DNA of 64,000 nucleotides, from the NCBI GenBank assembly GCA_015660915.1, contig JACTTZ010000011.1, positions 1 through 64,000 of the forward strand, read 5' to 3'. Every line of letters begins with the position of its first letter. The first letter of the stretch is position 1. This document shows positions 1-64,000 of the stretch, one piece after another. This DNA comes from Methanomicrobia archaeon (lineage in GTDB: Archaea; Halobacteriota; Bog-38; Methanoflorentales; Methanoflorentaceae). Under the pieces are notes generated by a model. It was given only the letters and a program-made list of their open reading frames with translations. It was not told the DNA's origin and made no database searches. The translations under genes and the position numbers were made by a program.

Positions 1-176
1 GTGCTATACATACCCTGCAATGCAAAAGGCAAACCGCACATGGAAAAGAAGCCTTCGTCCTCCTTCTTGAGCAGCGTTATCTCCATCTTCCCGGGATCTT
101 TGCATCCTCTGAGCAAAAGCTCCAAAACATTAATTCCAGCAGCGCCTCCTCCTATAATTACCACTTTCTCTACCAT
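1..176 (-). CDS. FAD-dependent pyridine nucleotide-disulfide oxidoreductase, N-terminal part (cut by window edge)
   Basis: The first 58 residues of a flavoprotein run off the left edge. They begin with a Rossmann FAD-binding motif, VVIIGGGAAG (residues 5-14), and carry SMCGLPF at 45-51. A single cysteine before GLP(F/Y) is the mark of the CoA-disulfide reductase/NADH oxidase branch, where it is the redox-active residue. The ATG at 174-176 has an AGGGAG Shine-Dalgarno site about 8 bases upstream. The family is clear from the two motifs. The substrate cannot be told from this fragment. Confidence 0.8.
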   Translation of the reverse strand, partial: MVEKVVIIGGGAAGINVLELLLRGCKDPGKMEITLLKKEDEGFFSMCGLPFALQGMYS

Positions 177-350
177 GTGCCCAATTCTCCCTATGCTGTT
201 CTGTTTCGTCTTTGCCTATTTATCTCAGCACGTGTGATAATCCTCCTAATTGAAAGTGTCTCTTTCACGAGGGACCGCTTGCTTTTCTTGTAGTCATTGC
301 ACTGATTAATGCACCATTAGAAAACAACGCAGAACGCTCCAAAAAATCTG

Positions 351-379
351 CCAGCGGAGGTCGCCGGTTCGAATCCGGC
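351..379 (+). other. tRNA 3' fragment (T-arm remnant), possible attachment-site scar
   Basis: A perfect T-arm is visible at 363-379: stem GCCGG, loop TTCGAAT, stem CCGGC, preceded by GGAGGTC, which looks like a variable loop. The 8 bases after it (CTGAAAGC) have no pairing partner upstream, and no D-arm or acceptor 5' strand is present. This is therefore only part of a tRNA. Integrating archaeal viruses and plasmids often target tRNA 3' ends and leave such fragments. That origin is an inference, and the parent tRNA is not in the window. Confidence 0.5.
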
Positions 380-457
380 CTGAAAGCGTTTGTCAAAAGC
401 GGCGTAACGCTTAGCCCTGTAACTACTGACTAATCCATCCTCCTGTATGCTAGCGAG

Positions 458-664
458 CTACGCTGAACTTGCCTTGCCAAGCTGCCTGAAAATGTGAACC
501 CAGAGATTGACCGCCATAGGTACCATTGTGATAATGATAACCAAGATGACGAACAGCGGAGTTATTTGTGTTCTTCCGCTCCAGATCACGTAAAACATAA
601 TCGCGTCTGTGACAGAGACGATGATAGCAGCGATGACAAGAGATCTAAAAAAGAGATTGACCAC
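458..664 (-). CDS. Small two-span membrane protein, unknown function
   Basis: A 68-residue protein with two hydrophobic segments (about residues 4-26 and 34-56) joined by a short loop containing SGRTQ. It starts with GTG (662-664); an AGAAGGGG stretch lies about 10 bases upstream. It sits at the outer edge of the accessory region, between a tRNA fragment and a broken regulator. No family was recognised. Size and composition resemble small membrane proteins of archaeal viruses and plasmids, but that is only a resemblance. Confidence 0.5.
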   Translation of the reverse strand: MVNLFFRSLVIAAIIVSVTDAIMFYVIWSGRTQITPLFVILVIIITMVPMAVNLWVHIFRQLGKASSA

Positions 665-704
665 GGTTTTGCCCCTTCTGTTTCAGTGTTGACGGTTTGA
701 TTCC

Positions 705-836
705 TCAGCAATGAGCGACATTTGAGTTGCCTAGGTGTGTATTTCGCCAATACTTTATATACACGTCATAAACGTGTTCAGGCAACGGATGCTTATAAAA
801 TCGCCAGTCTACTCCCGAAACCCCGTGCGTGAGTAT
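705..836 (-). pseudogene. Out-of-frame C-terminal segment of the adjacent regulator gene
   Basis: This open segment has no start of its own. It encodes HPLPEHVYDVYIKYW and overlaps the end of the ribbon-helix-helix gene in a different frame. A second copy of the same peptide, HPLPEHVYDVYMRYW, is encoded at 7336-7458. Conservation at protein level shows that this frame was once translated. The simplest explanation is an indel near position 815-825 that cut the extension off the upstream gene. Confidence 0.6.
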
Positions 837-1050
837 TTATTAGTTCGTCTTTACCCTCTAGCTGTGTTCGCAACCGTATTACTTCGGTATTATCACGGGT
901 ATGAAGCTCGTTAATATAGCTATCTTCGAGATAGGCGGCTAGAGCTTTAATAGTCAGTGCTGAACGGGTTACGTTATCGCGGTTAGCACGTTCAATAACG
1001 GCTTCCAACAGCTCGGCGGGTAGGGTTATAGACATACGAAATAGCGTCAT
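793..1050 (-). CDS. Ribbon-helix-helix (CopG/Arc-type) regulator, probably truncated by frameshift
   Basis: The 85-residue product opens with RMSITLPAELLEAVIERA, the beta strand and first helix of a ribbon-helix-helix DNA-binding fold, followed by TRSALTIKALAAYLEDS (second helix). A helical tail follows (LRTQLEGKDELINTHARG). Translation may start at Met1 or at Met6 (MSITLP); neither has a clear SD site. The last residues look abnormal because the conserved downstream peptide lies in another frame (705-836). Such small regulators usually repress their own mobile-element operon. Near-repeats of CTGTGTGGTAC just upstream could be its operators. Confidence 0.7.
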   Translation of the reverse strand: MTLFRMSITLPAELLEAVIERANRDNVTRSALTIKALAAYLEDSYINELHTRDNTEVIRLRTQLEGKDELINTHARGFGSRLAIL

Positions 1051-1436
1051 ATAATCTGTGTGGTACTATCTCATTTGGTATTACGCTGCCGATATCGTAT
1101 TATCAGCGTAAGCACCACGTTTTAGAGCCAATGCAGGCTCGGTTGAATGGCTATATTATAGGCTGTGTGGTGCGCTATTTTGGCTATTTTAAAAAAAAGT
1201 ACGCACGTAGGATTAACCAAGGCCCGGACCATAATATCATAACCCACCCACCTAAGCGAAAAATAGGCCGTCGCCCGGGCCCGAGTGATAGTGCCGTATA
1301 ATCCTTTAAGTTAACGCTGCAAATGAGGTAATGAGTAGAATATAAAGAATCGAGCAACTAGCAAGCGATGCCGCCCGCGACAATTGATAAAATTACTTAA
1401 CGCATAAGTGATTGGCAATGAGTAGGGGTGTATCGA
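1051..1436. promoter_or_regulatory. Gene-free regulatory stretch upstream of the RHH regulator
   Basis: No convincing gene is present in these 386 bases. CTGTGTGGTAC at 1056-1066 recurs as CTGTGTGGTGC at 1163-1173. The second copy also forms an inverted pair with GCACCAC at 1112-1118. Short repeated and inverted elements upstream of a ribbon-helix-helix gene suggest operator sites; this is an inference. An A-tract at about 1190-1198 may end minus-strand transcripts or simply be low complexity. Confidence 0.35.
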
Positions 1437-1676
1437 ATGGCACTTTACACAGAGGACGAACTTAAAGAATGTGCGAAGAAAGCGTTGCCCACTGACGATT
1501 TTAGCGAGGCCACGTGGGACTACCTCGGCGATGCGCTGTATTACGTTTCAGGTATTATGGATAACGAGGGCAAAGAGCACACGCTGAACGTCCGAAACCG
1601 CGACCGAAGCGGCGACCCTCCTGAGATAACCGACGCTCTTACCGGCCAACGATATTGGCCGGATGTAAAAAAATAA
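1437..1676 (+). CDS. Hypothetical protein, 79 residues
   Basis: The protein begins MALYTEDELKECAKKAL and is acidic and soluble, with no membrane segment or cysteine motif beyond one early Cys. The ATG at 1437 is preferred over the in-frame GTG at 1428 because an AGGGGTG Shine-Dalgarno site (1424-1430) lies 6 bases before it. The C-terminal part (TDALTGQRYWPD) ends in KK. No family was recognised. It lies alone on the plus strand within the mobile-like region. Confidence 0.6.
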   Translation: MALYTEDELKECAKKALPTDDFSEATWDYLGDALYYVSGIMDNEGKEHTLNVRNRDRSGDPPEITDALTGQRYWPDVKK

Positions 1677-1680
1677 GACG

Positions 1681-1902
1681 TTATCTATCGTGAGTTCTGC
1701 CTCGTAAAAACTGGAAGTCGCCGCCGCTAAGTTGCTTGTAACGGCCCTGAGCGTCCTGCCATCGTGAACGTCCTGAGCAGTAATACATATCGTGAGTTAT
1801 TGTGCGTGGCCGTCGGTATAACTCGCAATAATATGGGATCCGGTCATTATCGCCGCGTAGCTCGCACTTGACATAGCGTTCGCAGCGTACGCAATAGGTC
1901 AT
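1681..1902 (-). CDS. Small CxxC protein, family copy 1 (most complete)
   Basis: A 73-residue, basic, cysteine-containing protein. It opens MTYCVRCERYVKCELR and continues with RIPYYCELY, so Cys4, Cys7, Cys13 and Cys26 are placed like a small zinc-binding knuckle. A further YYC lies near residue 42 and the chain ends in an Arg-rich tail. Two more copies of the N-terminal half are encoded at 2026-2400 and 3285-3338. A fragment of the C-terminal half (KQLSGG) recurs near 6890. Metal binding is inferred from cysteine spacing. Function is unknown; a nucleic-acid or regulatory role is possible. Confidence 0.6.
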   Translation of the reverse strand: MTYCVRCERYVKCELRGDNDRIPYYCELYRRPRTITHDMYYCSGRSRWQDAQGRYKQLSGGDFQFLRGRTHDR

Positions 1903-2025
1903 ATATCGATAACGAGACGGTGACGCGCTAAGTAGCTAACCGGCGTGTATAGCGAAAGTAATGGCTGCTAAACGATAACATTTAAGCCGCGCCAGCGCGA
2001 ATTTACTTGCTTAGACTTTTGTCAA

Positions 2026-2400
2026 CTAGACAAGGAGGTGAATATCCATGGTAAGAAGTTGGGAGGATCTTGAAAAGGTAAAGGCTAGCGTTGGTCGATC
2101 GGGTTTGGTAGGAGGCGTTTGTTGGTTTTTCGGTTTCGTATTCGCTGTGCTGGGACTCATCGGTGATGCCGCGAACGTCAAACTCGGCTTAACGCCATGT
2201 TCTTGGTTTCTGCTCGCAATCGTAGTTTCCGTACTTAGCGTATCTGTATACATCGGCTGGGCGGCTGCTTGGTATTTGAGGTCGTCCACATAGCTAAAAG
2301 TGAAAATCTTGAGGCAATGCTCGCAGTAATAAGGCAGCTTATCCTGGTTGTCGCGTAGCTTGCAGCCGTTATAATTCTCACATCTACGGCAGTCCATCAT
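2026..2400 (-). CDS. Small CxxC protein, family copy 2, running into a convergent gene
   Basis: From the ATG at 2400 the frame reads MMDCRRCENYNGCKLR and then DKLPYYCEHC, matching copy 1 (1681-1902) in every cysteine and adding a CEHC pair. After about residue 37 the similarity ends, and the open frame continues antisense through the well-supported plus-strand gene at 2048-2293. That part is low-complexity Thr/Ser/Pro and probably not native. The gene may have lost its own 3' end when the other gene was placed beside it. Boundaries are certain only at the start. Confidence 0.5.
   Translation of the reverse strand: MMDCRRCENYNGCKLRDNQDKLPYYCEHCLKIFTFSYVDDLKYQAAAQPMYTDTLSTETTIASRNQEHGVKPSLTFAASPMSPSTANTKPKNQQTPPTKPDRPTLAFTFSRSSQLLTMDIHLLV
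2048..2293 (+). CDS. Small two-span membrane protein, unknown function
   Basis: An 81-residue protein with a short polar N-terminus (MVRSWEDLEKVKASVG) and two hydrophobic segments (about 21-41 and 53-74). The start is certain: AAGGAGGTG, a near-perfect Shine-Dalgarno site, lies at 2032-2040 just before the ATG. No family was recognised. It is transcribed against the surrounding CxxC/membrane-peptide module, which suggests a separately inserted gene. Confidence 0.7.
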   Translation: MVRSWEDLEKVKASVGRSGLVGGVCWFFGFVFAVLGLIGDAANVKLGLTPCSWFLLAIVVSVLSVSVYIGWAAAWYLRSST

Positions 2401-2489
2401 TAACGAGTAGGTTAACGCGCCCCTATTACATTCGTTTCCTAAGTCCGGATAAAGTAATAGCAGGCGCTTGTATAATCTTGGGCGCTCAA

Positions 2490-2603
2490 TCACCAAAGAA
2501 CATAATAAACACGTAATACGACGATGAGAATGAGGACGCCAATGAAAAGCAAATAAAATGTATATTTGAGCGGATCCTGTTTCATCATCCATATTGGATT
2601 CAT
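2490..2603 (-). CDS. Single-span membrane microprotein, copy 1 (37 residues)
   Basis: The peptide is MNPIWMMKQDPLKYTFY followed by the hydrophobic segment LLFIGVLILIVVLRVYYVLW. A GGGGGG tract 3 bases before the ATG at 2601-2603 acts as a weak SD. Two homologues are encoded at 3651-3776 and 3536-3628, with the same start context, basic N-terminus and, in one, the same Arg-Val-Tyr-x-Val-Leu-Trp end. Conservation at protein level despite diverged DNA shows that it is translated. A CxxC gene follows it on the same strand. Membrane insertion is evident; function is unknown. Confidence 0.65.
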   Translation of the reverse strand: MNPIWMMKQDPLKYTFYLLFIGVLILIVVLRVYYVLW

Positions 2604-2772
2604 ATTCCCCCCACTTAACGGAAATTGGACAGATAGACAAATAAGTAGCCTAAATGAGTTATTTTTTTCACCCTAACCTTTATTACGCGGGTGTAGATAT
2701 TAGTACTTTTAACAGGCACAGCGACATAAGTGCTGTGTCACCATTATACAAACGACAAACGGAGGTGGAAAA

Positions 2773-3081
2773 GTGAAAAAGGCAATCGCCGTGCTAGCAT
2801 TGTTTGTTGTGCTCTCATTGTTTGCTGCGACGAACGTAATAGCACAGTGCTCTGCGTCAACGACAACGGCACCTGCGTGCACGACTAGCGCGCAGTGCAC
2901 GAGCTACACCACTGCAGCCTGCTGCGTTTGTACGTGTCCAACCGCATGTTCCACTCCTGCCTGTTGCCCCGTAGTAAAGAGTGCGGCAACGGCATGCTGT
3001 GTCGTCACAAAGTGCTGTGAACCCGTTTTGTATAAACCGGTACATAAGTTCGAACCTTACAAAATGCCTCAGCTCGGCTAA
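2773..3081 (+). CDS. Secreted cysteine-rich protein (14 Cys)
   Basis: The N-terminus is a classic Sec signal peptide: MKK, a long hydrophobic core (AIAVLALFVVLSLFAA), then a likely cut after NVIA. The mature chain of about 77 residues has 14 cysteines, several as CC pairs, spaced by Thr/Ala/Ser-rich linkers, and ends with a Lys/His/Tyr-containing tail (VLYKPVHKFEPYKMPQLG). The GTG start at 2773 has GGAGGTGG about 6 bases upstream. No known family was recognised. The composition suggests a disulfide-bonded or metal-binding extracellular or virion-surface protein. It lies between two copies of the membrane-microprotein module. Confidence 0.75.
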   Translation: MKKAIAVLALFVVLSLFAATNVIAQCSASTTTAPACTTSAQCTSYTTAACCVCTCPTACSTPACCPVVKSAATACCVVTKCCEPVLYKPVHKFEPYKMPQLG

Positions 3082-3284
3082 TATGTCTAAAGGTTCTATT
3101 AGGTACAGATAGACCCATAGTGAGCATTTAAATCCTTGAGCATAGGCTTTGGCACTCTATTTGACGATTTGACGGTATGTACGGTATTTTTTCCACATTA
3201 GAGGATTTTAGGTATTTACTTTTTTGATTCTTTTTTTACCCCCCCTTTCCTAGCCTTTGAAAATTACTACAGCACTTTACTCAG

Positions 3285-3338
3285 TTAAACACGTAGCTTG
3301 CAGCCGTTATATCTCACGCATCTACGGCAATCCATCAT
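3285..3338 (-). pseudogene. CxxC protein, family copy 3, truncated to 17 residues
   Basis: The sequence encodes MMDCRRCVRYNGCKLRV and then stops. It matches copy 2 for all but two of its first 16 residues, including the three cysteines. The loss of the PYYC half shows that this is a remnant. It lies downstream of two membrane microprotein genes in the same order as the intact module at 2026-2603, so this is a second, decayed copy of that module. Confidence 0.65.
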
Positions 3339-3370
3339 TATGCAAGTAGCTAGTTAGCCCCCTTCATTCA

Positions 3371-3457
3371 TTATCCATGTCCCAGGAAACTAATGATAGC
3401 CAGAATTGCTAATGCTGAGATAACGCTACAAAATAAGGTATGTTTGCGTTTGTGCAT
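3371..3457 (-). CDS. Candidate membrane peptide, 28 residues
   Basis: A short frame reads MHKRKHTLFCSVISALAILA and ends IISFLGHG: a basic N-terminus followed by one hydrophobic span, like its microprotein neighbours. No good SD site is visible and no homologue occurs elsewhere in the window. It could be chance, but the position between two members of the microprotein/CxxC module makes it worth recording. Confidence 0.25.
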   Translation of the reverse strand: MHKRKHTLFCSVISALAILAIISFLGHG

Positions 3458-3535
3458 GTGTGCAAGGGGACAAATAGCTATTACACTAAGCCTTGTTACT
3501 TCAGGTCGTGAACGGAGCCCTATAAGTGCTTGAAA

Positions 3536-3628
3536 TCAAAAAAGAAATAAAAAGAGCAAATATAAAGGGAGATTAAACGGAACACGGTTGGGCATATACC
3601 GTTTCATCATCCTAATTATTTGATTCAT
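3536..3628 (-). CDS. Single-span membrane microprotein, copy 3 (30 residues, short)
   Basis: The frame reads MNQIIRMMKRYMPNR and ends NLPLYLLFLFLF. A GAGGT Shine-Dalgarno site lies about 6 bases before the ATG at 3626-3628. The N-terminal MNxIIRMxKR pattern matches copy 2 and the leader region of copy 1. It lacks the final Arg-Val-Tyr-x-Val-Leu-Trp segment, so it is either a shortened variant or a truncated relic. Confidence 0.5.
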   Translation of the reverse strand: MNQIIRMMKRYMPNRVPFNLPLYLLFLFLF

Positions 3629-3650
3629 CTCTCAACCTCACTTCGTCCAA

Positions 3651-3776
3651 TCACCAAAGAACAAAATACACACGTAAAAAGACGATGAGAACGAGTAAGC
3701 CGATAAAAAGCAATGGTAACGCGTATTTCGATGGTGTTTTGATGTAACGCTTCACCATCCTAATTATTGAATTCAT
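3651..3776 (-). CDS. Single-span membrane microprotein, copy 2 (41 residues)
   Basis: The peptide starts MNSIIRMVKRYIKTPSKY and ends with a hydrophobic stretch LLFIGLLVLIVFLRVYFVLW. The last 20 residues differ from copy 1 (2490-2603) at only four conservative positions. A strongly basic N-terminus followed by one membrane span predicts an N-in topology. It is the upstream member of a second module copy (microprotein, microprotein, CxxC remnant). Function is unknown. Confidence 0.65.
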   Translation of the reverse strand: MNSIIRMVKRYIKTPSKYALPLLFIGLLVLIVFLRVYFVLW

Positions 3777-3900
3777 AATCGCTTACTACGTAGCAAAACA
3801 GAGCTTAAACGTAGTGTTTTGAGTCATTTTTCACTGGCCAGCTGAATTACTAGGGCCTAAAGCTCAGGAAAAGATGTCCGTTTCTTCTACGTTTATTATC

Positions 3901-4281
3901 CTATTTTTCAACCTCTTCGGGCCGCCTTCGCGTGAGCGATTCATACAAATTATCGAGGTATGCCTTTCGTTCTTTGATCGTCGGCTGTAGTTGTTCAATA
4001 AACGCAATCCCACCCAGGCGGGTTATTTCGCGCTCCACTTCCATAGCGTCCTTATCGAGTTGCGCGAGTAAGTTAACGGCGTTATCCCTCAGAGCGACCG
4101 CGTCGTTAAACATCGTTGCCGCGTTTCGTACGACGTCTTCCGCCTCGGTCATAATTAGCGTTTCATAACGGTGCATCCACCAGGCGATATTGTCCTTATA
4201 CCTGGCCTTATCGCTGGCCTCATCCTGGTGTTTAAACACATTCATAATCTTCGCTCCGGCTTTATCCAGATTAATAGCCAT
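3901..4281 (-). CDS. Helical coiled-coil protein, unknown function
   Basis: A 126-residue, strongly helical, charged protein with no cysteine or membrane segment. Heptad-like stretches run from about residue 45 (EAEDVVRNAATMFNDAV) to the end (LYESLTRRRPEEVEK). GAGGG lies about 7 bases before the ATG at 4281, supporting the start. No family was recognised. A structural or chaperone-like role in a mobile element is possible. A perfect 9-bp inverted repeat lies 55 bases upstream. Confidence 0.6.
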   Translation of the reverse strand: MAINLDKAGAKIMNVFKHQDEASDKARYKDNIAWWMHRYETLIMTEAEDVVRNAATMFNDAVALRDNAVNLLAQLDKDAMEVEREITRLGGIAFIEQLQPTIKERKAYLDNLYESLTRRRPEEVEK

Positions 4282-4335
4282 TTTTAGGCCCTCGGTTTTT
4301 CATATAGTCAAAACGGCACGTTTGCATACACGTCG

Positions 4336-4365
4336 CCTTCTTGACGGAAAAATTAATCAAGAAGG
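4336..4365. promoter_or_regulatory. Perfect 9-bp inverted repeat (CCTTCTTGA ... TCAAGAAGG)
   Basis: Two perfect 9-base arms at 4336-4344 and 4357-4365 flank a 12-base AT-rich centre. The element lies upstream of the coiled-coil gene on the minus strand. Arms of this length with an AT-rich spacer are typical of a dimeric repressor operator. A hairpin in RNA is also possible, but no T-tract follows on either strand. Confidence 0.4.
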
Positions 4366-4602
4366 TAAAACGGCGGTGTGATAGCTTAAGTGTTACCTAT
4401 TAGCCGGCAACTCTCAATAACGTGTGAGTTTTAGCTCGCTTCTCGAAAACGCCAGTTTAAGCTTATCTAGTCGGTCTACTGTGTTATCTGGTACTGGGGG
4501 TAGTTCGCTCGCGCTTGCGCTAGAATTAGATTGCTTTATGGAATTGAAAAAAAAGAGTCGCTTATCGCCGCTGAATCGCCTAAATAAGCCCTGCCGAGGC
4601 TC

Positions 4603-4631
4603 CGACTCGGGTTCAAATCCCGACTCGGGCG
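4603..4631 (+). other. tRNA-Asp-like 3' end fragment (putative att site)
   Basis: The segment contains the T-arm TCGGG-TTCAAAT-CCCGA, the acceptor 3' strand CTCGGGC and discriminator G. This is the layout of archaeal tRNA-Asp, whose 5' strand would be GCCCGAG. That strand, the D-arm and the anticodon arm are absent upstream, so only the last ~30 bases exist. This is the usual extent of an att core left by integration into a tRNA 3' end. No integrase gene is in the window. The bases around it (4366-4700) contain no convincing gene. Confidence 0.55.
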
Positions 4632-4700
4632 CTCCTTTATTTGATAAGCGGAGGCTATAATGGGGTTGCTTTATGTAGCTCGTATTCGGATACAGGGTGC

Positions 4701-4940
4701 TTAGACAAGGACTGAAAGGCCACAGACTGCAGAGCTAAGCCGGTTGCTTATCGTTACGAGGTTGTTCGTGGCGTTACCGAAAAGGTTTGGGAGCACCGGT
4801 AAGCGGATATTGACGTATGACGCATTTTGGGTCGCGTTTTGCGTCCCATTTTGCCCCCCCGCCTGATACGTGCAGCCGGAAGCAGCGACAACGAGAGCGG
4901 CTATCACGCCAATGAGAATGACTAGCATTATACGTTTCAC
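4701..4940 (-). CDS. Small predicted lipoprotein
   Basis: From the GTG at 4938-4940 the chain reads VKRIMLVILIGVIAALVVAA followed by SGC, a lipobox-type signal sequence. A Gly/Gln/Asn/Thr-rich linker (NGTQNATQNAS) with N-glycosylation sequons follows. The start is chosen because AGGAGGAG lies about 11 bases upstream. The mature part is only about 55 residues. Similar lipid-anchored proteins occur at 9127, 54973, 59539 and 62379. Binding partner and function are unknown. Confidence 0.6.
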   Translation of the reverse strand: MKRIMLVILIGVIAALVVAASGCTYQAGGQNGTQNATQNASYVNIRLPVLPNLFGNATNNLVTISNRLSSAVCGLSVLV

Positions 4941-5034
4941 GTTCTGTTGTGCTCCTCCTACGTTTTTCAATTTTACCACACTTTCACTCTACTTTTAGCT
5001 AACAATTACCCAGGTAGACCTACCATTTTGCCCC

Positions 5035-5307
5035 GTGAACAACGATTGCGTAGAGGTTGATGAACTCATCTTTGAAATCGCAGACTACAAAAATGACTAT
5101 GCCGATATGGCTGCCGAAAAATTTTTAGGAAGTACTCGACCAGTTGGGAAAGTTATCAATACCTGCGAGACCCTGTGGACGATAGCTGGCTACTTAACAG
5201 TGCACGTCAGCAGTTGCGACGAATTATCAAAAGGATATAGGCGCACACGCATCAGTGTCGAGAATATGGCTATTCGTATTTTCCTGTGTCTTTTTACCGC
5301 AGCCTGA
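5035..5307 (+). CDS. Hypothetical protein (weak)
   Basis: An open frame of 90 codons with a GTG start encodes an acidic N-terminal half (EVDELIFEIADYKNDYADMA) and a more basic end. There is no SD site and no recognisable family. Composition is protein-like, and the gap between the flanking minus-strand genes would otherwise be empty, but it may be a chance frame or a gene relic. Confidence 0.25.
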   Translation: MNNDCVEVDELIFEIADYKNDYADMAAEKFLGSTRPVGKVINTCETLWTIAGYLTVHVSSCDELSKGYRRTRISVENMAIRIFLCLFTAA

Positions 5308-5310
5308 CAT

Positions 5311-5526
5311 TCAGTCATTTTTTACCTCAACTTTGAGCGTAACAAGCTTTTCATACTTCTGCTTATAAGCGAGGTATGGTAGAATATGCGATAGTACTTG
5401 CTCTGCGGTGCACGTGCGCTCAATGCCTTTCGAGCTTGTCTGAACCCACCCGCTTTTCTCTTTTCTAAAGCTCTGCACACTGCCATTCTTCGTTGTAAAA
5501 TAAATTACGCACTCGCTGTTCTTCAT
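5311..5526 (-). CDS. Hypothetical protein, 71 residues
   Basis: A small soluble protein starting MKNSECVIYFTTKNG with alternating beta-like segments (GSVQSFRKEKSGWVQTS) and a Lys/Glu-rich C-terminus. GAGG lies about 9 bases upstream of the ATG at 5526. The pattern suggests a compact beta-rich domain, but no family was recognised. Confidence 0.5.
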   Translation of the reverse strand: MKNSECVIYFTTKNGSVQSFRKEKSGWVQTSSKGIERTCTAEQVLSHILPYLAYKQKYEKLVTLKVEVKND

Positions 5527-5664
5527 TTGCTAATCCTCGGCCCCAAACAGCTTATTTACCTTTTCGCATCCATCATTGTTAGGAGGGTTATAGAAACACA
5601 GCTTTTCTGGGACTCCTTTAGAGTAATTCACGCATCCCCAGCATTGACTAAACAGCCGCGCACC

Positions 5665-5844
5665 ATGTTTATCTCTATGGGCTTGCATAACTCAGTTGCT
5701 CTTTCCAAAGGGATTGAAATTTCTGATGGCATAATCCATAACTATTCTTGTTTTGTCAATTTAGTTTTTTTCTACTATGACGCCTATATGGAACATTGGA
5801 AAGACATAGAATGCGTGGTTCTCAAGAAATATGAGGGGAGGTAA
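5665..5844 (+). CDS. Hypothetical fragment upstream of the MuF-like gene
   Basis: From the ATG at 5665 the frame reads MFISMGLHNSVALSKG and ends in ECVVLKKYEGR. Its stop lies 6 bases before the start of the next gene, and its last codons contain that gene's SD site (GGGGAGGT). This spacing looks operon-like. The frame stays open upstream without an obvious start, so it may be the 3' remnant of a larger virion gene. Confidence 0.3.
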   Translation: MFISMGLHNSVALSKGIEISDGIIHNYSCFVNLVFFYYDAYMEHWKDIECVVLKKYEGR

Positions 5845-5850
5845 CAAAGC

Positions 5851-6669
5851 TTGATAACCAAAAGAGACGATAGGCGATACAGATTTGCCCTTGTCATGGA
5901 CTCGCATAGGACTCTGTGGGCTCGGAAAGCGTTTAAGCAAGTGGCGAAAGCGCATACATTCGATCGTAAGCATGTGACTCAAATCATGCGGGCAACCGGC
6001 TCTCCCGAAACGGCATTAGAACACATCAAAACATACTTTGATGGCCAATCTCGCATCTATTTGACAAACGCACTCAGAATCGTATGGAAAGAGACGGGAA
6101 AAGCGGCTATCGAGGTCACGCACGACGTCCTCACCGGGGGGGATTTTCTAAGGGATTATTCCGCGATCACAAAACAAGATCCGGCTGTCGAGAGAGTTCA
6201 AGCGGCATGGGACCTATTCGTCGAGAACAAGATCACGTCGAGGGCGAACAAGGTCGTCGGGGTAACCGATACGGCTTATGCACAAATCCAAGATGTCATG
6301 GCCCAAGGCGTCAAGGATGGATCGACTCACTACGAGATCGGACTGCAAATTGAGTCTATTATGGGTGAGACGTGGAAGGCCCGAGGGGAGACAATCTCAC
6401 ACACAGAGGTCAACTCTGCAATGAACGCGGCTATGCTGGAGGATGCGAGAGCAATGGCTTCAGATCTAAATAAGGTTTGGGCGTGTACGTTCTTGAACAG
6501 CCGTCAAGATCACATAGACGCCGACGGTCAGTCAGTCCCTCAGTCAGAGCCGTTTATGGTCGGCGGGGAGGAAATGATGGAACCCGGAGACGATTCAGCA
6601 AGCGCCGATCAAATAATCAACTGCGCTTGCACGATGTTCTTTGAGCGTCCAGAGGAAGCCTCCGACTAA
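5851..6669 (+). CDS. Mu gpF / SPP1 gp7-like head morphogenesis protein
   Basis: A 272-residue product whose C-terminal ~100 residues match the Phage Mu F (minor head) domain. Features are ETISHTEVNSAMNAAMLEDAR (about 190-209), KVWACTFLNSRQDHIDADGQ (about 214-233), a PF...PGDD segment and a closing NCACTMF (about 256-262). In tailed viruses this protein sits with the portal and helps capsid assembly. The TTG start has GGGGAGGT 9 bases upstream. Neither a portal nor a terminase gene is visible on either side, so this looks like an isolated relic or cargo of a tailed archaeal virus. Confidence 0.8.
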   Translation: MITKRDDRRYRFALVMDSHRTLWARKAFKQVAKAHTFDRKHVTQIMRATGSPETALEHIKTYFDGQSRIYLTNALRIVWKETGKAAIEVTHDVLTGGDFLRDYSAITKQDPAVERVQAAWDLFVENKITSRANKVVGVTDTAYAQIQDVMAQGVKDGSTHYEIGLQIESIMGETWKARGETISHTEVNSAMNAAMLEDARAMASDLNKVWACTFLNSRQDHIDADGQSVPQSEPFMVGGEEMMEPGDDSASADQIINCACTMFFERPEEASD

Positions 6670-6740
6670 GGAGCAAAACCGAGTCGCTCACCTACCGCCT
6701 GCGATTTTGTATTTTTTAGTTCCTATTAGCATCAACAAGT

Positions 6741-6761
6741 CGGAGCCTGTATTAGGCTCCG
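6741..6761 (+). terminator. Hairpin downstream of the MuF-like gene
   Basis: CGGAGCCT and AGGCTCCG form a perfect 8-bp stem around a 5-base loop, 70 bases after the stop codon. Flanking ACAA/TTGT bases can extend the stem. The following bases are G/T-rich rather than a pure T-tract, so this is a structured 3' end or processing site more than a textbook terminator. Confidence 0.4.
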
Positions 6762-6966
6762 GTTGTTGTGTCGAATTCGTCCGTCAAAGCGTTCAGATGT
6801 TACCTAGTTGGTCGTCGCCTCTTTAGGGCTCCGTACGCGGGCGGTTCCCTTAGTGGAAACAATAATCCCATAAATCCGCCGGGCGGAACCGCCGCCGCTA
6901 AGTTGCTTGCAACAGCTGTATGCAATGCTGTCCCCTTCTTCTTCTAAAACTGACTGGTGGAAAAAG

Positions 6967-6974
6967 TATATAAA
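6967..6974 (+). promoter_or_regulatory. Orphan archaeal promoter (TATATAAA)
   Basis: TATATAAA follows GGTGGAAAAAG, a purine-rich stretch of the kind expected for a BRE. Transcription would start near 6998-7000. No plus-strand reading frame with a start and SD site follows for 300 bases, so the transcript, if made, would be non-coding or belong to a decayed gene. Confidence 0.4.
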
Positions 6975-7140
6975 GCCGCTTCTGAGAAATAGGCCGTTCT
7001 AGCAGCATTTTAAGGCCACTGAATCAACAAAAGAGACGTATAAACTGATCCGTTTAGGCCTATTATCTACAAGTTAACGTGCGGGGGTAAAAAACAGCTA
7101 AAAAGGTCGGGGTAATTGGCCCCAGAGTACGTAGAGAATA

Positions 7141-7218
7141 CTACTTTTTCCAGAAACGCCACTTTTGGACTGCGCGTTGCATACGCTGTAACGCCTGTCG
7201 CCGTAAAGTGCAAATCAA
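7141..7218 (-). CDS. Candidate basic peptide, 25 residues
   Basis: A TTG-initiated frame encodes LICTLRRQALQRMQRAVQKW and ends RFWKK: strongly basic, amphipathic and helical. AAGGTGG lies 7 bases before the TTG, which is the only support beyond composition. It may be chance. Confidence 0.25.
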   Translation of the reverse strand: MICTLRRQALQRMQRAVQKWRFWKK

Positions 7219-7335
7219 TTTGGAGCCACCTTAGTAGAAGTAATTGAGTCTAAAGTCCTTTCCGCAGGATCAAAGTTGAGCAACTGCACAAGTACCTCTC
7301 ACTCTGACCGCCTGCATCCTCAAAAGTTGTTGCGC

Positions 7336-7458
7336 TTAAAGTGTGGTGTCTTCCCAGTATCTCATATAGACATCATACACGTGCTCAGGCAGCGGATGTC
7401 GATAGTAAGTCCGTTCAACGCCTGCACGCTGTGAGTAAGGACGTAGGCGCGATTCGAC
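7336..7458 (-). pseudogene. Second copy of the regulator C-terminal segment
   Basis: Between two in-frame stops this segment encodes RLRPYSQRAGVERTYYRHPLPEHVYDVYMRYW and a short end, shown here across its two halves: RLRPYSQRAGVERTYY, then RHPLPEHVYDVYMRYW. It is clearly homologous to the out-of-frame segment at 705-836. No start codon and no DNA-binding part remain. It marks a second lost copy of the ribbon-helix-helix gene at the far end of the accessory region. Confidence 0.55.
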
Positions 7459-7784
7459 TCATTCTATTCGATCACGTCACCCCACAGTTCGGCGTCTGTA
7501 GATTGGACGGGACAAAATTAGTCTTGCACAGCGCTAACGGAATAGTCAGCTTCTGCGACCATTTGCGAATGGTTTCTAAAAAAAGACAAAGTTCATTGTA
7601 CTCTCTGCTGTCACAAATAGTTTCCACGACCCCCGGCGAACCCCGTCTAGAATCACCCTATTTGCTGTGGGCTTGAGCACATTTCGTCCTGTGATTCTAT
7701 GAAACTCTCTTCTTCTCCTGCATTCCGGCTTACTCTGAAAAGCTCGTCCGTTGATCGCACCGAAACCGACAACGTCGAAACAGT

Positions 7785-8696
7785 TCATGGAAACAGCTCA
7801 CGCAGATTAATTTTGAATTCGCCCAGTTTTCCGCCGTAGTTACCCGCAGAAATCCTGACAACACCGTCGATGTCCAAGGTGGCTTCAATTCCTTTTTTCA
7901 TCGCTTCTCTCACTGTGTCAAGCGAGGTTCCGTTAATGACTATTTCGGGGATATATCGAACGCCCTCTGGAACCTTGTGGACATCTTTCAATCTGTGCTT
8001 AAGAGAAGGACAGAAGGGATCGTTTGTGGTTGGACCTATCAGCGGAAAATGGGTTTCTAGCTTTGAGCCTGCGGAACACACATCGAAAGGGGTCACCACA
8101 CCATTTATGCGGTCGATAGCACGTAGGGCCTTCTCTCCGGCTTTTCGTAGAGCTTCTTTTGAGTTACACATGACCCAGAAATTCGCGCCCATCACGCCGT
8201 GAGCGTACCCCAAACATCTTTCAATGATAAAATCTGGGACCATAAGTGGAACAACAACAATGTTTCTGCCAAAGCGTTTTTCCACCCATTCATATCCGTC
8301 CCCGCAATGCCCAACTCGCTCCATCATGTCCATGTGACCTTCTGCGTCCGGCAACGCGTCGAAGACCGCAGTGAAGGGTTTAACAAGTATGTCTTGGCGA
8401 ATCCTATAAGAGAGTTCAGCCTCAAAATCTTTTAAAGAAACAGTTAAGGCTTTCTTCTTGTCCAAACCCCCCCAGAACTGTAGGACAGCGCCCTCGCGCT
8501 TATCTGGTGTCTTGTTTTCGTCAAGCCACTTCTCTACGCCGCCTTCCACTCTGCCAATCACAACTGAAGGTGTTGCCGTAGAATCTTCGGCTGCACTGCG
8601 CAGAGTTGCTTTGTCGTCAGCCGTGATCATCACTCGGCAAAAAATACCGGCAAATGCCTCGGCATAAGTGTCTTCAATCTCAACTTCGAACGCCAT
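7785..8696 (-). CDS. ftr: Formylmethanofuran:tetrahydromethanopterin N-formyltransferase
   Basis: A 303-residue protein matching Ftr in length (family about 297) and in its opening [20 protein letters not shown]. It transfers the formyl group between methanofuran and H4MPT in the cytoplasm, the second step of CO2 reduction to methane or its reverse in methyl/alkane oxidation. Conserved blocks include [20 protein letters not shown] (about 128-147) and the Gly-rich end [26 protein letters not shown] lies 12 bases before the ATG, with an AT-rich promoter stretch beyond. Flanking DNA on both sides is degraded, so this core gene is isolated from other C1 genes. Confidence 0.92.
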
Positions 8697-9126
8697 TTCT
8701 TATCCGAGCCTCCCGATATATTCTCTTTTGACCTTTCTCTGACTTTGCTGATTTCTTTAACTAGAGATCCTTATTATCAGCAGTTACTATTTGAACCTAG
8801 GGTAACCTGTAACGGCAATTAAAAGAGTCGAGAAAGCAGAACGTGACTGATTGCGCTGCGCCCAAGAGAGACCCGACCCTAGTGGAACGCTAACTGCGAG
8901 GCCTGTCAATTTCCACGAGTGCAAAAAACTGCAGCGATTATTGCTGTAACCAAGGCGGTTTCTAGCCTTCTCGTCCCCTTGTTCTACTTCAGGGTTTTTC
9001 TTGGGGACGAATCGAATACTCGAATTAGTTTGCCCTATACCAAAGACCTTCCAGGCTGTTTGAAACGCCGATCGATGAGGGCACAAGCTGCTGAATGTGC
9101 TGTTACAAGTCGCTAGCTTTCGACAG
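8697..9126. other. Gene-free stretch between ftr and the small lipoprotein
   Basis: No reading frame with a start site, recognisable domain, repeat or RNA signature was seen beyond the likely ftr promoter just above 8700. Confidence 0.4.
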
Positions 9127-9369
9127 CTACATATTTACGTGGCACATCCCGCAGGTTGAAGGATCGTTGAGCCTATGATAATAGGTATAGTCGTGTCCAT
9201 TTATGCTAGTCGGTACGGAAGACATCGTGCTGGCATTCGTGGCAACCCCCGCACTTGGGCTCGCGGACCCTGCCGGACTCGCAGCCGGTGTGTTCGAGGC
9301 GCAACCAGCAACGCCGATTGCCAGTGACACAATGGCGACGGACAGAACAAGAAAAACTAGCTTATTCAT
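9127..9369 (-). CDS. Small lipoprotein with a single C-terminal CxxCH haem motif
   Basis: Starting at the ATG at 9369, MNKLVFLVLSVAIVSLAIGV precedes AGC: a lipoprotein signal with lipid-modified Cys23. A Ser/Ala/Pro-rich linker follows, then a short folded end with GHDYTYYHRL and the terminal CGMCHVNM. CxxCH is the covalent haem c attachment motif. Only one is present and it is nearly at the C-terminus. This is either a tiny membrane-tethered monohaem cytochrome or the truncated front of a larger multihaem protein. No SD site is obvious, and a second ATG lies 12 bases upstream. Confidence 0.6.
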   Translation of the reverse strand: MNKLVFLVLSVAIVSLAIGVAGCASNTPAASPAGSASPSAGVATNASTMSSVPTSINGHDYTYYHRLNDPSTCGMCHVNM

Positions 9370-9381
9370 CACTGTCTGCAT

Positions 9382-10050
9382 TCTGCTTGTGTCTTAAATC
9401 TTTTTGCTGCACTCGGTGGAGCGAACCTGTTCACTCTTTGTGCGGCTTGCCTTCTTCGACTCGTCTCTTAGCCTGCCGCTGCGAACGAGGAGACCGCCAA
9501 AAAAGCACTTTTCTCTAAACACTCTCATTTATCTGTAAAAATCCCGGCTACGTGACAACAAGCAGTCCTTAAGTCTACAGTGCGCCTGAAATCAAAAGGC
9601 CCCCGTAAGACGATTTCAAAGTGCCCTGAAGCTTCAACTAAGGGTGTTTGCTCATAATCTCAACGGGCCTTGCACTTCTCGACGCTTCTTGCAGCTCCTT
9701 TTAGGCGGAACGCTCGCCTTACGATGTGCGCATTTTTTTTGGTGATCGCATGATAGACGGCGCCATAGCGTACAGGGCCTTGATTATCCGTTGCACGAAC
9801 GTAAGAAACACTTTCAGAACGCACGGCAGATCCTTAAATATGATCTTTGCGCCGTTACGTGTGTCGATGCTGAAGAGCAAGGGTCCGCCCAATGGGCTAC
9901 CTCGAATTATCCTTGTTGTGGCGGGCTCGCGCTCTGTGTTGACCGGCTAAATCCCGTTGAGGCTTTTCGACTAGTGCGCCGTCTTTGCTGATTGTTTCAG
10001 GGATGGAGTGGTTTTTGCCGCGCGGCAGTGGCTACGAAAAAGCCTCCCTT
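9382..10050. other. Gene-free stretch
   Basis: No supported gene was found in these 669 bases. Short open frames lack starts, SD sites and recognisable protein character. It adjoins a pseudogene and is probably decayed DNA. Confidence 0.4.
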
Positions 10051-11191
10051 TTACGCTATATCGTCGTCTACATAGCATTTGAGGGGCGCTCCTTGTCCGG
10101 TTGCGAGAGCGCACTTGTTAATAGAAATGCAAGTCGCTTTTCTTCGGTCGCCGCTTTGCCATCTCAGAACGAGCCCAGGCTCTCGGATCAACGGACGACA
10201 GAGACCGACGTAATCGGTCTCCCCGTTTGCGACGACTTGCTCGACAAGTTCCAGTGAGCGTAGGCCACCCGTCATAATGGTTGGTATCCCGGTTGCTTGC
10301 TTGACCTCGCTGCACCACGCTCGCGTAAACCGTTCTTCGTCAATGCGAGAAATGGGGCTGCGAAGCGCCGTCTCGTTCCACGCCGCTCCTTGCAACCCTT
10401 AGCTAATCTCGAGCACATCGCACCCTGTCATTATAAGCGACTGGGCTGCCGCTAGTCCTTCGTCAAAGGTGAGCCCATCTACAACGCCGCCTTGCACTCC
10501 GAGCTTCACGATGACGAGATATTCCGGTCCGCCGCAGTCACGGATCGCATGTAGCACCTCACAGTGGAGCCGAATTCGATTCTTTAGAGTTCCTCCGTAA
10601 TGGTCTGTGCGCAGGTTAGTGAGCGGTGAGAGGAACTGGAAGAGCACGCTGTCGTGGGCTGCATGAACCTCGACGGCGTCAAAGCCGGCTCGTGTAGCTC
10701 GCTCTGCTGCTTCGCCAAAGCTATCAACGAGCACGGCGAGGTCTGCAGCTATCGCAGCGTGATAGTTGTCAGAATAGAACGGTTTTTCGGTGTACGGGCA
10801 TACTGGCACGATTGATGGCCCGCCCGCCTCATTGCCGAGCGTCTTTGATACGCCGCTGACCAGAATCCTGAGTGGCTCAGCTGTGCGGCAATGGATCCTC
10901 CGGCATCGCTCACCGCGGCGTCAAGCGCGAAAAGCGTCCAATGCTATCGTTGTTATATAGCTGAAATGAGGCGGGCTCGAATTGACCGCACGGATGAACG
11001 CTGATTGCACCGGCGATAATTAACTCGACCCCGTTTTCAGCGAAGTGAACAAGCCTTCTGCATTCTGCTTCCGTGATAACGCCGTGCTCATCAGCCGCCG
11101 TACCGCTCGTGGCAGCCGCAAGGACGAAACGGTTGCGAATGCTTTGTATTCTAATTTGCAGCGGGGCGAACAGGCTTGCGTTTTCCCCCTC
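10051..11191 (-). pseudogene. Old Yellow Enzyme-type NADH:flavin oxidoreductase, degraded
   Basis: Pieces of an FMN-dependent TIM-barrel oxidoreductase are spread over different frames in the right order. LFAPLQIRIQSIRNRFVLAA with ENGVELIIAGAISV comes first, near 11180-10950. AGGSIAAQLSHSGF follows, then AGFDAVEVHAAHDSVLFQF and LTNLRTDHYGG. An in-frame TAA follows GCDVLEIS at about 10396-10398, and the last piece holds IPTIMTGGLRS and VGLCRPLIREP. At least two frameshifts and one nonsense codon are present, and no canonical start remains. The intact enzyme would reduce unsaturated carbonyl substrates. Confidence 0.85.
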
Positions 11192-11323
11192 CTATGTATG
11201 CTCAATTGGCACTGATTTCACTCCTGTCAGAGCATACCTCTATAGCGGCTAACGAAGTTGGGTGTTATATTGCGTCGCTATTTGGGCCGGTAAGGAAAGA
11301 GTTTTCTTTTTGTAGCGACTTGC

Positions 11324-11491
11324 ATGAGGTTGCCTGTTGAGGTGCTTTTGGCGTCAAAAAAAAGACTGGGTGAAAAGGCTTCAGACTTATGCTTTAGCAC
11401 CTTTGTTCGCGCGATGTACGATTACTTCAATCCGCTGTTGCAAGCGATCGAAGAACTTCAGCGCGATGCCAAAAAGAATCACAAGAAGTGA
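11324..11491 (+). CDS. Candidate small protein, 55 residues
   Basis: The frame begins MRLPVEVLLASKKRLGEKAS and ends with a helical, charged segment (LLQAIEELQRDAKKNHKK). Composition is protein-like, but no SD site or TATA box is evident and no family was recognised. It ends 8 bases before the convergent hydrolase gene. Confidence 0.3.
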   Translation: MRLPVEVLLASKKRLGEKASDLCFSTFVRAMYDYFNPLLQAIEELQRDAKKNHKK

Positions 11492-11498
11492 TAACTGA

Positions 11499-12344
11499 TC
11501 AAGCAGGATCTGACAAACGCCGATCGTCTTCTTCGACTCGATCAAGCCACTCATCGACTAAACAATTAAACACGTTCTCCTGTTCAACTTCGAGCCCGTG
11601 GCCAGCTTTGTCCAATATAACGAAAGTCCCGCGGGAAAAATTTTCGATAAGCTTTAGGGAGTCACGATATCCGACCGAGGCATCTTGGCGCCCAGAGAGG
11701 ATAAGCGACGGTCGGTCGAATGCGTGTTCGAGCTGGTCTACATCAAAGGAAAGACCATACCCGCGCTTTTCAAACCGCTTAAGAAATGCCCGATCTTTTG
11801 CGCTCACACCGGGAATGATATCCTGCACGAACCGATTCCATCGCTTCTGATCTTGCATTACGAGCACGCGCTCAAACAAGTGCTTGAACTCAGTCTCTTC
11901 GAGGCTTGCTAAGAACGATGAATCATTCACAAATACCTGCTTCGATGGAAGGTCGCGCCGCTTTCGATCAGGAATGATAACGGGACAGATGAGAAGGGCT
12001 CCTTTGAGACGTTCGGGCATCAAATTGATGATTCCGCGGGCGAGGTAAGCCCCATAGGATTCGCCAGCCACTAGGAACGAGGCGTCAGGGACGACCTTGT
12101 TGACAAAAGCTATGATCGCGTCTAGCATCTGATCGGCATTGTTCAGCCAGGGGGGTGCCGGCGTACCGCCCATACCCGGCAAATCGAAGTAAATGCGTTT
12201 CCATCCAGCGCGTTTTTCAAAGATTGGCTCCATGCAGCCAGTCATGACATGACTGTCAATGCCGAACCCGTGAATCATTAATACGGGCACTCCCTCGCCA
12301 AGTGTTTTGCAATAGAAGTGCAGATCACCGATGTCGCACAGCAT
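11499..12344 (-). CDS. Alpha/beta-hydrolase fold enzyme
   Basis: A 281-residue single-domain hydrolase. The oxyanion-hole motif HGFG is at 25-28. The nucleophile elbow GESYG is at about 94-98. The acid is in LILSGRQDASVGY (about 215-227), and the catalytic His is in AGHGLEVEQEN (about 247-257). These positions fit the proline-iminopeptidase/haloperoxidase-like group, but substrate cannot be assigned. There is no signal peptide, so it is cytoplasmic. It is the only intact enzyme gene between two pseudogenes, so it may also be acquired DNA. Confidence 0.8.
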   Translation of the reverse strand: MLCDIGDLHFYCKTLGEGVPVLMIHGFGIDSHVMTGCMEPIFEKRAGWKRIYFDLPGMGGTPAPPWLNNADQMLDAIIAFVNKVVPDASFLVAGESYGAYLARGIINLMPERLKGALLICPVIIPDRKRRDLPSKQVFVNDSSFLASLEETEFKHLFERVLVMQDQKRWNRFVQDIIPGVSAKDRAFLKRFEKRGYGLSFDVDQLEHAFDRPSLILSGRQDASVGYRDSLKLIENFSRGTFVILDKAGHGLEVEQENVFNCLVDEWLDRVEEDDRRLSDPA

Positions 12345-12838
12345 TGGTAGTGAAGTGAGAGGCGGAGGTTAAAAGCGTAGCGTTTTTGCTGACAACGTTT
12401 GGTGAGCTTCTTGCAAAATTCACGGTGACCCCTCACGCGCTCCTCGCACGACTACTTTAACGCTATCTCGAGCAGGTGTTTCTTGCGTGCGTTTCCGTTT
12501 GAACTCTCTTCGACCTAGGGCACAGGGCCTGACCACGAACAAACCGGAGTAAGAAATACCAACGGGTCTTTCTAAATAGGATGAGCAACATATCGCTTAA
12601 TAGCGCCCTCGCGTTGACTTGTGGTAGTTCACGCTTTTTTATCGGTTATTGTTGGGCGGCGGCGCCGCGTGTCTCTAAAATGAGGTAGTCACGCTCTGTG
12701 CAGACACACGGCTTTAATGCCTTTTCCCAACTGCTTGTCCCAAGAACGAGGTACTATTTTAACTTGTTGGATTAAGGGTTAGAGTTCTACTGCAACTTGC
12801 GCCGGCGCCGTTTCACGATTTGCGAGCAGAATAAGCGT
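12345..12838. other. Gene-free stretch
   Basis: No supported coding or RNA feature was seen in these 494 bases. A short GC-rich palindromic patch (GGCGGCGCCGC) lies near 12660. Confidence 0.4.
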
Positions 12839-13207
12839 CTATTTATCCCAAGACCATTTGATCCAGCCGTCTTTGAGATCCGGCAAAGATCTTCAGCGAT
12901 ACTCGACTTGATACAACGAGTAGAGTTTTGTTGGGTTGACCCGTTAGTTCGAACGTAACCGTCGAATAATGCCCCTCAGGCCAATCGGCGCCTAGCCACT
13001 TTGGCACGTTCCTTTTGTCTGGAACCATTTCAATAGTCGCGCCAGAGGCCCAGCCGTTGAAGGTGCTGAACTCGCCCCCAACTTGTCTGCTTATTGCCGT
13101 TGGCGACTGGGTAAATTCTGTATGCTTTTTCGAATCCATAGGGCTTTATAGACATCGTGAGGTGTAGCTTCAAGCGAAATAGATTAGTGATTGTTTTTAG
13201 TCTTCAT
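12839..13207 (-). pseudogene. AHSA1/SRPBCC-domain protein, degraded
   Basis: The family pattern can be followed across three frames. It starts at an ATG at 13205-13207 (MKTKNNH), then an in-frame TAA, then SISLEATPHDVYKAL. A one-base shift near 13139 leads to MDSKKHTEFTQSP, VGGEFSTFNGWASG, LGADWPEGHYSTVTFEL and RVSLKIFAG. A second shift near 12880 leads to DLKDGWIKWSWDK. Intact members are about 130-150 residue SRPBCC fold proteins. One nonsense codon and two frameshifts make this a clear pseudogene. Confidence 0.85.
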
Positions 13208-13406
13208 CGGAGCGCCAGACCCCTGCCACGTGCTACCGGTTGTTTGTGTGCTCGATAAAGCTGTTCTGAAGGTGGCATTACATTCTCCTGACTTATCATG
13301 TAAGTGATGAAAACCTTGCGCTCGAACAAGCCGCAAGTCTCTGCTATCGCGCGGAGAGCACCCCGTTTGTTCGAAATTAGCCCCCCCTGTCTCGGAAGCG
13401 TGAAGC

Positions 13407-13431
13407 TATATAGGATACCCGCACACGGGTA
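13407..13431 (+). promoter_or_regulatory. TRAM gene promoter with overlapping dyad
   Basis: TATATA at 13407-13412 is followed by the perfect dyad TACCCG-CACA-CGGGTA (13416-13431), lying between the TATA box and the expected transcription start (about 13435). A repressor bound here would block the polymerase. The dyad could also be in the first bases of the leader RNA if initiation is further upstream. Confidence 0.5.
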
Positions 13432-13461
13432 CGTGTTTAAGCATAAACAGGAGGTGACGGC

Positions 13462-13716
13462 GTGTATCGAGCAAATACAAGAAACAATTTCGGCGGCGGC
13501 TACAAGAGCTATGATAGCAAGCCAAAGAGTGCCCCTGTAGATGTCGGAAAGCAATACGACGTGAAAATCGAAGATATTGCAAAACAAGGCGATGGCATAG
13601 CTCGCATTAGTGGTTTCGTGATTTTCGTTCCACACACTAAGATCGGTGACGAAGTTAAGATAGAAATCAAGGCTGTGAAGCGCAACTTCGCTTTTGCTGA
13701 AGTAGTCGAAGAGTAA
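13462..13716 (+). CDS. TRAM-domain RNA-binding protein
   Basis: An 84-residue protein. After a Gly/Asn/Tyr-rich N-terminal arm (RANTRNNFGGGYKSYD) it is a single TRAM domain of about 58 residues: VDVGKQYDVKIEDIAKQGDG, GIARISGFVIFVPHTKIGDE, and a closing VKRNFAFAEVVEE. Archaeal stand-alone TRAM proteins bind RNA and act as RNA chaperones, in the niche of bacterial cold-shock proteins. The GTG start follows a strong AGGAGGTG site (13449-13456). The promoter dyad suggests regulated expression. Confidence 0.88.
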   Translation: MYRANTRNNFGGGYKSYDSKPKSAPVDVGKQYDVKIEDIAKQGDGIARISGFVIFVPHTKIGDEVKIEIKAVKRNFAFAEVVEE

Positions 13717-13842
13717 CCTGGCTTGTTGAATTGCGGATTGAACTGAATTGATGGATTAACTACATTATTGTTGGAAGTTTGCGCTGCGCGCCTTGACTAA
13801 TATGTTGTTCTTCCATCTACCTTTTTGATTGGCTCCTCACTC

Positions 13843-13867
13843 GGCGCGTGGTGGCGCCCGTTTTTTT
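13843..13867 (+). terminator. Hairpin plus T-tract after the TRAM region
   Basis: GGCGC and GCGCC form a short stem, and seven T residues follow at 13861-13867. It lies 127 bases after the TRAM stop and just before the convergent pantoate kinase gene, so it can end plus-strand transcription. Confidence 0.45.
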
Positions 13868-13909
13868 GAGATTTTTGCTGTTCTTCGGGACGTCTATTTT
13901 GCATCGCGT

Positions 13910-14716
13910 TTAGAGGACGAGATGAGCGCCCCGATTGCATATCGTTGTTTTTTGGACGGTTCCAAACTCGCTAAGCGCGTTGGCAGGATCTATAGCGTAG
14001 ACGGCATCTCCGAGCATTGCCATCGAGGCGAGCCCCTCGCTGGCTTCCACTGCCTCGACCGCGTCTCGCGCTTTCTGACTTATAAGCTCACTGTCGCAGG
14101 CAAATTGCCACGACAGACGCATGAATTCGTCAAGAGTTGGCCTCTCCATTAGCTTTCGTAACGCGGCTGATCCTAACTTGTTTGTGACGGTGATCATACC
14201 TCGATCTGCCAAGATTTCGGGCGTCGGTAGGGGTCCAAAGACAACATAAGAAATTTCAAGCGGGGGGGTGGGAATTCGATCAACGGCGTTTTTATGCCTG
14301 ATAACGATACCCCCGATTGCCTGGGCGACAACGTCGCCGACTCCAGTTTTGTTAGCGATTTCTGCTCGTTGTGCGACATCGCAGAGTTCATTGAAGCTGC
14401 GCTTGAGCCCCCATAACTCATTAAGGGAAAGAGCAGTGCTTAAAGCTCCGGCGCCACTCGTTCCGAGTCCACAGCTGATCGGCCCTGCCAGCTCAGTCCG
14501 AATATCGGATTTCTTGTCAGACAGAGAAGCAGCGACTGTCTCCGTCGTGGGTGCTTGGGCAAGCGTTCCGTTGATATAAACGCTCCCATTGCCTGCGAAA
14601 GCCTCGGTCGTAGCACCGTCTGCTATGACAACGCCGCACCCATCTGAGGAAATCTTTTCCCTTTCGAGCTTTAAGGCGAAAAACCCAGTTATATGAAAGG
14701 GGCAAAACGCTTTCAT
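13910..14716 (-). CDS. Pantoate kinase (GHMP family), CoA biosynthesis
   Basis: A 268-residue GHMP-type kinase that phosphorylates pantoate in the archaeal CoA route. The N-terminus MKAFCPFHITGFFAL is typical of archaeal pantoate kinases. The ATP-binding GHMP motif is GPISCGLGTSGAGALS (78-93), and NKTGVGDVVAQAIGG follows. Its start overlaps the stop of coaBC by 4 bases (ATGA), so the two are translationally coupled. That context supports pantoate kinase over other GHMP kinases. Confidence 0.88.
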   Translation of the reverse strand: MKAFCPFHITGFFALKLEREKISSDGCGVVIADGATTEAFAGNGSVYINGTLAQAPTTETVAASLSDKKSDIRTELAGPISCGLGTSGAGALSTALSLNELWGLKRSFNELCDVAQRAEIANKTGVGDVVAQAIGGIVIRHKNAVDRIPTPPLEISYVVFGPLPTPEILADRGMITVTNKLGSAALRKLMERPTLDEFMRLSWQFACDSELISQKARDAVEAVEASEGLASMAMLGDAVYAIDPANALSEFGTVQKTTICNRGAHLVL

Positions 14717-15867
14717 GTGCTGTTCATTCGCTGAACGATGGCATCGATAATCTTCACTGCGAGGTACGCCTTATCGCCTTGATACCGTTCGACGCGCGTG
14801 TCTACGATATATATCTCGTTGTCTTCGGTACCCATACCGCGTTCAGTCACGTCGTTTGCAACCACAAGATCAACGGGAATCGAGCGGGCGCATTCAATGA
14901 GCTCATCCGGAGTTGTGTGGGTCTCTGCTTTAAAACAGACAATAAAGAGGTTTGGGTACTTCGCTCGAACGATGTCGGTAAGCTTGGGCACGTTTTTCAG
15001 CTCGAGAAGCTGCGTTTGACCCGATTTGATCTTCTCGACGTGTTTTTCGACCGTGAAGTCCGATATGGCCGCCGCGTTGATAAAAATATCGTACCCCTTT
15101 TCTAGTTCCTTGAGCACCGCGTCGCTCATCTCTGCTGCACTTTCCACGCGTACCTGATTCACGAGCCACACGCTGTCATTGTGCACGATGGTGACGTCAG
15201 CACCTCTTCTAAAAGCTTCATAGGCAATCTCTCTGCCAGTCCGGCCAGAGCTCCGCGTGGTGAGGATGCGAATCGGGTCCACGGCCTCTATCGTCGCACC
15301 GCTCGTTATCAAAATTCTTTTTTCTGCTAAATCCCCTCGTGATAAAAGCCGTTCGACGGTGAGCACAATTTCGCGTACGTCCGCGAATTTTGCCCTGTCT
15401 TCTTCGGTGCGCGGCCAAACGAAATGCACTAGCTCTCCGAGACGTTTGAGGTTCTCCTTGATAAGTGGATGAGAATACATCGACAAGTGCATCGCAGGAA
15501 CCATCACTACAGGCTTGCCCGATCCCAAGGCCGTGACGGCGCACGTCGTTACTGGAGTATCGTCAATGCCATGTGCCACCTTGCCTATCGTATTTGCCGT
15601 GCAAGGGGCAATCAGCAGCAAGTCCGCCGATCCTTTATTTCCGAGAAACGCGACGTGCTCTACCTGTCCTGTAAGTTCGTTGATCACAGGGTTCTGCGTG
15701 GCGTATTCCAACGAGTTCGGGTGAAGAATACGTAAGGCTGCCGGCGTCGTAACGGCGTAGACCGTCGCGCCCTTGCGCTTGAGCTGACGGATTAGCTTGA
15801 CCGTCTCTACTGCTGCTATACTTCCAGTAACGCCTACGATAATGGTTTTGCCGTCTAAGCTATTCAT
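14713..15867 (-). CDS. coaBC: Bifunctional phosphopantothenoylcysteine synthetase/decarboxylase
   Basis: The 384-residue protein has two domains. The N-terminal flavoprotein CoaC half has GVTGSIAAVE (12-21), the catalytic-His region VEHVAF (69-74), PCTANT (88-93, the PASANT motif) and PAMHLSMY (124-131). The CoaB half begins at about residue 183 with ILITSGATIEAVDPIRILT and SSGRTG, and has NAAAISDF (264-271). It makes 4'-phosphopantetheine from 4'-phosphopantothenate, CTP and cysteine. It is coupled to pantoate kinase downstream. Confidence 0.95.
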   Translation of the reverse strand: MNSLDGKTIIVGVTGSIAAVETVKLIRQLKRKGATVYAVTTPAALRILHPNSLEYATQNPVINELTGQVEHVAFLGNKGSADLLLIAPCTANTIGKVAHGIDDTPVTTCAVTALGSGKPVVMVPAMHLSMYSHPLIKENLKRLGELVHFVWPRTEEDRAKFADVREIVLTVERLLSRGDLAEKRILITSGATIEAVDPIRILTTRSSGRTGREIAYEAFRRGADVTIVHNDSVWLVNQVRVESAAEMSDAVLKELEKGYDIFINAAAISDFTVEKHVEKIKSGQTQLLELKNVPKLTDIVRAKYPNLFIVCFKAETHTTPDELIECARSIPVDLVVANDVTERGMGTEDNEIYIVDTRVERYQGDKAYLAVKIIDAIVQRMNST

Positions 15868-16042
15868 GTACGTTCAAACGGTTGTTTTAAGCTAATGTCT
15901 GCACGGTTTACTGATTAAGTTTTGCATCGACCTCAGATACGAGCTGTGCGCGCTATCTGAGGCAAATCGCACTGAGTTTTTGACGCTGTCGGACACGTGT
16001 AATGACGCGTGGCGTGCTAAGGCGCTCATGAGGGCTCGAGCG

Positions 16043-16054
16043 AAATACATAATA
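16043..16054 (+). promoter_or_regulatory. Putative TATA box of argH
   Basis: AAATACATAATA lies about 25-30 bases before the chosen argH ATG at 16079. There is no good SD site there, so the transcript may start at or next to the start codon (leaderless). Confidence 0.35.
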
Positions 16055-16078
16055 CCCGTCCCTTCGTCTGAGACTGTG

Positions 16079-17539
16079 ATGACGCAGAATATTATACGGA
16101 AGGGCCGCCTAACGGAGTTCGATGAACACGCATCGAGGTTTACCTCCTCGGTCGTCACTGATGCGTGGCTCTTTTACTACGACATTCTCGTCGATCTCGC
16201 GCACATTAGAATGCTTAAAACGCAGGCAATAATCGGGCAAACCACCTACAAAGCACTGAAAAAGTCGCTGCTTAACATCAAGGAGCGCGGTTATCCGCAG
16301 CTTCCAAAGGACGTTGACGACGTCCATGTTGCAATTGAGACAGCACTAACTAGTGACGTGGGGACTGCGCAAGCTGGCTGGCTGCACGTAGGCCGGTCGA
16401 GGAATGATGAGGTTGCAGCATGCATTCGCATGGCCGTGCGCGACGCGTTACTTGTGCTTAAGGAAGCCGTTCTTGCCCTACAAAGTACGCTTCTAGAACG
16501 GGCAGCTGACAACGTGCACACTTTGATGCCGGGCTTTACGCACTTACAGCACGCCCAGCCGACCACGCTCGGGCACCATCTGCTCGCGCATTATGATGCA
16601 CTTGAGCGAGACTTGGCGCGACTGGGAAACTGCTATGAGCGAACGAACCGATCGCCCTTAGGGGCAGCCGCTTTTGCCTCAACTGGTTGGCCGCTCGATC
16701 GGGATTCAACCGCATCGACGCTCGGCTTCGATGGCATCATTGAGAACTCCATGGATGCCGTAAGTACCCGCGATTTCGTTATAGAGGCGCTTGCCACTGC
16801 CTCAAATCTGATGATCACGCTCAGCCGTCTTGCTGAAGAGCTCATACTCTGGAGCACGTCCGAGTTTGGCTACGTAGAGCTGGACGACAAGTTTGCCTCG
16901 ACAAGCTCTATTATGCCGCAGAAGAAGAATCCTGACCCGCTTGAACTAATTCGGGCTAAAACGGGTACGGTCGTCGGGGCGCTCACGGCTAGCTTGGTGA
17001 TTTGCAAGGCGTTGCCATATAGCTACAACCTCGACTTGCAGGAGGTCACGCCGCATTTACACCAAGCGATGGACACGACAGTCGACTGTGTCCGCATTGC
17101 TGATGCGGTATTACGCACGATTATCATTAACAGAGATAGGCTAGCTGAAATGACCTCAGTGGGTTTCACGACGGCAACCGAGCTAGCCGACACTATTGCC
17201 CGCGCAACGCACGTTCCTTTTCGAACCGCACATACCATTGTCGGGGAAGTCGTGCGGATCGGCACGTGCGATCTTGACACGATCGATCGAGTCGGGATAA
17301 AGCACGTGGGAAAGCCTCTATCGCTCCTTGGTTTGACAGCGGACGACGTCATAGAGGCTCTTGACGTAAGCCATAACGTCGCCAGTAGGAACGTGAAAGG
17401 CGGGCCTGCGGGCAGTGAGGTGGCGCGAATGATAAAAACGCGACGCAGGTTGCTGCATTCTCGACGGCGACGCCTCTCGCTACAACAAAACGCGCTGCAG
17501 AGGGCGGAGAAAGACCTGCTGCACGAGTCCGGGGCCTAA
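16079..17539 (+). CDS. argH: Argininosuccinate lyase
   Basis: Starting at ATG 16079 the product is 486 residues and begins MTQNIIRKGRLTEFDEHASR. The frame is open further upstream, but the family starts here. It cleaves argininosuccinate to arginine and fumarate. Seen motifs are LHVGRSRNDEVA (about 102-113), GFTHLQHAQPTTLGHH, and the fumarase/aspartase-superfamily signature SSIMPQKKNPDPLE at about 276-289, whose Ser is the catalytic base. gatD starts 1 base after its stop, so they may be co-transcribed. Confidence 0.93.
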   Translation: MTQNIIRKGRLTEFDEHASRFTSSVVTDAWLFYYDILVDLAHIRMLKTQAIIGQTTYKALKKSLLNIKERGYPQLPKDVDDVHVAIETALTSDVGTAQAGWLHVGRSRNDEVAACIRMAVRDALLVLKEAVLALQSTLLERAADNVHTLMPGFTHLQHAQPTTLGHHLLAHYDALERDLARLGNCYERTNRSPLGAAAFASTGWPLDRDSTASTLGFDGIIENSMDAVSTRDFVIEALATASNLMITLSRLAEELILWSTSEFGYVELDDKFASTSSIMPQKKNPDPLELIRAKTGTVVGALTASLVICKALPYSYNLDLQEVTPHLHQAMDTTVDCVRIADAVLRTIIINRDRLAEMTSVGFTTATELADTIARATHVPFRTAHTIVGEVVRIGTCDLDTIDRVGIKHVGKPLSLLGLTADDVIEALDVSHNVASRNVKGGPAGSEVARMIKTRRRLLHSRRRRLSLQQNALQRAEKDLLHESGA

Positions 17540-17540
17540 G

Positions 17541-18806
17541 ATGGACGACATACGACACGGTGATCGCGTCAGAGTGGTCAAGGACGAGAAAGAGTTCCTC
17601 GGCGTGCTTATGCCGAGTGCCACAGATTTCGTTGTGATTAAGCTCGACAGCGGTTATAACGTCGGCTTTGCGCCTGAGGGGCTGAAGATGGCGCTCGTAG
17701 AGAAGGGAGCGCCTGTCACGGCCGAGAGATTACCTCGGCCCGTGCGATCTGAGCTGCCGCGGCTGAGCATCATCTCGACAGGGGGCACCATTGCGAGCAA
17801 GGTGGATTACCGAACGGGCGCCGTAACGAGTCAGTTCGACGCGGAAGACATTATCGACGCAATTCCCGGCTTAGCTGAAATCGCCAACATCGAAGGTGTG
17901 ATGCTCTACAACATATTGAGCGAAAACATGCGGCCAGAGTTGTGGTCAGAGCTTGCACTCTGCGTTTACAATAAAGTGCGTGAAGGGGTTAACGGGGTGC
18001 TCGTAACGCACGGTACAGATACTTTGGGATACAGCGCCGCAGCCTTGTCGTTCATGCTGCAGGTGCCCGTGCCGGTCATACTCGTCGGCTCGCAAAGATC
18101 GGCTGACCGCCCAAGCAGTGACAACGTGGTGAATACGATCTGTGCCGCCGTAGCAGCCACGAGCAACCTAGCCGGGGTCTTTGTGATAATGCATGAAGAT
18201 GCATCTGATGACGCCTGCCTCGTTCATAGGGGAACGCGCACCAAGAAGATGCACACGTCACGTCGCGACGCTTTTCGATCGGTAAATGCGGCACCAGTGG
18301 CACGGGTTAACTATCATGAACGATCTCTGCAATTCTTAGCCGATCGGACGAGCCGAGGTGGCTGTGAACTCTCCGTCCGTCCAAAGATCGAGCCAAAATG
18401 CGCTCTTATAAAATTCTTTCCTGGAGCGAATCCCAAAATTATGGACTATTACGTGAAACAAGGATACAAGGGATTGGTTATTGAAGGAACGGGCCTCGGC
18501 CACGTTGCGAGCGACTGGATCCCGCACGTGAAAAAAACGGCGGCGGCTATACCTGTTGTCATGACCTCTCAGTGCATCTACGGCAAGGTGTGTGACAGAG
18601 TCTATGATACCGGCCGTGATCTCTTGAAAGCAGGGGTACTTGAGGGTGACGACATGCTCAGTGAAACGGCGCTGATTAAATTAATGTGGGTGCTTGGCCA
18701 GACGTCCGATCGTGACGAGATTCGAACGTGTATGAAAAACGACATTGCTGGGGAGATAGCCGCAGACGAGACCAAGACGTGGGGCACGTTTAAGGAGTTG
18801 CCGTGA
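17541..18806 (+). CDS. gatD: Glu-tRNA(Gln) amidotransferase subunit D
   Basis: The 421-residue subunit of the archaeal GatDE amidotransferase, which turns Glu-tRNA(Gln) into Gln-tRNA(Gln). A small N-terminal beta domain (about 1-70) precedes an L-asparaginase-like domain that releases ammonia from Asn/Gln. The asparaginase threonine motifs are STGGTIAS (79-86) and LVTHGTDTLG (about 153-162). The stop overlaps the GTG start of gatE by 4 bases, fitting 1:1 assembly. GatDE is a purely archaeal feature. Confidence 0.95.
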   Translation: MDDIRHGDRVRVVKDEKEFLGVLMPSATDFVVIKLDSGYNVGFAPEGLKMALVEKGAPVTAERLPRPVRSELPRLSIISTGGTIASKVDYRTGAVTSQFDAEDIIDAIPGLAEIANIEGVMLYNILSENMRPELWSELALCVYNKVREGVNGVLVTHGTDTLGYSAAALSFMLQVPVPVILVGSQRSADRPSSDNVVNTICAAVAATSNLAGVFVIMHEDASDDACLVHRGTRTKKMHTSRRDAFRSVNAAPVARVNYHERSLQFLADRTSRGGCELSVRPKIEPKCALIKFFPGANPKIMDYYVKQGYKGLVIEGTGLGHVASDWIPHVKKTAAAIPVVMTSQCIYGKVCDRVYDTGRDLLKAGVLEGDDMLSETALIKLMWVLGQTSDRDEIRTCMKNDIAGEIAADETKTWGTFKELP

Positions 18807-20701
18807 AGGAGCACGACTATAAGAAAGTCGGTCTGAAAGCAGGCGTGGAGATCCATCAACAACTAAACACCGCATCAAAGCTGTTTTGCAGTAGTCCGAC
18901 GGAACTGAGGGAGACGAAAGACGCGGCGTATGAGTTCTATCGCTACCTACGACCTTCAAAGAGTGAGTTGGGTGAAATTGACCGAGCTGCGATAGAAGAG
19001 GGCATAGGCACCCGGCGATTTGTATACAAGGCGTACGCGAGCACGTGTCTTGTCGAAAATGATGACGAACCGCCGATGGAAATGAACCTTGAAGCCCTCA
19101 AAGTTGCACTCCAAATAGCCCTTTTGCTTCAGATGCGACCGTTCGAACAGATCCACACCATGCGGAAACTGGTGATCGATGGGTCGAACACGAGTGGGTT
19201 CCAACGGACGGCGCTTCTCGCAGTCGACGGACAAGTATCGCTTAGGAGCGGTCCTGTTCGGATCGACACGCTTTCCGTTGAGGAGGAAGCGGCGCAGATC
19301 GTCGACAAGGACGTTTATTCGCTTGATCGGCTCGGCATCCCTCTTGTCGAAATCGGTACTGCCCCTGATCTAAGGACTCCTAAGATGGTAAAAGAGCTCG
19401 CGCTCACAATTGGAACAATCTTGCGCGCTTGCCGAGTCAAGCGAGGGCTTGGAACGATCCGGCAGGATATAAACATCTCTATTGCCGGAGGTGCGCGGGT
19501 CGAAATCAAGGGCGTGCAAGCGCTCGACCTAATAGAGGACATCGTGCGCCTTGAAGTCACGAGGCAACTTAACTTGCTCAAGATCCGAGATGAGCTCCAA
19601 GCCCGCGGAGCGCGCGTAGGAAATCCCGTTGAGGTCACCTCGGTATTCACTCGGACTGGATCAAACATCCTAAAGAAGAAACACGTGTGGGGGGTACTGC
19701 TCCCTAGTTTTGCCGGTCTCCTAGAAAAAGAGATACAACCGGGCCGCCGTTTAGGTTCCGAATTCGCAGATCGGGCGCATAAGAAGGGCGTTGCTGGAAT
19801 CTTTCACACTGATGAGTTGCCACGATATGGGATCACAGAACAAGAGACCCAATCTCTTTTGCGGTTCCTCGAAGCGAACTCACGCGACGCGGCTGTCATA
19901 CTTGCAGACGAAAGTGCTAAGACGTGTGTTGAGGCGATCTCTGCTGTCATAGAGCGCGCGAGGAAATCTATTGAGGGCGTTCCTGAGGAGACGCGACGCG
20001 CTTTGGACGACGGGTGTTCCGAATACCTGCGACCGCTGCCGGGCGCCGCCCGCATGTACCCGGAGACGGACGTCTCTCCTATCGCTCTCTCGCAGGCGCT
20101 CATTGAGCGTATCAAGCAGCGTTTGCCAGAAAAGCTTGAAGATAGGACGCAAAGGTACAAGCGTGATTTTCGTCTAAACGATGAGTTGGCGCAGCACATA
20201 GCGCGGTCCGAACGCAATCAGCTTTTTGAACAAGTTATGGACCTTTGGCGCGGGCAAGACGGCAGCATCGCAAAAGACGAAGCGAAAGACGCGGCAACGC
20301 TTGTAGTCAGAACGCTGGAAGGAGTCATCGCTGAACTGAAGAGGGACGGCACGCCCGTTGACAGATTAACGCGTGAACACATCCTCGACGTTTTCCGGCT
20401 CGTGCGATCCAAAACAATCTCTAAGGAAGGTGTACCCGAGGTTCTTCGATCGCTGGCCGAATGTGACACAAAAACTGCAGATAATGCTGCGGTTGAACTG
20501 GGATTTACGATGTTGAGCGAGCGCGAGCTTCAAGCGATCGTTGACGACGTCGTTCAATCGAAGCTCGACTTCATTAAGGAAAAAGGTGTGGGTGCCGTAG
20601 GCCCCCTGATGGGCGTCATTATGAAAAAAGTCAGGGGCAAAGTAGACGGGAGACTCGTAAACGAAGTGCTCCAAGCCAAGGTTCTATCAGTTCTTCAGTA
20701 G
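18803..20701 (+). CDS. gatE: Glu-tRNA(Gln) amidotransferase subunit E
   Basis: A 632-residue GatB-family kinase/tRNA-binding subunit. It begins KVGLKAGVEIHQQLNTASKL, the GatB/E signature with the conserved LEIHxQL-type motif, and has LVIDGSNTSGFQRT and IRQDINISIAGGARVEIKG (about 213-231). The inserted AspRS-like domain of GatE lies in the middle, and the C-terminal YqeY-type helical tail ends with GPLMGVIMKKVRGKVDGR, a tRNA-binding module. It activates Glu-tRNA(Gln) with ATP and uses ammonia from GatD. Confidence 0.95.
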   Translation: MKEHDYKKVGLKAGVEIHQQLNTASKLFCSSPTELRETKDAAYEFYRYLRPSKSELGEIDRAAIEEGIGTRRFVYKAYASTCLVENDDEPPMEMNLEALKVALQIALLLQMRPFEQIHTMRKLVIDGSNTSGFQRTALLAVDGQVSLRSGPVRIDTLSVEEEAAQIVDKDVYSLDRLGIPLVEIGTAPDLRTPKMVKELALTIGTILRACRVKRGLGTIRQDINISIAGGARVEIKGVQALDLIEDIVRLEVTRQLNLLKIRDELQARGARVGNPVEVTSVFTRTGSNILKKKHVWGVLLPSFAGLLEKEIQPGRRLGSEFADRAHKKGVAGIFHTDELPRYGITEQETQSLLRFLEANSRDAAVILADESAKTCVEAISAVIERARKSIEGVPEETRRALDDGCSEYLRPLPGAARMYPETDVSPIALSQALIERIKQRLPEKLEDRTQRYKRDFRLNDELAQHIARSERNQLFEQVMDLWRGQDGSIAKDEAKDAATLVVRTLEGVIAELKRDGTPVDRLTREHILDVFRLVRSKTISKEGVPEVLRSLAECDTKTADNAAVELGFTMLSERELQAIVDDVVQSKLDFIKEKGVGAVGPLMGVIMKKVRGKVDGRLVNEVLQAKVLSVLQ

Positions 20702-20711
20702 AGGTGGTCCT

Positions 20712-21761
20712 CTGTCGAGCACAGAACTCCTGTATGATTTGGTGAGCATTCCCAGCACGAGCACTCACGAGCGTGAAATCAGCCTTTTTGTCGAATACAA
20801 ACTTCTTGATCTGGGAATGGAAATCGAACGTTTCGGTAACAGTCTCATTGGAAAGCTAGGTCGCGGACGACCTGTCCTGATGTTGTGTGGTCACTTTGAT
20901 ACCGTGCCGCCGTTCGTTCCGCCGCGAATTCAAGGAACGAGACTGTTCGGGAGGGGTGCTGCCGACGATAAGGGGGGTGTTGCCGCTGTTATCAATGCGG
21001 TAGCCAGCACCGAACAAAGCAAGCTCACGGGCACGCTGCTCACGGCCTTCGTCGTCGATGAAGAGCTCAGAAGCCTCGGCGCTCAGGATATCATGTCTCA
21101 CGTAGATGCTGATTTCGGCGTTGTGTGCGAGCCGACCAATCTCAAGATAGTAAACGGGCACAAAGGGCGTTTGACCTTACATATCGAAACCAGCGGCAGA
21201 TCAGCGCACGCCAGCAAGCCAGAGCTCGGCAAAAATGCTATAGTCGAGATGGCAAAGCTTGTGTTGCTGCTCGGCAATATCCCGCTAGCGCAACATCCCG
21301 TGCTTGGTAACGAAACGATGACGGTTAGCGCAATTACTGCTGGAGGTGCGCCTAACGTTGTTCCCGATCGATGTCGAATAGATGTCGACTACCGCTATGT
21401 GCCTCCACACGATGCACATAGTGTCCTTGAAATGCTTAGATCAAAATTGCCCGAAGCGAAAATTGAATTCGCAGAAGATCCGAAAAACTTCTCACGGCCA
21501 TTCTATTTGCCCACTCACGAGGTTATCGATCTTTTAGGCGACTCCATACGCAACAGCGGGCAAGATCCACAGGTGGTGACGATGGACGCAAGCACTGACG
21601 CTTCGCGTTTTAATGAGGCGGGAATACCTACCGTCGTCTTCGGGCCGGGAGACATCGCGCAAGCGCACACCGCTGATGAGTGGATAGATCTTCATGACGT
21701 GGAAACAGCGAGCACTATCTTCAGAGAGTTGATCGAGAAGACTTTGACGACGCAACGATAA
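20712..21761 (+). CDS. M20-family metallo-deacylase/peptidase (ArgE/DapE type)
   Basis: An M20 metallohydrolase of about 350 residues. Metal and catalytic motifs are MLCGHFDTVPP, FGRGAADDKGGVAA (bridging Asp) and VVDEELRSLGAQD (catalytic Glu). A dimerisation domain comes next, then TMDASTDASRFNEAGIP and GPGDIAQAHTADEWI. It may remove acetyl, succinyl or other acyl groups from Arg/Lys/DAP pathway intermediates; motifs do not fix which. The usual start would be TTG at 20739, but the family-typical residues STELLYDLVSIPS begin upstream. A CTG at 20712 follows GAGGTGG at proper spacing, so a rare CTG start is proposed. Confidence 0.85.
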   Translation: MSSTELLYDLVSIPSTSTHEREISLFVEYKLLDLGMEIERFGNSLIGKLGRGRPVLMLCGHFDTVPPFVPPRIQGTRLFGRGAADDKGGVAAVINAVASTEQSKLTGTLLTAFVVDEELRSLGAQDIMSHVDADFGVVCEPTNLKIVNGHKGRLTLHIETSGRSAHASKPELGKNAIVEMAKLVLLLGNIPLAQHPVLGNETMTVSAITAGGAPNVVPDRCRIDVDYRYVPPHDAHSVLEMLRSKLPEAKIEFAEDPKNFSRPFYLPTHEVIDLLGDSIRNSGQDPQVVTMDASTDASRFNEAGIPTVVFGPGDIAQAHTADEWIDLHDVETASTIFRELIEKTLTTQR

Positions 21762-21948
21762 ACGTTCGCTTCTAGGCTGCAATCCTGATGGCTTGCAGAA
21801 GCTGTTTGAAACGAGGTGGTTTTGGACATAGGATTCTTATTAGAGAAAAACCCAGTAGCATGAAGATGACGAATACTGTAGACACTGTTTTGTGATGTGA
21901 GCAATTATCTTCTGCCGCTCTTTAAAATCATTTTTTCACTGAAAAACC

Positions 21949-22671
21949 ATGCTTATTGAATCGATTACCGTCTTGTTGCTTGCTTTTCTCATACTCTTGC
22001 TACTAGTGGTCGGGTTCGAGACGGTTGGCTTCAGACTGTCAGAAGCACTCTTAATCTTTATCGGTTCAACGCTTCTTTTTCTGACTTCTTTTCCTTCGAT
22101 ATTGCTGTATTTTCATGGTTCACTGGGTTTTGGTATCATCGATGTGCCCCTTGGTGTCCTGTTATTCGAGGAGCTTTTCACCGTTGGACCCAGAAATGGA
22201 CTTGCTATAGGGTTTGATTTGGCCGGCTTCCTTATCCCGTTCTTCATTTCGATCAAGATGGTGCTCGATCACCGGAGCCCTGTTCGAGCAAGCCTCATTG
22301 GAATAGCGTTTATTACCGCAGTCTCTTACATCAGCTCGGAATATGTGGCGGGAGAAGGCGTTATCATCAGGAATATCTACGCTATCGCAATCGCAGCGAG
22401 CGTCGTTGGTATAGTACTTTCAAAAAGGCAGTGGAGCAGCGTTGGTCCGATTGCCTACGTCTCAGGCTCACTAGGCGTGCTGCTCGGCGCTGATGTCGTT
22501 CGCATCGGTGATATCCTGAGCTATCATCCGAGCGGATTTGCTTTCGCATCGATCGGCGGCGCCGGCGTTTTTGATGCGATTTTTCTGGTTGGAGTTATTG
22601 CTGTGACCATAGACGTGATTTTCGTGGAGAACGTGCGGCTGATCAACTGGATCCAGAGACGTCTTGCTTAA
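21949..22671 (+). CDS. DUF1614-type integral membrane protein
   Basis: A 240-residue polytopic membrane protein with about seven hydrophobic segments. The closing block YVSGSLGVLLGADVVRIGDI and GGAGVFDAIFLVGVIAVTID resembles the DUF1614 family of archaeal and bacterial membrane proteins. A possible metal or ligand site, GADxxR, is conserved there. Function is unknown. The ATG at 21949 has no clear SD. The 187 bases before it hold no gene. Confidence 0.7.
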   Translation: MLIESITVLLLAFLILLLLVVGFETVGFRLSEALLIFIGSTLLFLTSFPSILLYFHGSLGFGIIDVPLGVLLFEELFTVGPRNGLAIGFDLAGFLIPFFISIKMVLDHRSPVRASLIGIAFITAVSYISSEYVAGEGVIIRNIYAIAIAASVVGIVLSKRQWSSVGPIAYVSGSLGVLLGADVVRIGDILSYHPSGFAFASIGGAGVFDAIFLVGVIAVTIDVIFVENVRLINWIQRRLA

Positions 22672-22827
22672 GCGAACTTGCTGTATTGGCTGTCGGTAAA
22701 CGATACGCAAGCCACCAGCGCAGCAATATGCATAGCCTGCCTGAAGAAAGCGTTTTATAGGTAGCTCCACAATAATGGCTGTGAGACCGCATGTATTTGA
22801 GGGATTGCCTTCTTCGAAAATTCGAGA

Positions 22828-24324
22828 ATGAATAGAGAAATAATCACTTTTTTTGATACAACACTACGTGACGGAGAGCAAACGCCGAACGTCTCGCTCA
22901 CTGACGAACAGAAGCTCATCATTGCCAAAGCACTCGAAAAGCTAGGCGTCGACGTCATAGAGGCTGGGTTTCCAATTTCCTCAAAAGGGGAGTTCAGCGC
23001 AGTTAAAAGCATCGTTGACGCGGATCTGCGAACGACCACGTGTGGTCTCGCGCGCGTCGTAAAACCGGATATTGATGCGTGCTTGGACGCTGGTGTAGGG
23101 CTTATTCACGTTTTCGCCTCAACGTCAGACGTGCAGTTAAAATATTCAATGAAAAAGACGAGACAGGAAGTCTATGATCTGTCGGTAGACGCAGTCGAAT
23201 ATGTCAAAGATCATGGAACGAAATGCCTCTTTTCTGCAATGGATGCCACTCGGACTGAGATGGAGTTCCTTCTTCATGTTTGCCGAGGCGTAGAATCTGC
23301 TGGAGCTGACATCATCAACATACCCGATACAGTGGGCATTATGGCCCCCTCAAGGATGTACAACTTCGTTAAAGAGATTAGGGAGTTCGTGAAAGTCCCC
23401 ATTGACGTGCACTGCCACAACGATTTCGGCCTGGCTGTGGCGAACAGCTTGTCAGCAATCGAAGCAGGCGCTAATCAAGTCCAAGTGACGATTAACGGCA
23501 TTGGTGAGAGAGCGGGGAACGCTGACCTCGCCCAAACGGCGATGAGTCTGTCGAGCATCTTTGGAGCGAAGCTGAACATCAACACGCAGTACCTTCTCGA
23601 GACGTCTCGACTAGTCGAACGATTCACTAGAATAAACATACCCTCCACGATGCCAATTGTTGGCGAAAACGCTTTCTCACACGAATCCGGGATCCATTCG
23701 CGTGGCGTAATTGAGCGCGCTGATACGTTTGAGCCAGGAATCATGACGCCCGAAATGGTAGGTCAGCGTCGCCGACTCGTGGCTGGCAAGCACGCTGGCA
23801 AGCACGCGGTGCGCCAGATGCTTAAAGACGCTCACATTGACGTCGACGAAGAAGAGCTTACTCGCATAATGGGCCGCGTTAAGGAAATTGGCGACAAGGG
23901 TCGACGAGTTACTGACGTTGACCTGTACGCTATAGCAGAAGCCGTGACAAATGAGGTGTTGAAGCCTGCAATCTTGCTCGAAGAGCTGTCGGTTATGACG
24001 GGCAATCGCGTCACGCCGACCGCTACGGTGAAAGCGGTTGTTGAGGGGAAAACCAAAATAGGAGCCCGGGTAGGTGTCGGCCCGGTCGATGCTGCTATCA
24101 ACGCAGTGCACGATATTTTGGGGGCGACCGACGTGCATTTAAGAACGTTTCGGATAGACTCTATCAGTGGGGGGACCGACGCACTTGCCGACGTCGTCAT
24201 TGGCGTCGAAGACTCGCGTGGCAACCTCGTAACGGCGCGGGCCGCCCGAGGCGACATTGTGATTGCGTCCGTTGAGGCAATGATCAGCGCGATAAATCGA
24301 CTTAAGGCAAGAGACGGTGGATAG
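22828..24324 (+). CDS. leuA: 2-isopropylmalate / (R)-citramalate synthase family
   Basis: A 498-residue acyl-CoA condensing enzyme. The HMGL-like TIM barrel opens with FFDTTLRDGEQTPNVSLT (the FDTTLRDGEQ signature), and HCHNDFGLAVANSLSAIEAG lies at about 195-214 (metal-binding HxH). IGERAGNADLAQ follows. The C-terminal regulatory domain (about 380-498) contains GGTDALADVVIGVED. Archaeal LeuA, CimA and homocitrate/AksA synthases are close relatives. Length and the regulatory domain favour LeuA or CimA over AksA. It makes leucine or isoleucine precursors. Confidence 0.85.
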   Translation: MNREIITFFDTTLRDGEQTPNVSLTDEQKLIIAKALEKLGVDVIEAGFPISSKGEFSAVKSIVDADLRTTTCGLARVVKPDIDACLDAGVGLIHVFASTSDVQLKYSMKKTRQEVYDLSVDAVEYVKDHGTKCLFSAMDATRTEMEFLLHVCRGVESAGADIINIPDTVGIMAPSRMYNFVKEIREFVKVPIDVHCHNDFGLAVANSLSAIEAGANQVQVTINGIGERAGNADLAQTAMSLSSIFGAKLNINTQYLLETSRLVERFTRINIPSTMPIVGENAFSHESGIHSRGVIERADTFEPGIMTPEMVGQRRRLVAGKHAGKHAVRQMLKDAHIDVDEEELTRIMGRVKEIGDKGRRVTDVDLYAIAEAVTNEVLKPAILLEELSVMTGNRVTPTATVKAVVEGKTKIGARVGVGPVDAAINAVHDILGATDVHLRTFRIDSISGGTDALADVVIGVEDSRGNLVTARAARGDIVIASVEAMISAINRLKARDGG

Positions 24325-24326
24325 CA

Positions 24327-25067
24327 TTGCGATGGCATCTTTTTGACTCTCACTGCCACGTCGATATGCCTGCGTTTGATAAGGATCGTCAATCAGTCAT
24401 TGACAGAGCGTTCGACGCACAGATAGCATTTATCAATTCGGGCACTGACCTCAGATCGAACTGTGTAACCCAAGACTTGCTTCAGTATGAGAACGTGTAC
24501 GCAGCTTATGGGCTCAGCCCACTTCATTTAGACGAAAAAACACTCGTCGACGAATTCATTCGACAAAACGCAGATTCTGCGATAGCGATTGGTGAAGTCG
24601 GATTGGATTTTTATCACGCTAAGGAGGAACCTCAAAGGGCGCAACAAGAGGATGCGTTTCGCGGATTCATTCGACTTAGCCAGGAGCTCAGCTTACCACT
24701 CGTCATTCACAGCCGCGATGCAGAAGAACGCGTTTTTAAGCTCGTGCATCGAGTTGACCAAGCAGTATACCACTGTTACGGAGGAAGCGCCGAGTTGCTC
24801 AACGCCATTGCGGACTGCGGACACTATATTTCAATTCCAACGCGAGTGTGTCAATCGCCGCACCACCAGAAGCTCGTTGAGGGCGCTCCACCAGAAGTGG
24901 TCATAATTGAGACCGATAGCCCATATCAAGCCGCACGTCGTGGTCGGAACGAACCTGCCTTGGTCGCCGATGCTGTTGTCGCCATATCGCGGATATGGGA
25001 GATGACCTTTGATGATACAGCGTCTATCCTCGTGGAGAACACTTACAGGGCTTTTAATCTTGCGTAG
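24327..25067 (+). CDS. TatD-family metal-dependent hydrolase
   Basis: A 246-residue amidohydrolase-fold enzyme. Metal ligands are visible in FDSHCHVDMPAFDKD (6-20), AIGEVGLDFYH, LVIHSRDA, YHCYGGS and IETDSPYQ. TatD enzymes are Mg-dependent nucleases with roles in DNA repair or RNA processing. The TTG start has GGTGG 6 bases upstream and lies 2 bases after the leuA-family stop, so it is co-transcribed. It is shorter in places than bacterial TatD, as in archaeal members. Confidence 0.85.
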   Translation: MRWHLFDSHCHVDMPAFDKDRQSVIDRAFDAQIAFINSGTDLRSNCVTQDLLQYENVYAAYGLSPLHLDEKTLVDEFIRQNADSAIAIGEVGLDFYHAKEEPQRAQQEDAFRGFIRLSQELSLPLVIHSRDAEERVFKLVHRVDQAVYHCYGGSAELLNAIADCGHYISIPTRVCQSPHHQKLVEGAPPEVVIIETDSPYQAARRGRNEPALVADAVVAISRIWEMTFDDTASILVENTYRAFNLA

Positions 25068-25172
25068 AACGCATATTTTGCACGCATAAAGAAAAAGATA
25101 TATAACACACCGCCGTAAATTAATCTTGTCTATTAATTGGCCATTTTTGTAATAGCAGGAGTTTTTGTCCTT

Positions 25173-25727
25173 ATGCCAGCTATTCCACATATCAAAGATC
25201 GATTCAAAATTAGGACGATAATCAGCCGGCGAGAAAGAGCCCGCAAGGGCATTGGACTGCTGGTTGATGGGCCCAATATGCTTCGCAAGGAATTTCAAAT
25301 TGACCTTGAGGAAATACGAAACACCCTGAAGGAATTTGGTGACATCAAGGTAGGTAGAGTTTACCTCAATCAGTATGCGTCAGAGAAGCTTGTGGAGGCA
25401 ATTGAAAATCAGGGATTTGAACCAGTAGTCAGTTCAAGTGACGTTGACGTTCGACTTGCAGTTGAAGCTACTGAGCTCATTTTTAATCCCAATATCGATA
25501 TTATCGCGATTGTTACCCGGGATGCTGATTTTAAGCCGGTGCTATCAAAAGCAATGGAGCATGGTAAAGAGACCATAATCTTCGGGGCAGAGCCTGGATT
25601 TTCAACTGCACTGAAGAATCTCGCTGACGTCGTTGTGATATTGAGCGGGGAGCCCCCTACTGAGGAGGTCAATAGCACAGACAAGTTTTTGCCAAAAGAG
25701 GAGGAGGTCTACTCAAAGCCGACATAA
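25173..25727 (+). CDS. NYN-domain (PIN-like) putative ribonuclease
   Basis: A 184-residue archaeal NYN-domain protein of the LabA/DUF88 type. The conserved acidic residues of the PIN-like fold are in GIGLLVDGPNMLRKEF, SSSDVDVRLAVEATEL and IVTRDADFKPVLSKAMEHG. RNA cleavage is expected from the fold. The ATG at 25173 is chosen because GCAGGAG lies 11 bases upstream. An upstream in-frame TTG (25137) would add a hydrophobic leader. A TATA-like GATATATAAC lies at about 25097-25106. Confidence 0.8.
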   Translation: MPAIPHIKDRFKIRTIISRRERARKGIGLLVDGPNMLRKEFQIDLEEIRNTLKEFGDIKVGRVYLNQYASEKLVEAIENQGFEPVVSSSDVDVRLAVEATELIFNPNIDIIAIVTRDADFKPVLSKAMEHGKETIIFGAEPGFSTALKNLADVVVILSGEPPTEEVNSTDKFLPKEEEVYSKPT

Positions 25728-25758
25728 CGCAAACCTCTCCGTACACGAAAAAAAAAGA

Positions 25759-26124
25759 TCACGCGCCCTGTGGTGCGGTTCCACCGCCGAGTGCCTTTTG
25801 GAGCTGCTGTTGCAGCTGCTGGAAACGCGTCTGGACGCGCTCTTCTTGCCTTTCAAGGCTCTTCAAACGCACTTCGTACGTCTCTTTTTTTTCTGTTAGC
25901 TCGCCGTTAACCTGGTCCTTATTCGAGCGAACGAGGATCGTTCCGACGGTTTTGAAGATTACCGCTTTTTCGTCGAGCTTATCGAGCTCAGCTAGAGTTT
26001 GTTTAGCCTCGTTCAACGCGAGCTCGAGTTGACTTCGTTGGACAGCAAGCGCCTGCGCTTGCTGTTGGAGTTGCTGCAGTTGCGCAACTTGATTTTGTAT
26101 TTGCGGTGGTAATTCGGCACTCAT
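25759..26124 (-). CDS. pfdB: Prefoldin beta subunit
   Basis: A 121-residue coiled-coil protein beginning MSAELPPQIQNQVAQLQQLQ, with two long helices around a central hairpin (LDEKAVIFKTVGTILV, about 51-66). This is the standard archaeal prefoldin beta layout. With alpha subunits it forms the jellyfish-shaped hexamer that hands unfolded proteins to the thermosome, which is also encoded in this window. It is the last gene of the exosome-proteasome superoperon. Confidence 0.93.
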   Translation of the reverse strand: MSAELPPQIQNQVAQLQQLQQQAQALAVQRSQLELALNEAKQTLAELDKLDEKAVIFKTVGTILVRSNKDQVNGELTEKKETYEVRLKSLERQEERVQTRFQQLQQQLQKALGGGTAPQGA

Positions 26125-26171
26125 TTAAGCATTCTCCTCTCAGTATCGTTCGTCCTCGACGCAAGGCGAAA

Positions 26172-26471
26172 TTATTGGGTCCACTCCTCTAACGTATCGG
26201 CAACCAGTTCATCAACATCAGTAGCAATGAGCGCTAATCTGAGCCACGAATTTGTTGCGGCCCGGCACGAGGGTATATCTGAGGCATTGATGTTGATAAC
26301 TAGCTTCTTGGCGGTCTTGTGGATTTTGACTGATGATCGCGCTCCGGCTATGGCAATGGTCTCTAGCTCTGGAGAAATCGATTCGTACAGATAGTCGACG
26401 TTGTGGGCATCTATGAGGTACGTTGCGCTCAACGCTTCTTGATTCGGTGTGTTATTTATAATGTCGCTCAT
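26172..26471 (-). CDS. KEOPS complex subunit Pcc1
   Basis: A 99-residue alpha/beta protein with the Pcc1/CTAG layout: LYESISPELE (29-38), VKIHKTAKKLVININASDIP (about 49-68), then SCRAATNSWLRLALIATDVD, the RAxxNSxLR block. Pcc1 dimerises and binds tRNA in KEOPS, which makes t6A at position 37. Its place between rpo12/rpl37ae and prefoldin beta matches other archaea, which supports the call despite the short length. Confidence 0.8.
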   Translation of the reverse strand: MSDIINNTPNQEALSATYLIDAHNVDYLYESISPELETIAIAGARSSVKIHKTAKKLVININASDIPSCRAATNSWLRLALIATDVDELVADTLEEWTQ

Positions 26472-26516
26472 TTCCCACGTGCGATGATCTGTTGTTGGGC
26501 CCCACGGGCACTTTTC

Positions 26517-26669
26517 CTATAGCACCTTCACTTTTTTGATGATCGTGGGCCGCTCCTTTATCAGTATGCGATGGCCGCAATAAGGACATCTGATGCCGCC
26601 ATACTCAGATTCAACTTCGACCTCACGCTTGCAGCGAATACATTTGTAAACCGTGAAATCACCCTGCAG
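26517..26669 (-). CDS. rpo12: DNA-directed RNA polymerase subunit Rpo12 (RpoP), zinc ribbon
   Basis: A 40-50 residue zinc ribbon: [34 protein letters not shown], and the end TIIKKVKVL. The two CxxC pairs and the basic tail are those of archaeal Rpo12 and eukaryotic Rpb12, which sits on the Rpo3/Rpo10 assembly platform. No ATG, GTG or TTG exists in frame between the upstream stop and TyrLysCys; the only near-start is CTG (26667-26669). AGGGTGATTTC is just before VYKC. It overlaps the rpl37ae stop, so translation may be coupled or use a rare start. Confidence 0.88.
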
Positions 26670-26973
26670 ATCTTGTTAAAAGCTGTTCTTGTTCGTCGCT
26701 TGCACGACGAATTGAACGTGCAACGGTCTTTCCCACGGAGGTTTCGGGCATGTACGCGCCGCCGGCAAACGTTGTGTGGCACTTTGCGCACGTCCATATA
26801 CCTGTCCCCTTTCGCGATACCGCCTTCCGCCCACACGCCGGGCACTTGTGCGCTTGGTTCATCGCCGATTCAACGTCGGCAATTCGCTTGCGGATCTTAC
26901 GACCATATCGGGGGCCGAAACGGCCCGCAGAACGAGTCTTTCTTCCCTTCTTGCGAGCGCCCTTCTTAACCAT
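26659..26973 (-). CDS. rpl37ae: Ribosomal protein L37Ae
   Basis: A 104-residue archaeal/eukaryotic large-subunit zinc protein. From the ATG at 26973 it reads [20 protein letters not shown], then the zinc finger [19 protein letters not shown] and [14 protein letters not shown]. The four Cys (CPAC, CAKC) bind zinc. Start choice: GGTGG lies 7 bases upstream inside the end of rrp42, which it overlaps. It extends past the finger with a helical tail typical of the family. Confidence 0.93.
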
Positions 26974-27751
26974 CCGTGGAGCCACCAAAAAATTCTTCTC
27001 TGATCTGCATTGCTTTGCTGCTCGCGAGCTTCACGATACGCGCTATCTCTTCCGTTGAAAGCGTGCCTGTTCCGCTTTTTTGCATTCCTGCCAGAGTTCC
27101 CTGCAAGCCGGATATGACCGTAAGTCTAGAGGACGCGATGGTTTCTTCATCTAATGATGGATCGAGCATAATCTCTCCATCGAGGTCAACAGCAGTCACG
27201 GCGATTGGATATTCTTTGATTGGTAGCGCTTCATCAGGCCCGTAGCCGTATCGCTCAGACGGCTTCTTTGCATTTACGAGCGCCGCGAGCGCGCCCAAGG
27301 CAGAAGCGTCTATAAGATTTCCATCGTGGTCTAAGACGTGCACGTCGATGAAAACGATCCATACCTTGCCGTCTGGCAAGGTCAGTTGAGACAAGTCAAT
27401 GGCACCCGATTCGCGAACGCCACGATCTACCACACGCGCAAGCTCTATCGCATTTTCATTTGGCGGACCAGGTTCAAAAGACGGAGAGGCTAGGGGAACG
27501 AGCTCAACGTTAGTTATTATCACACCCGTATCAGGCGCGTCGGCAAAAGGCTCTCCAGGTTGCAGCTTTACGCCGACGAGAATCTGCGTGTTTCCTATCT
27601 TGACTCTCGCTGACCCTTCAGCTTTGTCTATTAATCCAACCTCGACCTGTATTGGACGATATTCGTCGAGCGCCCGGCCGTCTGCCCTTTCACTTCGCTT
27701 GGCAAGCCCGTAGATGTAATCTTTTCTTATCTCCGCAATGACGTCATTCAT
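26966..27751 (-). CDS. rrp42: Exosome complex component Rrp42
   Basis: A 261-residue RNase PH-fold protein, the inactive partner of Rrp41 in the hexameric exosome ring. Seen blocks are [20 protein letters not shown] (about 24-43), [35 protein letters not shown] and [26 protein letters not shown] lies before the ATG at 27751, inside the end of rrp41, with an 8-base overlap. The ring degrades and tails RNA 3' to 5'. Confidence 0.95.
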
Positions 27752-28454
27752 TTTCTTCTCCTCGATATTTCTGAATTAGGGCCTCTCTTTGCATTTCAGC
27801 TATGCTCGCGCATCCGATCTTCCCAAGTTCTAACGCTTGCTCAAACTCGTCCAATGTTAGATGGCCATCCATTTGGAGAAGCGTGACTTCCCCTGTCCGC
27901 ACGTCCATAGCGATTGGCATGTCTGCTTGACCGTAATTGTCCTCTTCCTTCACCAGATCGAGCACGACGGTTTCATCTACTTTGCCCACAGCGCACGAGG
28001 ATATAAGACCACGCATCGGCACTCCTGCGTCGGCCAACGCGACGGATGCCGCATTTATCCCGGCTGACCGAGTGCCAGCATCTGCCTGCAGGATCTCCAC
28101 AAAGATGTCAATTGTTGACCTTGGATAGAACTCTTTAATAATGACAGGATCAATCGCTTCTCTGCTCACTTTTGAGATTTCTACGCTCCTTCGGTCTGGG
28201 CCTGGACGTTTTCTTTCCTCCACGGAAAAAGACGCCATGTTGTAGCGATACCTTATTATTGCGCGGTTCGCTTCCTGCAAGTGCCTGGGGTGCACTGCCC
28301 TCGGCCCATAAACTGCGGCGATTACCTTGTTCCCACCGTGTTCGACATAACACGAGCCATCAGCCCGTTCGAGCGCGCCGACTTCAAATTTGATTGGACG
28401 CAACTCGTTGGGAAGACGATCGTCTATTCTCTTACCGTTTTTCATAAACTCCAT
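27744..28454 (-). CDS. rrp41: Exosome complex component Rrp41 (catalytic)
   Basis: A 236-residue RNase PH-type phosphorolytic exoribonuclease, the active subunit of the archaeal exosome. It opens [19 protein letters not shown] and has [39 protein letters not shown] (RNA-binding Arg cluster), [18 protein letters not shown] (about 126-143, phosphate site) and [20 protein letters not shown] with the catalytic Asp. The start overlaps rrp4 by 23 bases, with GAGGAAG 6 bases upstream. Confidence 0.96.
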
Positions 28455-29124
28455 GCTTTTCTTCCTCTAGAAACTTGGTTATCCTGTCTGTAAGTCCGGA
28501 CGTATGGGCCTCTTTTTCAATCCGTTTAATCGCTTTGATAGCGAGCTCTTCATCCGCCGCGTTTCCGTTGATCCAAATTCGGCCGTTTTTCCCGACGAAG
28601 ATGTTGACGTCGAGTTTATCCTTGAGCAAGCTAATCATTGATCCGGCCCGTCCGATAACCCGCGGGACTTTTGTATATGATATCTCGACGACCCTGCCGC
28701 TTTGCAATACACGCAATTGGCCTTCTCGAGGCGCGAGTTCGATTTTCATTGACTGATCAACATCGACTACCTTAAAAATCGCAAGGTCGCCTACGCGCAT
28801 AATCTTCGCCATTTCGCTCGATTCAATGCGTCGCGGGTACTCTGATATGTGCATAAGCGCTTCGTATGGTGAGTTGATATCAACTTTCCAATTTGAGAAG
28901 CTGATGTCCGATACCATTCCAATGACTACGTCGCCAATTGTTGGGAGGTACTTTCCAGAAAGAGGAATTACGCGTATCTTTTCCCTTTCATCAGCAAGCC
29001 CATATATCAAAGAGTAGACTTTCCCATTTTCGGTGTAGGTCCCTTCTGCGGCTTTGGCTGCGTCATCAGACAGAAGGTCTCCGGGCACGACGATCGTTTT
29101 GTCGACTTTTTCTTGTTTCCTCAT
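28432..29124 (-). CDS. rrp4: Exosome complex RNA-binding cap protein Rrp4
   Basis: A 230-residue cap subunit with three domains. The N-terminal part is about 1-55 ([13 protein letters not shown]). The S1 domain is about 56-125 ([34 protein letters not shown]). The KH domain is about 140-205 ([36 protein letters not shown]). It binds substrate RNA at the top of the Rrp41/Rrp42 ring. The stop lies inside rrp41, and the start overlaps the SBDS gene by 4 bases. Confidence 0.95.
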
Positions 29125-29831
29125 TTTTGTCCTTCCCGGGTAATGATTCGCGTCTCGGCTTCCCCCCTCGATAATCGATTCACGAGCTCATAGAAATCAT
29201 TTTGCAGTCCTGCAGGAAACCGGACCACGCCTATCCAAGAGCCGTCCTGTTGCCACTCCTGTTTGACGATTTTGCCAAAGCGCTGAATGGCGCCCTGTGA
29301 TTTTGCAGCGTAGTGGGTTGGTACCTTAACAGCAATATCTACTTCCTCAAATCTGATAGGTATTAGTGGTCTGATTGCTTTTAACGCGATATTGACTTGT
29401 TCGTCGACGCTTTTAAAAGGATCTACGTTCACTTTTGCTTCTTCAAGCGCCTTTTCTATTCGCTGGGGTGGATGTGGCAGGCCTGTTTGTGGATTTATAG
29501 CATTAGCAGCGATGGTAGCGATTAGCTGCTTTCGCTTGTGCTCTTGAATATTGTGCCTCTGCTGAGCGGTGAGATGAAGGTCCCCTTCTGTAATTATGCG
29601 TTTTGCAATAGCTGCGGGGTCTGTTGTGCCAAACACGTTTTTGAGGCCTTCATCAGACGCTTTTTCCCCTTTTGACGCGTCCTTGAATATCTCTTCAATC
29701 GCTAGAACACCATCCATTTCGATATCACGACCTTCTCGCAATGATAAAGCATTTTCGGGGTCAACAAGCACCTCAAAGTGTTCACCACCTCTTGCAAATC
29801 GAGCGACAACTGCATTATCGAGAGATACCAT
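29121..29831 (-). CDS. Ribosome maturation protein SBDS
   Basis: A 236-residue SBDS/Sdo1 protein. The N-terminal FYSH domain includes ARFARGGEHFEVLVDPENAL and ASKGEKASDEGLKNVFGTTD. A helical middle domain has ITEGDLHLTAQQRHNI and INPQTGLPHPPQRIEKALEE, and the C-terminal domain ends AGLQNDFYELVNRLSRGEA. In eukaryotes it helps eject eIF6 from the 60S subunit. The archaeal gene is found next to rrp4, as here, linking RNA decay to ribosome maturation. Confidence 0.94.
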   Translation of the reverse strand: MVSLDNAVVARFARGGEHFEVLVDPENALSLREGRDIEMDGVLAIEEIFKDASKGEKASDEGLKNVFGTTDPAAIAKRIITEGDLHLTAQQRHNIQEHKRKQLIATIAANAINPQTGLPHPPQRIEKALEEAKVNVDPFKSVDEQVNIALKAIRPLIPIRFEEVDIAVKVPTHYAAKSQGAIQRFGKIVKQEWQQDGSWIGVVRFPAGLQNDFYELVNRLSRGEAETRIITREGQK

Positions 29832-29887
29832 TTGCGTACTCCTCTCAGTGCCGTTCGTTCATGCAGGCGTAAAAAAATCTGAAACCA

Positions 29888-30625
29888 TCACTCTTTAGGC
29901 ATCGAATCGAGTACACTCTTGGCATACGCTTTGAGCTCATCCGTGCCTAGCTTTTTAAAACGGTTATCTTTCGCATATATAGCAGCAATTTCGATGGTGT
30001 CGACTGTAATCTTACCTTCAGTTGCCTTGTAGAGCGCTTCAAGTCCGATTTTTATGGCGTTGTCAATATCGGCGTTTTCGTCATACTTCTCTTCGAGAAA
30101 CTCCATAACGGCATTTCTCCCCGAGCCGATTCCCGTGGCCTTGACCATTAAAAGGGCGCCACTAGGATCTGTTTCAAAAAGGCGCGGGCCAGAATCATCA
30201 ATGCCGCCGATAAGCAATGCGGTCCCATAGGGTCTAACGCCGCCGTACTGCGTGAACGTTTGTTTATGGTCAGCAATCTTTTTCGCTAGTGCTTCAATGC
30301 CAATGGGTTCATTATACACAACGCGATTTATCTGCGCGTCGACACGGGCACGGTCGACCAATGCTCGAGCATCAGCCACGAGGCCGGAAGTCACAGCGCC
30401 AATATGATCGTCTATCTGGAAGATCTTCTCGGTGGATTGAGGCTCTAGGAGCCGACTTGAGATACGTTTATCCACGAGTAGGACCACGCCATCCTTTGCT
30501 TTTATACCAACAGACGTGGTACCCCGTTTCACAGCTTCGCGCGCATATTCTACTTGAAATAGCCTACCGTCTGGTGAAAACACGGTGATTGCTCTGTCGT
30601 ACCCCATTTGTGGTGCCATCTGCAT
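29888..30625 (-). CDS. psmA: Proteasome alpha subunit
   Basis: A 245-residue 20S proteasome alpha subunit: the N-terminal gate helix YDRAITVFSPDGRLFQVEYA (the alpha-type signature), then AREAVKRGTTSVGIKAKDGV and the Ntn-hydrolase sheet. It lacks the N-terminal threonine of beta subunits, as expected. It forms the outer rings and gate of the protease. The start abuts the end of the Pop5 gene (shared base 30625). A beta subunit is not in this window. Confidence 0.96.
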   Translation of the reverse strand: MQMAPQMGYDRAITVFSPDGRLFQVEYAREAVKRGTTSVGIKAKDGVVLLVDKRISSRLLEPQSTEKIFQIDDHIGAVTSGLVADARALVDRARVDAQINRVVYNEPIGIEALAKKIADHKQTFTQYGGVRPYGTALLIGGIDDSGPRLFETDPSGALLMVKATGIGSGRNAVMEFLEEKYDENADIDNAIKIGLEALYKATEGKITVDTIEIAAIYAKDNRFKKLGTDELKAYAKSVLDSMPKE

Positions 30626-31128
30626 TATATTAGCCTCTCGTTGTCGTCGATCGTGATGCCGATGAATTGGACATCAGCGCGATCAATAGTCTCTGTATCT
30701 TCTGGAATTATATCAATTTCCTTGCCGCATATCCTCACTGCTTTCCCGGATACGGGCACTGTCACATAAGAAGATATAATGCGTCGTATTTTCTCTTCAA
30801 TTTGTAAATACTTTTCTATAGCAGCCTTTATCGTTCCTGAAGTGCCTATAGTCGTCACGCATACCCGATTGTCCTTAATTTTGCCTATGCTTGCTAACAC
30901 CGCTTGTACTTCTGGAACGTGTCGGAAGTCACATCGCACAAGTCCTTTTGTCCCGTCAAACGCGACGACTCTGACGTTCAGCTTGCTCACGCCAACATCC
31001 CCAAAAAGGCTTTTTGCAGTTCCTGCTATCTCTGCTTTTAGATCCCTGGCTGTTACCGGATCTTCAAAATTCAGCCTGAAGGCAACGTACCGATGGTTGT
31101 CTCGCAAAGTAGGTGCAAGTGGCTTCAT
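30625..31128 (-). CDS. RNase P protein component Pop5 (Rnp2)
   Basis: A 167-residue protein. The first ~115 residues are Pop5: APTLRDNHRYVAFRLNFEDP, VVAFDGTKGLVRCDFRHVPE and VCVTTIGTSGTIKAAIEKYL. With Rpp30, encoded next, it activates the catalytic RNA of RNase P for tRNA 5' maturation. The C-terminal ~45 residues (about 125-167, VPVSGKAVRICGKEIDIIPE) are an extension beyond the short archaeal Pop5. The start overlaps the Rpp30 stop by 4 bases. Confidence 0.88.
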   Translation of the reverse strand: MKPLAPTLRDNHRYVAFRLNFEDPVTARDLKAEIAGTAKSLFGDVGVSKLNVRVVAFDGTKGLVRCDFRHVPEVQAVLASIGKIKDNRVCVTTIGTSGTIKAAIEKYLQIEEKIRRIISSYVTVPVSGKAVRICGKEIDIIPEDTETIDRADVQFIGITIDDNERLI

Positions 31129-31781
31129 AGCCTCGCCTCTTTTTTCTGTGCTCTGCGTTTTATGATGTTCAGCGGCACTTTGGACAAGGCGATGTCGGCT
31201 TCTCCATCAGTTAAAAGCAAAAGCCTTGCAAGCGCTTTAAGTTGACGGGGAGATCGCAGGTCTAAGTGCGAATACGCACCGCTTGTAACAATGACCTGCA
31301 CTCCAAACTTCTGGCACAATGAGACGTTTCTGCGCTGGAACGCGAGGAAGCGAGATCTCTCCAGTTCTTCTGTTTTCCAAAAATAATCTAAGCTGAAGCC
31401 GAGCGCGACCTCATTCTTCTCGGCGAGTTTTGCCGTTACTTGGTTTATGCCGCTGTGCTTCCCCCGTTCAGGGTGCATTAGGACATCGACTCGGTCGTCC
31501 TTGCACGCTGCCCTGTTAATGCGCTCATCGCCACCATGCACGCTTACGACTGTCGATATATCTCGAAAGTAAGCAATTTGCTTACGTAAATCGCGAACGG
31601 TAGCCGCGACAATCTCGACCCCTAAGGGTAAACTCGAATCTGGAAACTGGGCCCAATACGGTGAATGGGCTGTTACTACGATTTGAGAAAAGCCGAGACC
31701 GTAAGCGGTGAGGTTGAGCCGTTTTGGCGTATCTGCACCTTCGGGAAAGGCGTGAACCCCTATATCAACATATATATGCAT
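31125..31781 (-). CDS. RNase P protein component Rpp30 (Rnp3)
   Basis: A 218-residue PHP-like TIM-barrel protein of the Rpp30 family: the N-terminal MHIYVDIGVHAFPEGADTPK, a central VSVHGGDERINRAACKDDRV DVL segment (continuous in the protein), HSGINQVTAKLAEKNEVALG and VIVTSGAYSHLDLRSPRQLK, the block typical of archaeal Rpp30. It pairs with Pop5. It overlaps the exosome-type RNA-binding gene by 17 bases. Confidence 0.9.
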   Translation of the reverse strand: MHIYVDIGVHAFPEGADTPKRLNLTAYGLGFSQIVVTAHSPYWAQFPDSSLPLGVEIVAATVRDLRKQIAYFRDISTVVSVHGGDERINRAACKDDRVDVLMHPERGKHSGINQVTAKLAEKNEVALGFSLDYFWKTEELERSRFLAFQRRNVSLCQKFGVQVIVTSGAYSHLDLRSPRQLKALARLLLLTDGEADIALSKVPLNIIKRRAQKKEARL

Positions 31782-32235
31782 TGTTCAAGAAATCGCGTGC
31801 AATCTCGGCCGCTATATCGAGACGAGCTGGATATGCCGCTATCTTTGCTCGAACGACTATTGGGTCAGCTTTACCTCGCGCTAGGACCCCACGTGCAGCT
31901 GCCTGTTTGTCGAATTTCACAACCAGTATACATCTTTCGCTAAGATGTTGAGGAATTTGCCCTCGCAACTGTATTAAGTCACGTTTGGGGAGCTTATTCC
32001 TAATCGCGTCAATAACTTGGCGTATCGCTTGAGCTTTTCCTGTTCGTGCTTTAAGAATGACTATAGCGTTTCCGAAGTGACCTGTGACTGGCTGGCGATC
32101 GATTCGCACGTTTTCTGGCACGATCAAGCGGAACGCTGCAACGACTTTGCTCTCGTCTTCAGTGCCATGGACAAAAACGCTGACTGCTATGCTGTGTATT
32201 GCTTTTTTTCGCCGGACGTGGTGAGTCGTTGCCAT
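31765..32235 (-). CDS. Exosome-associated-type RNA-binding protein (COG1325/DUF54)
   Basis: A 156-residue protein of the archaeal family annotated as predicted exosome subunit. It starts with a basic stretch (MATTHHVRRKKAIHSIAVSV), then a ferredoxin-like alpha/beta domain with GTEDESKVVAAFRLIVPENV and VTGHFGNAIVILKARTGKAQ, and ends RLDIAAEIARDFLNNAYIC. Genomic position between rpl15e and rpp30 is the usual one. Direct function has been inferred mostly from this context. Confidence 0.82.
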   Translation of the reverse strand: MATTHHVRRKKAIHSIAVSVFVHGTEDESKVVAAFRLIVPENVRIDRQPVTGHFGNAIVILKARTGKAQAIRQVIDAIRNKLPKRDLIQLRGQIPQHLSERCILVVKFDKQAAARGVLARGKADPIVVRAKIAAYPARLDIAAEIARDFLNNAYIC

Positions 32236-32271
32236 TCACGATAAGAAGCAGATCGATGCTTGGGAAGGGGC

Positions 32272-32853
32272 TTACGTCCCTCTTCGTCCATGAGCGCTAA
32301 GAGAAGGCACCGTTTTCTCGGCGCCTCGGCCTTTTTTCCCTAGACCGCGTCCTTTCCGACCTGCACTTGTTTTGCCCCGCAAAGCGCGCCCCCGTGAAGA
32401 CGCCATCCAGCTAAAATTTCGGTCGCTCAAGATGCGGGGGTGGTTTGGATCAATAAGTATGATTTCATACCACTTCGATTTCCCGTCTTGTCCTACCCAG
32501 TAAGAGTTTAACACTTCTAAGTTGGGGAACTTATGCGAAGCACGTTCCTCTGCAATGCGCTGTGAGCTTTTTCGAGCGGTCAGCCGATTCACTCCGAGAT
32601 GCTTTGTCCTGCGGCCTCCGCGTGGGCGCTGTTTCCTTCTACCCCCGCGCCACGTTCTAACTCGAGCGGTAATGACGCCTTGTTTCGCTTTATATCCTAG
32701 ATTTCTTGCTCGATCAAGTCGCGTTGGCCGTTCGATGCGAACAACTGACGGTTCGCGCCGCCACGTTTGCAGTCGCTGCCACATAAGGCTTTTGACGTAA
32801 CTGCGTTCGGGCGTTTTCCAAGCATCCCGTATGAATCCATACATCGATTTCAT
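32272..32853 (-). CDS. rpl15e: Ribosomal protein L15e
   Basis: A 193-residue, very basic large-subunit protein. It starts [20 protein letters not shown] (from the second Met) and contains [40 protein letters not shown] and [20 protein letters not shown], all L15e hallmarks. The Gly/Lys/Arg-rich tail ([19 protein letters not shown]-like) reaches into 23S RNA. It is the first gene of the superoperon on this strand. Confidence 0.95.
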
Positions 32854-32965
32854 TTTTTATCCTCTTGTCTTCGGTTCAGCATTTATGCTACATTCCTAAG
32901 GATAGGTATTGCGTGCCAAATAGGGGTGCTGGTTACAAAAGAAGATCATAGAACATATATCTTTC

Positions 32966-34147
32966 CTACTTGGCACGCGAAGTCGCGACTATCTTGATTA
33001 TATCGCCATTTTGCAATTCGTGATGTTCACCAAGCCGCTTTTTCGTGCGTGCGTCCACAGCGTATATGAAACCGCTTCCGATATCAGAGTGAACTTTAAA
33101 GGCGAGATCTTTCGCAGTTTGTCCTTCTTTGATTAAGAATGCGTCTGGCAATACTCTTCCTTGCTTGTCTGACCATCGGTGTTCGTCTTCAACGGGATAC
33201 ACGACGATGTATTTTAGCACGTCGAACACCGTCGTGTTCAGGCACTTTTGAACCCCTGTGCCCTCCGCCTCTATAAATTTTTGCAAGCGCTCCAGAGCCG
33301 TTGTTTGTTGCTGATTTAGCGATGCGACTATCGCGAAATGAGTGTCACCCGGGACGTAAGCTATAAGCTCCTTCTGCTGAGCAAGTCGAAGCGCAAGTTC
33401 AGCCTCGCCGCTTGTTGCCACCGCGTCTTTGCATACTTCCCCTATCCGTGCGAGGTTGCTCGACGAAGCGACGTCTTTTTTATTTGCTGCTATCACAATG
33501 GGTTTTGCGCTCATTCTCACTTGTTGCGACAAATTTATTATATCCGCGCGTTCCCAGTTCTCTGGCGATTTGTCGGAAAGTCCAAGCTTCATCACGGCGT
33601 TTTTGATTTGGTATTCCTCTATGTTGAGTCCTGCTAGCTGAGTAGCGATCACGTGCGAAATGTTGTGCTCAAGGTGCGCTTTTTTGGCGAGTCTTTGCCA
33701 GTTCTTTTCGATGATGCCAGCAACCCATAAAGAGATCTCTTTTTCGAGTAAAGTAACGTCCTCCAACGGATCATGCGAGAGCGCGCCGAGCACGTTGCCC
33801 TCTATGTCAGTACCACCAGATGCATCAATCACGTTGATGATCGCCTCTGACTGGCGGAGGTTATCAAGGAAAGCATTGCCGAGTCCACGCCCCTTGTGAG
33901 CTTCTGGGACCAAGCCCGCGACGTCAACGAGCTCGATAGGGACAAATCGCACCCCGCCAACACAGTGGCCGCACCGGGCTTCAAGCTGTGTGCACGGACA
34001 CGGCACGCGCACATGCGACGTGCCTCGATTAGCGTTAATTGTTGTAAAAGGATAATTTGCTATCTCGACGTTTATAAGTGTTGCAGCTTTGAAAAAAGTT
34101 GATTTGCCAGTATTGGGCTTGCCGGCAAGAGCGATCGATAAGCTCAT
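32966..34147 (-). CDS. ychF: YchF/OLA1-type GTP/ATP-binding protein
   Basis: A 393-residue Obg-superfamily NTPase. The P-loop is GKPNTGKST (8-16), the switch/Walker B region is VPIELVDVAGLVPEAHKGRG (about 68-87), and the NKxD-like ANKKD sits near residue 219. The C-terminal TGS domain (about 320-390) contains VLPDAFLIKEGQTAKDLAFK and ends HELQNGDIIKIVA. The cysteine group CPCTQLEARCGHC (49-61) is seen in the archaeal version. A ribosome-linked role is assumed from the family. It overlaps the MptE gene start/stop by 4 bases. Confidence 0.9.
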   Translation of the reverse strand: MSLSIALAGKPNTGKSTFFKAATLINVEIANYPFTTINANRGTSHVRVPCPCTQLEARCGHCVGGVRFVPIELVDVAGLVPEAHKGRGLGNAFLDNLRQSEAIINVIDASGGTDIEGNVLGALSHDPLEDVTLLEKEISLWVAGIIEKNWQRLAKKAHLEHNISHVIATQLAGLNIEEYQIKNAVMKLGLSDKSPENWERADIINLSQQVRMSAKPIVIAANKKDVASSSNLARIGEVCKDAVATSGEAELALRLAQQKELIAYVPGDTHFAIVASLNQQQTTALERLQKFIEAEGTGVQKCLNTTVFDVLKYIVVYPVEDEHRWSDKQGRVLPDAFLIKEGQTAKDLAFKVHSDIGSGFIYAVDARTKKRLGEHHELQNGDIIKIVATSRAK

Positions 34148-34791
34148 TTAAAGTTCACATCCGTTTCCTCGAGCAGCTTTTTTGCCCACTGTAGCTTTTT
34201 CTTCTTTGTTGGACTAACGCTGCTGTCGGAAAAGTCAAATCCGATCGCGCTCACTGTGCTGGCGCCGTACTCTTTCGCCAAAAAGATCGCTCTGTCTCCA
34301 TCAGTAAAACCGCCTATGTTGAGCACGTTTGTCAGTGGCCGCGCCTGCGTCGTACCAAGCACGGCGCTTAGTGACGGGACGTGTTCCTCAATGGCATCGA
34401 TATTGTCTCCGTGCGCGTGAATTACCATGATCGCGCACATCGCATTTGCGAGTTTTAGATCGTTGATGTTCCCATCTAGATCGGATACGATTATGTGGGG
34501 GATGACCCCTTGCGCCAACAGCGTGGACGTGGCACCATCGGCCGCAATGATCGTCTCTCGAGCCTCTATTTTGCCGCTCTTAATATCATGAATCAAGGTC
34601 GGCGCTTTGCCGCAAACGAGAACTTTGCGTCTATTGATGATGTGGTGGAGTTTGCTTTGCGTCGAGTCGAAGCTTCCTTTCAAGGTCAACAAGTGGGACA
34701 AGATGCGGGCAGAGCGTTCATCTTCAGCGCTGTTAAATCCGAAATCACGGACTATCTCTCGATAGATAGGGCTCCACTCTCTAAGGTCCAT
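34144..34791 (-). CDS. mptE: 6-hydroxymethyl-7,8-dihydropterin pyrophosphokinase, MptE type
   Basis: A 215-residue DUF115-family kinase that activates 6-hydroxymethyl-dihydropterin in tetrahydromethanopterin (and archaeal folate) synthesis. Typical blocks are KVLVCGKAPTLIHDIKSG, IIAADGATSTLLAQGVIPHI with VSDLDGNINDL, MVIHAHGDNIDAIEEHVP, LNIGGFTDGDRAIFLAKEYG and the closing Lys-rich KKKKLQWAKKLLEE. It supports an H4MPT-using organism together with ftr. It is expressed with ychF. Confidence 0.88.
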   Translation of the reverse strand: MDLREWSPIYREIVRDFGFNSAEDERSARILSHLLTLKGSFDSTQSKLHHIINRRKVLVCGKAPTLIHDIKSGKIEARETIIAADGATSTLLAQGVIPHIIVSDLDGNINDLKLANAMCAIMVIHAHGDNIDAIEEHVPSLSAVLGTTQARPLTNVLNIGGFTDGDRAIFLAKEYGASTVSAIGFDFSDSSVSPTKKKKLQWAKKLLEETDVNFK

Positions 34792-34794
34792 GAG

Positions 34795-37700
34795 CTATTC
34801 CGCCAGTGAAATTGCAACTGGGTAGCCTTCGATCAGCCACTCTTTGCTAAGCCGCGCGTTTGTAACTTCCCCCTCTACAATGGATGTTGAAAGCGTCTCA
34901 TCTTTGACGTAAGATGCAAATGCTTGAATCGCCTGTGAAACTTCGGCCGAGCACCGGTAACCGACCTTGATTCGTGCGGTGTAGGCCAAATCCAGCTCCT
35001 TGCGCATGACTTGTATCCTCCTGACAACCTCTCGCACGAGCAATTCTCGGCGTAGTTCGAGGGTCAATTCGGTGTCTAAAAAGACGCTAAGGCCCCGATC
35101 CTCGCTTTTTATCAGACCTGGCTTTGTTTTTTTCGAGATTATTAAATCTTCCTTAAACAAGCTGACTGTTGTGTTGGCGACCTCGAACTCAACGCCGCCA
35201 TCCAGGTTTTCAAGCACTTCACGAGGCGCTAAGCTGCTGAGAACCTGTTTGATTTTAGGGACCAAATCCTTATATTTCGGTCCGACTTTAGCGAAATTAA
35301 GTGCGACTTCGTACTCGATGAGACTCTCTTCGTCTGCTTCAAAATAGATAGCCTTTAAGTTGAGCTCATTCTTGACAACAGACTTAAGCTCATCGCTCTT
35401 GAGTTCTGGTCCGATGCAGATCATTTCTCTGAGCGGCTGTCGCGTTTTGATATGTGCTGACGACCGCGCAGCCCTTCCCACTTCGACAATCTGCTTAGCA
35501 TAGTCCATCTCTTTTTCGATCTCGCTGTTCAAGTGATCGGCTCGGGAATCAGGATAAGACTCTAGGTGAACGCTTTCTGTGGCCCCTTGGGTATAGCGAG
35601 AAAGAGTTTTGTACAAGTGCTCGGAAATAAACGGCGTAAAGGGAGCGATCAGTTTGCTTAATGTCCACAAAGTCTCGAAAAGAGAGACATAAACGGAGAT
35701 TTTGTCTAAGTCGCGTTCATTCTTCCAGAAACGCCTCCTCGAAATTCTGATGAACCAGTTGCTTAGCTCTTCGATGAATGAGTCTATTGCGACAGTCGCT
35801 AGATAGTAGTCGTACCTATCCATATGCGTGATTACGTCCAAGACCAGTCCGCTTAGTCGTGAACGCAGCCACCGGTCGATGATGTTTCTTTGCTCGTCGG
35901 CGAGGCTCCACTCTGCATCGTACTGGTCTATCTCGGCATATGTCGTGAAAAAAGAGAGCACGTTCCAAAGTGTGGAGATCGTCTTACGCTGGGACTCGAC
36001 GATGGCTTGTTTATAGAACTTTTTAGGAGTGCCGGGATTGCCAGCGCTGAAAAGATACCACCGTAGGCTATCAGCCCCCTCGCTGTTCAGAATTTGCCAT
36101 GGATCAACCGTGTTACCTTTGCTTTTTGACATCTTTCGACCCTGTTCGTCCACGATGTGGCCGAGGCTTATTACGTTGTTATACGCGTTCGATCCAAATA
36201 CGGCGCTCGCGATTGCATGCAAGCTATAGAACCAACCGCGCGTCTGATCGACGCCTTCTGCTATGAAGTCCACCGGCACCTTGCACTCGTTATTGTGCTC
36301 GAACGGATAGTGCAGCGATGCGAAAGGGGCGCAACCAGAGTCGTACCAGCAGTCTATTACGTCGGGAATACGGCGCATCGTCTCTGCGCATTCGTCGCAG
36401 GGAAAGACAATGCGGTCGATATAGGGCTTATGGATGTCACTAACAACGGCCTTAGAGTCCATTCGCTGCTTCAGCTCATCGATGCTCCCGATGAACGACA
36501 CGTGGTTGTTAGGACACTTCCAAATGGGTAGAGGCGTACCCCAGTAACGCTCTCGACTTAGCGCCCAGTCACGGGCATTCTCGATAAAGTTGCCGAAGCG
36601 TCCGTGCTTCAGCACTTGCGGATGCCACTGAACCAGTTCGTTGTTTCGAGTCAGCACATCACGCAAAGAGCTCATCCTTATAAACCACGCCTTTCGAGCG
36701 TAATACATAAGCGGCGTTTCGCAGCGCCAACAGAACGGATAGCTGTGTTCGTGCATCTCGCTTTTAAACAGAAAGCCCCGGGCTGCAAGATCCTCTCTAA
36801 TTACGGCGTTAGCTTCGGTGAAGAACAGCCCGCCAACCAAAGCGATGTGATCGTCGAACCGTCCGTTAGGTTTCACGAGCTGGACGAGGGGAAGGCCGTG
36901 TGCCTTTGCTACGTTGAAGTCATCCTCTCCGAAAGCTGGAGCGATATGCACGATGCCCGTGCCCTCAGCCGTGGTGATGAAATCTGCGAGCACAACGCTT
37001 AGCTGCTCGTCACCAAACAGGGACCGATACCGCATTCCGTTGAGTTCTTTTCCTTGAAACTCAGCTACCACCTCAAAACGCGGCTCATCACGCAGTACCG
37101 TTTCCAGCAATGCCTTTGCAAAGATGAGAAATTGGCTCCTGACCTTCACCTTGACATAAGTGATGTCGGGATTGACGGCAAGCGCTACGTTCGAAAGCAG
37201 AGTCCATGGGGTGGTTGTCCAGGCTAAAAAATAGGTTTCACGTTGGTTGGATAGAGGAAACTTCACAAAAGCTGCCTCCTCGTTTATGTTCGCATAACCT
37301 TGTGCTACCTCGTGGGTGCTCAAGACAGTGCCGCAGCGCGGACAATATGGAACGACATAGTGACCTTCATAAATAAGATCTCGCTCCCACAGGCGTTTAA
37401 GGGACCACCACACCGATTCGATGTAGCGTGGGTCCATCGTCGTGTACGGCGTTGTCAGATCAATAAAGAAGCCCACACGCTTGGTCATCTCAGCCCATTC
37501 ATCGATGTGACTAAATACTGAACTTCGGCAGACGTTGTTGAACTGTTCAACTCCATAGGTTTCGATGCCTGCTTTGTCCTTAAATTCAAGTTCCTTCTCA
37601 ACAGAAATCTCAACTGGAAGCCCGTGACAATCCCATCCGCTAACGCGGGGGACATAGTAACCTCGCATGGTTTTGTAACGCAGAAAAAGGTCTTTAACGA

Positions 37701-37884
37701 CTCGAGCATAAACGTGGTGAACGCCAGGAGAGCCGTTTGCGGTCGGCGGCCCTTCTACAAATCTGAACAGCTCTGATCCCTTGTTTGCGTTTATGCTCTT
37801 TGTAATAATGTTGTTTTCATCCCATTCTTTAAGGATGGTTTTTTCCATAGCAACGAGGTTAGAATCTTGTTGAGAGTTTGACAT
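34795..37884 (-). CDS. ileS: Isoleucyl-tRNA synthetase
   Basis: A 1029-residue class I synthetase. The HIGH-type motif is VHHVYARV (about 53-60), the editing CP1 domain lies in roughly 200-400, and KMSKSKGNT is near residue 587. WDCHGLPVE (about 84-92) and the WYDSG motif of the Ile/Val/Leu group are present. The C-terminal anticodon-binding domain reaches the end; length matches the archaeal/eukaryotic-type enzyme. The stop lies 3 bases from the mptE gene start. Confidence 0.96.
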   Translation of the reverse strand: MSNSQQDSNLVAMEKTILKEWDENNIITKSINANKGSELFRFVEGPPTANGSPGVHHVYARVVKDLFLRYKTMRGYYVPRVSGWDCHGLPVEISVEKELEFKDKAGIETYGVEQFNNVCRSSVFSHIDEWAEMTKRVGFFIDLTTPYTTMDPRYIESVWWSLKRLWERDLIYEGHYVVPYCPRCGTVLSTHEVAQGYANINEEAAFVKFPLSNQRETYFLAWTTTPWTLLSNVALAVNPDITYVKVKVRSQFLIFAKALLETVLRDEPRFEVVAEFQGKELNGMRYRSLFGDEQLSVVLADFITTAEGTGIVHIAPAFGEDDFNVAKAHGLPLVQLVKPNGRFDDHIALVGGLFFTEANAVIREDLAARGFLFKSEMHEHSYPFCWRCETPLMYYARKAWFIRMSSLRDVLTRNNELVQWHPQVLKHGRFGNFIENARDWALSRERYWGTPLPIWKCPNNHVSFIGSIDELKQRMDSKAVVSDIHKPYIDRIVFPCDECAETMRRIPDVIDCWYDSGCAPFASLHYPFEHNNECKVPVDFIAEGVDQTRGWFYSLHAIASAVFGSNAYNNVISLGHIVDEQGRKMSKSKGNTVDPWQILNSEGADSLRWYLFSAGNPGTPKKFYKQAIVESQRKTISTLWNVLSFFTTYAEIDQYDAEWSLADEQRNIIDRWLRSRLSGLVLDVITHMDRYDYYLATVAIDSFIEELSNWFIRISRRRFWKNERDLDKISVYVSLFETLWTLSKLIAPFTPFISEHLYKTLSRYTQGATESVHLESYPDSRADHLNSEIEKEMDYAKQIVEVGRAARSSAHIKTRQPLREMICIGPELKSDELKSVVKNELNLKAIYFEADEESLIEYEVALNFAKVGPKYKDLVPKIKQVLSSLAPREVLENLDGGVEFEVANTTVSLFKEDLIISKKTKPGLIKSEDRGLSVFLDTELTLELRRELLVREVVRRIQVMRKELDLAYTARIKVGYRCSAEVSQAIQAFASYVKDETLSTSIVEGEVTNARLSKEWLIEGYPVAISLAE

Positions 37885-38121
37885 TGTTACTTCGCTTGAG
37901 CTTAGTCGCGGGTGGCCTTAGCCTGTAGCTCGCATTTCACGTCAGAAAAGCCTCTTTTCACGTGTAAGATAAGTGTTTCTGAGATAAGTGATTCTATCCC
38001 GCGCCCACTAATAAAGATTGTCGAGTTGCTTTCGTCGACACAAGAAAGCACAAAAAGTCTTCAAGACGCTTTTTGACGGTCCTGGGATTGCTATTTCGTG
38101 ATTTGGACCACGCGTATCCAG
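37885..38121. promoter_or_regulatory. ileS upstream region with tandem 15-base repeat
   Basis: No gene lies here. AGATAAGTGTTTCTG and AGATAAGTGATTCTA stand in tandem at 37967-37996. Read on the ileS strand each gives CACTTATCT, a weak TATA-like element, so two alternative promoters or a protein site are possible. Confidence 0.3.
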
Positions 38122-38583
38122 TTAACCAATATTGGCACGGTTCTGCGTGCCTTTGTCCACGTTTCGGAGACTAAGTGCGGGAATCACAAACACCCTCACT
38201 TGAAAAACCCCACTTTGTACCATCATTCTTTCAGCAAACCCCCGTATATCCGCCGCGCTTCCGCGAACAACGTCGATCTCGAGACAATTCTTGGCATCTA
38301 AGTGTATATGAATGGTCGACGTAATGATCCTTGCGTTTTCGTGTTGAATGTCGGTTAAAAGAGAGATAAGGCCTCGCTGCTCGTGATTATACACTAGCGT
38401 AATCACGCCAATCTGCTCTCCTTCCGTCTGACTGAACGACTCATAATCTAGGAGATAACCCCTGATTGCGTCTCTAATTGCCTCTGATCGTGATGAGTAG
38501 CCCCTCTTGCTAATGACTTGATCAAATGCAGAAAGAAGTTGCGCGGGTATTGACACCCCTATCCTCATCAATTCGTCGTCCAT
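38122..38583 (-). CDS. nikR: Nickel-responsive regulator NikR
   Basis: A 153-residue NikR. The N-terminal ribbon-helix-helix is ELMRIGVSIPAQLLSAFDQV with GYSSRSEAIRDAIRGYL. The C-terminal ACT-type nickel domain carries the nickel ligands in the spacing of E. coli NikR (His, then HxH and Cys): VYNHEQRGL, STIHIHLDAKNCLEIDVV. The ATG at 38581-38583 follows TAGGA by 8 bases. It represses or activates nickel uptake in response to Ni. A perfect dyad covers its translation start region. Confidence 0.92.
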   Translation of the reverse strand: MDDELMRIGVSIPAQLLSAFDQVISKRGYSSRSEAIRDAIRGYLLDYESFSQTEGEQIGVITLVYNHEQRGLISLLTDIQHENARIITSTIHIHLDAKNCLEIDVVRGSAADIRGFAERMMVQSGVFQVRVFVIPALSLRNVDKGTQNRANIG

Positions 38584-38601
38584 CAAATATTCCTATATTT
38601 G
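38584..38601. promoter_or_regulatory. Perfect 7-bp dyad at the nikR ribosome-binding site
   Basis: CAAATAT-TCCT-ATATTTG directly precedes the nikR ATG and includes its SD bases. Protein binding would block translation initiation or transcription, so autoregulation is a natural guess. It differs from the E. coli NikR operator (GTATGA-N16-TCATAC), so another regulator, or chance in AT-rich DNA, remains possible. Confidence 0.4.
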
Positions 38602-39109
38602 GTAGAGTGAGCGACACTTATGGTGATTGTTGACACGTAGAGATGGTGTTGTCTATATAAATCATATCCGCATCGTTGCGCCTCAGCGCCATAGCGTAGA
38701 AACTTGTTGTTTTTAACTAAACGAACAGCGTTTCGTTTCGGGTCGATGCTAGCTAGTTGTCGATCGGCACTTTCTCTTAGATGCCCGTTATCACCTCATA
38801 CGTGCTAAGCAAATTCTTTTGTTGTTATCTAATCCCCGTTCACAGAAGCGTAACTTGTGTTTCTGTACGTTCTTGGGAGTTCCTTAGGCTACGTGGCGCC
38901 GTCTCGCGTTTGCGCATCGAAGATTAGACTCAGTAATTGTCGTAGTAGTAGCTGCCACGCTGAGTCCGGCAAAGCCGCATAAGCTAAGTCAGTCGTTTCA
39001 GTCGTATTAGTTACTTATACTTCTAAAAAAATATAGATTCCTGCGGCACCTAAGTGTTTGCTGATAAAGGTAGCTCAGAACGTTTGAGAGTTGATACGGA
39101 GTTTTTTAA
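38602..39109. other. Gene-free divergent promoter region
   Basis: These 508 bases separate divergent genes. CTATATAAAT at 38653-38662 is a good TATA box; on the minus strand (ATTTATATAG) it would serve nikR with a start near 38625. Nothing coding or RNA-like was recognised in the remaining ~440 bases. Confidence 0.4.
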
Positions 39110-39838
39110 TTGGGCAACACGTCAAATCCGACACAAGGTCCAGAGTTGATGCAAGCGCGAAAGACTATTATACATATAATCAATTCATTGAGTCCTTCTA
39201 GCAGGTTGAAAGGGGTTCCCATAGATGACATTGTAAGCTACAGTGAATCTCTCGGCATCTATCCAGAAAGTGTTATCGGCATAATTCAACAACTAGCGAA
39301 AGAAGGATTGGTGGTAGAACCGTCAAAGAACCATTTCTTAAACCGATTTCCTCCAATAACTATCCCCAAGAACGCGCTTGATTCGGAATCGCGAGTGTCA
39401 CGAGGGCAGGCGCCCGATTCCCGGCACGGAGTTCACGATGAGTTAGAAAAGATGGCGTCTCTCCTTGAAAGAAGTCATATCCAGGTAACTCCAAAGCAGC
39501 TGCTTCGCATTGAACGCGAGTACCAAGATATCATAGGGTCTGGCAACCCCGATCTTTTTTATGAAGGCTATCCAAGTGACGCTGAGATTGGAAAACGTGT
39601 TGGTATAGATAAGAGGAAGATTCAAGGTGCGCGGGTTTTGCTTGGGCTTTTGACGGAGCATGACGTTAAGATCAATTTCGATCGCGACAAGTTCTTGCGG
39701 TGGCTTTCAACCCCCAAAACAGCGAGAAAGAGCTCAAAGGATTTTGCTGAAGAACTCGGCGTGAGCTACTCAACCTTCAAGCGAAAAAGAGCTCTGTGGG
39801 AGGCATATCTGTCTAAAAGCTCAGCCGGCGAGAAATAG
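39110..39838 (+). CDS. DNA-binding-type protein with two helix-turn-helix regions
   Basis: A 242-residue protein of unknown family. The N-terminal part (about 14-75) looks like a winged helix: GVPIDDIVSYSESLGIYPES with IIQQLAKEGLVVEPSKNHFL. The C-terminus has another HTH-like unit, SSKDFAEELGVSYSTFKRKR (about 215-234). The middle has DAEIGKRVGIDKRKIQGARV. A TTG start has CGGAG 8 bases upstream. A regulator or replication/repair-linked DNA-binding role is possible. It is followed 21 bases on by a Mut7-C nuclease gene. Confidence 0.65.
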   Translation: MGNTSNPTQGPELMQARKTIIHIINSLSPSSRLKGVPIDDIVSYSESLGIYPESVIGIIQQLAKEGLVVEPSKNHFLNRFPPITIPKNALDSESRVSRGQAPDSRHGVHDELEKMASLLERSHIQVTPKQLLRIEREYQDIIGSGNPDLFYEGYPSDAEIGKRVGIDKRKIQGARVLLGLLTEHDVKINFDRDKFLRWLSTPKTARKSSKDFAEELGVSYSTFKRKRALWEAYLSKSSAGEK

Positions 39839-39859
39839 TTCAAAGAAATCTAGGCACAT

Positions 39860-40396
39860 ATGAAGTTCTTAGCTGATCGCATGCTAGGCCGCCTTTCTTC
39901 TTGGCTCAGGATTTTGGGGTACGATACAATAAGTGCGAATTCTTTTGTCGGTATGTCAAATGCAGCGGAGGACACTTTTATGCTCGAGCTGTCTAGACTT
40001 GAGGGGCGAACGTTGCTGACTCGGGATGCACAACTTCATATGCGAGCGAACGAGAAGTACGGGATATCAACACTTCTTGTTGATGACGGAAATGTGCTCC
40101 ATCAATTGAATCAGGTGCGAGAGCAATATAGCTTAGTATTCCCCGAACAACCTGAAGCAATTCGATGCAGTATCTGCAACGGTGCGCTTCATTTAGCCTC
40201 GATTTCGGAAGTCCTGCGATCGCAGGAGATCGCTAATTTACGTGCAAAGGGTGTCAATTGTGAGAAATTCATTCAGAAGCACGCTGACTATTACAAATGC
40301 GACAGATGCGGAAAGATATTTTGGAAAGGGCAACATTGGCGCAACATACTTGAAACGACACGACACCACCTTCATTGCGGTCAGGTGCCGCATTAA
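39860..40396 (+). CDS. Mut7-C RNase-domain protein
   Basis: A 178-residue protein with the PIN-like Mut7-C fold: MKFLADRMLGRLSSWLRILG (first Asp of the active site), LLTRDAQLHMRANEKYGIST and LLVDDGNVLHQL. A C-terminal zinc ribbon follows, with IRCSICNGAL (about 100) and YYKCDRCGKIFWKGQHW (about 144-160). Family members are putative toxin-like or RNA-processing nucleases. It probably forms an operon with the preceding DNA-binding gene. Confidence 0.85.
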   Translation: MKFLADRMLGRLSSWLRILGYDTISANSFVGMSNAAEDTFMLELSRLEGRTLLTRDAQLHMRANEKYGISTLLVDDGNVLHQLNQVREQYSLVFPEQPEAIRCSICNGALHLASISEVLRSQEIANLRAKGVNCEKFIQKHADYYKCDRCGKIFWKGQHWRNILETTRHHLHCGQVPH

Positions 40397-40464
40397 GCAG
40401 CTCATATGGGCCGTTGGACCGACAAGACGCATTCTCTGTGATTTTTTTTATCTGATCAGCGTTC

Positions 40465-41226
40465 TCAGGTTCCCACTTCGGCCATATAGATCAGCTCGTT
40501 ACGACTTTCTTTCACCGCTTCGTAATCATTTACTTCGATTATCGCTTTGTTTATCCCTCGAAGCTGCTCCCAATCTATCGTTCCCTCACCGATTGGAAGG
40601 TGCTGATCACGCTGACCGTCGTTATCGCTCACATGGTGGTATGCTATTTTAACGTCGGCTTGCAAGAACTCTCTTACCGCGTTATTCGTGTGTGCGTGTC
40701 CTACGTCGATAGTCGCTAGTGTACCGCACGTTTCGACGAATAGCTTATGTTGCGCCACGTCAGTGCAGAAGTATTTCGAGTTGCGTGGCATATTCTCAAT
40801 AGCAGGTTCTATTCCAACGTCTTTGGCGTACTCTGCCCACTTTTCAAGGCCGTGCAGCGCTACCTCAAGTGATCTTATCGTTAGTCTTTCACTTATTCTC
40901 TTGACGTAACCTGGGTGTGTCGTTACCGTCGAAGCGTCTATCGAGGCTGCAAGATCCACCGTCTCATTGAGTTGTTTAAAAGTCTCTTCGCGGATTCCGG
41001 CGTTTACACTAGCGGGATTGAGATCTACCGTTGGTGAATGAATCGTCAGCTCAATATTATATTGGGATAAAATTTCGAACTGGGCGATGTTCTTTCGAGC
41101 GTAGCGCGGAAGGTACGGGCCTTCACAAAGCAGTTCGACTACGTCAAATCCGTCTGCGTAGGCTCTTTCGACGATCTTGTCAAAAGAGAGGTCAAACAAA
41201 GCAAGTGCAGTGAATCCCACCTTCAT
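40465..41226 (-). CDS. Xylose-isomerase-like TIM-barrel protein (sugar phosphate isomerase/epimerase family)
   Basis: A 253-residue AP-endonuclease-2/xylose-isomerase-type barrel. Metal-ligand blocks include LTIHSPTVDLNPAS, VTTHPGYVKRISERL, PAIENMPRNSKYFC, TLATIDVGHAHTNNAV and YHHVSDNDGQRDQHLPIGEG. Substrate is unknown; family members act on sugars or abasic DNA. It is downstream of the nucleotidyltransferase-cupin gene on the same strand. A T-run lies in the 130-base gap between them, so co-transcription is uncertain. Confidence 0.8.
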   Translation of the reverse strand: MKVGFTALALFDLSFDKIVERAYADGFDVVELLCEGPYLPRYARKNIAQFEILSQYNIELTIHSPTVDLNPASVNAGIREETFKQLNETVDLAASIDASTVTTHPGYVKRISERLTIRSLEVALHGLEKWAEYAKDVGIEPAIENMPRNSKYFCTDVAQHKLFVETCGTLATIDVGHAHTNNAVREFLQADVKIAYHHVSDNDGQRDQHLPIGEGTIDWEQLRGINKAIIEVNDYEAVKESRNELIYMAEVGT

Positions 41227-41356
41227 ATAAAAAAATGGGCAAACAACCGTGTAACGTAATAGCTTGCGCTTCTACGTTTAAGTTCGTTTAATTCCGATGC
41301 GGGCAGCAATCATACCTTCCACTAAAACTCACGGAAGAAGCGCAAAACGACATTGA

Positions 41357-42355
41357 CTAGCGCGCAGGATAATAGTCTTCTACTCGGACGATGTCGTCGT
41401 AACCAAATGGTGTTGAAACGCTATGCATTAGAGAGTTTTCTGTGGCCACAATTTTGTGCAAAGCCCCGCTTGGAATATTAATGGTATCGTTTCTTCCGAA
41501 GGCCTCTTTTTTATGCTCAAATTGCACGTAACACGAGCCTTCAAGCATGTAAATCGATTCTTCCTTTTCTTTGTGGTAATGATATGAGGTCGAGTAACCC
41601 TCCTTTATATACATCTCCTTAGTGAGATAATTCTCCGTGCTAATGAGTACCTTTTCATACCCCCACGGTTTGTCAGTCCTGTTCGCGTATTCTTTCTTTA
41701 TCTCTTCAAGATCTTTGGTTGTATCTATCGACATCCAAAACGTATTTTCCTTGTAATATCCGAGTTGGTTAGTGTCAGCTAAAAAAGGGAATACTGTTTT
41801 TTCGATCTCTCCCGTTTCAAAATTGCTAAAAGGAACGTCGGAGTCGAGGAGGTAGATTCCTCCGTTGATGTAATATTCGAGGAGCGGCTTCTCCTTAAAA
41901 GAGCGTATGTGGTCTTCCCCCAGTTCAACAATGCCGTAGGGGCTACGCATTTTAGTAACAAACATCATAGCTTTGAAATCACTAGACCCGTATTTCTTCA
42001 TCATCTTCTTCAGATTGATGTCGGAAACAACGTCTCCGTTCCGAATCAACACAGTCTCTTTATCGTTCAGCAAATCGATCCCGAGTTTTATTGCATTAAG
42101 CGTGCCTAATGGTTTGTCTTCTACGGAGTATTGAATTTTCATGCCACGATAACCATCACCATAACGTTCCTCGATCTTTTCGCTTAAGTGCCCGGTGAGC
42201 AGTATAACGCTCTCGATATCACTGTTAGCCATATCGTAGAGCTGTCGATCTAGAATAGTGTAATCATCTGTGATATCTATCAGTGGCTTCGGTATGTCTT
42301 CAGTATAAGGTTTAAGTCGCTTGCCATACCCGCCGCAGAGAATCATGCCTATCAT
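41357..42355 (-). CDS. Sugar nucleotidyltransferase fused to a cupin domain
   Basis: The 332-residue chain starts MIGMILCGGYGKRLKPYTED, the nucleotide-binding loop of NDP-sugar pyrophosphorylases, and has DKPLGTLNAIKLGIDLL, VLIRNGDVVSDINLKKM, SPYGIVELGEDHIRSFKEKP and FWMSIDTTKDLEEIKKEY. From about residue 225 a cupin follows: WGYEKVLISTENYLTKEMYI, then SYHYHKEKEESIYMLEGSCY with the metal His/Glu set, typical of mannose-6-P isomerase type II tails. GGAAG 6 bases before ATG 42355 sets the start over the longer frame. A sugar nucleotide for glycans or N-linked sugars is likely. Confidence 0.85.
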   Translation of the reverse strand: MIGMILCGGYGKRLKPYTEDIPKPLIDITDDYTILDRQLYDMANSDIESVILLTGHLSEKIEERYGDGYRGMKIQYSVEDKPLGTLNAIKLGIDLLNDKETVLIRNGDVVSDINLKKMMKKYGSSDFKAMMFVTKMRSPYGIVELGEDHIRSFKEKPLLEYYINGGIYLLDSDVPFSNFETGEIEKTVFPFLADTNQLGYYKENTFWMSIDTTKDLEEIKKEYANRTDKPWGYEKVLISTENYLTKEMYIKEGYSTSYHYHKEKEESIYMLEGSCYVQFEHKKEAFGRNDTINIPSGALHKIVATENSLMHSVSTPFGYDDIVRVEDYYPAR

Positions 42356-42519
42356 ATGAATCTTCCATTGGTTCTGCGTCAACTTTAGTTTTTCTGTCGA
42401 TGAAAAAGAGGCGCTGGTTCCACGCGACGTGAACTAGCATTATGAAAAAAAGCGACTGCTAAGCACTATCATTTGTATGTCGAAAATAATAAGAAAAAAA
42501 TCGGCGGGGCTCAGTTTAG

Positions 42520-42843
42520 TTACCCACAACCGCCGCCGCACGAGCCGCACCCAGCGAGGCTCGGGTGTTTGATAGTAAATCCCTTCCCGAACAGTGGGTC
42601 ATCCACAAAATCGATTTCGGCGCCGTCGAGTGCGGCTTCTACGTTCTTCTCTACGAACATTTTGACCCCATTCGACTCTCGCACGTCTTCTCCCGTCGTA
42701 GGATTTTCGTCGAGAGACATTGTATACTGCGGTCCGCCGCAGCCCATTCCGCCGTATGATATCCTTAAACCATACTCGGACTTGCCTTCCTTTACGAGGA
42801 GGTCTTTTAACTCTTTTGCTGCAGTTTCTGTGACTTCAATCAT
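42520..42843 (-). CDS. HesB/IscA-type iron-sulfur protein
   Basis: A 107-residue A-type Fe-S carrier. It begins MIEVTETAAKELKDLLVKEG, with GLRISYGGMGCGGPQYTMSL (conserved Cys in GMGCGGPQY). The C-terminal Cys signature is extended: GCGSCGGGCG instead of the usual CGCG. A-type proteins hold or transfer Fe-S clusters. It stands alone here. Confidence 0.85.
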   Translation of the reverse strand: MIEVTETAAKELKDLLVKEGKSEYGLRISYGGMGCGGPQYTMSLDENPTTGEDVRESNGVKMFVEKNVEAALDGAEIDFVDDPLFGKGFTIKHPSLAGCGSCGGGCG

Positions 42844-42920
42844 TTTAAACTCCTATATTTTTCTCTCTCGTCGCAAGTATTTAAAGCTACGCAGCACGCG
42901 TAGCGCAGCTCAAATCTACT

Positions 42921-42930
42921 ACTAAAAAAA
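42921..42930 (-). terminator. T-tract terminator of the thermosome gene
   Basis: On the minus strand, TTTTTTT directly follows the thermosome stop by about 17 bases, after a C/T-rich stretch. T-tracts alone are sufficient for archaeal RNA polymerase termination. Confidence 0.45.
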
Positions 42931-42946
42931 GAGGGAGAGGCGGTTT

Positions 42947-44635
<1,689 letters not shown>

Positions 44636-44700
44636 TTTTTCTCTCCGTATACTATGATTAGTCCCATTGTGTATAGGTTCGGCCTTAACTATGCAGAAAG

Positions 44701-44712
44701 TTCTATAAAAGC
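44701..44712 (-). promoter_or_regulatory. Thermosome promoter
   Basis: On the minus strand GCTTTTATAGAA is a TATA box, placing the start near 44676 and giving a 40-base leader with an SD at the end. A nine-A run at 44720-44728 (T-tract on the minus strand) ends the upstream HTH gene just before it. Confidence 0.5.
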
Positions 44713-44746
44713 GTTGCGTAAAAAAAAAGGTCAACCAGAAGCGTGA

Positions 44747-45688
44747 CTACTCTTCTGATCGCTCTCTCACGAGGTGCACGAGTTCAGTCGAACTGTCCAA
44801 ATCTTCAAGCTCTTGCAAGCGCACGATAACGGTGTCAAAAATCCTTAGACACTTAGGTTCTTCGTCGGTGATGTATAGTGAGTGAGCGGAAACGACTCGC
44901 GATATGCTGCTCATCAGTTCAGCCCGTTTTACCATTAGAGTCGCATTTTTACTGATTCCAGTGAGTAGGGTCTCTTCCTTGGTCTGCGACAGCATGTCAA
45001 ACGGGGCTTGAAACATGGGCAACACGGTAAAGCCTAAGTCAACGAGCAGTGATATAGCTTGTTTCTCAATGGGTGGCAACGTGTCAGCCTTCGTTGTTTC
45101 TGCATGGAAGGCGTGTCGCGTAAGAAGGCTTATCGGCACAGCAAGCGGTACGTCGAGAACTGCCTCAAGCCTTATAGCTATTTCCACCTTAGCATCCATC
45201 CCTTCTTCATATTTGCGAATACTTCTTCGCGAAACCCCGAGTTGCGAAGCTATTGCTCCCAAAGAAAGGTTCATGCGACTGCGAGCCGCATAGAGGGCCT
45301 GTTCATCTAGTTTGACGTACAGTCCTCCAGGAGCTGCATAGATGAGTGGTGGGAACTCATCGATGAAAAAGTCCGAAAGCGTGTCGACGTTAACAGCAGG
45401 AATTCCATAACGTACATAGACGGCGCCCGCTTGGAGTTCGTGATTTCGTGCTTTTTCGCCGACCAGTAAAGGTGACGCATAGAAGTACTCGGCCAACTTC
45501 TTCAGTTCTAAGGCGGTATCTTCGCTTAATCCATCGATATTTGAAAGCATTTTTAGAAAAAGCAGAATCGTGCCTCTTCTGGCGGTGATATCGAAACATC
45601 TGGAACGAACATCGCATCTCTTCGATGTGACGAATCCAGCCATATGTAGTACTTCTGTCGTTTGATCCACCAAGAGATCCTGGCGCAT
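44747..45688 (-). CDS. Archaeal HTH-type transcriptional regulator (COG1395-like)
   Basis: A 313-residue protein. The central XRE-like HTH is about 132-160: SRMNLSLGAIASQLGVSRRS and IRKYEEGMDAKVEIAIRL. The N-terminal ~120 residues resemble a restriction-endonuclease-like or ligand fold, as in this family. It matches the archaeal group annotated putative HTH-type regulatory protein. Its neighbour downstream is the thermosome, which has its own promoter; a regulatory link is only suggested by position. Confidence 0.85.
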   Translation of the reverse strand: MRQDLLVDQTTEVLHMAGFVTSKRCDVRSRCFDITARRGTILLFLKMLSNIDGLSEDTALELKKLAEYFYASPLLVGEKARNHELQAGAVYVRYGIPAVNVDTLSDFFIDEFPPLIYAAPGGLYVKLDEQALYAARSRMNLSLGAIASQLGVSRRSIRKYEEGMDAKVEIAIRLEAVLDVPLAVPISLLTRHAFHAETTKADTLPPIEKQAISLLVDLGFTVLPMFQAPFDMLSQTKEETLLTGISKNATLMVKRAELMSSISRVVSAHSLYITDEEPKCLRIFDTVIVRLQELEDLDSSTELVHLVRERSEE

Positions 45689-45810
45689 TGTTGTCGTTCT
45701 CCTAGGCGCTTACTAGCTGTTCGAGCTCACTGACTACTCCACTTCGCTCTATATGTTCAAAAAGCTACTTATATACTTCTATCGATAAAAAAACGAGGCA
45801 CTTCACCAAC

Positions 45811-47067
45811 ATGCTGATTGGCATTGACGATACCGACTCAAAGCGTGGCATGTGCACGACTTACCTGGGAACCGTGTTAAAAAAAGCGCTTGAGCGGGAA
45901 CTGAACGAACCTGTTGGGCTTCGCTTAGTACGGCTCAATCCAACAATACGCTTCAAGACCAGAGGAAATGCCTCGATATGTGTGTCCCTCAAGCATTCGT
46001 ATGACGTCCTTGATATCGTGCGCAAGCACATTGAAAGAATGGCACATCTTGATGATGAGAGCACGCATCCAGGGGCAGTGTTTTTTGATGCTGAAATAAC
46101 CCCGCCAGATATCCAGTCCTTCGCGCATGATGCTATGCACGCAGAGCTTAGCATAGGCGAGGCGACAGCACTCATCGAAAAGTACGGGTTAGATTTTTTA
46201 TCATTTAAGAGCGGTCGAGGCTTGATCGGGGCGCTCGCTGCCATAGGTACCACTCTTGGCGAGGAATCCACGTATGAGCTTGTTGCATATCGTTTTGCGG
46301 AGAACTTTGGAAAAAAACGATATATAAATGCGGACTCAGTCCGCCGCGCGGACTTAGCTACTTACCCTTATACGTGGGATACCGTTGATTACCAAAATAA
46401 AGCCATCGTATTCGCGCCGCACTCTTCCGATCCGATATTATATGGGATCAGAGGAGAAGATCCCCATCAAATACTCTCAGCGCAGCGCAAGATTATTTCA
46501 GAACCCTTCGAATACCTAACGCTTTACAGAACAAATCAGGGGACAGATGCGCACGTCAGGCGCGCTCAAATTCGGGATCTGGAAGAAGGCCGCTCCTACA
46601 TCGTGACTGCAACGGTAATTAGCGAACCGTACACAATAGCTGGCGGACACACGTTTGTCCGAGTGAAAGACGATAGTGGCGCATTGTTATGTGCCGCATT
46701 CGAGCCGACGAAACAATTCAGAGCCACAGTTCGTAAATTGCGTTTTGGCGATGAGCTGATCGTTCAAGGCAGCTACATCGAGAGCTGTCTTCATTTGGAG
46801 AAGCTACAAGTTGTGGAACTGAGCGATCAATACAAAAGTGCAAATCTCATTTGCTGCAACAAGAGCATGAAGTCGCTAGGGCGTGAGCAGGGATTTAGAT
46901 GCGCCAAGTGCAAGACCGTAGACAGAGCACGACATAGGGGCCAAGTGTCGGAAAAAAGAACAGTTACGATAGGAGCATATGAAGTTACACCATCAGCGAG
47001 ACGACATCTCGCAGCGCCGCTCATCAGGAGGCGTAATCGAGGTTATACTGTGTTTCCTAGCAGATAA
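45811..47067 (+). CDS. tiaS: tRNA(Ile2) 2-agmatinylcytidine synthetase
   Basis: A 418-residue archaeal TiaS that attaches agmatine to C34 of tRNA-Ile2 so it reads AUA. It begins MLIGIDDTDSKRGMCTTYLG (catalytic Asp pair), with RLVRLNPTIRFKTRGNASI, LSFKSGRGLIGALAAIG and DPILYGIRGEDPHQILSAQR. An OB-fold follows (about 245-330, GGHTFVRVKDDSG), and the zinc ribbon is LICCNKSMKSLGREQGFRCA KCK (read as one piece). A TATA element (TTATATA) lies about 35 bases before the ATG. Confidence 0.93.
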   Translation: MLIGIDDTDSKRGMCTTYLGTVLKKALERELNEPVGLRLVRLNPTIRFKTRGNASICVSLKHSYDVLDIVRKHIERMAHLDDESTHPGAVFFDAEITPPDIQSFAHDAMHAELSIGEATALIEKYGLDFLSFKSGRGLIGALAAIGTTLGEESTYELVAYRFAENFGKKRYINADSVRRADLATYPYTWDTVDYQNKAIVFAPHSSDPILYGIRGEDPHQILSAQRKIISEPFEYLTLYRTNQGTDAHVRRAQIRDLEEGRSYIVTATVISEPYTIAGGHTFVRVKDDSGALLCAAFEPTKQFRATVRKLRFGDELIVQGSYIESCLHLEKLQVVELSDQYKSANLICCNKSMKSLGREQGFRCAKCKTVDRARHRGQVSEKRTVTIGAYEVTPSARRHLAAPLIRRRNRGYTVFPSR

Positions 47068-47151
47068 AACGGTACGAGCCGCGGATGTGAGGCTGACGTG
47101 CGATGCGTCCAAGGACGCTCGACATAGCGAAAAGCGAGGAGCTTGAGCGAG

Positions 47152-48105
47152 ATGCGGAGAAAACTTGGGAAGGAGATTCTTAGGGCGTTGAGCCGATTCA
47201 ACGGAAATATCATTCACTTGACGCACACGGATTTGGATGCCGTTTGCTGTGACGCCATTTTTCGAAGGAAATATGGAGATGTGCTAACGATTTTTTCTTC
47301 GGTTCAAGATTACAGCTCATACTTAGACCTCTTTGCCCAGGTTCAAAAAGCAACGAACCTCACGCTATGTCTGTCCGACCTTGGCGGTAGGGAGGGTGCG
47401 GTTGAATCAGTTGCACGGCTAAAACGTAATGGGTGGCGTATTGAGTGGCGCGACCATCACGTTTGGGACGTGCGCGTTTTCAAGGATGTTACACGGACTA
47501 TCGACTATTTGTGCGTCAATCGCGAACTATGTGCCTGTGAACTCGCGTGCAAGGACCTACTAGAAAGCGACCCGATCGCTCAGGAAATTGCAGCGATAGG
47601 GAGGGATAGGGACTTTTGGGTTAACAAGGACCGGCGTTCTGACGTGCTTTCGACTGCGATAAGTGATACTGCGTCGCGAGAGAAGCTTGCATCGAAAATG
47701 TCGCGCGGAATTTTCACTGATGCCGAGATCGAGGGCATGTATACTGTGCAGATGGATCGGAAGAATAAGGTTATGAACAATGCGCTGCGACAGTCGGCTC
47801 TGTTTGATCATACGGCGGTTACAATCAGCAGGGGGTACTCGAGCGACGTAGCTGCGATGCTGAGGGACCGATATCAGTCAAGAACGGAGCTATTGTTGAG
47901 AGCTAATGGTGTTTTCTCTGTAAGAACGGTCGCTCCTGTGAGCAACCAAATTGCAATGCTGTTTGATGGTGGCGGGCATCCACACGCTGCTGGTGGCAAT
48001 CTGCATTTTACGATCGCTGAAAAGGTAGGACTTCGACTCTTCGCGTATCGCCTTAAGAAGGTGCGTGAACTCATCGAGGCAGCTTCGAGGTTCGATCAGT
48101 CTTGA
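47152..48105 (+). CDS. DHH-superfamily phosphoesterase
   Basis: A 317-residue protein with DHH/NrnA-like features: NIIHLTHTDLDAVCCDAIFR (DxD metal motif at the start), CLSDLGGREGAVESVARL, EWRDHHVWDVRVFKD (the DHH motif) and GRDRDFWVNKDR. The DHHA1 end is LFDGGGHPHAAGGNLHF. It probably degrades small nucleotides or short RNA/DNA. ATG 47152 has GAGGAG 10 bases upstream. A TTG 9 bases earlier is a weaker choice. Confidence 0.82.
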   Translation: MRRKLGKEILRALSRFNGNIIHLTHTDLDAVCCDAIFRRKYGDVLTIFSSVQDYSSYLDLFAQVQKATNLTLCLSDLGGREGAVESVARLKRNGWRIEWRDHHVWDVRVFKDVTRTIDYLCVNRELCACELACKDLLESDPIAQEIAAIGRDRDFWVNKDRRSDVLSTAISDTASREKLASKMSRGIFTDAEIEGMYTVQMDRKNKVMNNALRQSALFDHTAVTISRGYSSDVAAMLRDRYQSRTELLLRANGVFSVRTVAPVSNQIAMLFDGGGHPHAAGGNLHFTIAEKVGLRLFAYRLKKVRELIEAASRFDQS

Positions 48106-49103
48106 CGAAACGTCTTGCTGCTGCGTAACTCGGCGACTAGCTGAAACACCTCTTCCGGATCATAGATCTCCTTGAATTCCATTGTGTGACCACTATGAGT
48201 CTCTATGACCAGATTTCCCGTCTTTAACAGCCTTCCTGACAAGCTCTGTTCTTTAGTTTGTCTCGAAACCAGATTTAACGGTATATTCGCTGTGTTTTTG
48301 AAAAATAGACCTTTTTCTATGTATATATCGCGCGCAGTGATAGCGTATCTCTCTGAACGGACAGCAATTCCGGTTCGGCCAGCAACAAAGAGGAAAAGCA
48401 AGACCGCCACCCCCCTAAGCGCCGTCGCGATCAGACTGACGTCAATAAAGCTGCCCACAAAAAAAGACCCGAAGAGAAGGGCTGCCAAGAGCAGTATCAC
48501 TCCCTTGTACTCCAGCATGCAACCTACGATACTCGGTCGCCCCAGATACAAGAGCTCGTCATCATCGATCTTCAATCCGCCTTTGCTGACTGGATACGCA
48601 GGACGGGCGCTTAAGGGTTTTTTGCCTAGTTGAGGTTTGAAAAAAGTGCGGTCGTGAGTGACCTGTGAAGCGCGTGACGCAGCGCCGGAGCGGTAGTTGA
48701 CGTAACTTGTCAGATAATCATGCATCTCCTCTGAGAGCGCTAAGGCGGTCTTGGCAATTTCGGGGCCGATCTTGATCTTCTGAAAAGCAACGATGCCCGC
48801 ATCCCACCAGTAGTCTAACGAATCTACATCTCTTTCTATTTGGGCACGCAAAGTCGGGCGGAAAGTGTAACGTCCTTGCCTTCTATATTCATCTCGCAGG
48901 CATAGCTGATACAATTCTTTGATTTGACGTGCATTTAGAATGACTTCTTCAAAGTCCCCTGACTGATAGAAACGTCGCGCTTTTTCAATGAGTCGACCTA
49001 ACGCGCGCACAGCTGTAGCGAACTCAGGCGTTGACGGCGAGAGCGCAGTAACGCCGTTTCTTTCACGTTGATCTTCCCAGTAATCCCTGCCATAACCGCT
49101 CAT
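48096..49103 (-). CDS. Membrane protein with bacterial-PH (YdbS/T-type) domain
   Basis: A 335-residue protein. The soluble N-terminal part (about 1-185) is helical and charged (EFATAVRALGRLIEKARRFY and later FKPQLGKKPLSARP). Two adjacent membrane spans lie at about 199-245 (YKGVILLLAALLFGSFFVGS and ALRGVAVLLFLFVAGR). The last ~90 residues are a bPH2-like domain: SERYAITARDIYIEKGLFFK, ANIPLNLVSRQTKEQSLSGR and VIETHSGHTMEFKEIYDPEE. A membrane-linked structural role is likely, and no closer function is known. It overlaps the DHH gene tail-to-tail by 10 bases. Confidence 0.72.
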   Translation of the reverse strand: MSGYGRDYWEDQRERNGVTALSPSTPEFATAVRALGRLIEKARRFYQSGDFEEVILNARQIKELYQLCLRDEYRRQGRYTFRPTLRAQIERDVDSLDYWWDAGIVAFQKIKIGPEIAKTALALSEEMHDYLTSYVNYRSGAASRASQVTHDRTFFKPQLGKKPLSARPAYPVSKGGLKIDDDELLYLGRPSIVGCMLEYKGVILLLAALLFGSFFVGSFIDVSLIATALRGVAVLLFLFVAGRTGIAVRSERYAITARDIYIEKGLFFKNTANIPLNLVSRQTKEQSLSGRLLKTGNLVIETHSGHTMEFKEIYDPEEVFQLVAELRSSKTFRQD

Positions 49104-49108
49104 GTGCT

Positions 49109-49849
49109 TTACGCAATTCCTAGTATCCTATGCATTTGCGGTATGACTCTCACCTGATTTAAATGCGCAGCAGCAGCATCCATGAGTCGAAAGAGCCGAC
49201 CATTATCCGGTGGGAGAGTTTTGGAATGGGGTGTGACTGGCTGGAGTACAAGCAGCAGATTGTTGTCAATTGTCGCGAGGCGTTGCGCCACAAGTTCAAT
49301 CGTCTCACTCAACGTTTCCTTTAACACTACGACTTTAACAAAAACGTGAGCTTGGGAATTATGGAAACACTCGATGGTGCGCAGTTCCTCGCGTAGCAAC
49401 AAGTCGTAAGTGGCGGTAGCTCTGTGCTCGGGCAGCTTGATGTCGCACGCGGCAACATGCACAGCATCTTTGAGCCGTTGGGCCTCGCGCGAAAACATCC
49501 CATTAGTTTCGAGGTACAGAGGCCCGAAGAACTCGTCTGCAAGCTCTAAAACAAAATCGGTGTGCAGCAATGGTTCGCCGCCGGTCAGGCTGAGATATTT
49601 TGTCGAAGGCTTCCACAGGCTTTCGACGAGTTTTGCGAGATCCTTCGCTGAAACTGGGTTCCTAAGAGAATGCATGGCATTGCTTGTCACTTGGCGGACG
49701 CTTTCAAAGAGTTTCGCACTCCTGGAATCACAATAGACGCAAGTGAGCGGACATCCCTGAAATCTCACAAAGAGTTGGCGCGTCCCTACGTAAGGTCCCT
49801 CGCCTTGTATCGAATCAAACACTTCGTAAACATTTGCTTTGGCTGCCAT
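49109..49849 (-). CDS. queE: 7-carboxy-7-deazaguanine synthase QueE
   Basis: From ATG 49849 a 246-residue radical-SAM enzyme. It begins MAAKANVYEVFDSIQGEGPY and carries the cluster motif GCPLTCVYCDS (CxxxCxxC). LSLTGGEPLLHTDFVLEL and LYLETNGMFS follow. It converts 6-carboxy-tetrahydropterin to CDG in the archaeosine/queuosine route. The start is chosen 15 bases after the queC stop because the longer frame would cross most of the queC end. queC is the upstream partner. Confidence 0.92.
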   Translation of the reverse strand: MAAKANVYEVFDSIQGEGPYVGTRQLFVRFQGCPLTCVYCDSRSAKLFESVRQVTSNAMHSLRNPVSAKDLAKLVESLWKPSTKYLSLTGGEPLLHTDFVLELADEFFGPLYLETNGMFSREAQRLKDAVHVAACDIKLPEHRATATYDLLLREELRTIECFHNSQAHVFVKVVVLKETLSETIELVAQRLATIDNNLLLVLQPVTPHSKTLPPDNGRLFRLMDAAAAHLNQVRVIPQMHRILGIA

Positions 49850-49863
49850 TTCCCGGACTCGGA

Positions 49864-50550
49864 TCAACGACTTCTTAGCCGTTTCAACAAGGGGTCTTCC
49901 TTGCCTATTGCCTTGAAGGCACGGCTTCTGCGGAGGCACGATTCGCATAAGCGGCACGGAGCGCTCTCTGCAGCGTAGCAGGACCACGACCATTCGAGGG
50001 GCGCTCCAATACGCAACCCGAGTGACGCGATCTCTGCTTTTTCGTATTCTATCAATGGCGCAACAACGTCGACTTTGGTTAGGGTGGCGTATTTTAATGC
50101 TTGGTTGAAGGAAGCTACGAAATCGGCTGAGTTATCTGGGAATGTCTTGGCCTCTTCTTTGTTAAATCCGACGATAACAGTCTTGCAGCCATAATTTTCG
50201 CTAAAAGCGGTCGCTATAGACAGGAAAACTACGTTGCGCGCAGGCACCCAAACCGCTCTTGCCGTTTCACGCACTGCCGCTAGGTCTTCCAGCATCTCGT
50301 CGCTCAGCTCTGGCGGTTTAGTATTTTCGGTAAGGGCACCGACAAAACTCTTATACCACGGCAGTTTGATGATGTGATGGTTAACGCCATACATCGCGCA
50401 TATTTTGGCAGCGTATTCGATCTCTACGCTGTGCGCCTGCTGCGCATAATCAAACGTTAAGCATGTTATCTCATCGTAGCTGTCATAGGCGAGCTTGAAC
50501 GATACGACTGAGTCTAAGCCTGCTGACAGCAAAACGACGGTTCGTGACAT
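49864..50550 (-). CDS. queC: 7-cyano-7-deazaguanine synthase QueC
   Basis: A 228-residue ATP-pyrophosphatase-fold enzyme that makes preQ0 for archaeosine in tRNA. The PP-loop is VVLLSAGLDSVVSFKLAYD (SGGxDS type), with VWVPARNVVFLSIATAFSE and VIVGFNKEEAKTFPDNSADF. The zinc site is CYAAESAPCRLCESC (about 193-207, ends with RR). It forms an operon with queE. Confidence 0.94.
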   Translation of the reverse strand: MSRTVVLLSAGLDSVVSFKLAYDSYDEITCLTFDYAQQAHSVEIEYAAKICAMYGVNHHIIKLPWYKSFVGALTENTKPPELSDEMLEDLAAVRETARAVWVPARNVVFLSIATAFSENYGCKTVIVGFNKEEAKTFPDNSADFVASFNQALKYATLTKVDVVAPLIEYEKAEIASLGLRIGAPLEWSWSCYAAESAPCRLCESCLRRSRAFKAIGKEDPLLKRLRSR

Positions 50551-50619
50551 CGTGAAGCCTCACACGCGCACGTCACTATTGGGCAAAGCATTAATTAAAA
50601 TTGTCTATTATGTACCTAT

Positions 50620-50892
50620 ATGCGCAAAACTGCAGAGATTCTTGTTTTCGGCTATGTGCAGGCCGTGGGTTACCGCCTCTTTACCAAACGGTATGCCGAC
50701 CATCTCGGCGTTACCGGCTTTGTACAGAACCTACCTGATGGCTCAGTGAAAGTTTTGGCATCTGGCGCTGAAGCTGACCTAACATCCTTGATCGAGAAGC
50801 TGCGAGAGGGTCCGCGGGCGGCAATGGTCAGAAATGTAAAAGTTAACTGGCGGGAGAGAGAAAGAGCTTACACAGAATTCGTCATGATCTGA
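50620..50892 (+). CDS. acyP: Acylphosphatase
   Basis: A 90-residue alpha/beta sandwich: ILVFGYVQAVGYRLFTKRYA (the GxVQxVxxR loop with catalytic Arg) and GVTGFVQNLPDGSVKVLASG (catalytic Asn). The end is a beta edge, AYTEFVMI. It hydrolyses acyl phosphates. An AT-rich TATA candidate (ATTAATTAAAATT) about 30 bases upstream suggests a short-leader transcript. The following 190 bases hold no gene. Confidence 0.92.
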   Translation: MRKTAEILVFGYVQAVGYRLFTKRYADHLGVTGFVQNLPDGSVKVLASGAEADLTSLIEKLREGPRAAMVRNVKVNWRERERAYTEFVMI

Positions 50893-51083
50893 GTGGTGCT
50901 GTTGCTAAACCTATTGCTCTAGCCGGGGCCGGTTTAAAGGCAAAAGTGCTCTGTGCGCTGTTAAAGTCTCCAAGTCGTTCGCGAGAGTCTGGGATGCTTG
51001 AGCAGGCACTTCCTGACGGCCGGTCGCTAAAGCCAAACGTTTTTTTTAAAACGGTGGTTCGCTTTGGCGCGGCGCTTTGCTGG

Positions 51084-52721
51084 TTATGGCCATCGACGTC
51101 GGGGATCCGTTACTATGTCCACCAGTGTCGGTTTTTTTGCGGAGAGAGCACTTTTCAATGCGTCTTTTAGATCGTGGGGACCTTCAACTCGGAATCCCTC
51201 TCCTCCACAGTCGTCTGCGTAACGTGCAAAGTCAATTCTATGTAAATCAGTGGCAAAATGTGGGACACCGGCTTCATCTTGTTCGTGCTCGATCATTGCA
51301 AGTTTGGCGTTGTCGAGCAGAACGACGGTTATAGGCAGCTCGTTAGCCACTGCGGTGACAAAATCGCCCATAACCATGGTAAACCCGCCATCGCCCGTCG
51401 TGCGGACCACCTGTCTTGTCGTGTAAGTGAGTTGCGCAGCTAGTGCTGCTGGAAGCCCAAACCCCATTGAGGCGACATATCCCGATATCAAGATATCTTG
51501 ATCGCTCGCGACGAAGTTACGAGCAAACCAAAGGGTATTATCGCCGACGTCGTTTGCTATGATGGCGTCGCGATCGACCACCTCTTGCAAGGCGTGCATT
51601 ATTTGTGGCCCTCGCACGGGCGGAACGTCAGACGTGATCTCTCGCTGCTTCTTCTGTTCCCAGCGTTTTTTGATCTGCCCCAACTGATCTAAGTAGGCGT
51701 CGTTGCGCTTATCCGCCACTTTGTCGTGCAGCGCTGGCAAAACCATTGCGGCATCTCCCACGATGCCGACTCGTACGGGGAACTTCTTTCCGATCGTCAT
51801 CGGGTCGAGATCAATTTGAACCTGTGGTACATACGAAGGTACGGCTGTCTTGTCTGAATATGAACATCCGACCGCGATCAGCAAATCCGCACCAAACACC
51901 ATACGCTTCGCCGGGTCGGTCCCAATGTCGCCCATGACCCCCAAAGCCAGAGGGTGGTCTTCGGGAACAACGCCTTTTGCTTTGTACGTAGTAGCGATTG
52001 GAGCGTTGATCTTTTCCGCTAACGACAGAACGGCGCCTCTTTGTCTTCGAGCGCCGTATCCAACGACCAATACGGGCCTTTCCACGGAATCAATAGCGTC
52101 GGTTGCGGCTTGAATCAATTCAGGATGCGGCATCAGTCGCAAATCGGGCAAGCGGCCCTCTCTTGGCTTGACCTTCATGTTAGGGAGAACAGGAAGTGAT
52201 TGCACGTTCGTTGGGATGCCGAGATGAGAGACCCCTCGCCCAACTATCGCTCCTTTCATCGCCAGGGCGAGAAGCTCAGTAACTTGGTCCGGCGAGTCAA
52301 TAACCTCGTTGAAATCGGCGACTGCCTCAAACAAGGCGTGTTGATCGATCTCTTGAAACGAGCCTAGTCCCAGGAACTGCAGCGCAACTTGTCCTGTCAG
52401 AGCAAGAACCGGCGCACGATCCATTTTTGCGTCGTACAGCCCTGTGATCAAATTCGTCGCTCCGGGTCCGGCTATTGTAAGACAAACGCCCAACTCTCCG
52501 GTGAGCTTCGCGTACGCGGAAGCCATGAAAGCGGCGACCTCTTCGTGCCGTACGAGAACAAAGCGTATACGGTCACCTCGTCTCCTGATTGCGTCAACGA
52601 TTGCGAGTGACGTTTCCCCAGGAATTCCATAGACCTGACCTACGCCCCATTCTACAAGTTGCTCAACTATCGCGTCAGCTACCAATCGTTCGGATTGGCT
52701 TTGCGCAGGAACGTCAACCAC
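51084..52721 (-). CDS. Thiamine-diphosphate enzyme of the acetolactate synthase / pyruvate oxidase group
   Basis: From GTG 52721 (AAAGGAG about 10 bases upstream) a 545-residue TPP enzyme. The Pyr domain has the catalytic Glu in VLVRHEEVAAFMASAYAKLT. A central FAD/nucleotide-type domain has RPVLVVGYGARRQRG. The PP domain's TPP-Mg motif is TTGDGGFTMVMGDFVTAVAN. There is no small regulatory ALS subunit nearby. The middle and tail resemble PoxB/IlvB-like proteins rather than classical IlvB. Substrate is uncertain: pyruvate-based acetolactate or acetyl-phosphate chemistry. Confidence 0.82.
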   Translation of the reverse strand: MVDVPAQSQSERLVADAIVEQLVEWGVGQVYGIPGETSLAIVDAIRRRGDRIRFVLVRHEEVAAFMASAYAKLTGELGVCLTIAGPGATNLITGLYDAKMDRAPVLALTGQVALQFLGLGSFQEIDQHALFEAVADFNEVIDSPDQVTELLALAMKGAIVGRGVSHLGIPTNVQSLPVLPNMKVKPREGRLPDLRLMPHPELIQAATDAIDSVERPVLVVGYGARRQRGAVLSLAEKINAPIATTYKAKGVVPEDHPLALGVMGDIGTDPAKRMVFGADLLIAVGCSYSDKTAVPSYVPQVQIDLDPMTIGKKFPVRVGIVGDAAMVLPALHDKVADKRNDAYLDQLGQIKKRWEQKKQREITSDVPPVRGPQIMHALQEVVDRDAIIANDVGDNTLWFARNFVASDQDILISGYVASMGFGLPAALAAQLTYTTRQVVRTTGDGGFTMVMGDFVTAVANELPITVVLLDNAKLAMIEHEQDEAGVPHFATDLHRIDFARYADDCGGEGFRVEGPHDLKDALKSALSAKKPTLVDIVTDPRRRWP

Positions 52722-53022
52722 TATATACCAACTCCTTTCGGTTTTGCCACAAACGAAGAAAACGGTTCGCGTGAGCAAATCTTGAGTTGCTGCACGTCAA
52801 ATCGCTGTTGGGCCCTACTGATCTCTTACAGCTGCTCTGATTACTTAAGGATTTCACGTGAAAAAGCCTGAGTGGCGTCTCTCAGAGGGCGTGGCTAAGC
52901 CGCGTTGAAGGGCTAAAAAAGGCGCTTAAAGCGTGCAAAGACTTCATACTAGCCATTGCTGCCGTGCCGTGTGATGCGTAGCAGCGCAACATGCCGATGT
53001 GTTCTTGCGAGTCGACACTGAA

Positions 53023-54258
53023 TTACACCACTGTTGGATAGGTCACGCCTGAGAGTTCGCTTGTTTCGCGCGTGAGAGCGACGAGGTCGTTTGTGTCTAG
53101 CCTATGTACGTCGTCTTTGCCTAACGCTCGTGAAATATCGGCAAGCTCTAAGGATGAGACGCGAATGAAGTTGGCGAGCTTCTGAGCGTTCCTGTCGACG
53201 TTAAAGCGCTTGATGAGGTTGGGATCGTTCGTCGTTGTTCCCGTCGGACACTGGTTAGTCTCGCATATCCGGTAGTACTCGCACGACATTGCCCAGAGTG
53301 CAACCGTTGCGATATAAACTGCGTCAGCTCCGAGCGCTAAACACTTGGCAAAATCCCCTGACGTCCGCAATCCCCCTGCCGCGATGAGCTCGACGTGTGC
53401 CCTATATCCTATCTCGTCTAGATACCGGTGTGCTCGGGGGACGAAATTGATGAGGGGTAGTCCGAAGTTATCCCTGATGTGGCTCGGGGGAGCCCCGCTA
53501 CCCCCTCCAAACCCGTCAACGACGACGTAGTCGGGCTCCGCATAGACAATGACGTCGAGGTCCTTCTCGACGCGCCCGGCTGCGAACTTAATTCCGATGG
53601 GCCGGCCTCCCGTTATGTCTCGCAACGTATCGATCTTCTGCTTGAGATCTTCCACGCTATTAACGTCCGGGTGTCGAGCAGGACTTCGAGCGTCGGAGTT
53701 GACGGGAATGCCGCGCGTCTTAGCGATGAGCTCGGTCACTTTGTGAGCGGAAACGAAACTGCCAGTGCCAGGATACGCCGATTGACTGATCCGAAACTCT
53801 ACCATGTCGGCTTTTTTGAGTCGCTCATTCGACACGCCGAAGTGGCCGGTCGAGTATTGCAGCGTGATATACTTTGCAAACTCCCGTTCTTCATCGAGCA
53901 TCCCACCTTCTCCTGTGTTCGTGGCCGTACCTGCGAGCGTCGACGCCTTTGCGAGCGCAATTTTTTGCTCACGATTCAAGGCGCCAAGACTCATGCCAGA
54001 GATCATAATAGGCGTCTCGAGATGGATTGGCTTCTTCGAGCCTCTTCCCACAGTCGTGGCGGTATTGACCGACTCTTCAGCGTTCAAGGGAAAGTGGTGC
54101 AGCTGTGCTGGAAGGAAATTGAGCATGTCCAAGCTTGCCGGGAAGCGCTTCAGCGACCCCATTCCCTCTCGCAGTGACTTATTCAGTGTCGCTGCCTTTT
54201 TTACGTCAAGAATTCTTTTGTAATCCAAAGGATGCTCGTAATACGCAATTTCTCGCAT
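53023..54258 (-). CDS. FMN-binding glutamate synthase domain protein (archaeal GltS core)
   Basis: A 411-residue protein equal to the central FMN domain of glutamate synthase large subunits. The FMN/substrate barrel includes TPIMISGMSLGALNREQKIA, NTGEGGMLDEE, GHFGVSNERLKKAD, YVVVDGFGGGSGAPPSHIRD and ELIAAGGLRTSGDFAKCLAL. The 3Fe-4S-type cysteines are in CEYYRICETNQCPTG. No glutaminase or beta-subunit gene adjoins it, as common in archaea where these lie elsewhere. GGGGGG 5 bases before the ATG acts as SD. Confidence 0.88.
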   Translation of the reverse strand: MREIAYYEHPLDYKRILDVKKAATLNKSLREGMGSLKRFPASLDMLNFLPAQLHHFPLNAEESVNTATTVGRGSKKPIHLETPIMISGMSLGALNREQKIALAKASTLAGTATNTGEGGMLDEEREFAKYITLQYSTGHFGVSNERLKKADMVEFRISQSAYPGTGSFVSAHKVTELIAKTRGIPVNSDARSPARHPDVNSVEDLKQKIDTLRDITGGRPIGIKFAAGRVEKDLDVIVYAEPDYVVVDGFGGGSGAPPSHIRDNFGLPLINFVPRAHRYLDEIGYRAHVELIAAGGLRTSGDFAKCLALGADAVYIATVALWAMSCEYYRICETNQCPTGTTTNDPNLIKRFNVDRNAQKLANFIRVSSLELADISRALGKDDVHRLDTNDLVALTRETSELSGVTYPTVV

Positions 54259-54406
54259 AACAACCCCCCAGCGTCAATGCCGCTTATCACAGCGGTTGAG
54301 TAATATTTATTCATTCCTAAACTAATAAAACGATAACTGCGAGGAGTTCGCGGGCTCGGTATTGTATCAAGGCCGACGTGCTTAACGAGCGAGACGCAGG
54401 AGGCAT

Positions 54407-54823
54407 ATGACGACGCGCGGCACGAGACAAAAACGGCTGGCCGATAGCAGGCGTCAGCTCACAAAACTGCTCGTGATTGCTGCTCTTATTAAGTACGGAC
54501 TGCCGATAAGTGCCATTGACGTCGGTACAGTTAGCCAAGACGAGATCGACGAGGCAGCGGATCTCGCTCGACACGGATCGCTGCACGTGCCAAAGGTCTT
54601 GATAAACGTCAAGCGTTTCGATCGCTTTGAACGCTACGTGCCGGCCTGGTCGCGCCTGTCTATCGAAACGCGGGTTTTGGAGGTTCTCGTCCAGTTAGAA
54701 AGTGGTGAAATTATCGTCGGCTTGCCGCATGGCGCGGAGAAACGATGTGTCGTCGTTCCGAGCGCTTTAGAACAGGAGTTTCAAGAGCTGCAGCGCTTTC
54801 CGTCTCGTGCAGTTGGGGGTTAG
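54407..54823 (+). CDS. Hypothetical protein, 138 residues
   Basis: The ATG at 54407 has AGGAGG just upstream, so it is a real gene. The chain is soluble, with a basic N-terminus (TRGTRQKRLADSRRQL), a helix (LVIAALIKYGLPISAID), an acidic stretch (TVSQDEIDEAADLARHG) and a beta-rich end (VLEVLVQLESGEIIVGLPHG, EKRCVVVPSALEQEFQEL). No family was recognised. Its neighbour downstream encodes an Ig-like lipoprotein. Confidence 0.6.
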   Translation: MTTRGTRQKRLADSRRQLTKLLVIAALIKYGLPISAIDVGTVSQDEIDEAADLARHGSLHVPKVLINVKRFDRFERYVPAWSRLSIETRVLEVLVQLESGEIIVGLPHGAEKRCVVVPSALEQEFQELQRFPSRAVGG

Positions 54824-54972
54824 CTGCGCTGAAAGACGCGTCGCAGTCGGTCGGCGGAGAGGGCCAAAGCCCTTCTCGTTTCAGGGTTTGGCGGTTCTTG
54901 TTGTTTACGCGCGTGCGACGAGCGGCTCTCATTACAGAAAGCTTTATCTCAGTCGCGTCCTTCGTACCGACC

Positions 54973-55440
54973 GTGCGAAAAACGATTGCATTAGCGCTCT
55001 GCATCGTGCTTTGCGGTTGCTTCGTCAGCGGCTGCGTAGGTAACACGTCTAGTCAGAACGTAACGAGCCAAGGATCGAGCAGTTTGATAGCGACAGAACT
55101 TTCGCTGAGTTCAGCATCGGCCGCGTTAGGTGATCCGGTATCGGTACAAGCGGTCTTGAAGGACAGCAGTGGACGTGCGTTGGACGGCAAGGTCGTCGAG
55201 TGGTTTATAGATGGCGGATCGGTAGGCAAAAGCCAAATGAAAAACGGCACTACAACGCTGAGCTTGACCGGTGAGTACACCGGCAACTTGGGTCTTGGCA
55301 CACATCAGATGCAGGTAAATTTCTACGGGGATACGACCTATGAGAGCAGTACGGCGACTTCTTTTCTAATAATTACGGCGACTGGACTGGAAGGAACCGT
55401 TGCAAACGAGTCCGTCGTCAACGCTTCCGCATCGATCTAA
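54973..55440 (+). CDS. Lipoprotein with one Ig-like beta-sandwich domain
   Basis: From GTG 54973 the signal is VRKTIALALCIVLCGCFVSG followed by C, a lipobox. A Ser-rich linker leads to an Ig-like domain (about 30-125): LSLSSASAALGDPVSVQAVL, GKVVEWFIDGGSVG, YTGNLGLGTHQMQVNFYGD and TTYESSTATSFLIITA. The pattern GxHxxxxxFxGDxxY is shared with the lipoprotein at 59539, so the two are paralogous. The start has no strong SD, and the frame is open upstream. It is likely displayed on the outer face of the membrane. Confidence 0.7.
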   Translation: MRKTIALALCIVLCGCFVSGCVGNTSSQNVTSQGSSSLIATELSLSSASAALGDPVSVQAVLKDSSGRALDGKVVEWFIDGGSVGKSQMKNGTTTLSLTGEYTGNLGLGTHQMQVNFYGDTTYESSTATSFLIITATGLEGTVANESVVNASASI

Positions 55441-55567
55441 CGAAAGCAGCGCACTGAAAGCGCCGTTCGGCGCTTGAAAGACGCCTCTGTTTATTTGTAA
55501 ATTGTAAAAGAGAGGTGATAAGCACGCTCCTACGTGCAACGGGGGTATCTCCGAGTATCGTCGACCT

Positions 55568-55705
55568 TCAATCGATCTTCGTCTCGTTTACGTACCGGGA
55601 GAAGTTCGGATTCTTAAGGTCGATAAGATCAAGGAAATTCTCAAAATCTTCTTCTTGTTCAAGCCCAAAGAGCTCAGTCTCAAAGGTCGATGCTTGACAA
55701 TTCAT
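55568..55705 (-). CDS. Leaderless acidic small protein, 45 residues
   Basis: The frame encodes MNCQASTFETELFGLEQEED and ends NFLDLIDLKNPNFSRYVNETKID (shown as FENFLDLIDLKNPN then FSRYVNETKID). It is strongly acidic and soluble. The promoter is the main support: on the minus strand TTTAAATA at about 55730-55737 lies 25-30 bases before the ATG, which places the transcript start at or next to the start codon, a leaderless layout. The opposite strand shows no such promoter. No family was recognised. Confidence 0.5.
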   Translation of the reverse strand: MNCQASTFETELFGLEQEEDFENFLDLIDLKNPNFSRYVNETKID

Positions 55706-55963
55706 TTCTCGTAATAGGATTGTAGATCCTATTTAAACCTTGTCTTTTGCGCTTAAGTCAAAAAAAAGGCGTTCTTGCCTCTATGTCGACAGCGCTCGCA
55801 GTGCAGCGAACCTCTCCCGCTTCGTAGTGCTCCAATGGAAGCCCTACGATGGTGGACGAGAAGCCGGCTCATGGTGCTGAGCGTGTCAACATGCGTGTGG
55901 CCGCTATTTATGAGCCGGGCCTGTGCAGAGGATTATATATGAAGTGCAACAGGTTCATGCGTG

Positions 55964-56254
55964 ATGAATCCTGAGATTGACCTTAATCAGCTCGTCGATG
56001 AGTTTTTGGGCTTAGAAAAATTTATGGAAGAATCCAAACAGTACGAAAGCGTCGTTGCGGCACCCTCGCTTTCAGACGACCGGCTGCTTTTAGAGCAAGA
56101 CTGGCAAAGATTTGTCGCCTACAAGTACAGCCAGGCACGTATACGGGAAGGCTTGCAGAACGCGATGCGTGATGGCTACATCTTGCTGCTCGAAAGGCTG
56201 AGTGCAGTGGCACGGCAGGTTGGCGTGGACGCGGGTGAGCTCGACAGAGAATAG
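55964..56254 (+). CDS. Hypothetical helical protein, 96 residues
   Basis: MNPEIDLNQLVDEFLGLEKF starts a soluble, helical chain containing EQDWQRFVAYKYSQARIREG and LLLERLSAVARQVGVDAGEL. TATATA near 55934-55941 is about 25 bases upstream, so the transcript may be nearly leaderless. A GTG one codon earlier is possible. No family was recognised. A short gene-free gap follows. Confidence 0.55.
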   Translation: MNPEIDLNQLVDEFLGLEKFMEESKQYESVVAAPSLSDDRLLLEQDWQRFVAYKYSQARIREGLQNAMRDGYILLLERLSAVARQVGVDAGELDRE

Positions 56255-56438
56255 TAGCGCACGAGCCGTGTTTGAAGGGTCAAGGACCGATCTGTAATAG
56301 TCGCTTTTAGCGAGCGCATGTGCGTGCAAGCTTGCGTTTATCCTCGGTTTTGCCTTGGTTGTTGACGCTAGAACGGGCTCAGCACTAAATACGTGGCAGT
56401 ACTACGACCTATAACGATTAACGATCGAGGCACACCTA

Positions 56439-56801
56439 ATGAATATTGAAAGACTTCACCAGCTCTTCAATGCTATCCTGTCTGAAATGGAACGAGAGCT
56501 GAAGAGTTACGCGTCGCTTTTTTGCGCTGAACGCGGGTATTGCATCAACGATTCGATCATGGTTGTCGACGATGGAGGACTCTTGCCGGCAATTCACGTC
56601 GCTTTGACCCCCGCGTTACGATACGAGCTGCCACAGCTTGCACACCTTACCACTGAACTCGAGAATGACCTTAACAACATCGTCTTTAACTACGCCTATG
56701 ATACGAGACACAGGATAGGCGCAGAAGGTTCGAAAACGATCGGACGCATTCCGCATGTCAGTGAGCATGTCTGGCGGCTAATGACCGTATCGCAAAACTA
56801 G
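56439..56801 (+). CDS. Hypothetical protein, 120 residues
   Basis: MNIERLHQLFNAILSEMERE starts a mixed helical/beta protein. Its middle (MVVDDGGLLPAIHVALTPAL) may form strands, and its end has RIPHVSEHVWRLMTVSQ. GAGG lies about 9 bases upstream of the ATG. No family was recognised. It lies just ahead of the amt promoter but is probably transcribed separately. Confidence 0.55.
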   Translation: MNIERLHQLFNAILSEMERELKSYASLFCAERGYCINDSIMVVDDGGLLPAIHVALTPALRYELPQLAHLTTELENDLNNIVFNYAYDTRHRIGAEGSKTIGRIPHVSEHVWRLMTVSQN

Positions 56802-56903
56802 TCCCGCCTGCACTCGACGCGCGTTTCGGGCCCGTTCAATTTGTTCTGAGCGATAGTACTCCGCTTTTTTAACGCCTCTATCGTTCATGAGCTAAGAGAA
56901 ATG

Positions 56904-56947
56904 CTTTTATACAGTTTAATATTATTGGGTGACGGAAGTAGGCTTCC
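56904..56947 (+). promoter_or_regulatory. amt-glnK promoter with NrpR-type operator
   Basis: CTTTTATAC (56904-56912) is the TATA box, with a start expected near 56935. GGAA-N6-TTCC, read as GGAAGTAGGCTTCC (56934-56947), lies at that point. It matches the GGAA-N6-TTCC operator known for the archaeal nitrogen repressor NrpR in methanogens. Its position overlaps the expected start, as in known NrpR-repressed promoters. Control of ammonium uptake by nitrogen status is thus predicted. Confidence 0.65.
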
Positions 56948-57001
56948 TACTTCTTACTTTCTGCACACGAAAGACTTGTTTGTTCGGACACGGAGGAACA
57001 C

Positions 57002-58222
57002 ATGGTTACTGCCGTTCTCAGTTCGGGAGATACCGCTTGGATGCTTATGTCCACGGCTCTCGTAATGTTGATGACCATTCCTGGATTGGCCTTGTTCTAT
57101 GCCGGGCTCGTTAAAAAGGAGACCGTCTTAAATACCATTTTCCTGTCTTTTTCGGCGTACGCTGTGGTGAGCATCATCTGGTTCGCTTATGGATACCCGA
57201 TGGTGTTTGGCCCTGACGTGCACGGCTTTATCGGCGTTCCAGGGGACTTCTTCTTCCATAATGTGGTGGAATCGAATACGTTGGTTGGGTCGATACCCAC
57301 CAGCGTCTACGCGGCTTACCAAATGACGTTCGCAGCGATTGCCGTGGCGCTTATCTCGGGCGCTATCATCGGACGGATGAAGTTTGGCGCGTGGATGCTG
57401 TTTATTCCCTTGTGGGCCACGTTTGTCTACCTTCCGGTCGCTCACTGGGTGTGGGGCGGCGGGTGGCTCGCACAACTCGGCGTCCTTGATTGGGCCGGCG
57501 GCACCGTCGTTCACATCAATAGCGGCGTTGCGGCATTAGCCCTCATCCTGGTGCTCAAAGGCAGAAAGGAACGAAGTCTGCTGCCACACCAGCTCGGGTA
57601 TGCGATTATAGGCGCTGGTCTACTCTGGTTCGGCTGGTTTGGCTTCAACGCGGGGTCCGCGCTCTCTGCTGGGCAGCTCGCCGGCTCGGCGTTCATCGTT
57701 ACGAACACATCTGCGGCCGCTGCCATGCTTTCGTGGATGCTGATCGAATACCTGCGATTCGGCAAAGCGACCATGTTAGGCGCAGCCTCAGGCATAGTCG
57801 CAGGCTTGGTCGCGATTACTCCGGCAGCAGGATTCGTTAACATCCCTGCGGCTATCGTGATCGGTTTCGTGACCTCGCTCGTGTCGTACACAGCGATTTC
57901 CTACATCAAGCCGCGGCTTGGCTATGACGATGCGCTCGACGTGTTTGGCGTGCACGGGTTCTCAGGCATTTGGGGTGCACTCGCAACCGGAATCTTCGCC
58001 AGTCCCCTTATTAACGCGGCGGGCGCCGGCCTTGCCTATGGCAATCCCGCACAGCTAGGTATACAAGCCGTGGCGGTGGCAGCTACGTTTGCCTACTCCT
58101 TTGTGGCCACGTTGATCATCGCCAAAGTGATCGACCTTACTATAGGGCTGCGCGTTACCGCGGAGCAAGAGGTTCAGGGCTTGGATCAGGCGCTGCACGA
58201 CGAGTCAGCGTATCACATATAA
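57002..58222 (+). CDS. amt: Ammonium transporter Amt
   Basis: A 406-residue, 11-span Amt/Rh channel. The first span has [20 protein letters not shown]. The conserved pore histidines are at [18 protein letters not shown] (His about 170) and [16 protein letters not shown] (His about 318). The start has GGAGG 8 bases upstream. glnK follows 45 bases after the stop, the usual pair in which GlnK plugs the channel when nitrogen is ample. The promoter carries a NrpR-type site. Confidence 0.95.
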
Positions 58223-58255
58223 CCTTTGGGCGTATATGCGTTAGACAGGATTTGA

Positions 58256-58606
<351 letters not shown>

Positions 58607-58617
58607 GCGGCACTGTT

Positions 58618-58648
58618 GGTGATGGCGTGCCCATCACCTCTCTTTTTT
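58618..58648 (+). terminator. Terminator after amt-glnK
   Basis: GGTGATGG and CCATCACC form a perfect 8-bp stem with a 5-base loop, followed by TCTCTTTTTT. It is the clearest hairpin-plus-T-tract in the window and marks the end of the two-gene unit. Confidence 0.7.
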
Positions 58649-58701
58649 AAAGTACGTTGTTTCCGTGCCGACAGCGCTGCCGCGCTTTGCCTCGCAACGT
58701 G

Positions 58702-59121
58702 CTATGTCGCTCGACTTCCGGGACCGAAACTGGCAGACCGATCAATTACGTCAACTGGCTCGAGGACCCAGGCGCCATCGAGATCGACGGTACGGGCCCG
58801 TAACTCATCGAGGAACTTCTCATAGAGGGGACCGGTGGTTTGGAACTCTTTGACGCTGCAGATTATCTGATACGCGATTTGAAGCTCTCCTCGCTCTGAA
58901 ACGCACAAGATCGATACCAGGCTGCCGGTGTCCATGTGGCGCAGGAGCTCACTATCGAGTTGTTTCGCGACAGTCTGAGCGAACACGATGATGCTTGGCT
59001 CAGGCGCTCTGACGGCTTTGACGGCCACTAGGCTCGTCGATCCGTTCTCGGCAATCGTCGCGAGCGTCTTTACGGCGTCGCGATCGTTAAGCAACGCCAT
59101 TACGTCGTCAGGAAGATCCAT
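58702..59121 (-). CDS. PPOX-class flavin-binding split-barrel protein
   Basis: A 139-residue split-barrel protein of the pyridoxamine-phosphate-oxidase-like class. It has DDVMALLNDRDAVKTLATIA, TSLVAVKAVRAPEPSIIVFA and the closing GELQIAYQIICSVKEFQTTG. Members bind FMN or F420 and reduce small molecules. Ligand and substrate are not fixed by sequence. It is convergent with glnK, whose terminator lies between them. Confidence 0.72.
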   Translation of the reverse strand: MDLPDDVMALLNDRDAVKTLATIAENGSTSLVAVKAVRAPEPSIIVFAQTVAKQLDSELLRHMDTGSLVSILCVSERGELQIAYQIICSVKEFQTTGPLYEKFLDELRARTVDLDGAWVLEPVDVIDRSASFGPGSRAT

Positions 59122-59160
59122 GGTAACCGCCTCTTTCGACGATGCGTCGCAAACAGGACG

Positions 59161-59403
59161 CTAATCGTGGTCCAATTCAGAAACGTATAGCACGTTGTTG
59201 CCGCGCAGTATGAGTTTGCCAAGCGTTACGCGCCTGTGGTTTCTGCATTGCTCGGCCTCGGCAAGCGAAATGTTCCAGTGGGGATCGTACCCCAGAAACG
59301 TTCCCTTGAACACCTGCGCGCCTTTCAAGCGTACGGAAACACTCTTGCCGATATTGCGGGACAACACGTCAAAGGGTCTTTTCGTCTGTGTCGTCTGTGT
59401 CAT
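59161..59403 (-). CDS. Sm-like archaeal RNA-binding protein (LSm)
   Basis: An 80-residue Sm fold with both Sm motifs: RPFDVLSRNIGKSVSVRLKG and GTFLGYDPHWNISLAEAEQC (motif 1, with the D-H-x-N U-binding loop), then LGKLILRGNNVLYVSE (motif 2). It forms a ring that binds U-rich RNA. It is divergent from the Ig-like lipoprotein gene. The PPOX gene starts 40 bases after its stop, so they may form an operon. Confidence 0.92.
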   Translation of the reverse strand: MTQTTQTKRPFDVLSRNIGKSVSVRLKGAQVFKGTFLGYDPHWNISLAEAEQCRNHRRVTLGKLILRGNNVLYVSELDHD

Positions 59404-59538
59404 GTTCGTTCTTCATTGCCCGTCGTTCACTGGTCGCCGGGTCTACGCAACCACCTACAAGTCTGCGTTCACCTACATAAAGGATGGTGCTCGACGAAGC
59501 TTTCACAATCTTTATCTCTTGAAATGGGGGTATTATGT

Positions 59539-60300
59539 GTGATGCTGAAGCTCTTGGCCGTCGCAGCTTCGATTTTACTTGTAACGTTCACCGCCGGGTG
59601 TTTACAGCAGGCGCACACGAGTCCTACACTCGCGAACTCTGCTGCCACCAGTACACTCAAGGTCACCGCTCCGGCCGTGGTGAGCCGCAGCCAGTTCGCG
59701 ACGTTTACGTGCCAGCTCAACGCGACGCGTGGTCAGGGCTTGGACAACAAGGAGATTAGCTGGGCAATTGACGACGTGAACAAAGGGACCTCGCAAACCG
59801 TCTGGGGATTTGGGACGTTCAACTTGACGGTGGATCAGACCCAAGGTCTGTCGATCGGCAAGCATGTTCTCACTGCTTCCTTTGCCGGTGATTATGATTA
59901 CGACGCGGCGAAAGCGACGACGACGTTCCAGGTCCAGACCGCCCCGACGGCAACCCCTACTCCGAGCGCCTCGACCGCCCCTGCGAGCGCGGCTTCAATA
60001 GCGCTCAGCGTGCCCTCGACGGCGAGCCGCGACTCATATTTGACCGGAACGTACGCAGGAATGGGACGCAACCAGAACCTCTACGTCTTGGTAAAACCCG
60101 CCGGGAACAACACGTGGACTGTGCAGGACGCCCCGATAACGTATCTCAACGGAACGTACAGCGTTCACGTGCACTTCAACTCGCAGGGCAACGCTGATTT
60201 GGCTGCAATTATCACGGCGAGCACGCTTAACCCAGGGAGTACGACTAACTCTCTGCCGAAAACGCTCGCAGTAAGTCGCGTTTCAACGACGGTAAAGTGA
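59539..60300 (+). CDS. Lipoprotein with Ig-like domain and second beta domain
   Basis: From GTG 59539 (or ATG 59542; GGGGGT lies 7-10 bases upstream) the signal reads VMLKLLAVAASILLVTFTAG followed by C. The first domain (about 35-135) is Ig-like, with KEISWAIDDVNKGTSQTV, LSIGKHVLTASFAGDYDYDA and TFQVQ, sharing its ending pattern with the lipoprotein at 54973. A Thr/Pro/Ser linker (TPTPSASTAPASA) leads to a second beta domain, VPSTASRDSYLTGTYAGMG with NTWTVQDAPITYLNGTYS. It is probably exposed on the cell surface. Function is unknown. Confidence 0.75.
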   Translation: MMLKLLAVAASILLVTFTAGCLQQAHTSPTLANSAATSTLKVTAPAVVSRSQFATFTCQLNATRGQGLDNKEISWAIDDVNKGTSQTVWGFGTFNLTVDQTQGLSIGKHVLTASFAGDYDYDAAKATTTFQVQTAPTATPTPSASTAPASAASIALSVPSTASRDSYLTGTYAGMGRNQNLYVLVKPAGNNTWTVQDAPITYLNGTYSVHVHFNSQGNADLAAIITASTLNPGSTTNSLPKTLAVSRVSTTVK

Positions 60301-60530
60301 AGGTACCAGCCAGTTGCTGAGGGTTAACTCTTTCTTTGCGCTGGAAAGTGTCTAGGCGGTTAACTCTTGCGGATTTGGGTGGCACTGCGGGCTCCTTTTC
60401 TTTTTGGCGACTACTATTAACATCACAAAATATAAGTAAAAACAGCGCGAGCATAGGACATCATTAATAGTGATAGTTAGACGATCGAGCCTTTGGAGCT
60501 AAAGGTGCTCTTCAAAAGAGGTGTAGTACG

Positions 60531-62303
60531 TTGGCAAACCAAGCGGATAAGGAATGGACGGTAAAGACCGTGGGTGGACGAGAGGTCATCGAGAAGCATT
60601 GGCCGGGCAACATGCCAGACTACGATCAGGCCTGTGCTGAGTTTCGCTTCGAAGATGTCGAAAAGGAGTTCACGTGGAACGAGACGGGTCGAGTGAACGT
60701 CGCGCACGAAGCGATCGACCGGCACGCCGAGGGGTGGAGGAAGAACAAAGTAGCTCTCTACTCCGACGGCCCCGACGGCGCGCGCAAGTACACGTTTCTC
60801 GATTTGAAACTCCTCTCGAACCAATTTGCAAACGTGCTCAAGAGCCTCGGCATCGCTCGTGGAGACCGTGTCTTCACGTACATGGGGCGCGACCCCGAGC
60901 TCTATATCGCGGCGATTGGCACGGTCAAAAACGGTTCCGTTTGGGGGCCACTCTTCGGGGGATTCAGGGCAGAGGCCGTTATGGACCGGCTCGAAGACAG
61001 CGGCGCCAAGGCATTGGTCACCACCCCCGATCTTAAGGCGTCGAGTGTCGACGAGATCGTTGATAGCCTCCCTGAGCTCAAGTACGTGATCGTCGCGAAG
61101 TCGGACGGGGTCGAACTGACCGGTGACCGCACGATCAGCTTTGAAGGGGAGATGAATGGCGCCTCGACCACGCATCAAACCGAGTGGATGGACCGCGAAG
61201 ACCCCGTGATGATGCACTACACGTCGGGAACGACTGGCAAAGCGAAGGGCGTCGTTCACGTCCACAATTCGATGATCGGGCACTACATCACGACGAAGTA
61301 CGTGCAGGACGTCACGGAGTACGACGTCTATTGGTGCACGGCAGATCCCGGGTGGGTCACGGGCACCTCGTACGCGTGCTGGGGCCCGTGGCTGAACGGC
61401 ACGTCGCAGGTCTCGTACAGCGGCCGGTTTGATTCCGCTACGTGGTACGGCATCATCGATCAATATCAGGTGACAATCTGGTACACCGCGCCGACGGCGC
61501 TTAGGCTCCTTATGAAAGACGGACTCGACGTTGCGAGCAAGTTCGATTTCGGCAGCCTGCGCTACATCACGAGCGTCGGTGAGCCGCTCAACCCCGAGGT
61601 TATTCGCTGGGGACTTAAGGCTTTCAGGCTTCCCATCCACGATAACTGGTGGATGACCGAGACAGGCCAGATACTCATCGCGAACTATCCGTGCATGTCC
61701 ATTCGCGAGGGTTCAATGGGGCGCCCGTTTCCGAGCATCACCGCGTCGATCGTCGATGATGAAGGCAAGGAGCTTCCCCCGAATATGCCGGGTAATCTTG
61801 TCATCAAGCCGCCGTGGCCTGCAATGATGCGGGCTATCTGGAAAGATGAGGAGAAGTACAAGAGCTACTTCGAAATTCCGGGATGGTACAAGACGGGCGA
61901 CAGCGCGTTTCGCGACGAGGATGGCTATTTCTGGTTCATGGGGCGCGTTGATGACGTCATAAAGACGTCAGGAGAACGCGTGGGCCCGTTCGAGGTGGAA
62001 AGCGCGCTCGTGGAACATCCGGCCGTTGCCGAAGCCGGCGTTATCGGAAAGCCCGACGCGGTCCGTGGCGAGATTATCAAGGCGTTCATAAGTCTTCGGG
62101 CGGGACAGGTACCGTCTGAGGACTTGAAGCAGGACATCGCGCAGTTCGTCAAAAAGCACTTGGCGGCGCACGCGTTTCCGCGCGAGATTGAGTTTATGGA
62201 CAAGCTCCCCAAAACGCGAAGCGGCAAGATCATGCGTCGGGTGCTCAAAGCGCAAGAGCTCGGACTGCCGATGGGGGATCTCGCCTCACTCGATGAGGAC
62301 TGA
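60531..62303 (+). CDS. acsA: AMP-forming acyl-CoA synthetase (acetyl-CoA synthetase type)
   Basis: A 590-residue adenylate-forming enzyme. Signature blocks are MMHYTSGTTGKAKGVVHVHN (about 224-243, P-loop), WCTADPGWVTGTSYACWGPW, HDNWWMTETGQILIANYPCM and the C-terminal hinge GRVDDVIKTSGERVGPFEVE. The end PKTRSGKIMRRVLKAQ contains the Lys normally acetylated to switch the enzyme off. It turns acetate (or a similar short acid) into its CoA ester. The TTG start has AGAGGTG 7 bases upstream. An upstream AAAATATAAGT may be its TATA box. Confidence 0.9.
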   Translation: MANQADKEWTVKTVGGREVIEKHWPGNMPDYDQACAEFRFEDVEKEFTWNETGRVNVAHEAIDRHAEGWRKNKVALYSDGPDGARKYTFLDLKLLSNQFANVLKSLGIARGDRVFTYMGRDPELYIAAIGTVKNGSVWGPLFGGFRAEAVMDRLEDSGAKALVTTPDLKASSVDEIVDSLPELKYVIVAKSDGVELTGDRTISFEGEMNGASTTHQTEWMDREDPVMMHYTSGTTGKAKGVVHVHNSMIGHYITTKYVQDVTEYDVYWCTADPGWVTGTSYACWGPWLNGTSQVSYSGRFDSATWYGIIDQYQVTIWYTAPTALRLLMKDGLDVASKFDFGSLRYITSVGEPLNPEVIRWGLKAFRLPIHDNWWMTETGQILIANYPCMSIREGSMGRPFPSITASIVDDEGKELPPNMPGNLVIKPPWPAMMRAIWKDEEKYKSYFEIPGWYKTGDSAFRDEDGYFWFMGRVDDVIKTSGERVGPFEVESALVEHPAVAEAGVIGKPDAVRGEIIKAFISLRAGQVPSEDLKQDIAQFVKKHLAAHAFPREIEFMDKLPKTRSGKIMRRVLKAQELGLPMGDLASLDED

Positions 62304-62310
62304 GCGTCTC

Positions 62311-62335
62311 CTCCTCCCCCTCTTTTTCTTTTTCA
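62311..62335 (+). terminator. T-rich tract after the acyl-CoA synthetase gene
   Basis: A pyrimidine-rich run with two groups of five T follows the stop codon. It has no hairpin. This matches archaeal T-tract termination and separates the enzyme gene from the lipoprotein gene. Confidence 0.4.
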
Positions 62336-62378
62336 CAGGTCCGCAAGGATAAGCCATTGTCGAAAGGAGCGGTCAAAG

Positions 62379-62936
62379 ATGAATACACGATATGTGGCTG
62401 GGATAATTGCAGCCGTGGCGCTCGGCGCCGTACTCGTGGCGGGTTGCACGTCTCCGACAACGACGTCACCTACCCCGTCGACAGCGACGTCAACCGCAGG
62501 GACGCACGACGCATTTCTCGATCAGTTCGTCGTTTCGATGGAGCGTGAGCTCAGGAATAACACAACCGTCTCTGCGTGGGTTTCGAAATGGCAGAACGGC
62601 TCGGCCGTCAGCATACAAGCGACGTTCAGAAACGTAACGTCAAACCAGGACGTCTACTTGAATCGCACGGTCATTCGCTTTACATCGGTTGACGACGCGA
62701 CAAACTATGTGAACAACAACACCGCTGGGTACGTCATAACGACGAATTTAACGAAGGTGACGTCCCTCCCGTACAAAGCCTATCAATTGACGAAAGGAAG
62801 CGCGCCAACGGTGTACAGCGCGTGGACAAAAGTCCAGATTCGGAATATTCGGGTGGACACCATCGAGCAAATCGACGACACGGTGATCGTAGACTCGGTG
62901 GGTGCAAATCCGAGCTCAGTAGTGGCAACGAGCTAG
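62379..62936 (+). CDS. Predicted lipoprotein, unknown function
   Basis: A 185-residue protein with a lipoprotein signal: MNTRYVAGIIAAVALGAVLV then AGC. A Thr/Ser/Pro linker (TSPTTTSPTPSTATS) follows, then a mixed alpha/beta domain with FLDQFVVSMERELRNNTTVS, VYLNRTVIRFTSVDDATNYV and SAPTVYSAWTKVQIRNIRV. Several N-glycosylation sequons are present. AAGGAG lies about 10 bases before the ATG. Domain family was not recognised. It is the third lipid-anchored protein in this 8 kb part. Confidence 0.65.
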   Translation: MNTRYVAGIIAAVALGAVLVAGCTSPTTTSPTPSTATSTAGTHDAFLDQFVVSMERELRNNTTVSAWVSKWQNGSAVSIQATFRNVTSNQDVYLNRTVIRFTSVDDATNYVNNNTAGYVITTNLTKVTSLPYKAYQLTKGSAPTVYSAWTKVQIRNIRVDTIEQIDDTVIVDSVGANPSSVVATS

Positions 62937-63153
62937 TAGCGAGGATAGCAGCGCGTCCTTGAAGCGCCGTCCGCGTCTCGGTGCGTGAAGCAATGTTTCG
63001 GTCACAGGCGCTCCAAAGGAGAGCGACTCAGTTTCTCTGTTCCTCGCCCAACGAAAGCACGCGGACTTGAGGCGAAACGAAGTGAGCTCTGCTCGCCTCT
63101 CTTTTTCTGTTCTCATATCCTTAAGTAGGAGTCGCGCCTTTGGTGTACGGGGT

Positions 63154-63723
63154 ATGGCTGAAACCGAAGCGAGCATCACTGAGTTTCGCGTCACGACGCG
63201 CGATCGCGAGCGTCTGCAGCTTGCCGGGGTGCAGGAGCTGCTTAGAGATAGCATCCAGCAGTCGGCTGACTTAAGCGACACATACTACGCCCCCTCTGAC
63301 GTTTACGCAGAGCTGGAAGCGACGTGGTCTGCTGCGGAAGGGACGCTCAGCGTGGTGAAGACGATCTCTGCTGACGCCGTTGCAGTGCTGCACTGCAGCA
63401 CCTACGTGAAGCGCTACGACTATGCAAAGGAGGAGCCGAATATTAAGTCGATCATACTCAGCAAGGGGTATGACATCGGCGTCTGCACGGGGCGAACTTT
63501 TGTCAAATACTCCTGCAGCGACCTCCTCTATGCGGACCGCTTTTTCAGCTACCGCTTTGGCGACCGGAAGTACTGGTTTATCTGCTATTTGAGCGCTCTT
63601 GACGATGCTGAACTTATCAGCGACAAGTTTGTTGAGCTCTTTGGCGCACGTCGCGGACTTGAGGTGTTTGCGTGGCTGGATAATGTACTTAGATTGAAAA
63701 GACATGCTCCGCTTCCCTCGTAA
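63154..63723 (+). CDS. Hypothetical soluble protein, 189 residues
   Basis: From ATG 63154 the chain starts MAETEASITEFRVTTRDRER and is about 189 residues. The longer open frame starts with a Ser/Arg-rich stretch without SD support, so the later ATG is chosen. It has several aromatic beta-like segments (DIGVCTGRTFVKYSCSDLL and DRFFSYRFGDRKYWFICYLS) and ends in a helical part with RRGLEVFAWLDNVLRL. No family was recognised. The gap 62937-63153 holds nothing else. Confidence 0.55.
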   Translation: MAETEASITEFRVTTRDRERLQLAGVQELLRDSIQQSADLSDTYYAPSDVYAELEATWSAAEGTLSVVKTISADAVAVLHCSTYVKRYDYAKEEPNIKSIILSKGYDIGVCTGRTFVKYSCSDLLYADRFFSYRFGDRKYWFICYLSALDDAELISDKFVELFGARRGLEVFAWLDNVLRLKRHAPLPS

Positions 63724-63747
63724 CGTGCTACCAAGTTTTCCGGCTGA

Positions 63748-63987
63748 CTAGTGAGCATCATGTTTGCACATCACCTGCTGCAGTACTTCAATTATCTGGC
63801 GTAGGGGCGGCTGAGCGGCACTTTCCGCGCCTAGCCTGCGCGGCCCTGCCAGAATCGATGTGACAAACGCAGCGAGGGTCTGGGCAAGCTGTTCTTTTAA
63901 CTCTAGCGCAAACGTTCGGAGGTACGATCCTTCGAGTCGTTCAGCCCTACCGAGGCAGTAGCTGCACGCGGCCCCGTATATCACCAC
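63748..63987 (-). CDS. Hypothetical protein near the right edge
   Basis: The frame reads MVIYGAACSYCLGRAERLEG with a CSYC pair near the start, then a helical, Ala/Leu-rich segment (KEQLAQTLAAFVTSILAG) and a closing QIIEVLQQVMCKHDAH. GTG 63985-63987 has GAGGT about 3 bases upstream, but the frame also stays open to the window edge, so a longer N-terminus outside is possible. No family was recognised. Confidence 0.4.
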   Translation of the reverse strand: MVIYGAACSYCLGRAERLEGSYLRTFALELKEQLAQTLAAFVTSILAGPRRLGAESAAQPPLRQIIEVLQQVMCKHDAH

Positions 63988-64000
63988 ATACCTCAGTTGG

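Follow-up and report, generated by a model that had tools for sequence, protein, structure and literature searches.

The short minus-strand peptide genes at the left end of the analysed DNA (64,000 nucleotides, hereafter the window) are real small genes, but the partnership with CxxC genes that had been proposed for them was wrong; the surprise is that a leader found on unrelated lipoproteins also lives as a separate gene. Taking the evidence as a whole, we consider it probable that a free-standing secretion leader here lies beside an independent CxxC island gene in a worn stack of integrated elements. The decoupling of the leader from the mature protein is the most interesting part of this reading.

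The window opens a contig of 69.6 kb (G000:C10), one of 27 that make up a draft genome of 2.04 Mb. We compared it with six more genomes of the same genus (seven in total, G000-G006). Among the genomes compared, this single genus represents its class, Bog-38, which the literature groups with mcr-bearing Halobacteriota (PMC10873845). According to the ORF lists, the window beyond about 10 kb is ordinary core genome, with exosome, proteasome, IleRS and thermosome genes. The first 7 kb contain small genes, and long operons are absent from them. An Rfam search of positions 1-9000 gave nothing convincing.

The first-pass annotation had described three short peptides of the same type in this region. 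As described, three minus-strand ORFs exist: one of 37 aa (MNPIWMMKQDPLKYTFYLLFIGVLILIVVLRVYYVLW, 2490-2603) with GGGGGG in front, one of 41 aa (MNSIIRMVKRYIKTPSKYALPLLFIGLLVLIVFLRVYFVLW, 3651-3776) without a G-rich ribosome site in front, and one of 30 aa (3536-3628), which reads as a truncated or diverged leader. Their similarity is beyond chance, as a search of the genome itself returned the other two copies at E=1.6e-6 and 0.025. The leader profile found the three at E 1.6e-18, 1.0e-13 and, for the 30-aa ORF, 1.3e-11, values obtained with a profile in which these copies were themselves rows. Pairwise DNA comparison, which is independent of the profile, showed the window copies to be 71-81% identical to lipoprotein leaders. 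For the 30-aa ORF, the DNA match to these leaders was limited to the first 35 bases (83-91%), after which it diverged. In a codon-by-codon alignment, the two long copies were identical at 24 of 37 residues (65%) and at 82 of 111 bases (74%), so the earlier statement that peptide identity far exceeds DNA identity does not hold.

In terms of sequence, these peptides are no unknown kind of protein: their first ~30 residues are a lipoprotein signal peptide of the same genus. When we searched the genus with the 41-aa peptide, the matches were residues 1-32 of ORFs of 173-315 aa in G002, G005 and G006. These ORFs start with MNPIxRMMKRYIKTPLKYALPLLFIGxLVLVSISGC, followed by a serine/threonine-rich linker, and we therefore read their starts as lipoprotein signal peptides. 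A lipobox cysteine ([S/T]-[GA]-C) and a mature domain are present in at least 9 leader relatives. The window copies carry the conserved N-region of the MNPIxRMMKRYIKTPLK type and the hydrophobic core, without the lipobox and the mature domain, and the two long ones end in VLW before the stop. The leader profile (A1) found 20 places in 6 of the 7 genus genomes and had no match among 288 genomes of the phylum outside the genus.

The mature parts behind this leader are of different kinds. One is DUF4352 (Pfam, E 3.5e-15), and the other, starting 'TPLLxKME...' (TPLL family), matched no Pfam family. Between DUF4352 and TPLL proteins the leaders are 78-97% identical, and the mature parts mostly align no better than shuffled sequence does (z 0-1 for most pairs, up to 3.2 for one). 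Even among proteins with homologous mature parts, the leader is often better conserved (94% vs 55%, 88% vs 33% and 88% vs 38%). At the DNA level, G006:C158/C168 and G006:C33 share 83.5% identity over -109 to +114, with nothing in register beyond. Two genes of G002:C73 share -56 to +155 (82%) and the 65 bp directly past the stop (95%), and the proteins between differ; promoter and 3' flank are thus conserved around an exchanged middle.

We further examined 37 lipoproteins, mainly from islands, collected by a rough regular-expression screen. Within this set, median leader identity was 0.24 where the mature parts were homologous, and 20 non-homologous pairs had a leader identity of 0.6 or more. 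Most of these pairs carry the MNPIxRMMKR-type leader, and two further leader types are also among them. Leaders decoupled from mature domains were observed at L094 and L099-L104 (G002, G005 and G006), with at least three leader types on unrelated domains. Broken leader copies also occur: one in G003:C48 at codon 13, and one in G005:C1 at codon 19 that runs into another frame. The piece joined to the leader in G005:C1 resembled an amidohydrolase end, but gave no Pfam hit and was left unnamed. At L093:6859 and L106:1653, leader and promoter are joined to unrelated frames at codon 19 or 13, as if the cassette were broken there or used as a start elsewhere.

The free form of the leader is represented by four copies in two species: the two long window copies, G002:C175, and G002:C58, which is interrupted by an assembly gap. 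All lack the lipobox and have a fixed tail, IV[FV]LR[VA][YN][FY]VLW followed by the stop. The 37-aa ORF (2603-2490) could be aligned to G002:C175 only over -4 to +117, with 82.6% DNA identity, and the tail of the 41-aa ORF matched the same gene at 91%, the match ending 4 nt past the stop. In fixed register, DNA identity among free forms was 0.79-0.85 within the ORF compared with 0.22-0.38 on either side, falling to chance at -4 and +3. Length differences were whole codons. The dN/dS ratio was 0.30 for 2603-2490 against G002:C175, 0.37 between the two window copies and 0.40 for the other window copy against G002:C175, in line with the earlier suggestion that these tiny genes were under selection. 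When an equal number of changes was placed at random, as few amino-acid changes arose in 7%, 0.4% and 0.2% of trials for the three pairs (P 0.07, 0.004 and 0.002); the test is weak in one pair because the free form is short and has only four copies, one of them broken by the assembly gap. The confinement of identity to the ORF, the low dN/dS and the whole-codon lengths together form the pattern of a translated gene, not of a fossil. Judged by these features, the long window copies look like real single-span peptides. The copies in the window may nevertheless be dead by now, as they lie in decayed DNA and one is without a ribosome site.

Three stretches of the CxxC family lie on the minus strand of the window. 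The best preserved copy (1681-1902, profile E 3.2e-19) was absent from the first-pass annotation; it passes the usual stop to reach 73 aa and shares 82% DNA identity over 206 bp with G000:C9, about 60 bp of upstream sequence included. The copy at 2287-2400 (E 7.9e-17) has kept its four cysteines, and its C-terminal part has been replaced by one that matches no relative, the frame being free of stops down to 2026. The copy at 3276-3338 is a remnant with an in-frame TAA after 17 codons. Its conserved 5' flank (3339-3459, minus strand; 86.6% over 149 bp) recurs with the first 8 codons as an orphan copy at G000:C25:3786-3932. A search of the genome itself returned the other two CxxC copies at E 2e-5 to 7e-5.

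The CxxC profile (A2) found 8, 6, 3, 8, 0, 8 and 13 copies in the seven genus genomes (6 of 7 with at least one) and no match in the 288 other genomes of the phylum. In all, 30 distinct copies were collected. In the family alignment, C4, C7 and C13 are invariant and C26 is present in at least 90% of the rows, with a spacing of C-x2-C-x5-C and the fourth cysteine 11-12 residues later. Most copies have 36-47 aa and a basic tail. For pairs whose dS was under 1.2, dN/dS across the first 22 codons had a median of 0.39. Conservation also extends over some 40-100 bp of DNA upstream of the gene. Zinc binding is a possible role assumed from the cysteines, with an iron-sulphur site as the alternative. 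The AlphaFold model of the CxxC protein was uninformative (pLDDT 55). For both the microprotein and the CxxC protein, no family in Pfam, PHROGs or PADLOC scored above cut-off, as expected from the earlier remark that they belong to no nameable family, and a sequence search of the PDB returned nothing. At G000:C19 the CxxC ORF overlaps an integrase gene. We considered that it might be mere antisense of that gene and dropped the idea, since on inspection most other copies overlap no integrase.

The regular neighbor of the CxxC gene is a helical protein of about 90 aa (MIENGLVLTGSDAELLSRALSEVKTK...), encoded in the same orientation, usually at a distance of 100-420 bp downstream. It occurs in 14 CxxC loci, compared with 0 of 24 control stretches of genome; the pairs include L109:2800-2943 and 2427-2696, L110:4754-5263, L107:16530-17083 and those at 11 other loci. 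This protein is genus-specific (7/7 genus genomes, 0/190 others), and it was not found in the window. Its AlphaFold model was likewise uninformative (pLDDT 48). The CxxC gene and the gene for the ~90-aa protein are a true conserved small-gene pair of the islands.

The order microprotein then CxxC does occur twice on one strand of the window, with a CxxC ORF after the first microprotein gene and the CxxC remnant after the other two. Of 16 leader loci outside the window, 4 had a CxxC gene within 6 kb, where 0.5 would be expected by chance (Poisson P 0.002). However, orientation and distance vary among the leader loci near CxxC genes, and fixed-order pairing, the sign of co-occurrence that was looked for, was not found there. 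The contig of G002:C175, the nearest relative of the window microprotein gene, carries no CxxC gene over its 18 kb. We therefore explain the proximity by a shared habitat rather than by a module. The majority of CxxC copies have no leader in their vicinity, and many are accompanied by the 90-aa partner instead.

That habitat has a virus-like character. Integrase fragments were present in 16 of 41 island loci compared with 2 of 24 controls. On G000:C25, a terminase small subunit gene (E 4.5e-29) lies 1.6 kb from a CxxC gene, and a leader lipoprotein gene on G006:C70 adjoins a terminase small subunit homologue and a PD-(D/E)XK nuclease. No complete head-tailed provirus was seen around the loci with integrase, terminase or Mu-F genes. 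IMG/VR scans with the leader, the CxxC subgroups and the 90-aa protein gave no relative, and a scan of a phage collection gave chance-level matches only. Both families are thus tied to virus-like integrated islands, and for carriage by an actual virus the evidence is indirect. The earlier suggestion of an undescribed virus or plasmid system stands as far as the virus-like, integrase-rich islands go, and fails in its pairing of microprotein with CxxC protein.

Remnants of such elements mark the left end of the window itself. We found an orphan 27-bp 3' end of tRNA-Val(CAC) at 354-380 and an orphan 3' end of tRNA-Asp(GTC) at 4604-4630 (both plus strand). The intact genes lie elsewhere, and both ends are likely attachment-site footprints. 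Orphan tRNA-Val(CAC) ends also occur at G000:C10:68214 and C11:166970, so G000:C10 bears one near each contig end in opposite orientations; their number suggests repeated integration at tRNA-Val(CAC). A fragment of the genus' own tyrosine integrase lies at 741-839 (minus strand; its family matches the phrog_216 integrase, E 1.4e-4), and a second integrase scrap at 7348. A Mu-F-like head morphogenesis gene at 5851-6669 (plus strand; PF04233, E 1.7e-9; phrog_2468, E 1.1e-32) is a provirus remnant, and an IMG/VR scan with its protein gave no relative. Two further genes were observed on the plus strand. The one at 2773-3081 encodes a secreted protein of 102 aa, in which a signal peptide precedes a mature part very rich in cysteine; it has relatives in 4 of the 7 genus genomes and no Pfam match. 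The one at 5035-5307 belongs to another genus-specific small gene family (NNDCVEVDELIFEIADYKNDYADMAAEK) that recurs in the same islands (L102, L105 and L125).

From these observations we propose the following model. The left end of the window would be a worn stack of virus-like elements integrated at tRNA ends, in which two apparently unrelated small genus-restricted families, the leader microprotein and the CxxC protein, came to lie side by side. The microprotein would be the free form of a secretion leader, with a basic N-region of 18-20 residues and then one membrane span (read by eye). In the same genus, this leader also stands at the front of unrelated surface lipoproteins, where it carries a lipobox; the free form has no lipobox and continues into a short, fixed hydrophobic tail. 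By sequence rules, the free peptide should insert in the cell membrane N-in/C-out and, since it has no lipobox, stay there as an uncleaved single-span peptide; from this location it would probably serve its carrier element. The CxxC protein would most likely be a zinc-knuckle regulator binding nucleic acid or protein, its gene apparently riding integrase-bearing islands and normally followed by that of the ~90-aa helical protein. Kinship of the leader with lipoprotein signal peptides, conservation confined to the ORF, the signals of selection, the spread of the two families, the island setting and the pairing of CxxC and 90-aa genes are observed, and membrane insertion, zinc binding, the regulatory role and the benefit to the element are inferences.

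Several other explanations were weighed against this model. The microprotein ORFs could be functionless fossils, that is, lipoprotein genes that lost the mature part and were spread by duplication. Leaders are indeed often copied and broken in this genus, and the window copies lie amid decayed genes next to a CxxC remnant with a stop. Nevertheless, a fossil would hardly have one tail and stop common to four copies in two species, an identity of about 0.8 that gives way to chance level precisely at the start and stop codons, dN/dS of 0.30-0.40 and length changes in whole codons, and we regard this explanation as unlikely, though the one among the alternatives that deserves the most weight. A more far-reaching idea, which we hold to be improbable, casts the leader as a tag for export or sorting that is specific to the genus and whose conserved basic N-region would be read by a dedicated partner. 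Cells and their integrated elements would recombine the leader, together with its promoter and RBS, onto lipoproteins that are unrelated; kept as a free membrane peptide as well, it would compete for that partner or regulate it.

A role of the free peptide as a small hydrophobic toxin or an exclusion peptide, serving the element, is slightly less probable still. Its size of 37-41 aa, a span reaching the C-terminus, its multiple copies in integrated elements and the lack of a fusion partner would suit this role, but its N-region is common to ordinary secreted proteins, which is unlike toxins of the type I kind. The paired microprotein/CxxC module of a virus or plasmid, for exclusion, lysis or anti-host action, we consider very improbable: the repeated order in the window and the excess of nearby CxxC genes speak for it, but the variable arrangement, the CxxC copies that lack a leader and have the 90-aa partner, and the solitary microprotein gene of G002:C175 speak against it. 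We therefore retain the free-standing leader beside an independent CxxC island gene.

Signal peptides usually change more quickly in evolution than their cargo proteins. In this uncultured peat-bog class, the leader outlasts the mature domains even of true homologues, and the main importance of the result lies in a rare archaeal case of a single export signal common to unrelated proteins. If general, this would mean that leader shuffling generates surface diversity in archaea. It is also a warning that micro-ORFs of this kind may be leader relatives. The CxxC family and its 90-aa partner provide a usable marker of the mobile islands of the genus.

Among known systems, archaeal lipoprotein signal peptides of the Sec, lipobox type have the same basic N-region and single hydrophobic core, and the leader relatives also share their lipobox and S/T-rich linker. 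Unlike them, the genus leader has a long N-region (18-20 residues) that is strongly conserved over unrelated proteins, and its free window form has neither lipobox nor mature protein. In conotoxin precursors and phytoplasma SVM proteins, one conserved signal is placed on variable secreted proteins. From general knowledge we liken the genus leader to them, as one leader (78-97%) stands over unrelated mature parts in mobile or repeat-rich regions; unlike theirs, it is archaeal, of the lipoprotein type, and also a stand-alone peptide. SVM/PMU gene clusters have been described (PMC3743221). The free peptide resembles type I toxins in being short with one membrane span. For the CxxC protein, the nearest described kind, judging by sequence, is the small zinc-finger proteins of haloarchaea and haloviruses: the C(P)XCG zinc-finger micro-proteins of Haloferax (PMC6562870, PMC11241148), Brz (PMC2253796) and the CxxC proteins of HF1-like viruses (PMC7230728), some of which have regulatory roles and some of which lie in virus genomes. 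Like them, the CxxC protein is under 70 aa, cysteine-rich and multi-copy; unlike them, it carries one CxxC and two single cysteines where they carry a pair of C(P)XCG motifs, has no Pfam family and is restricted to one genus.
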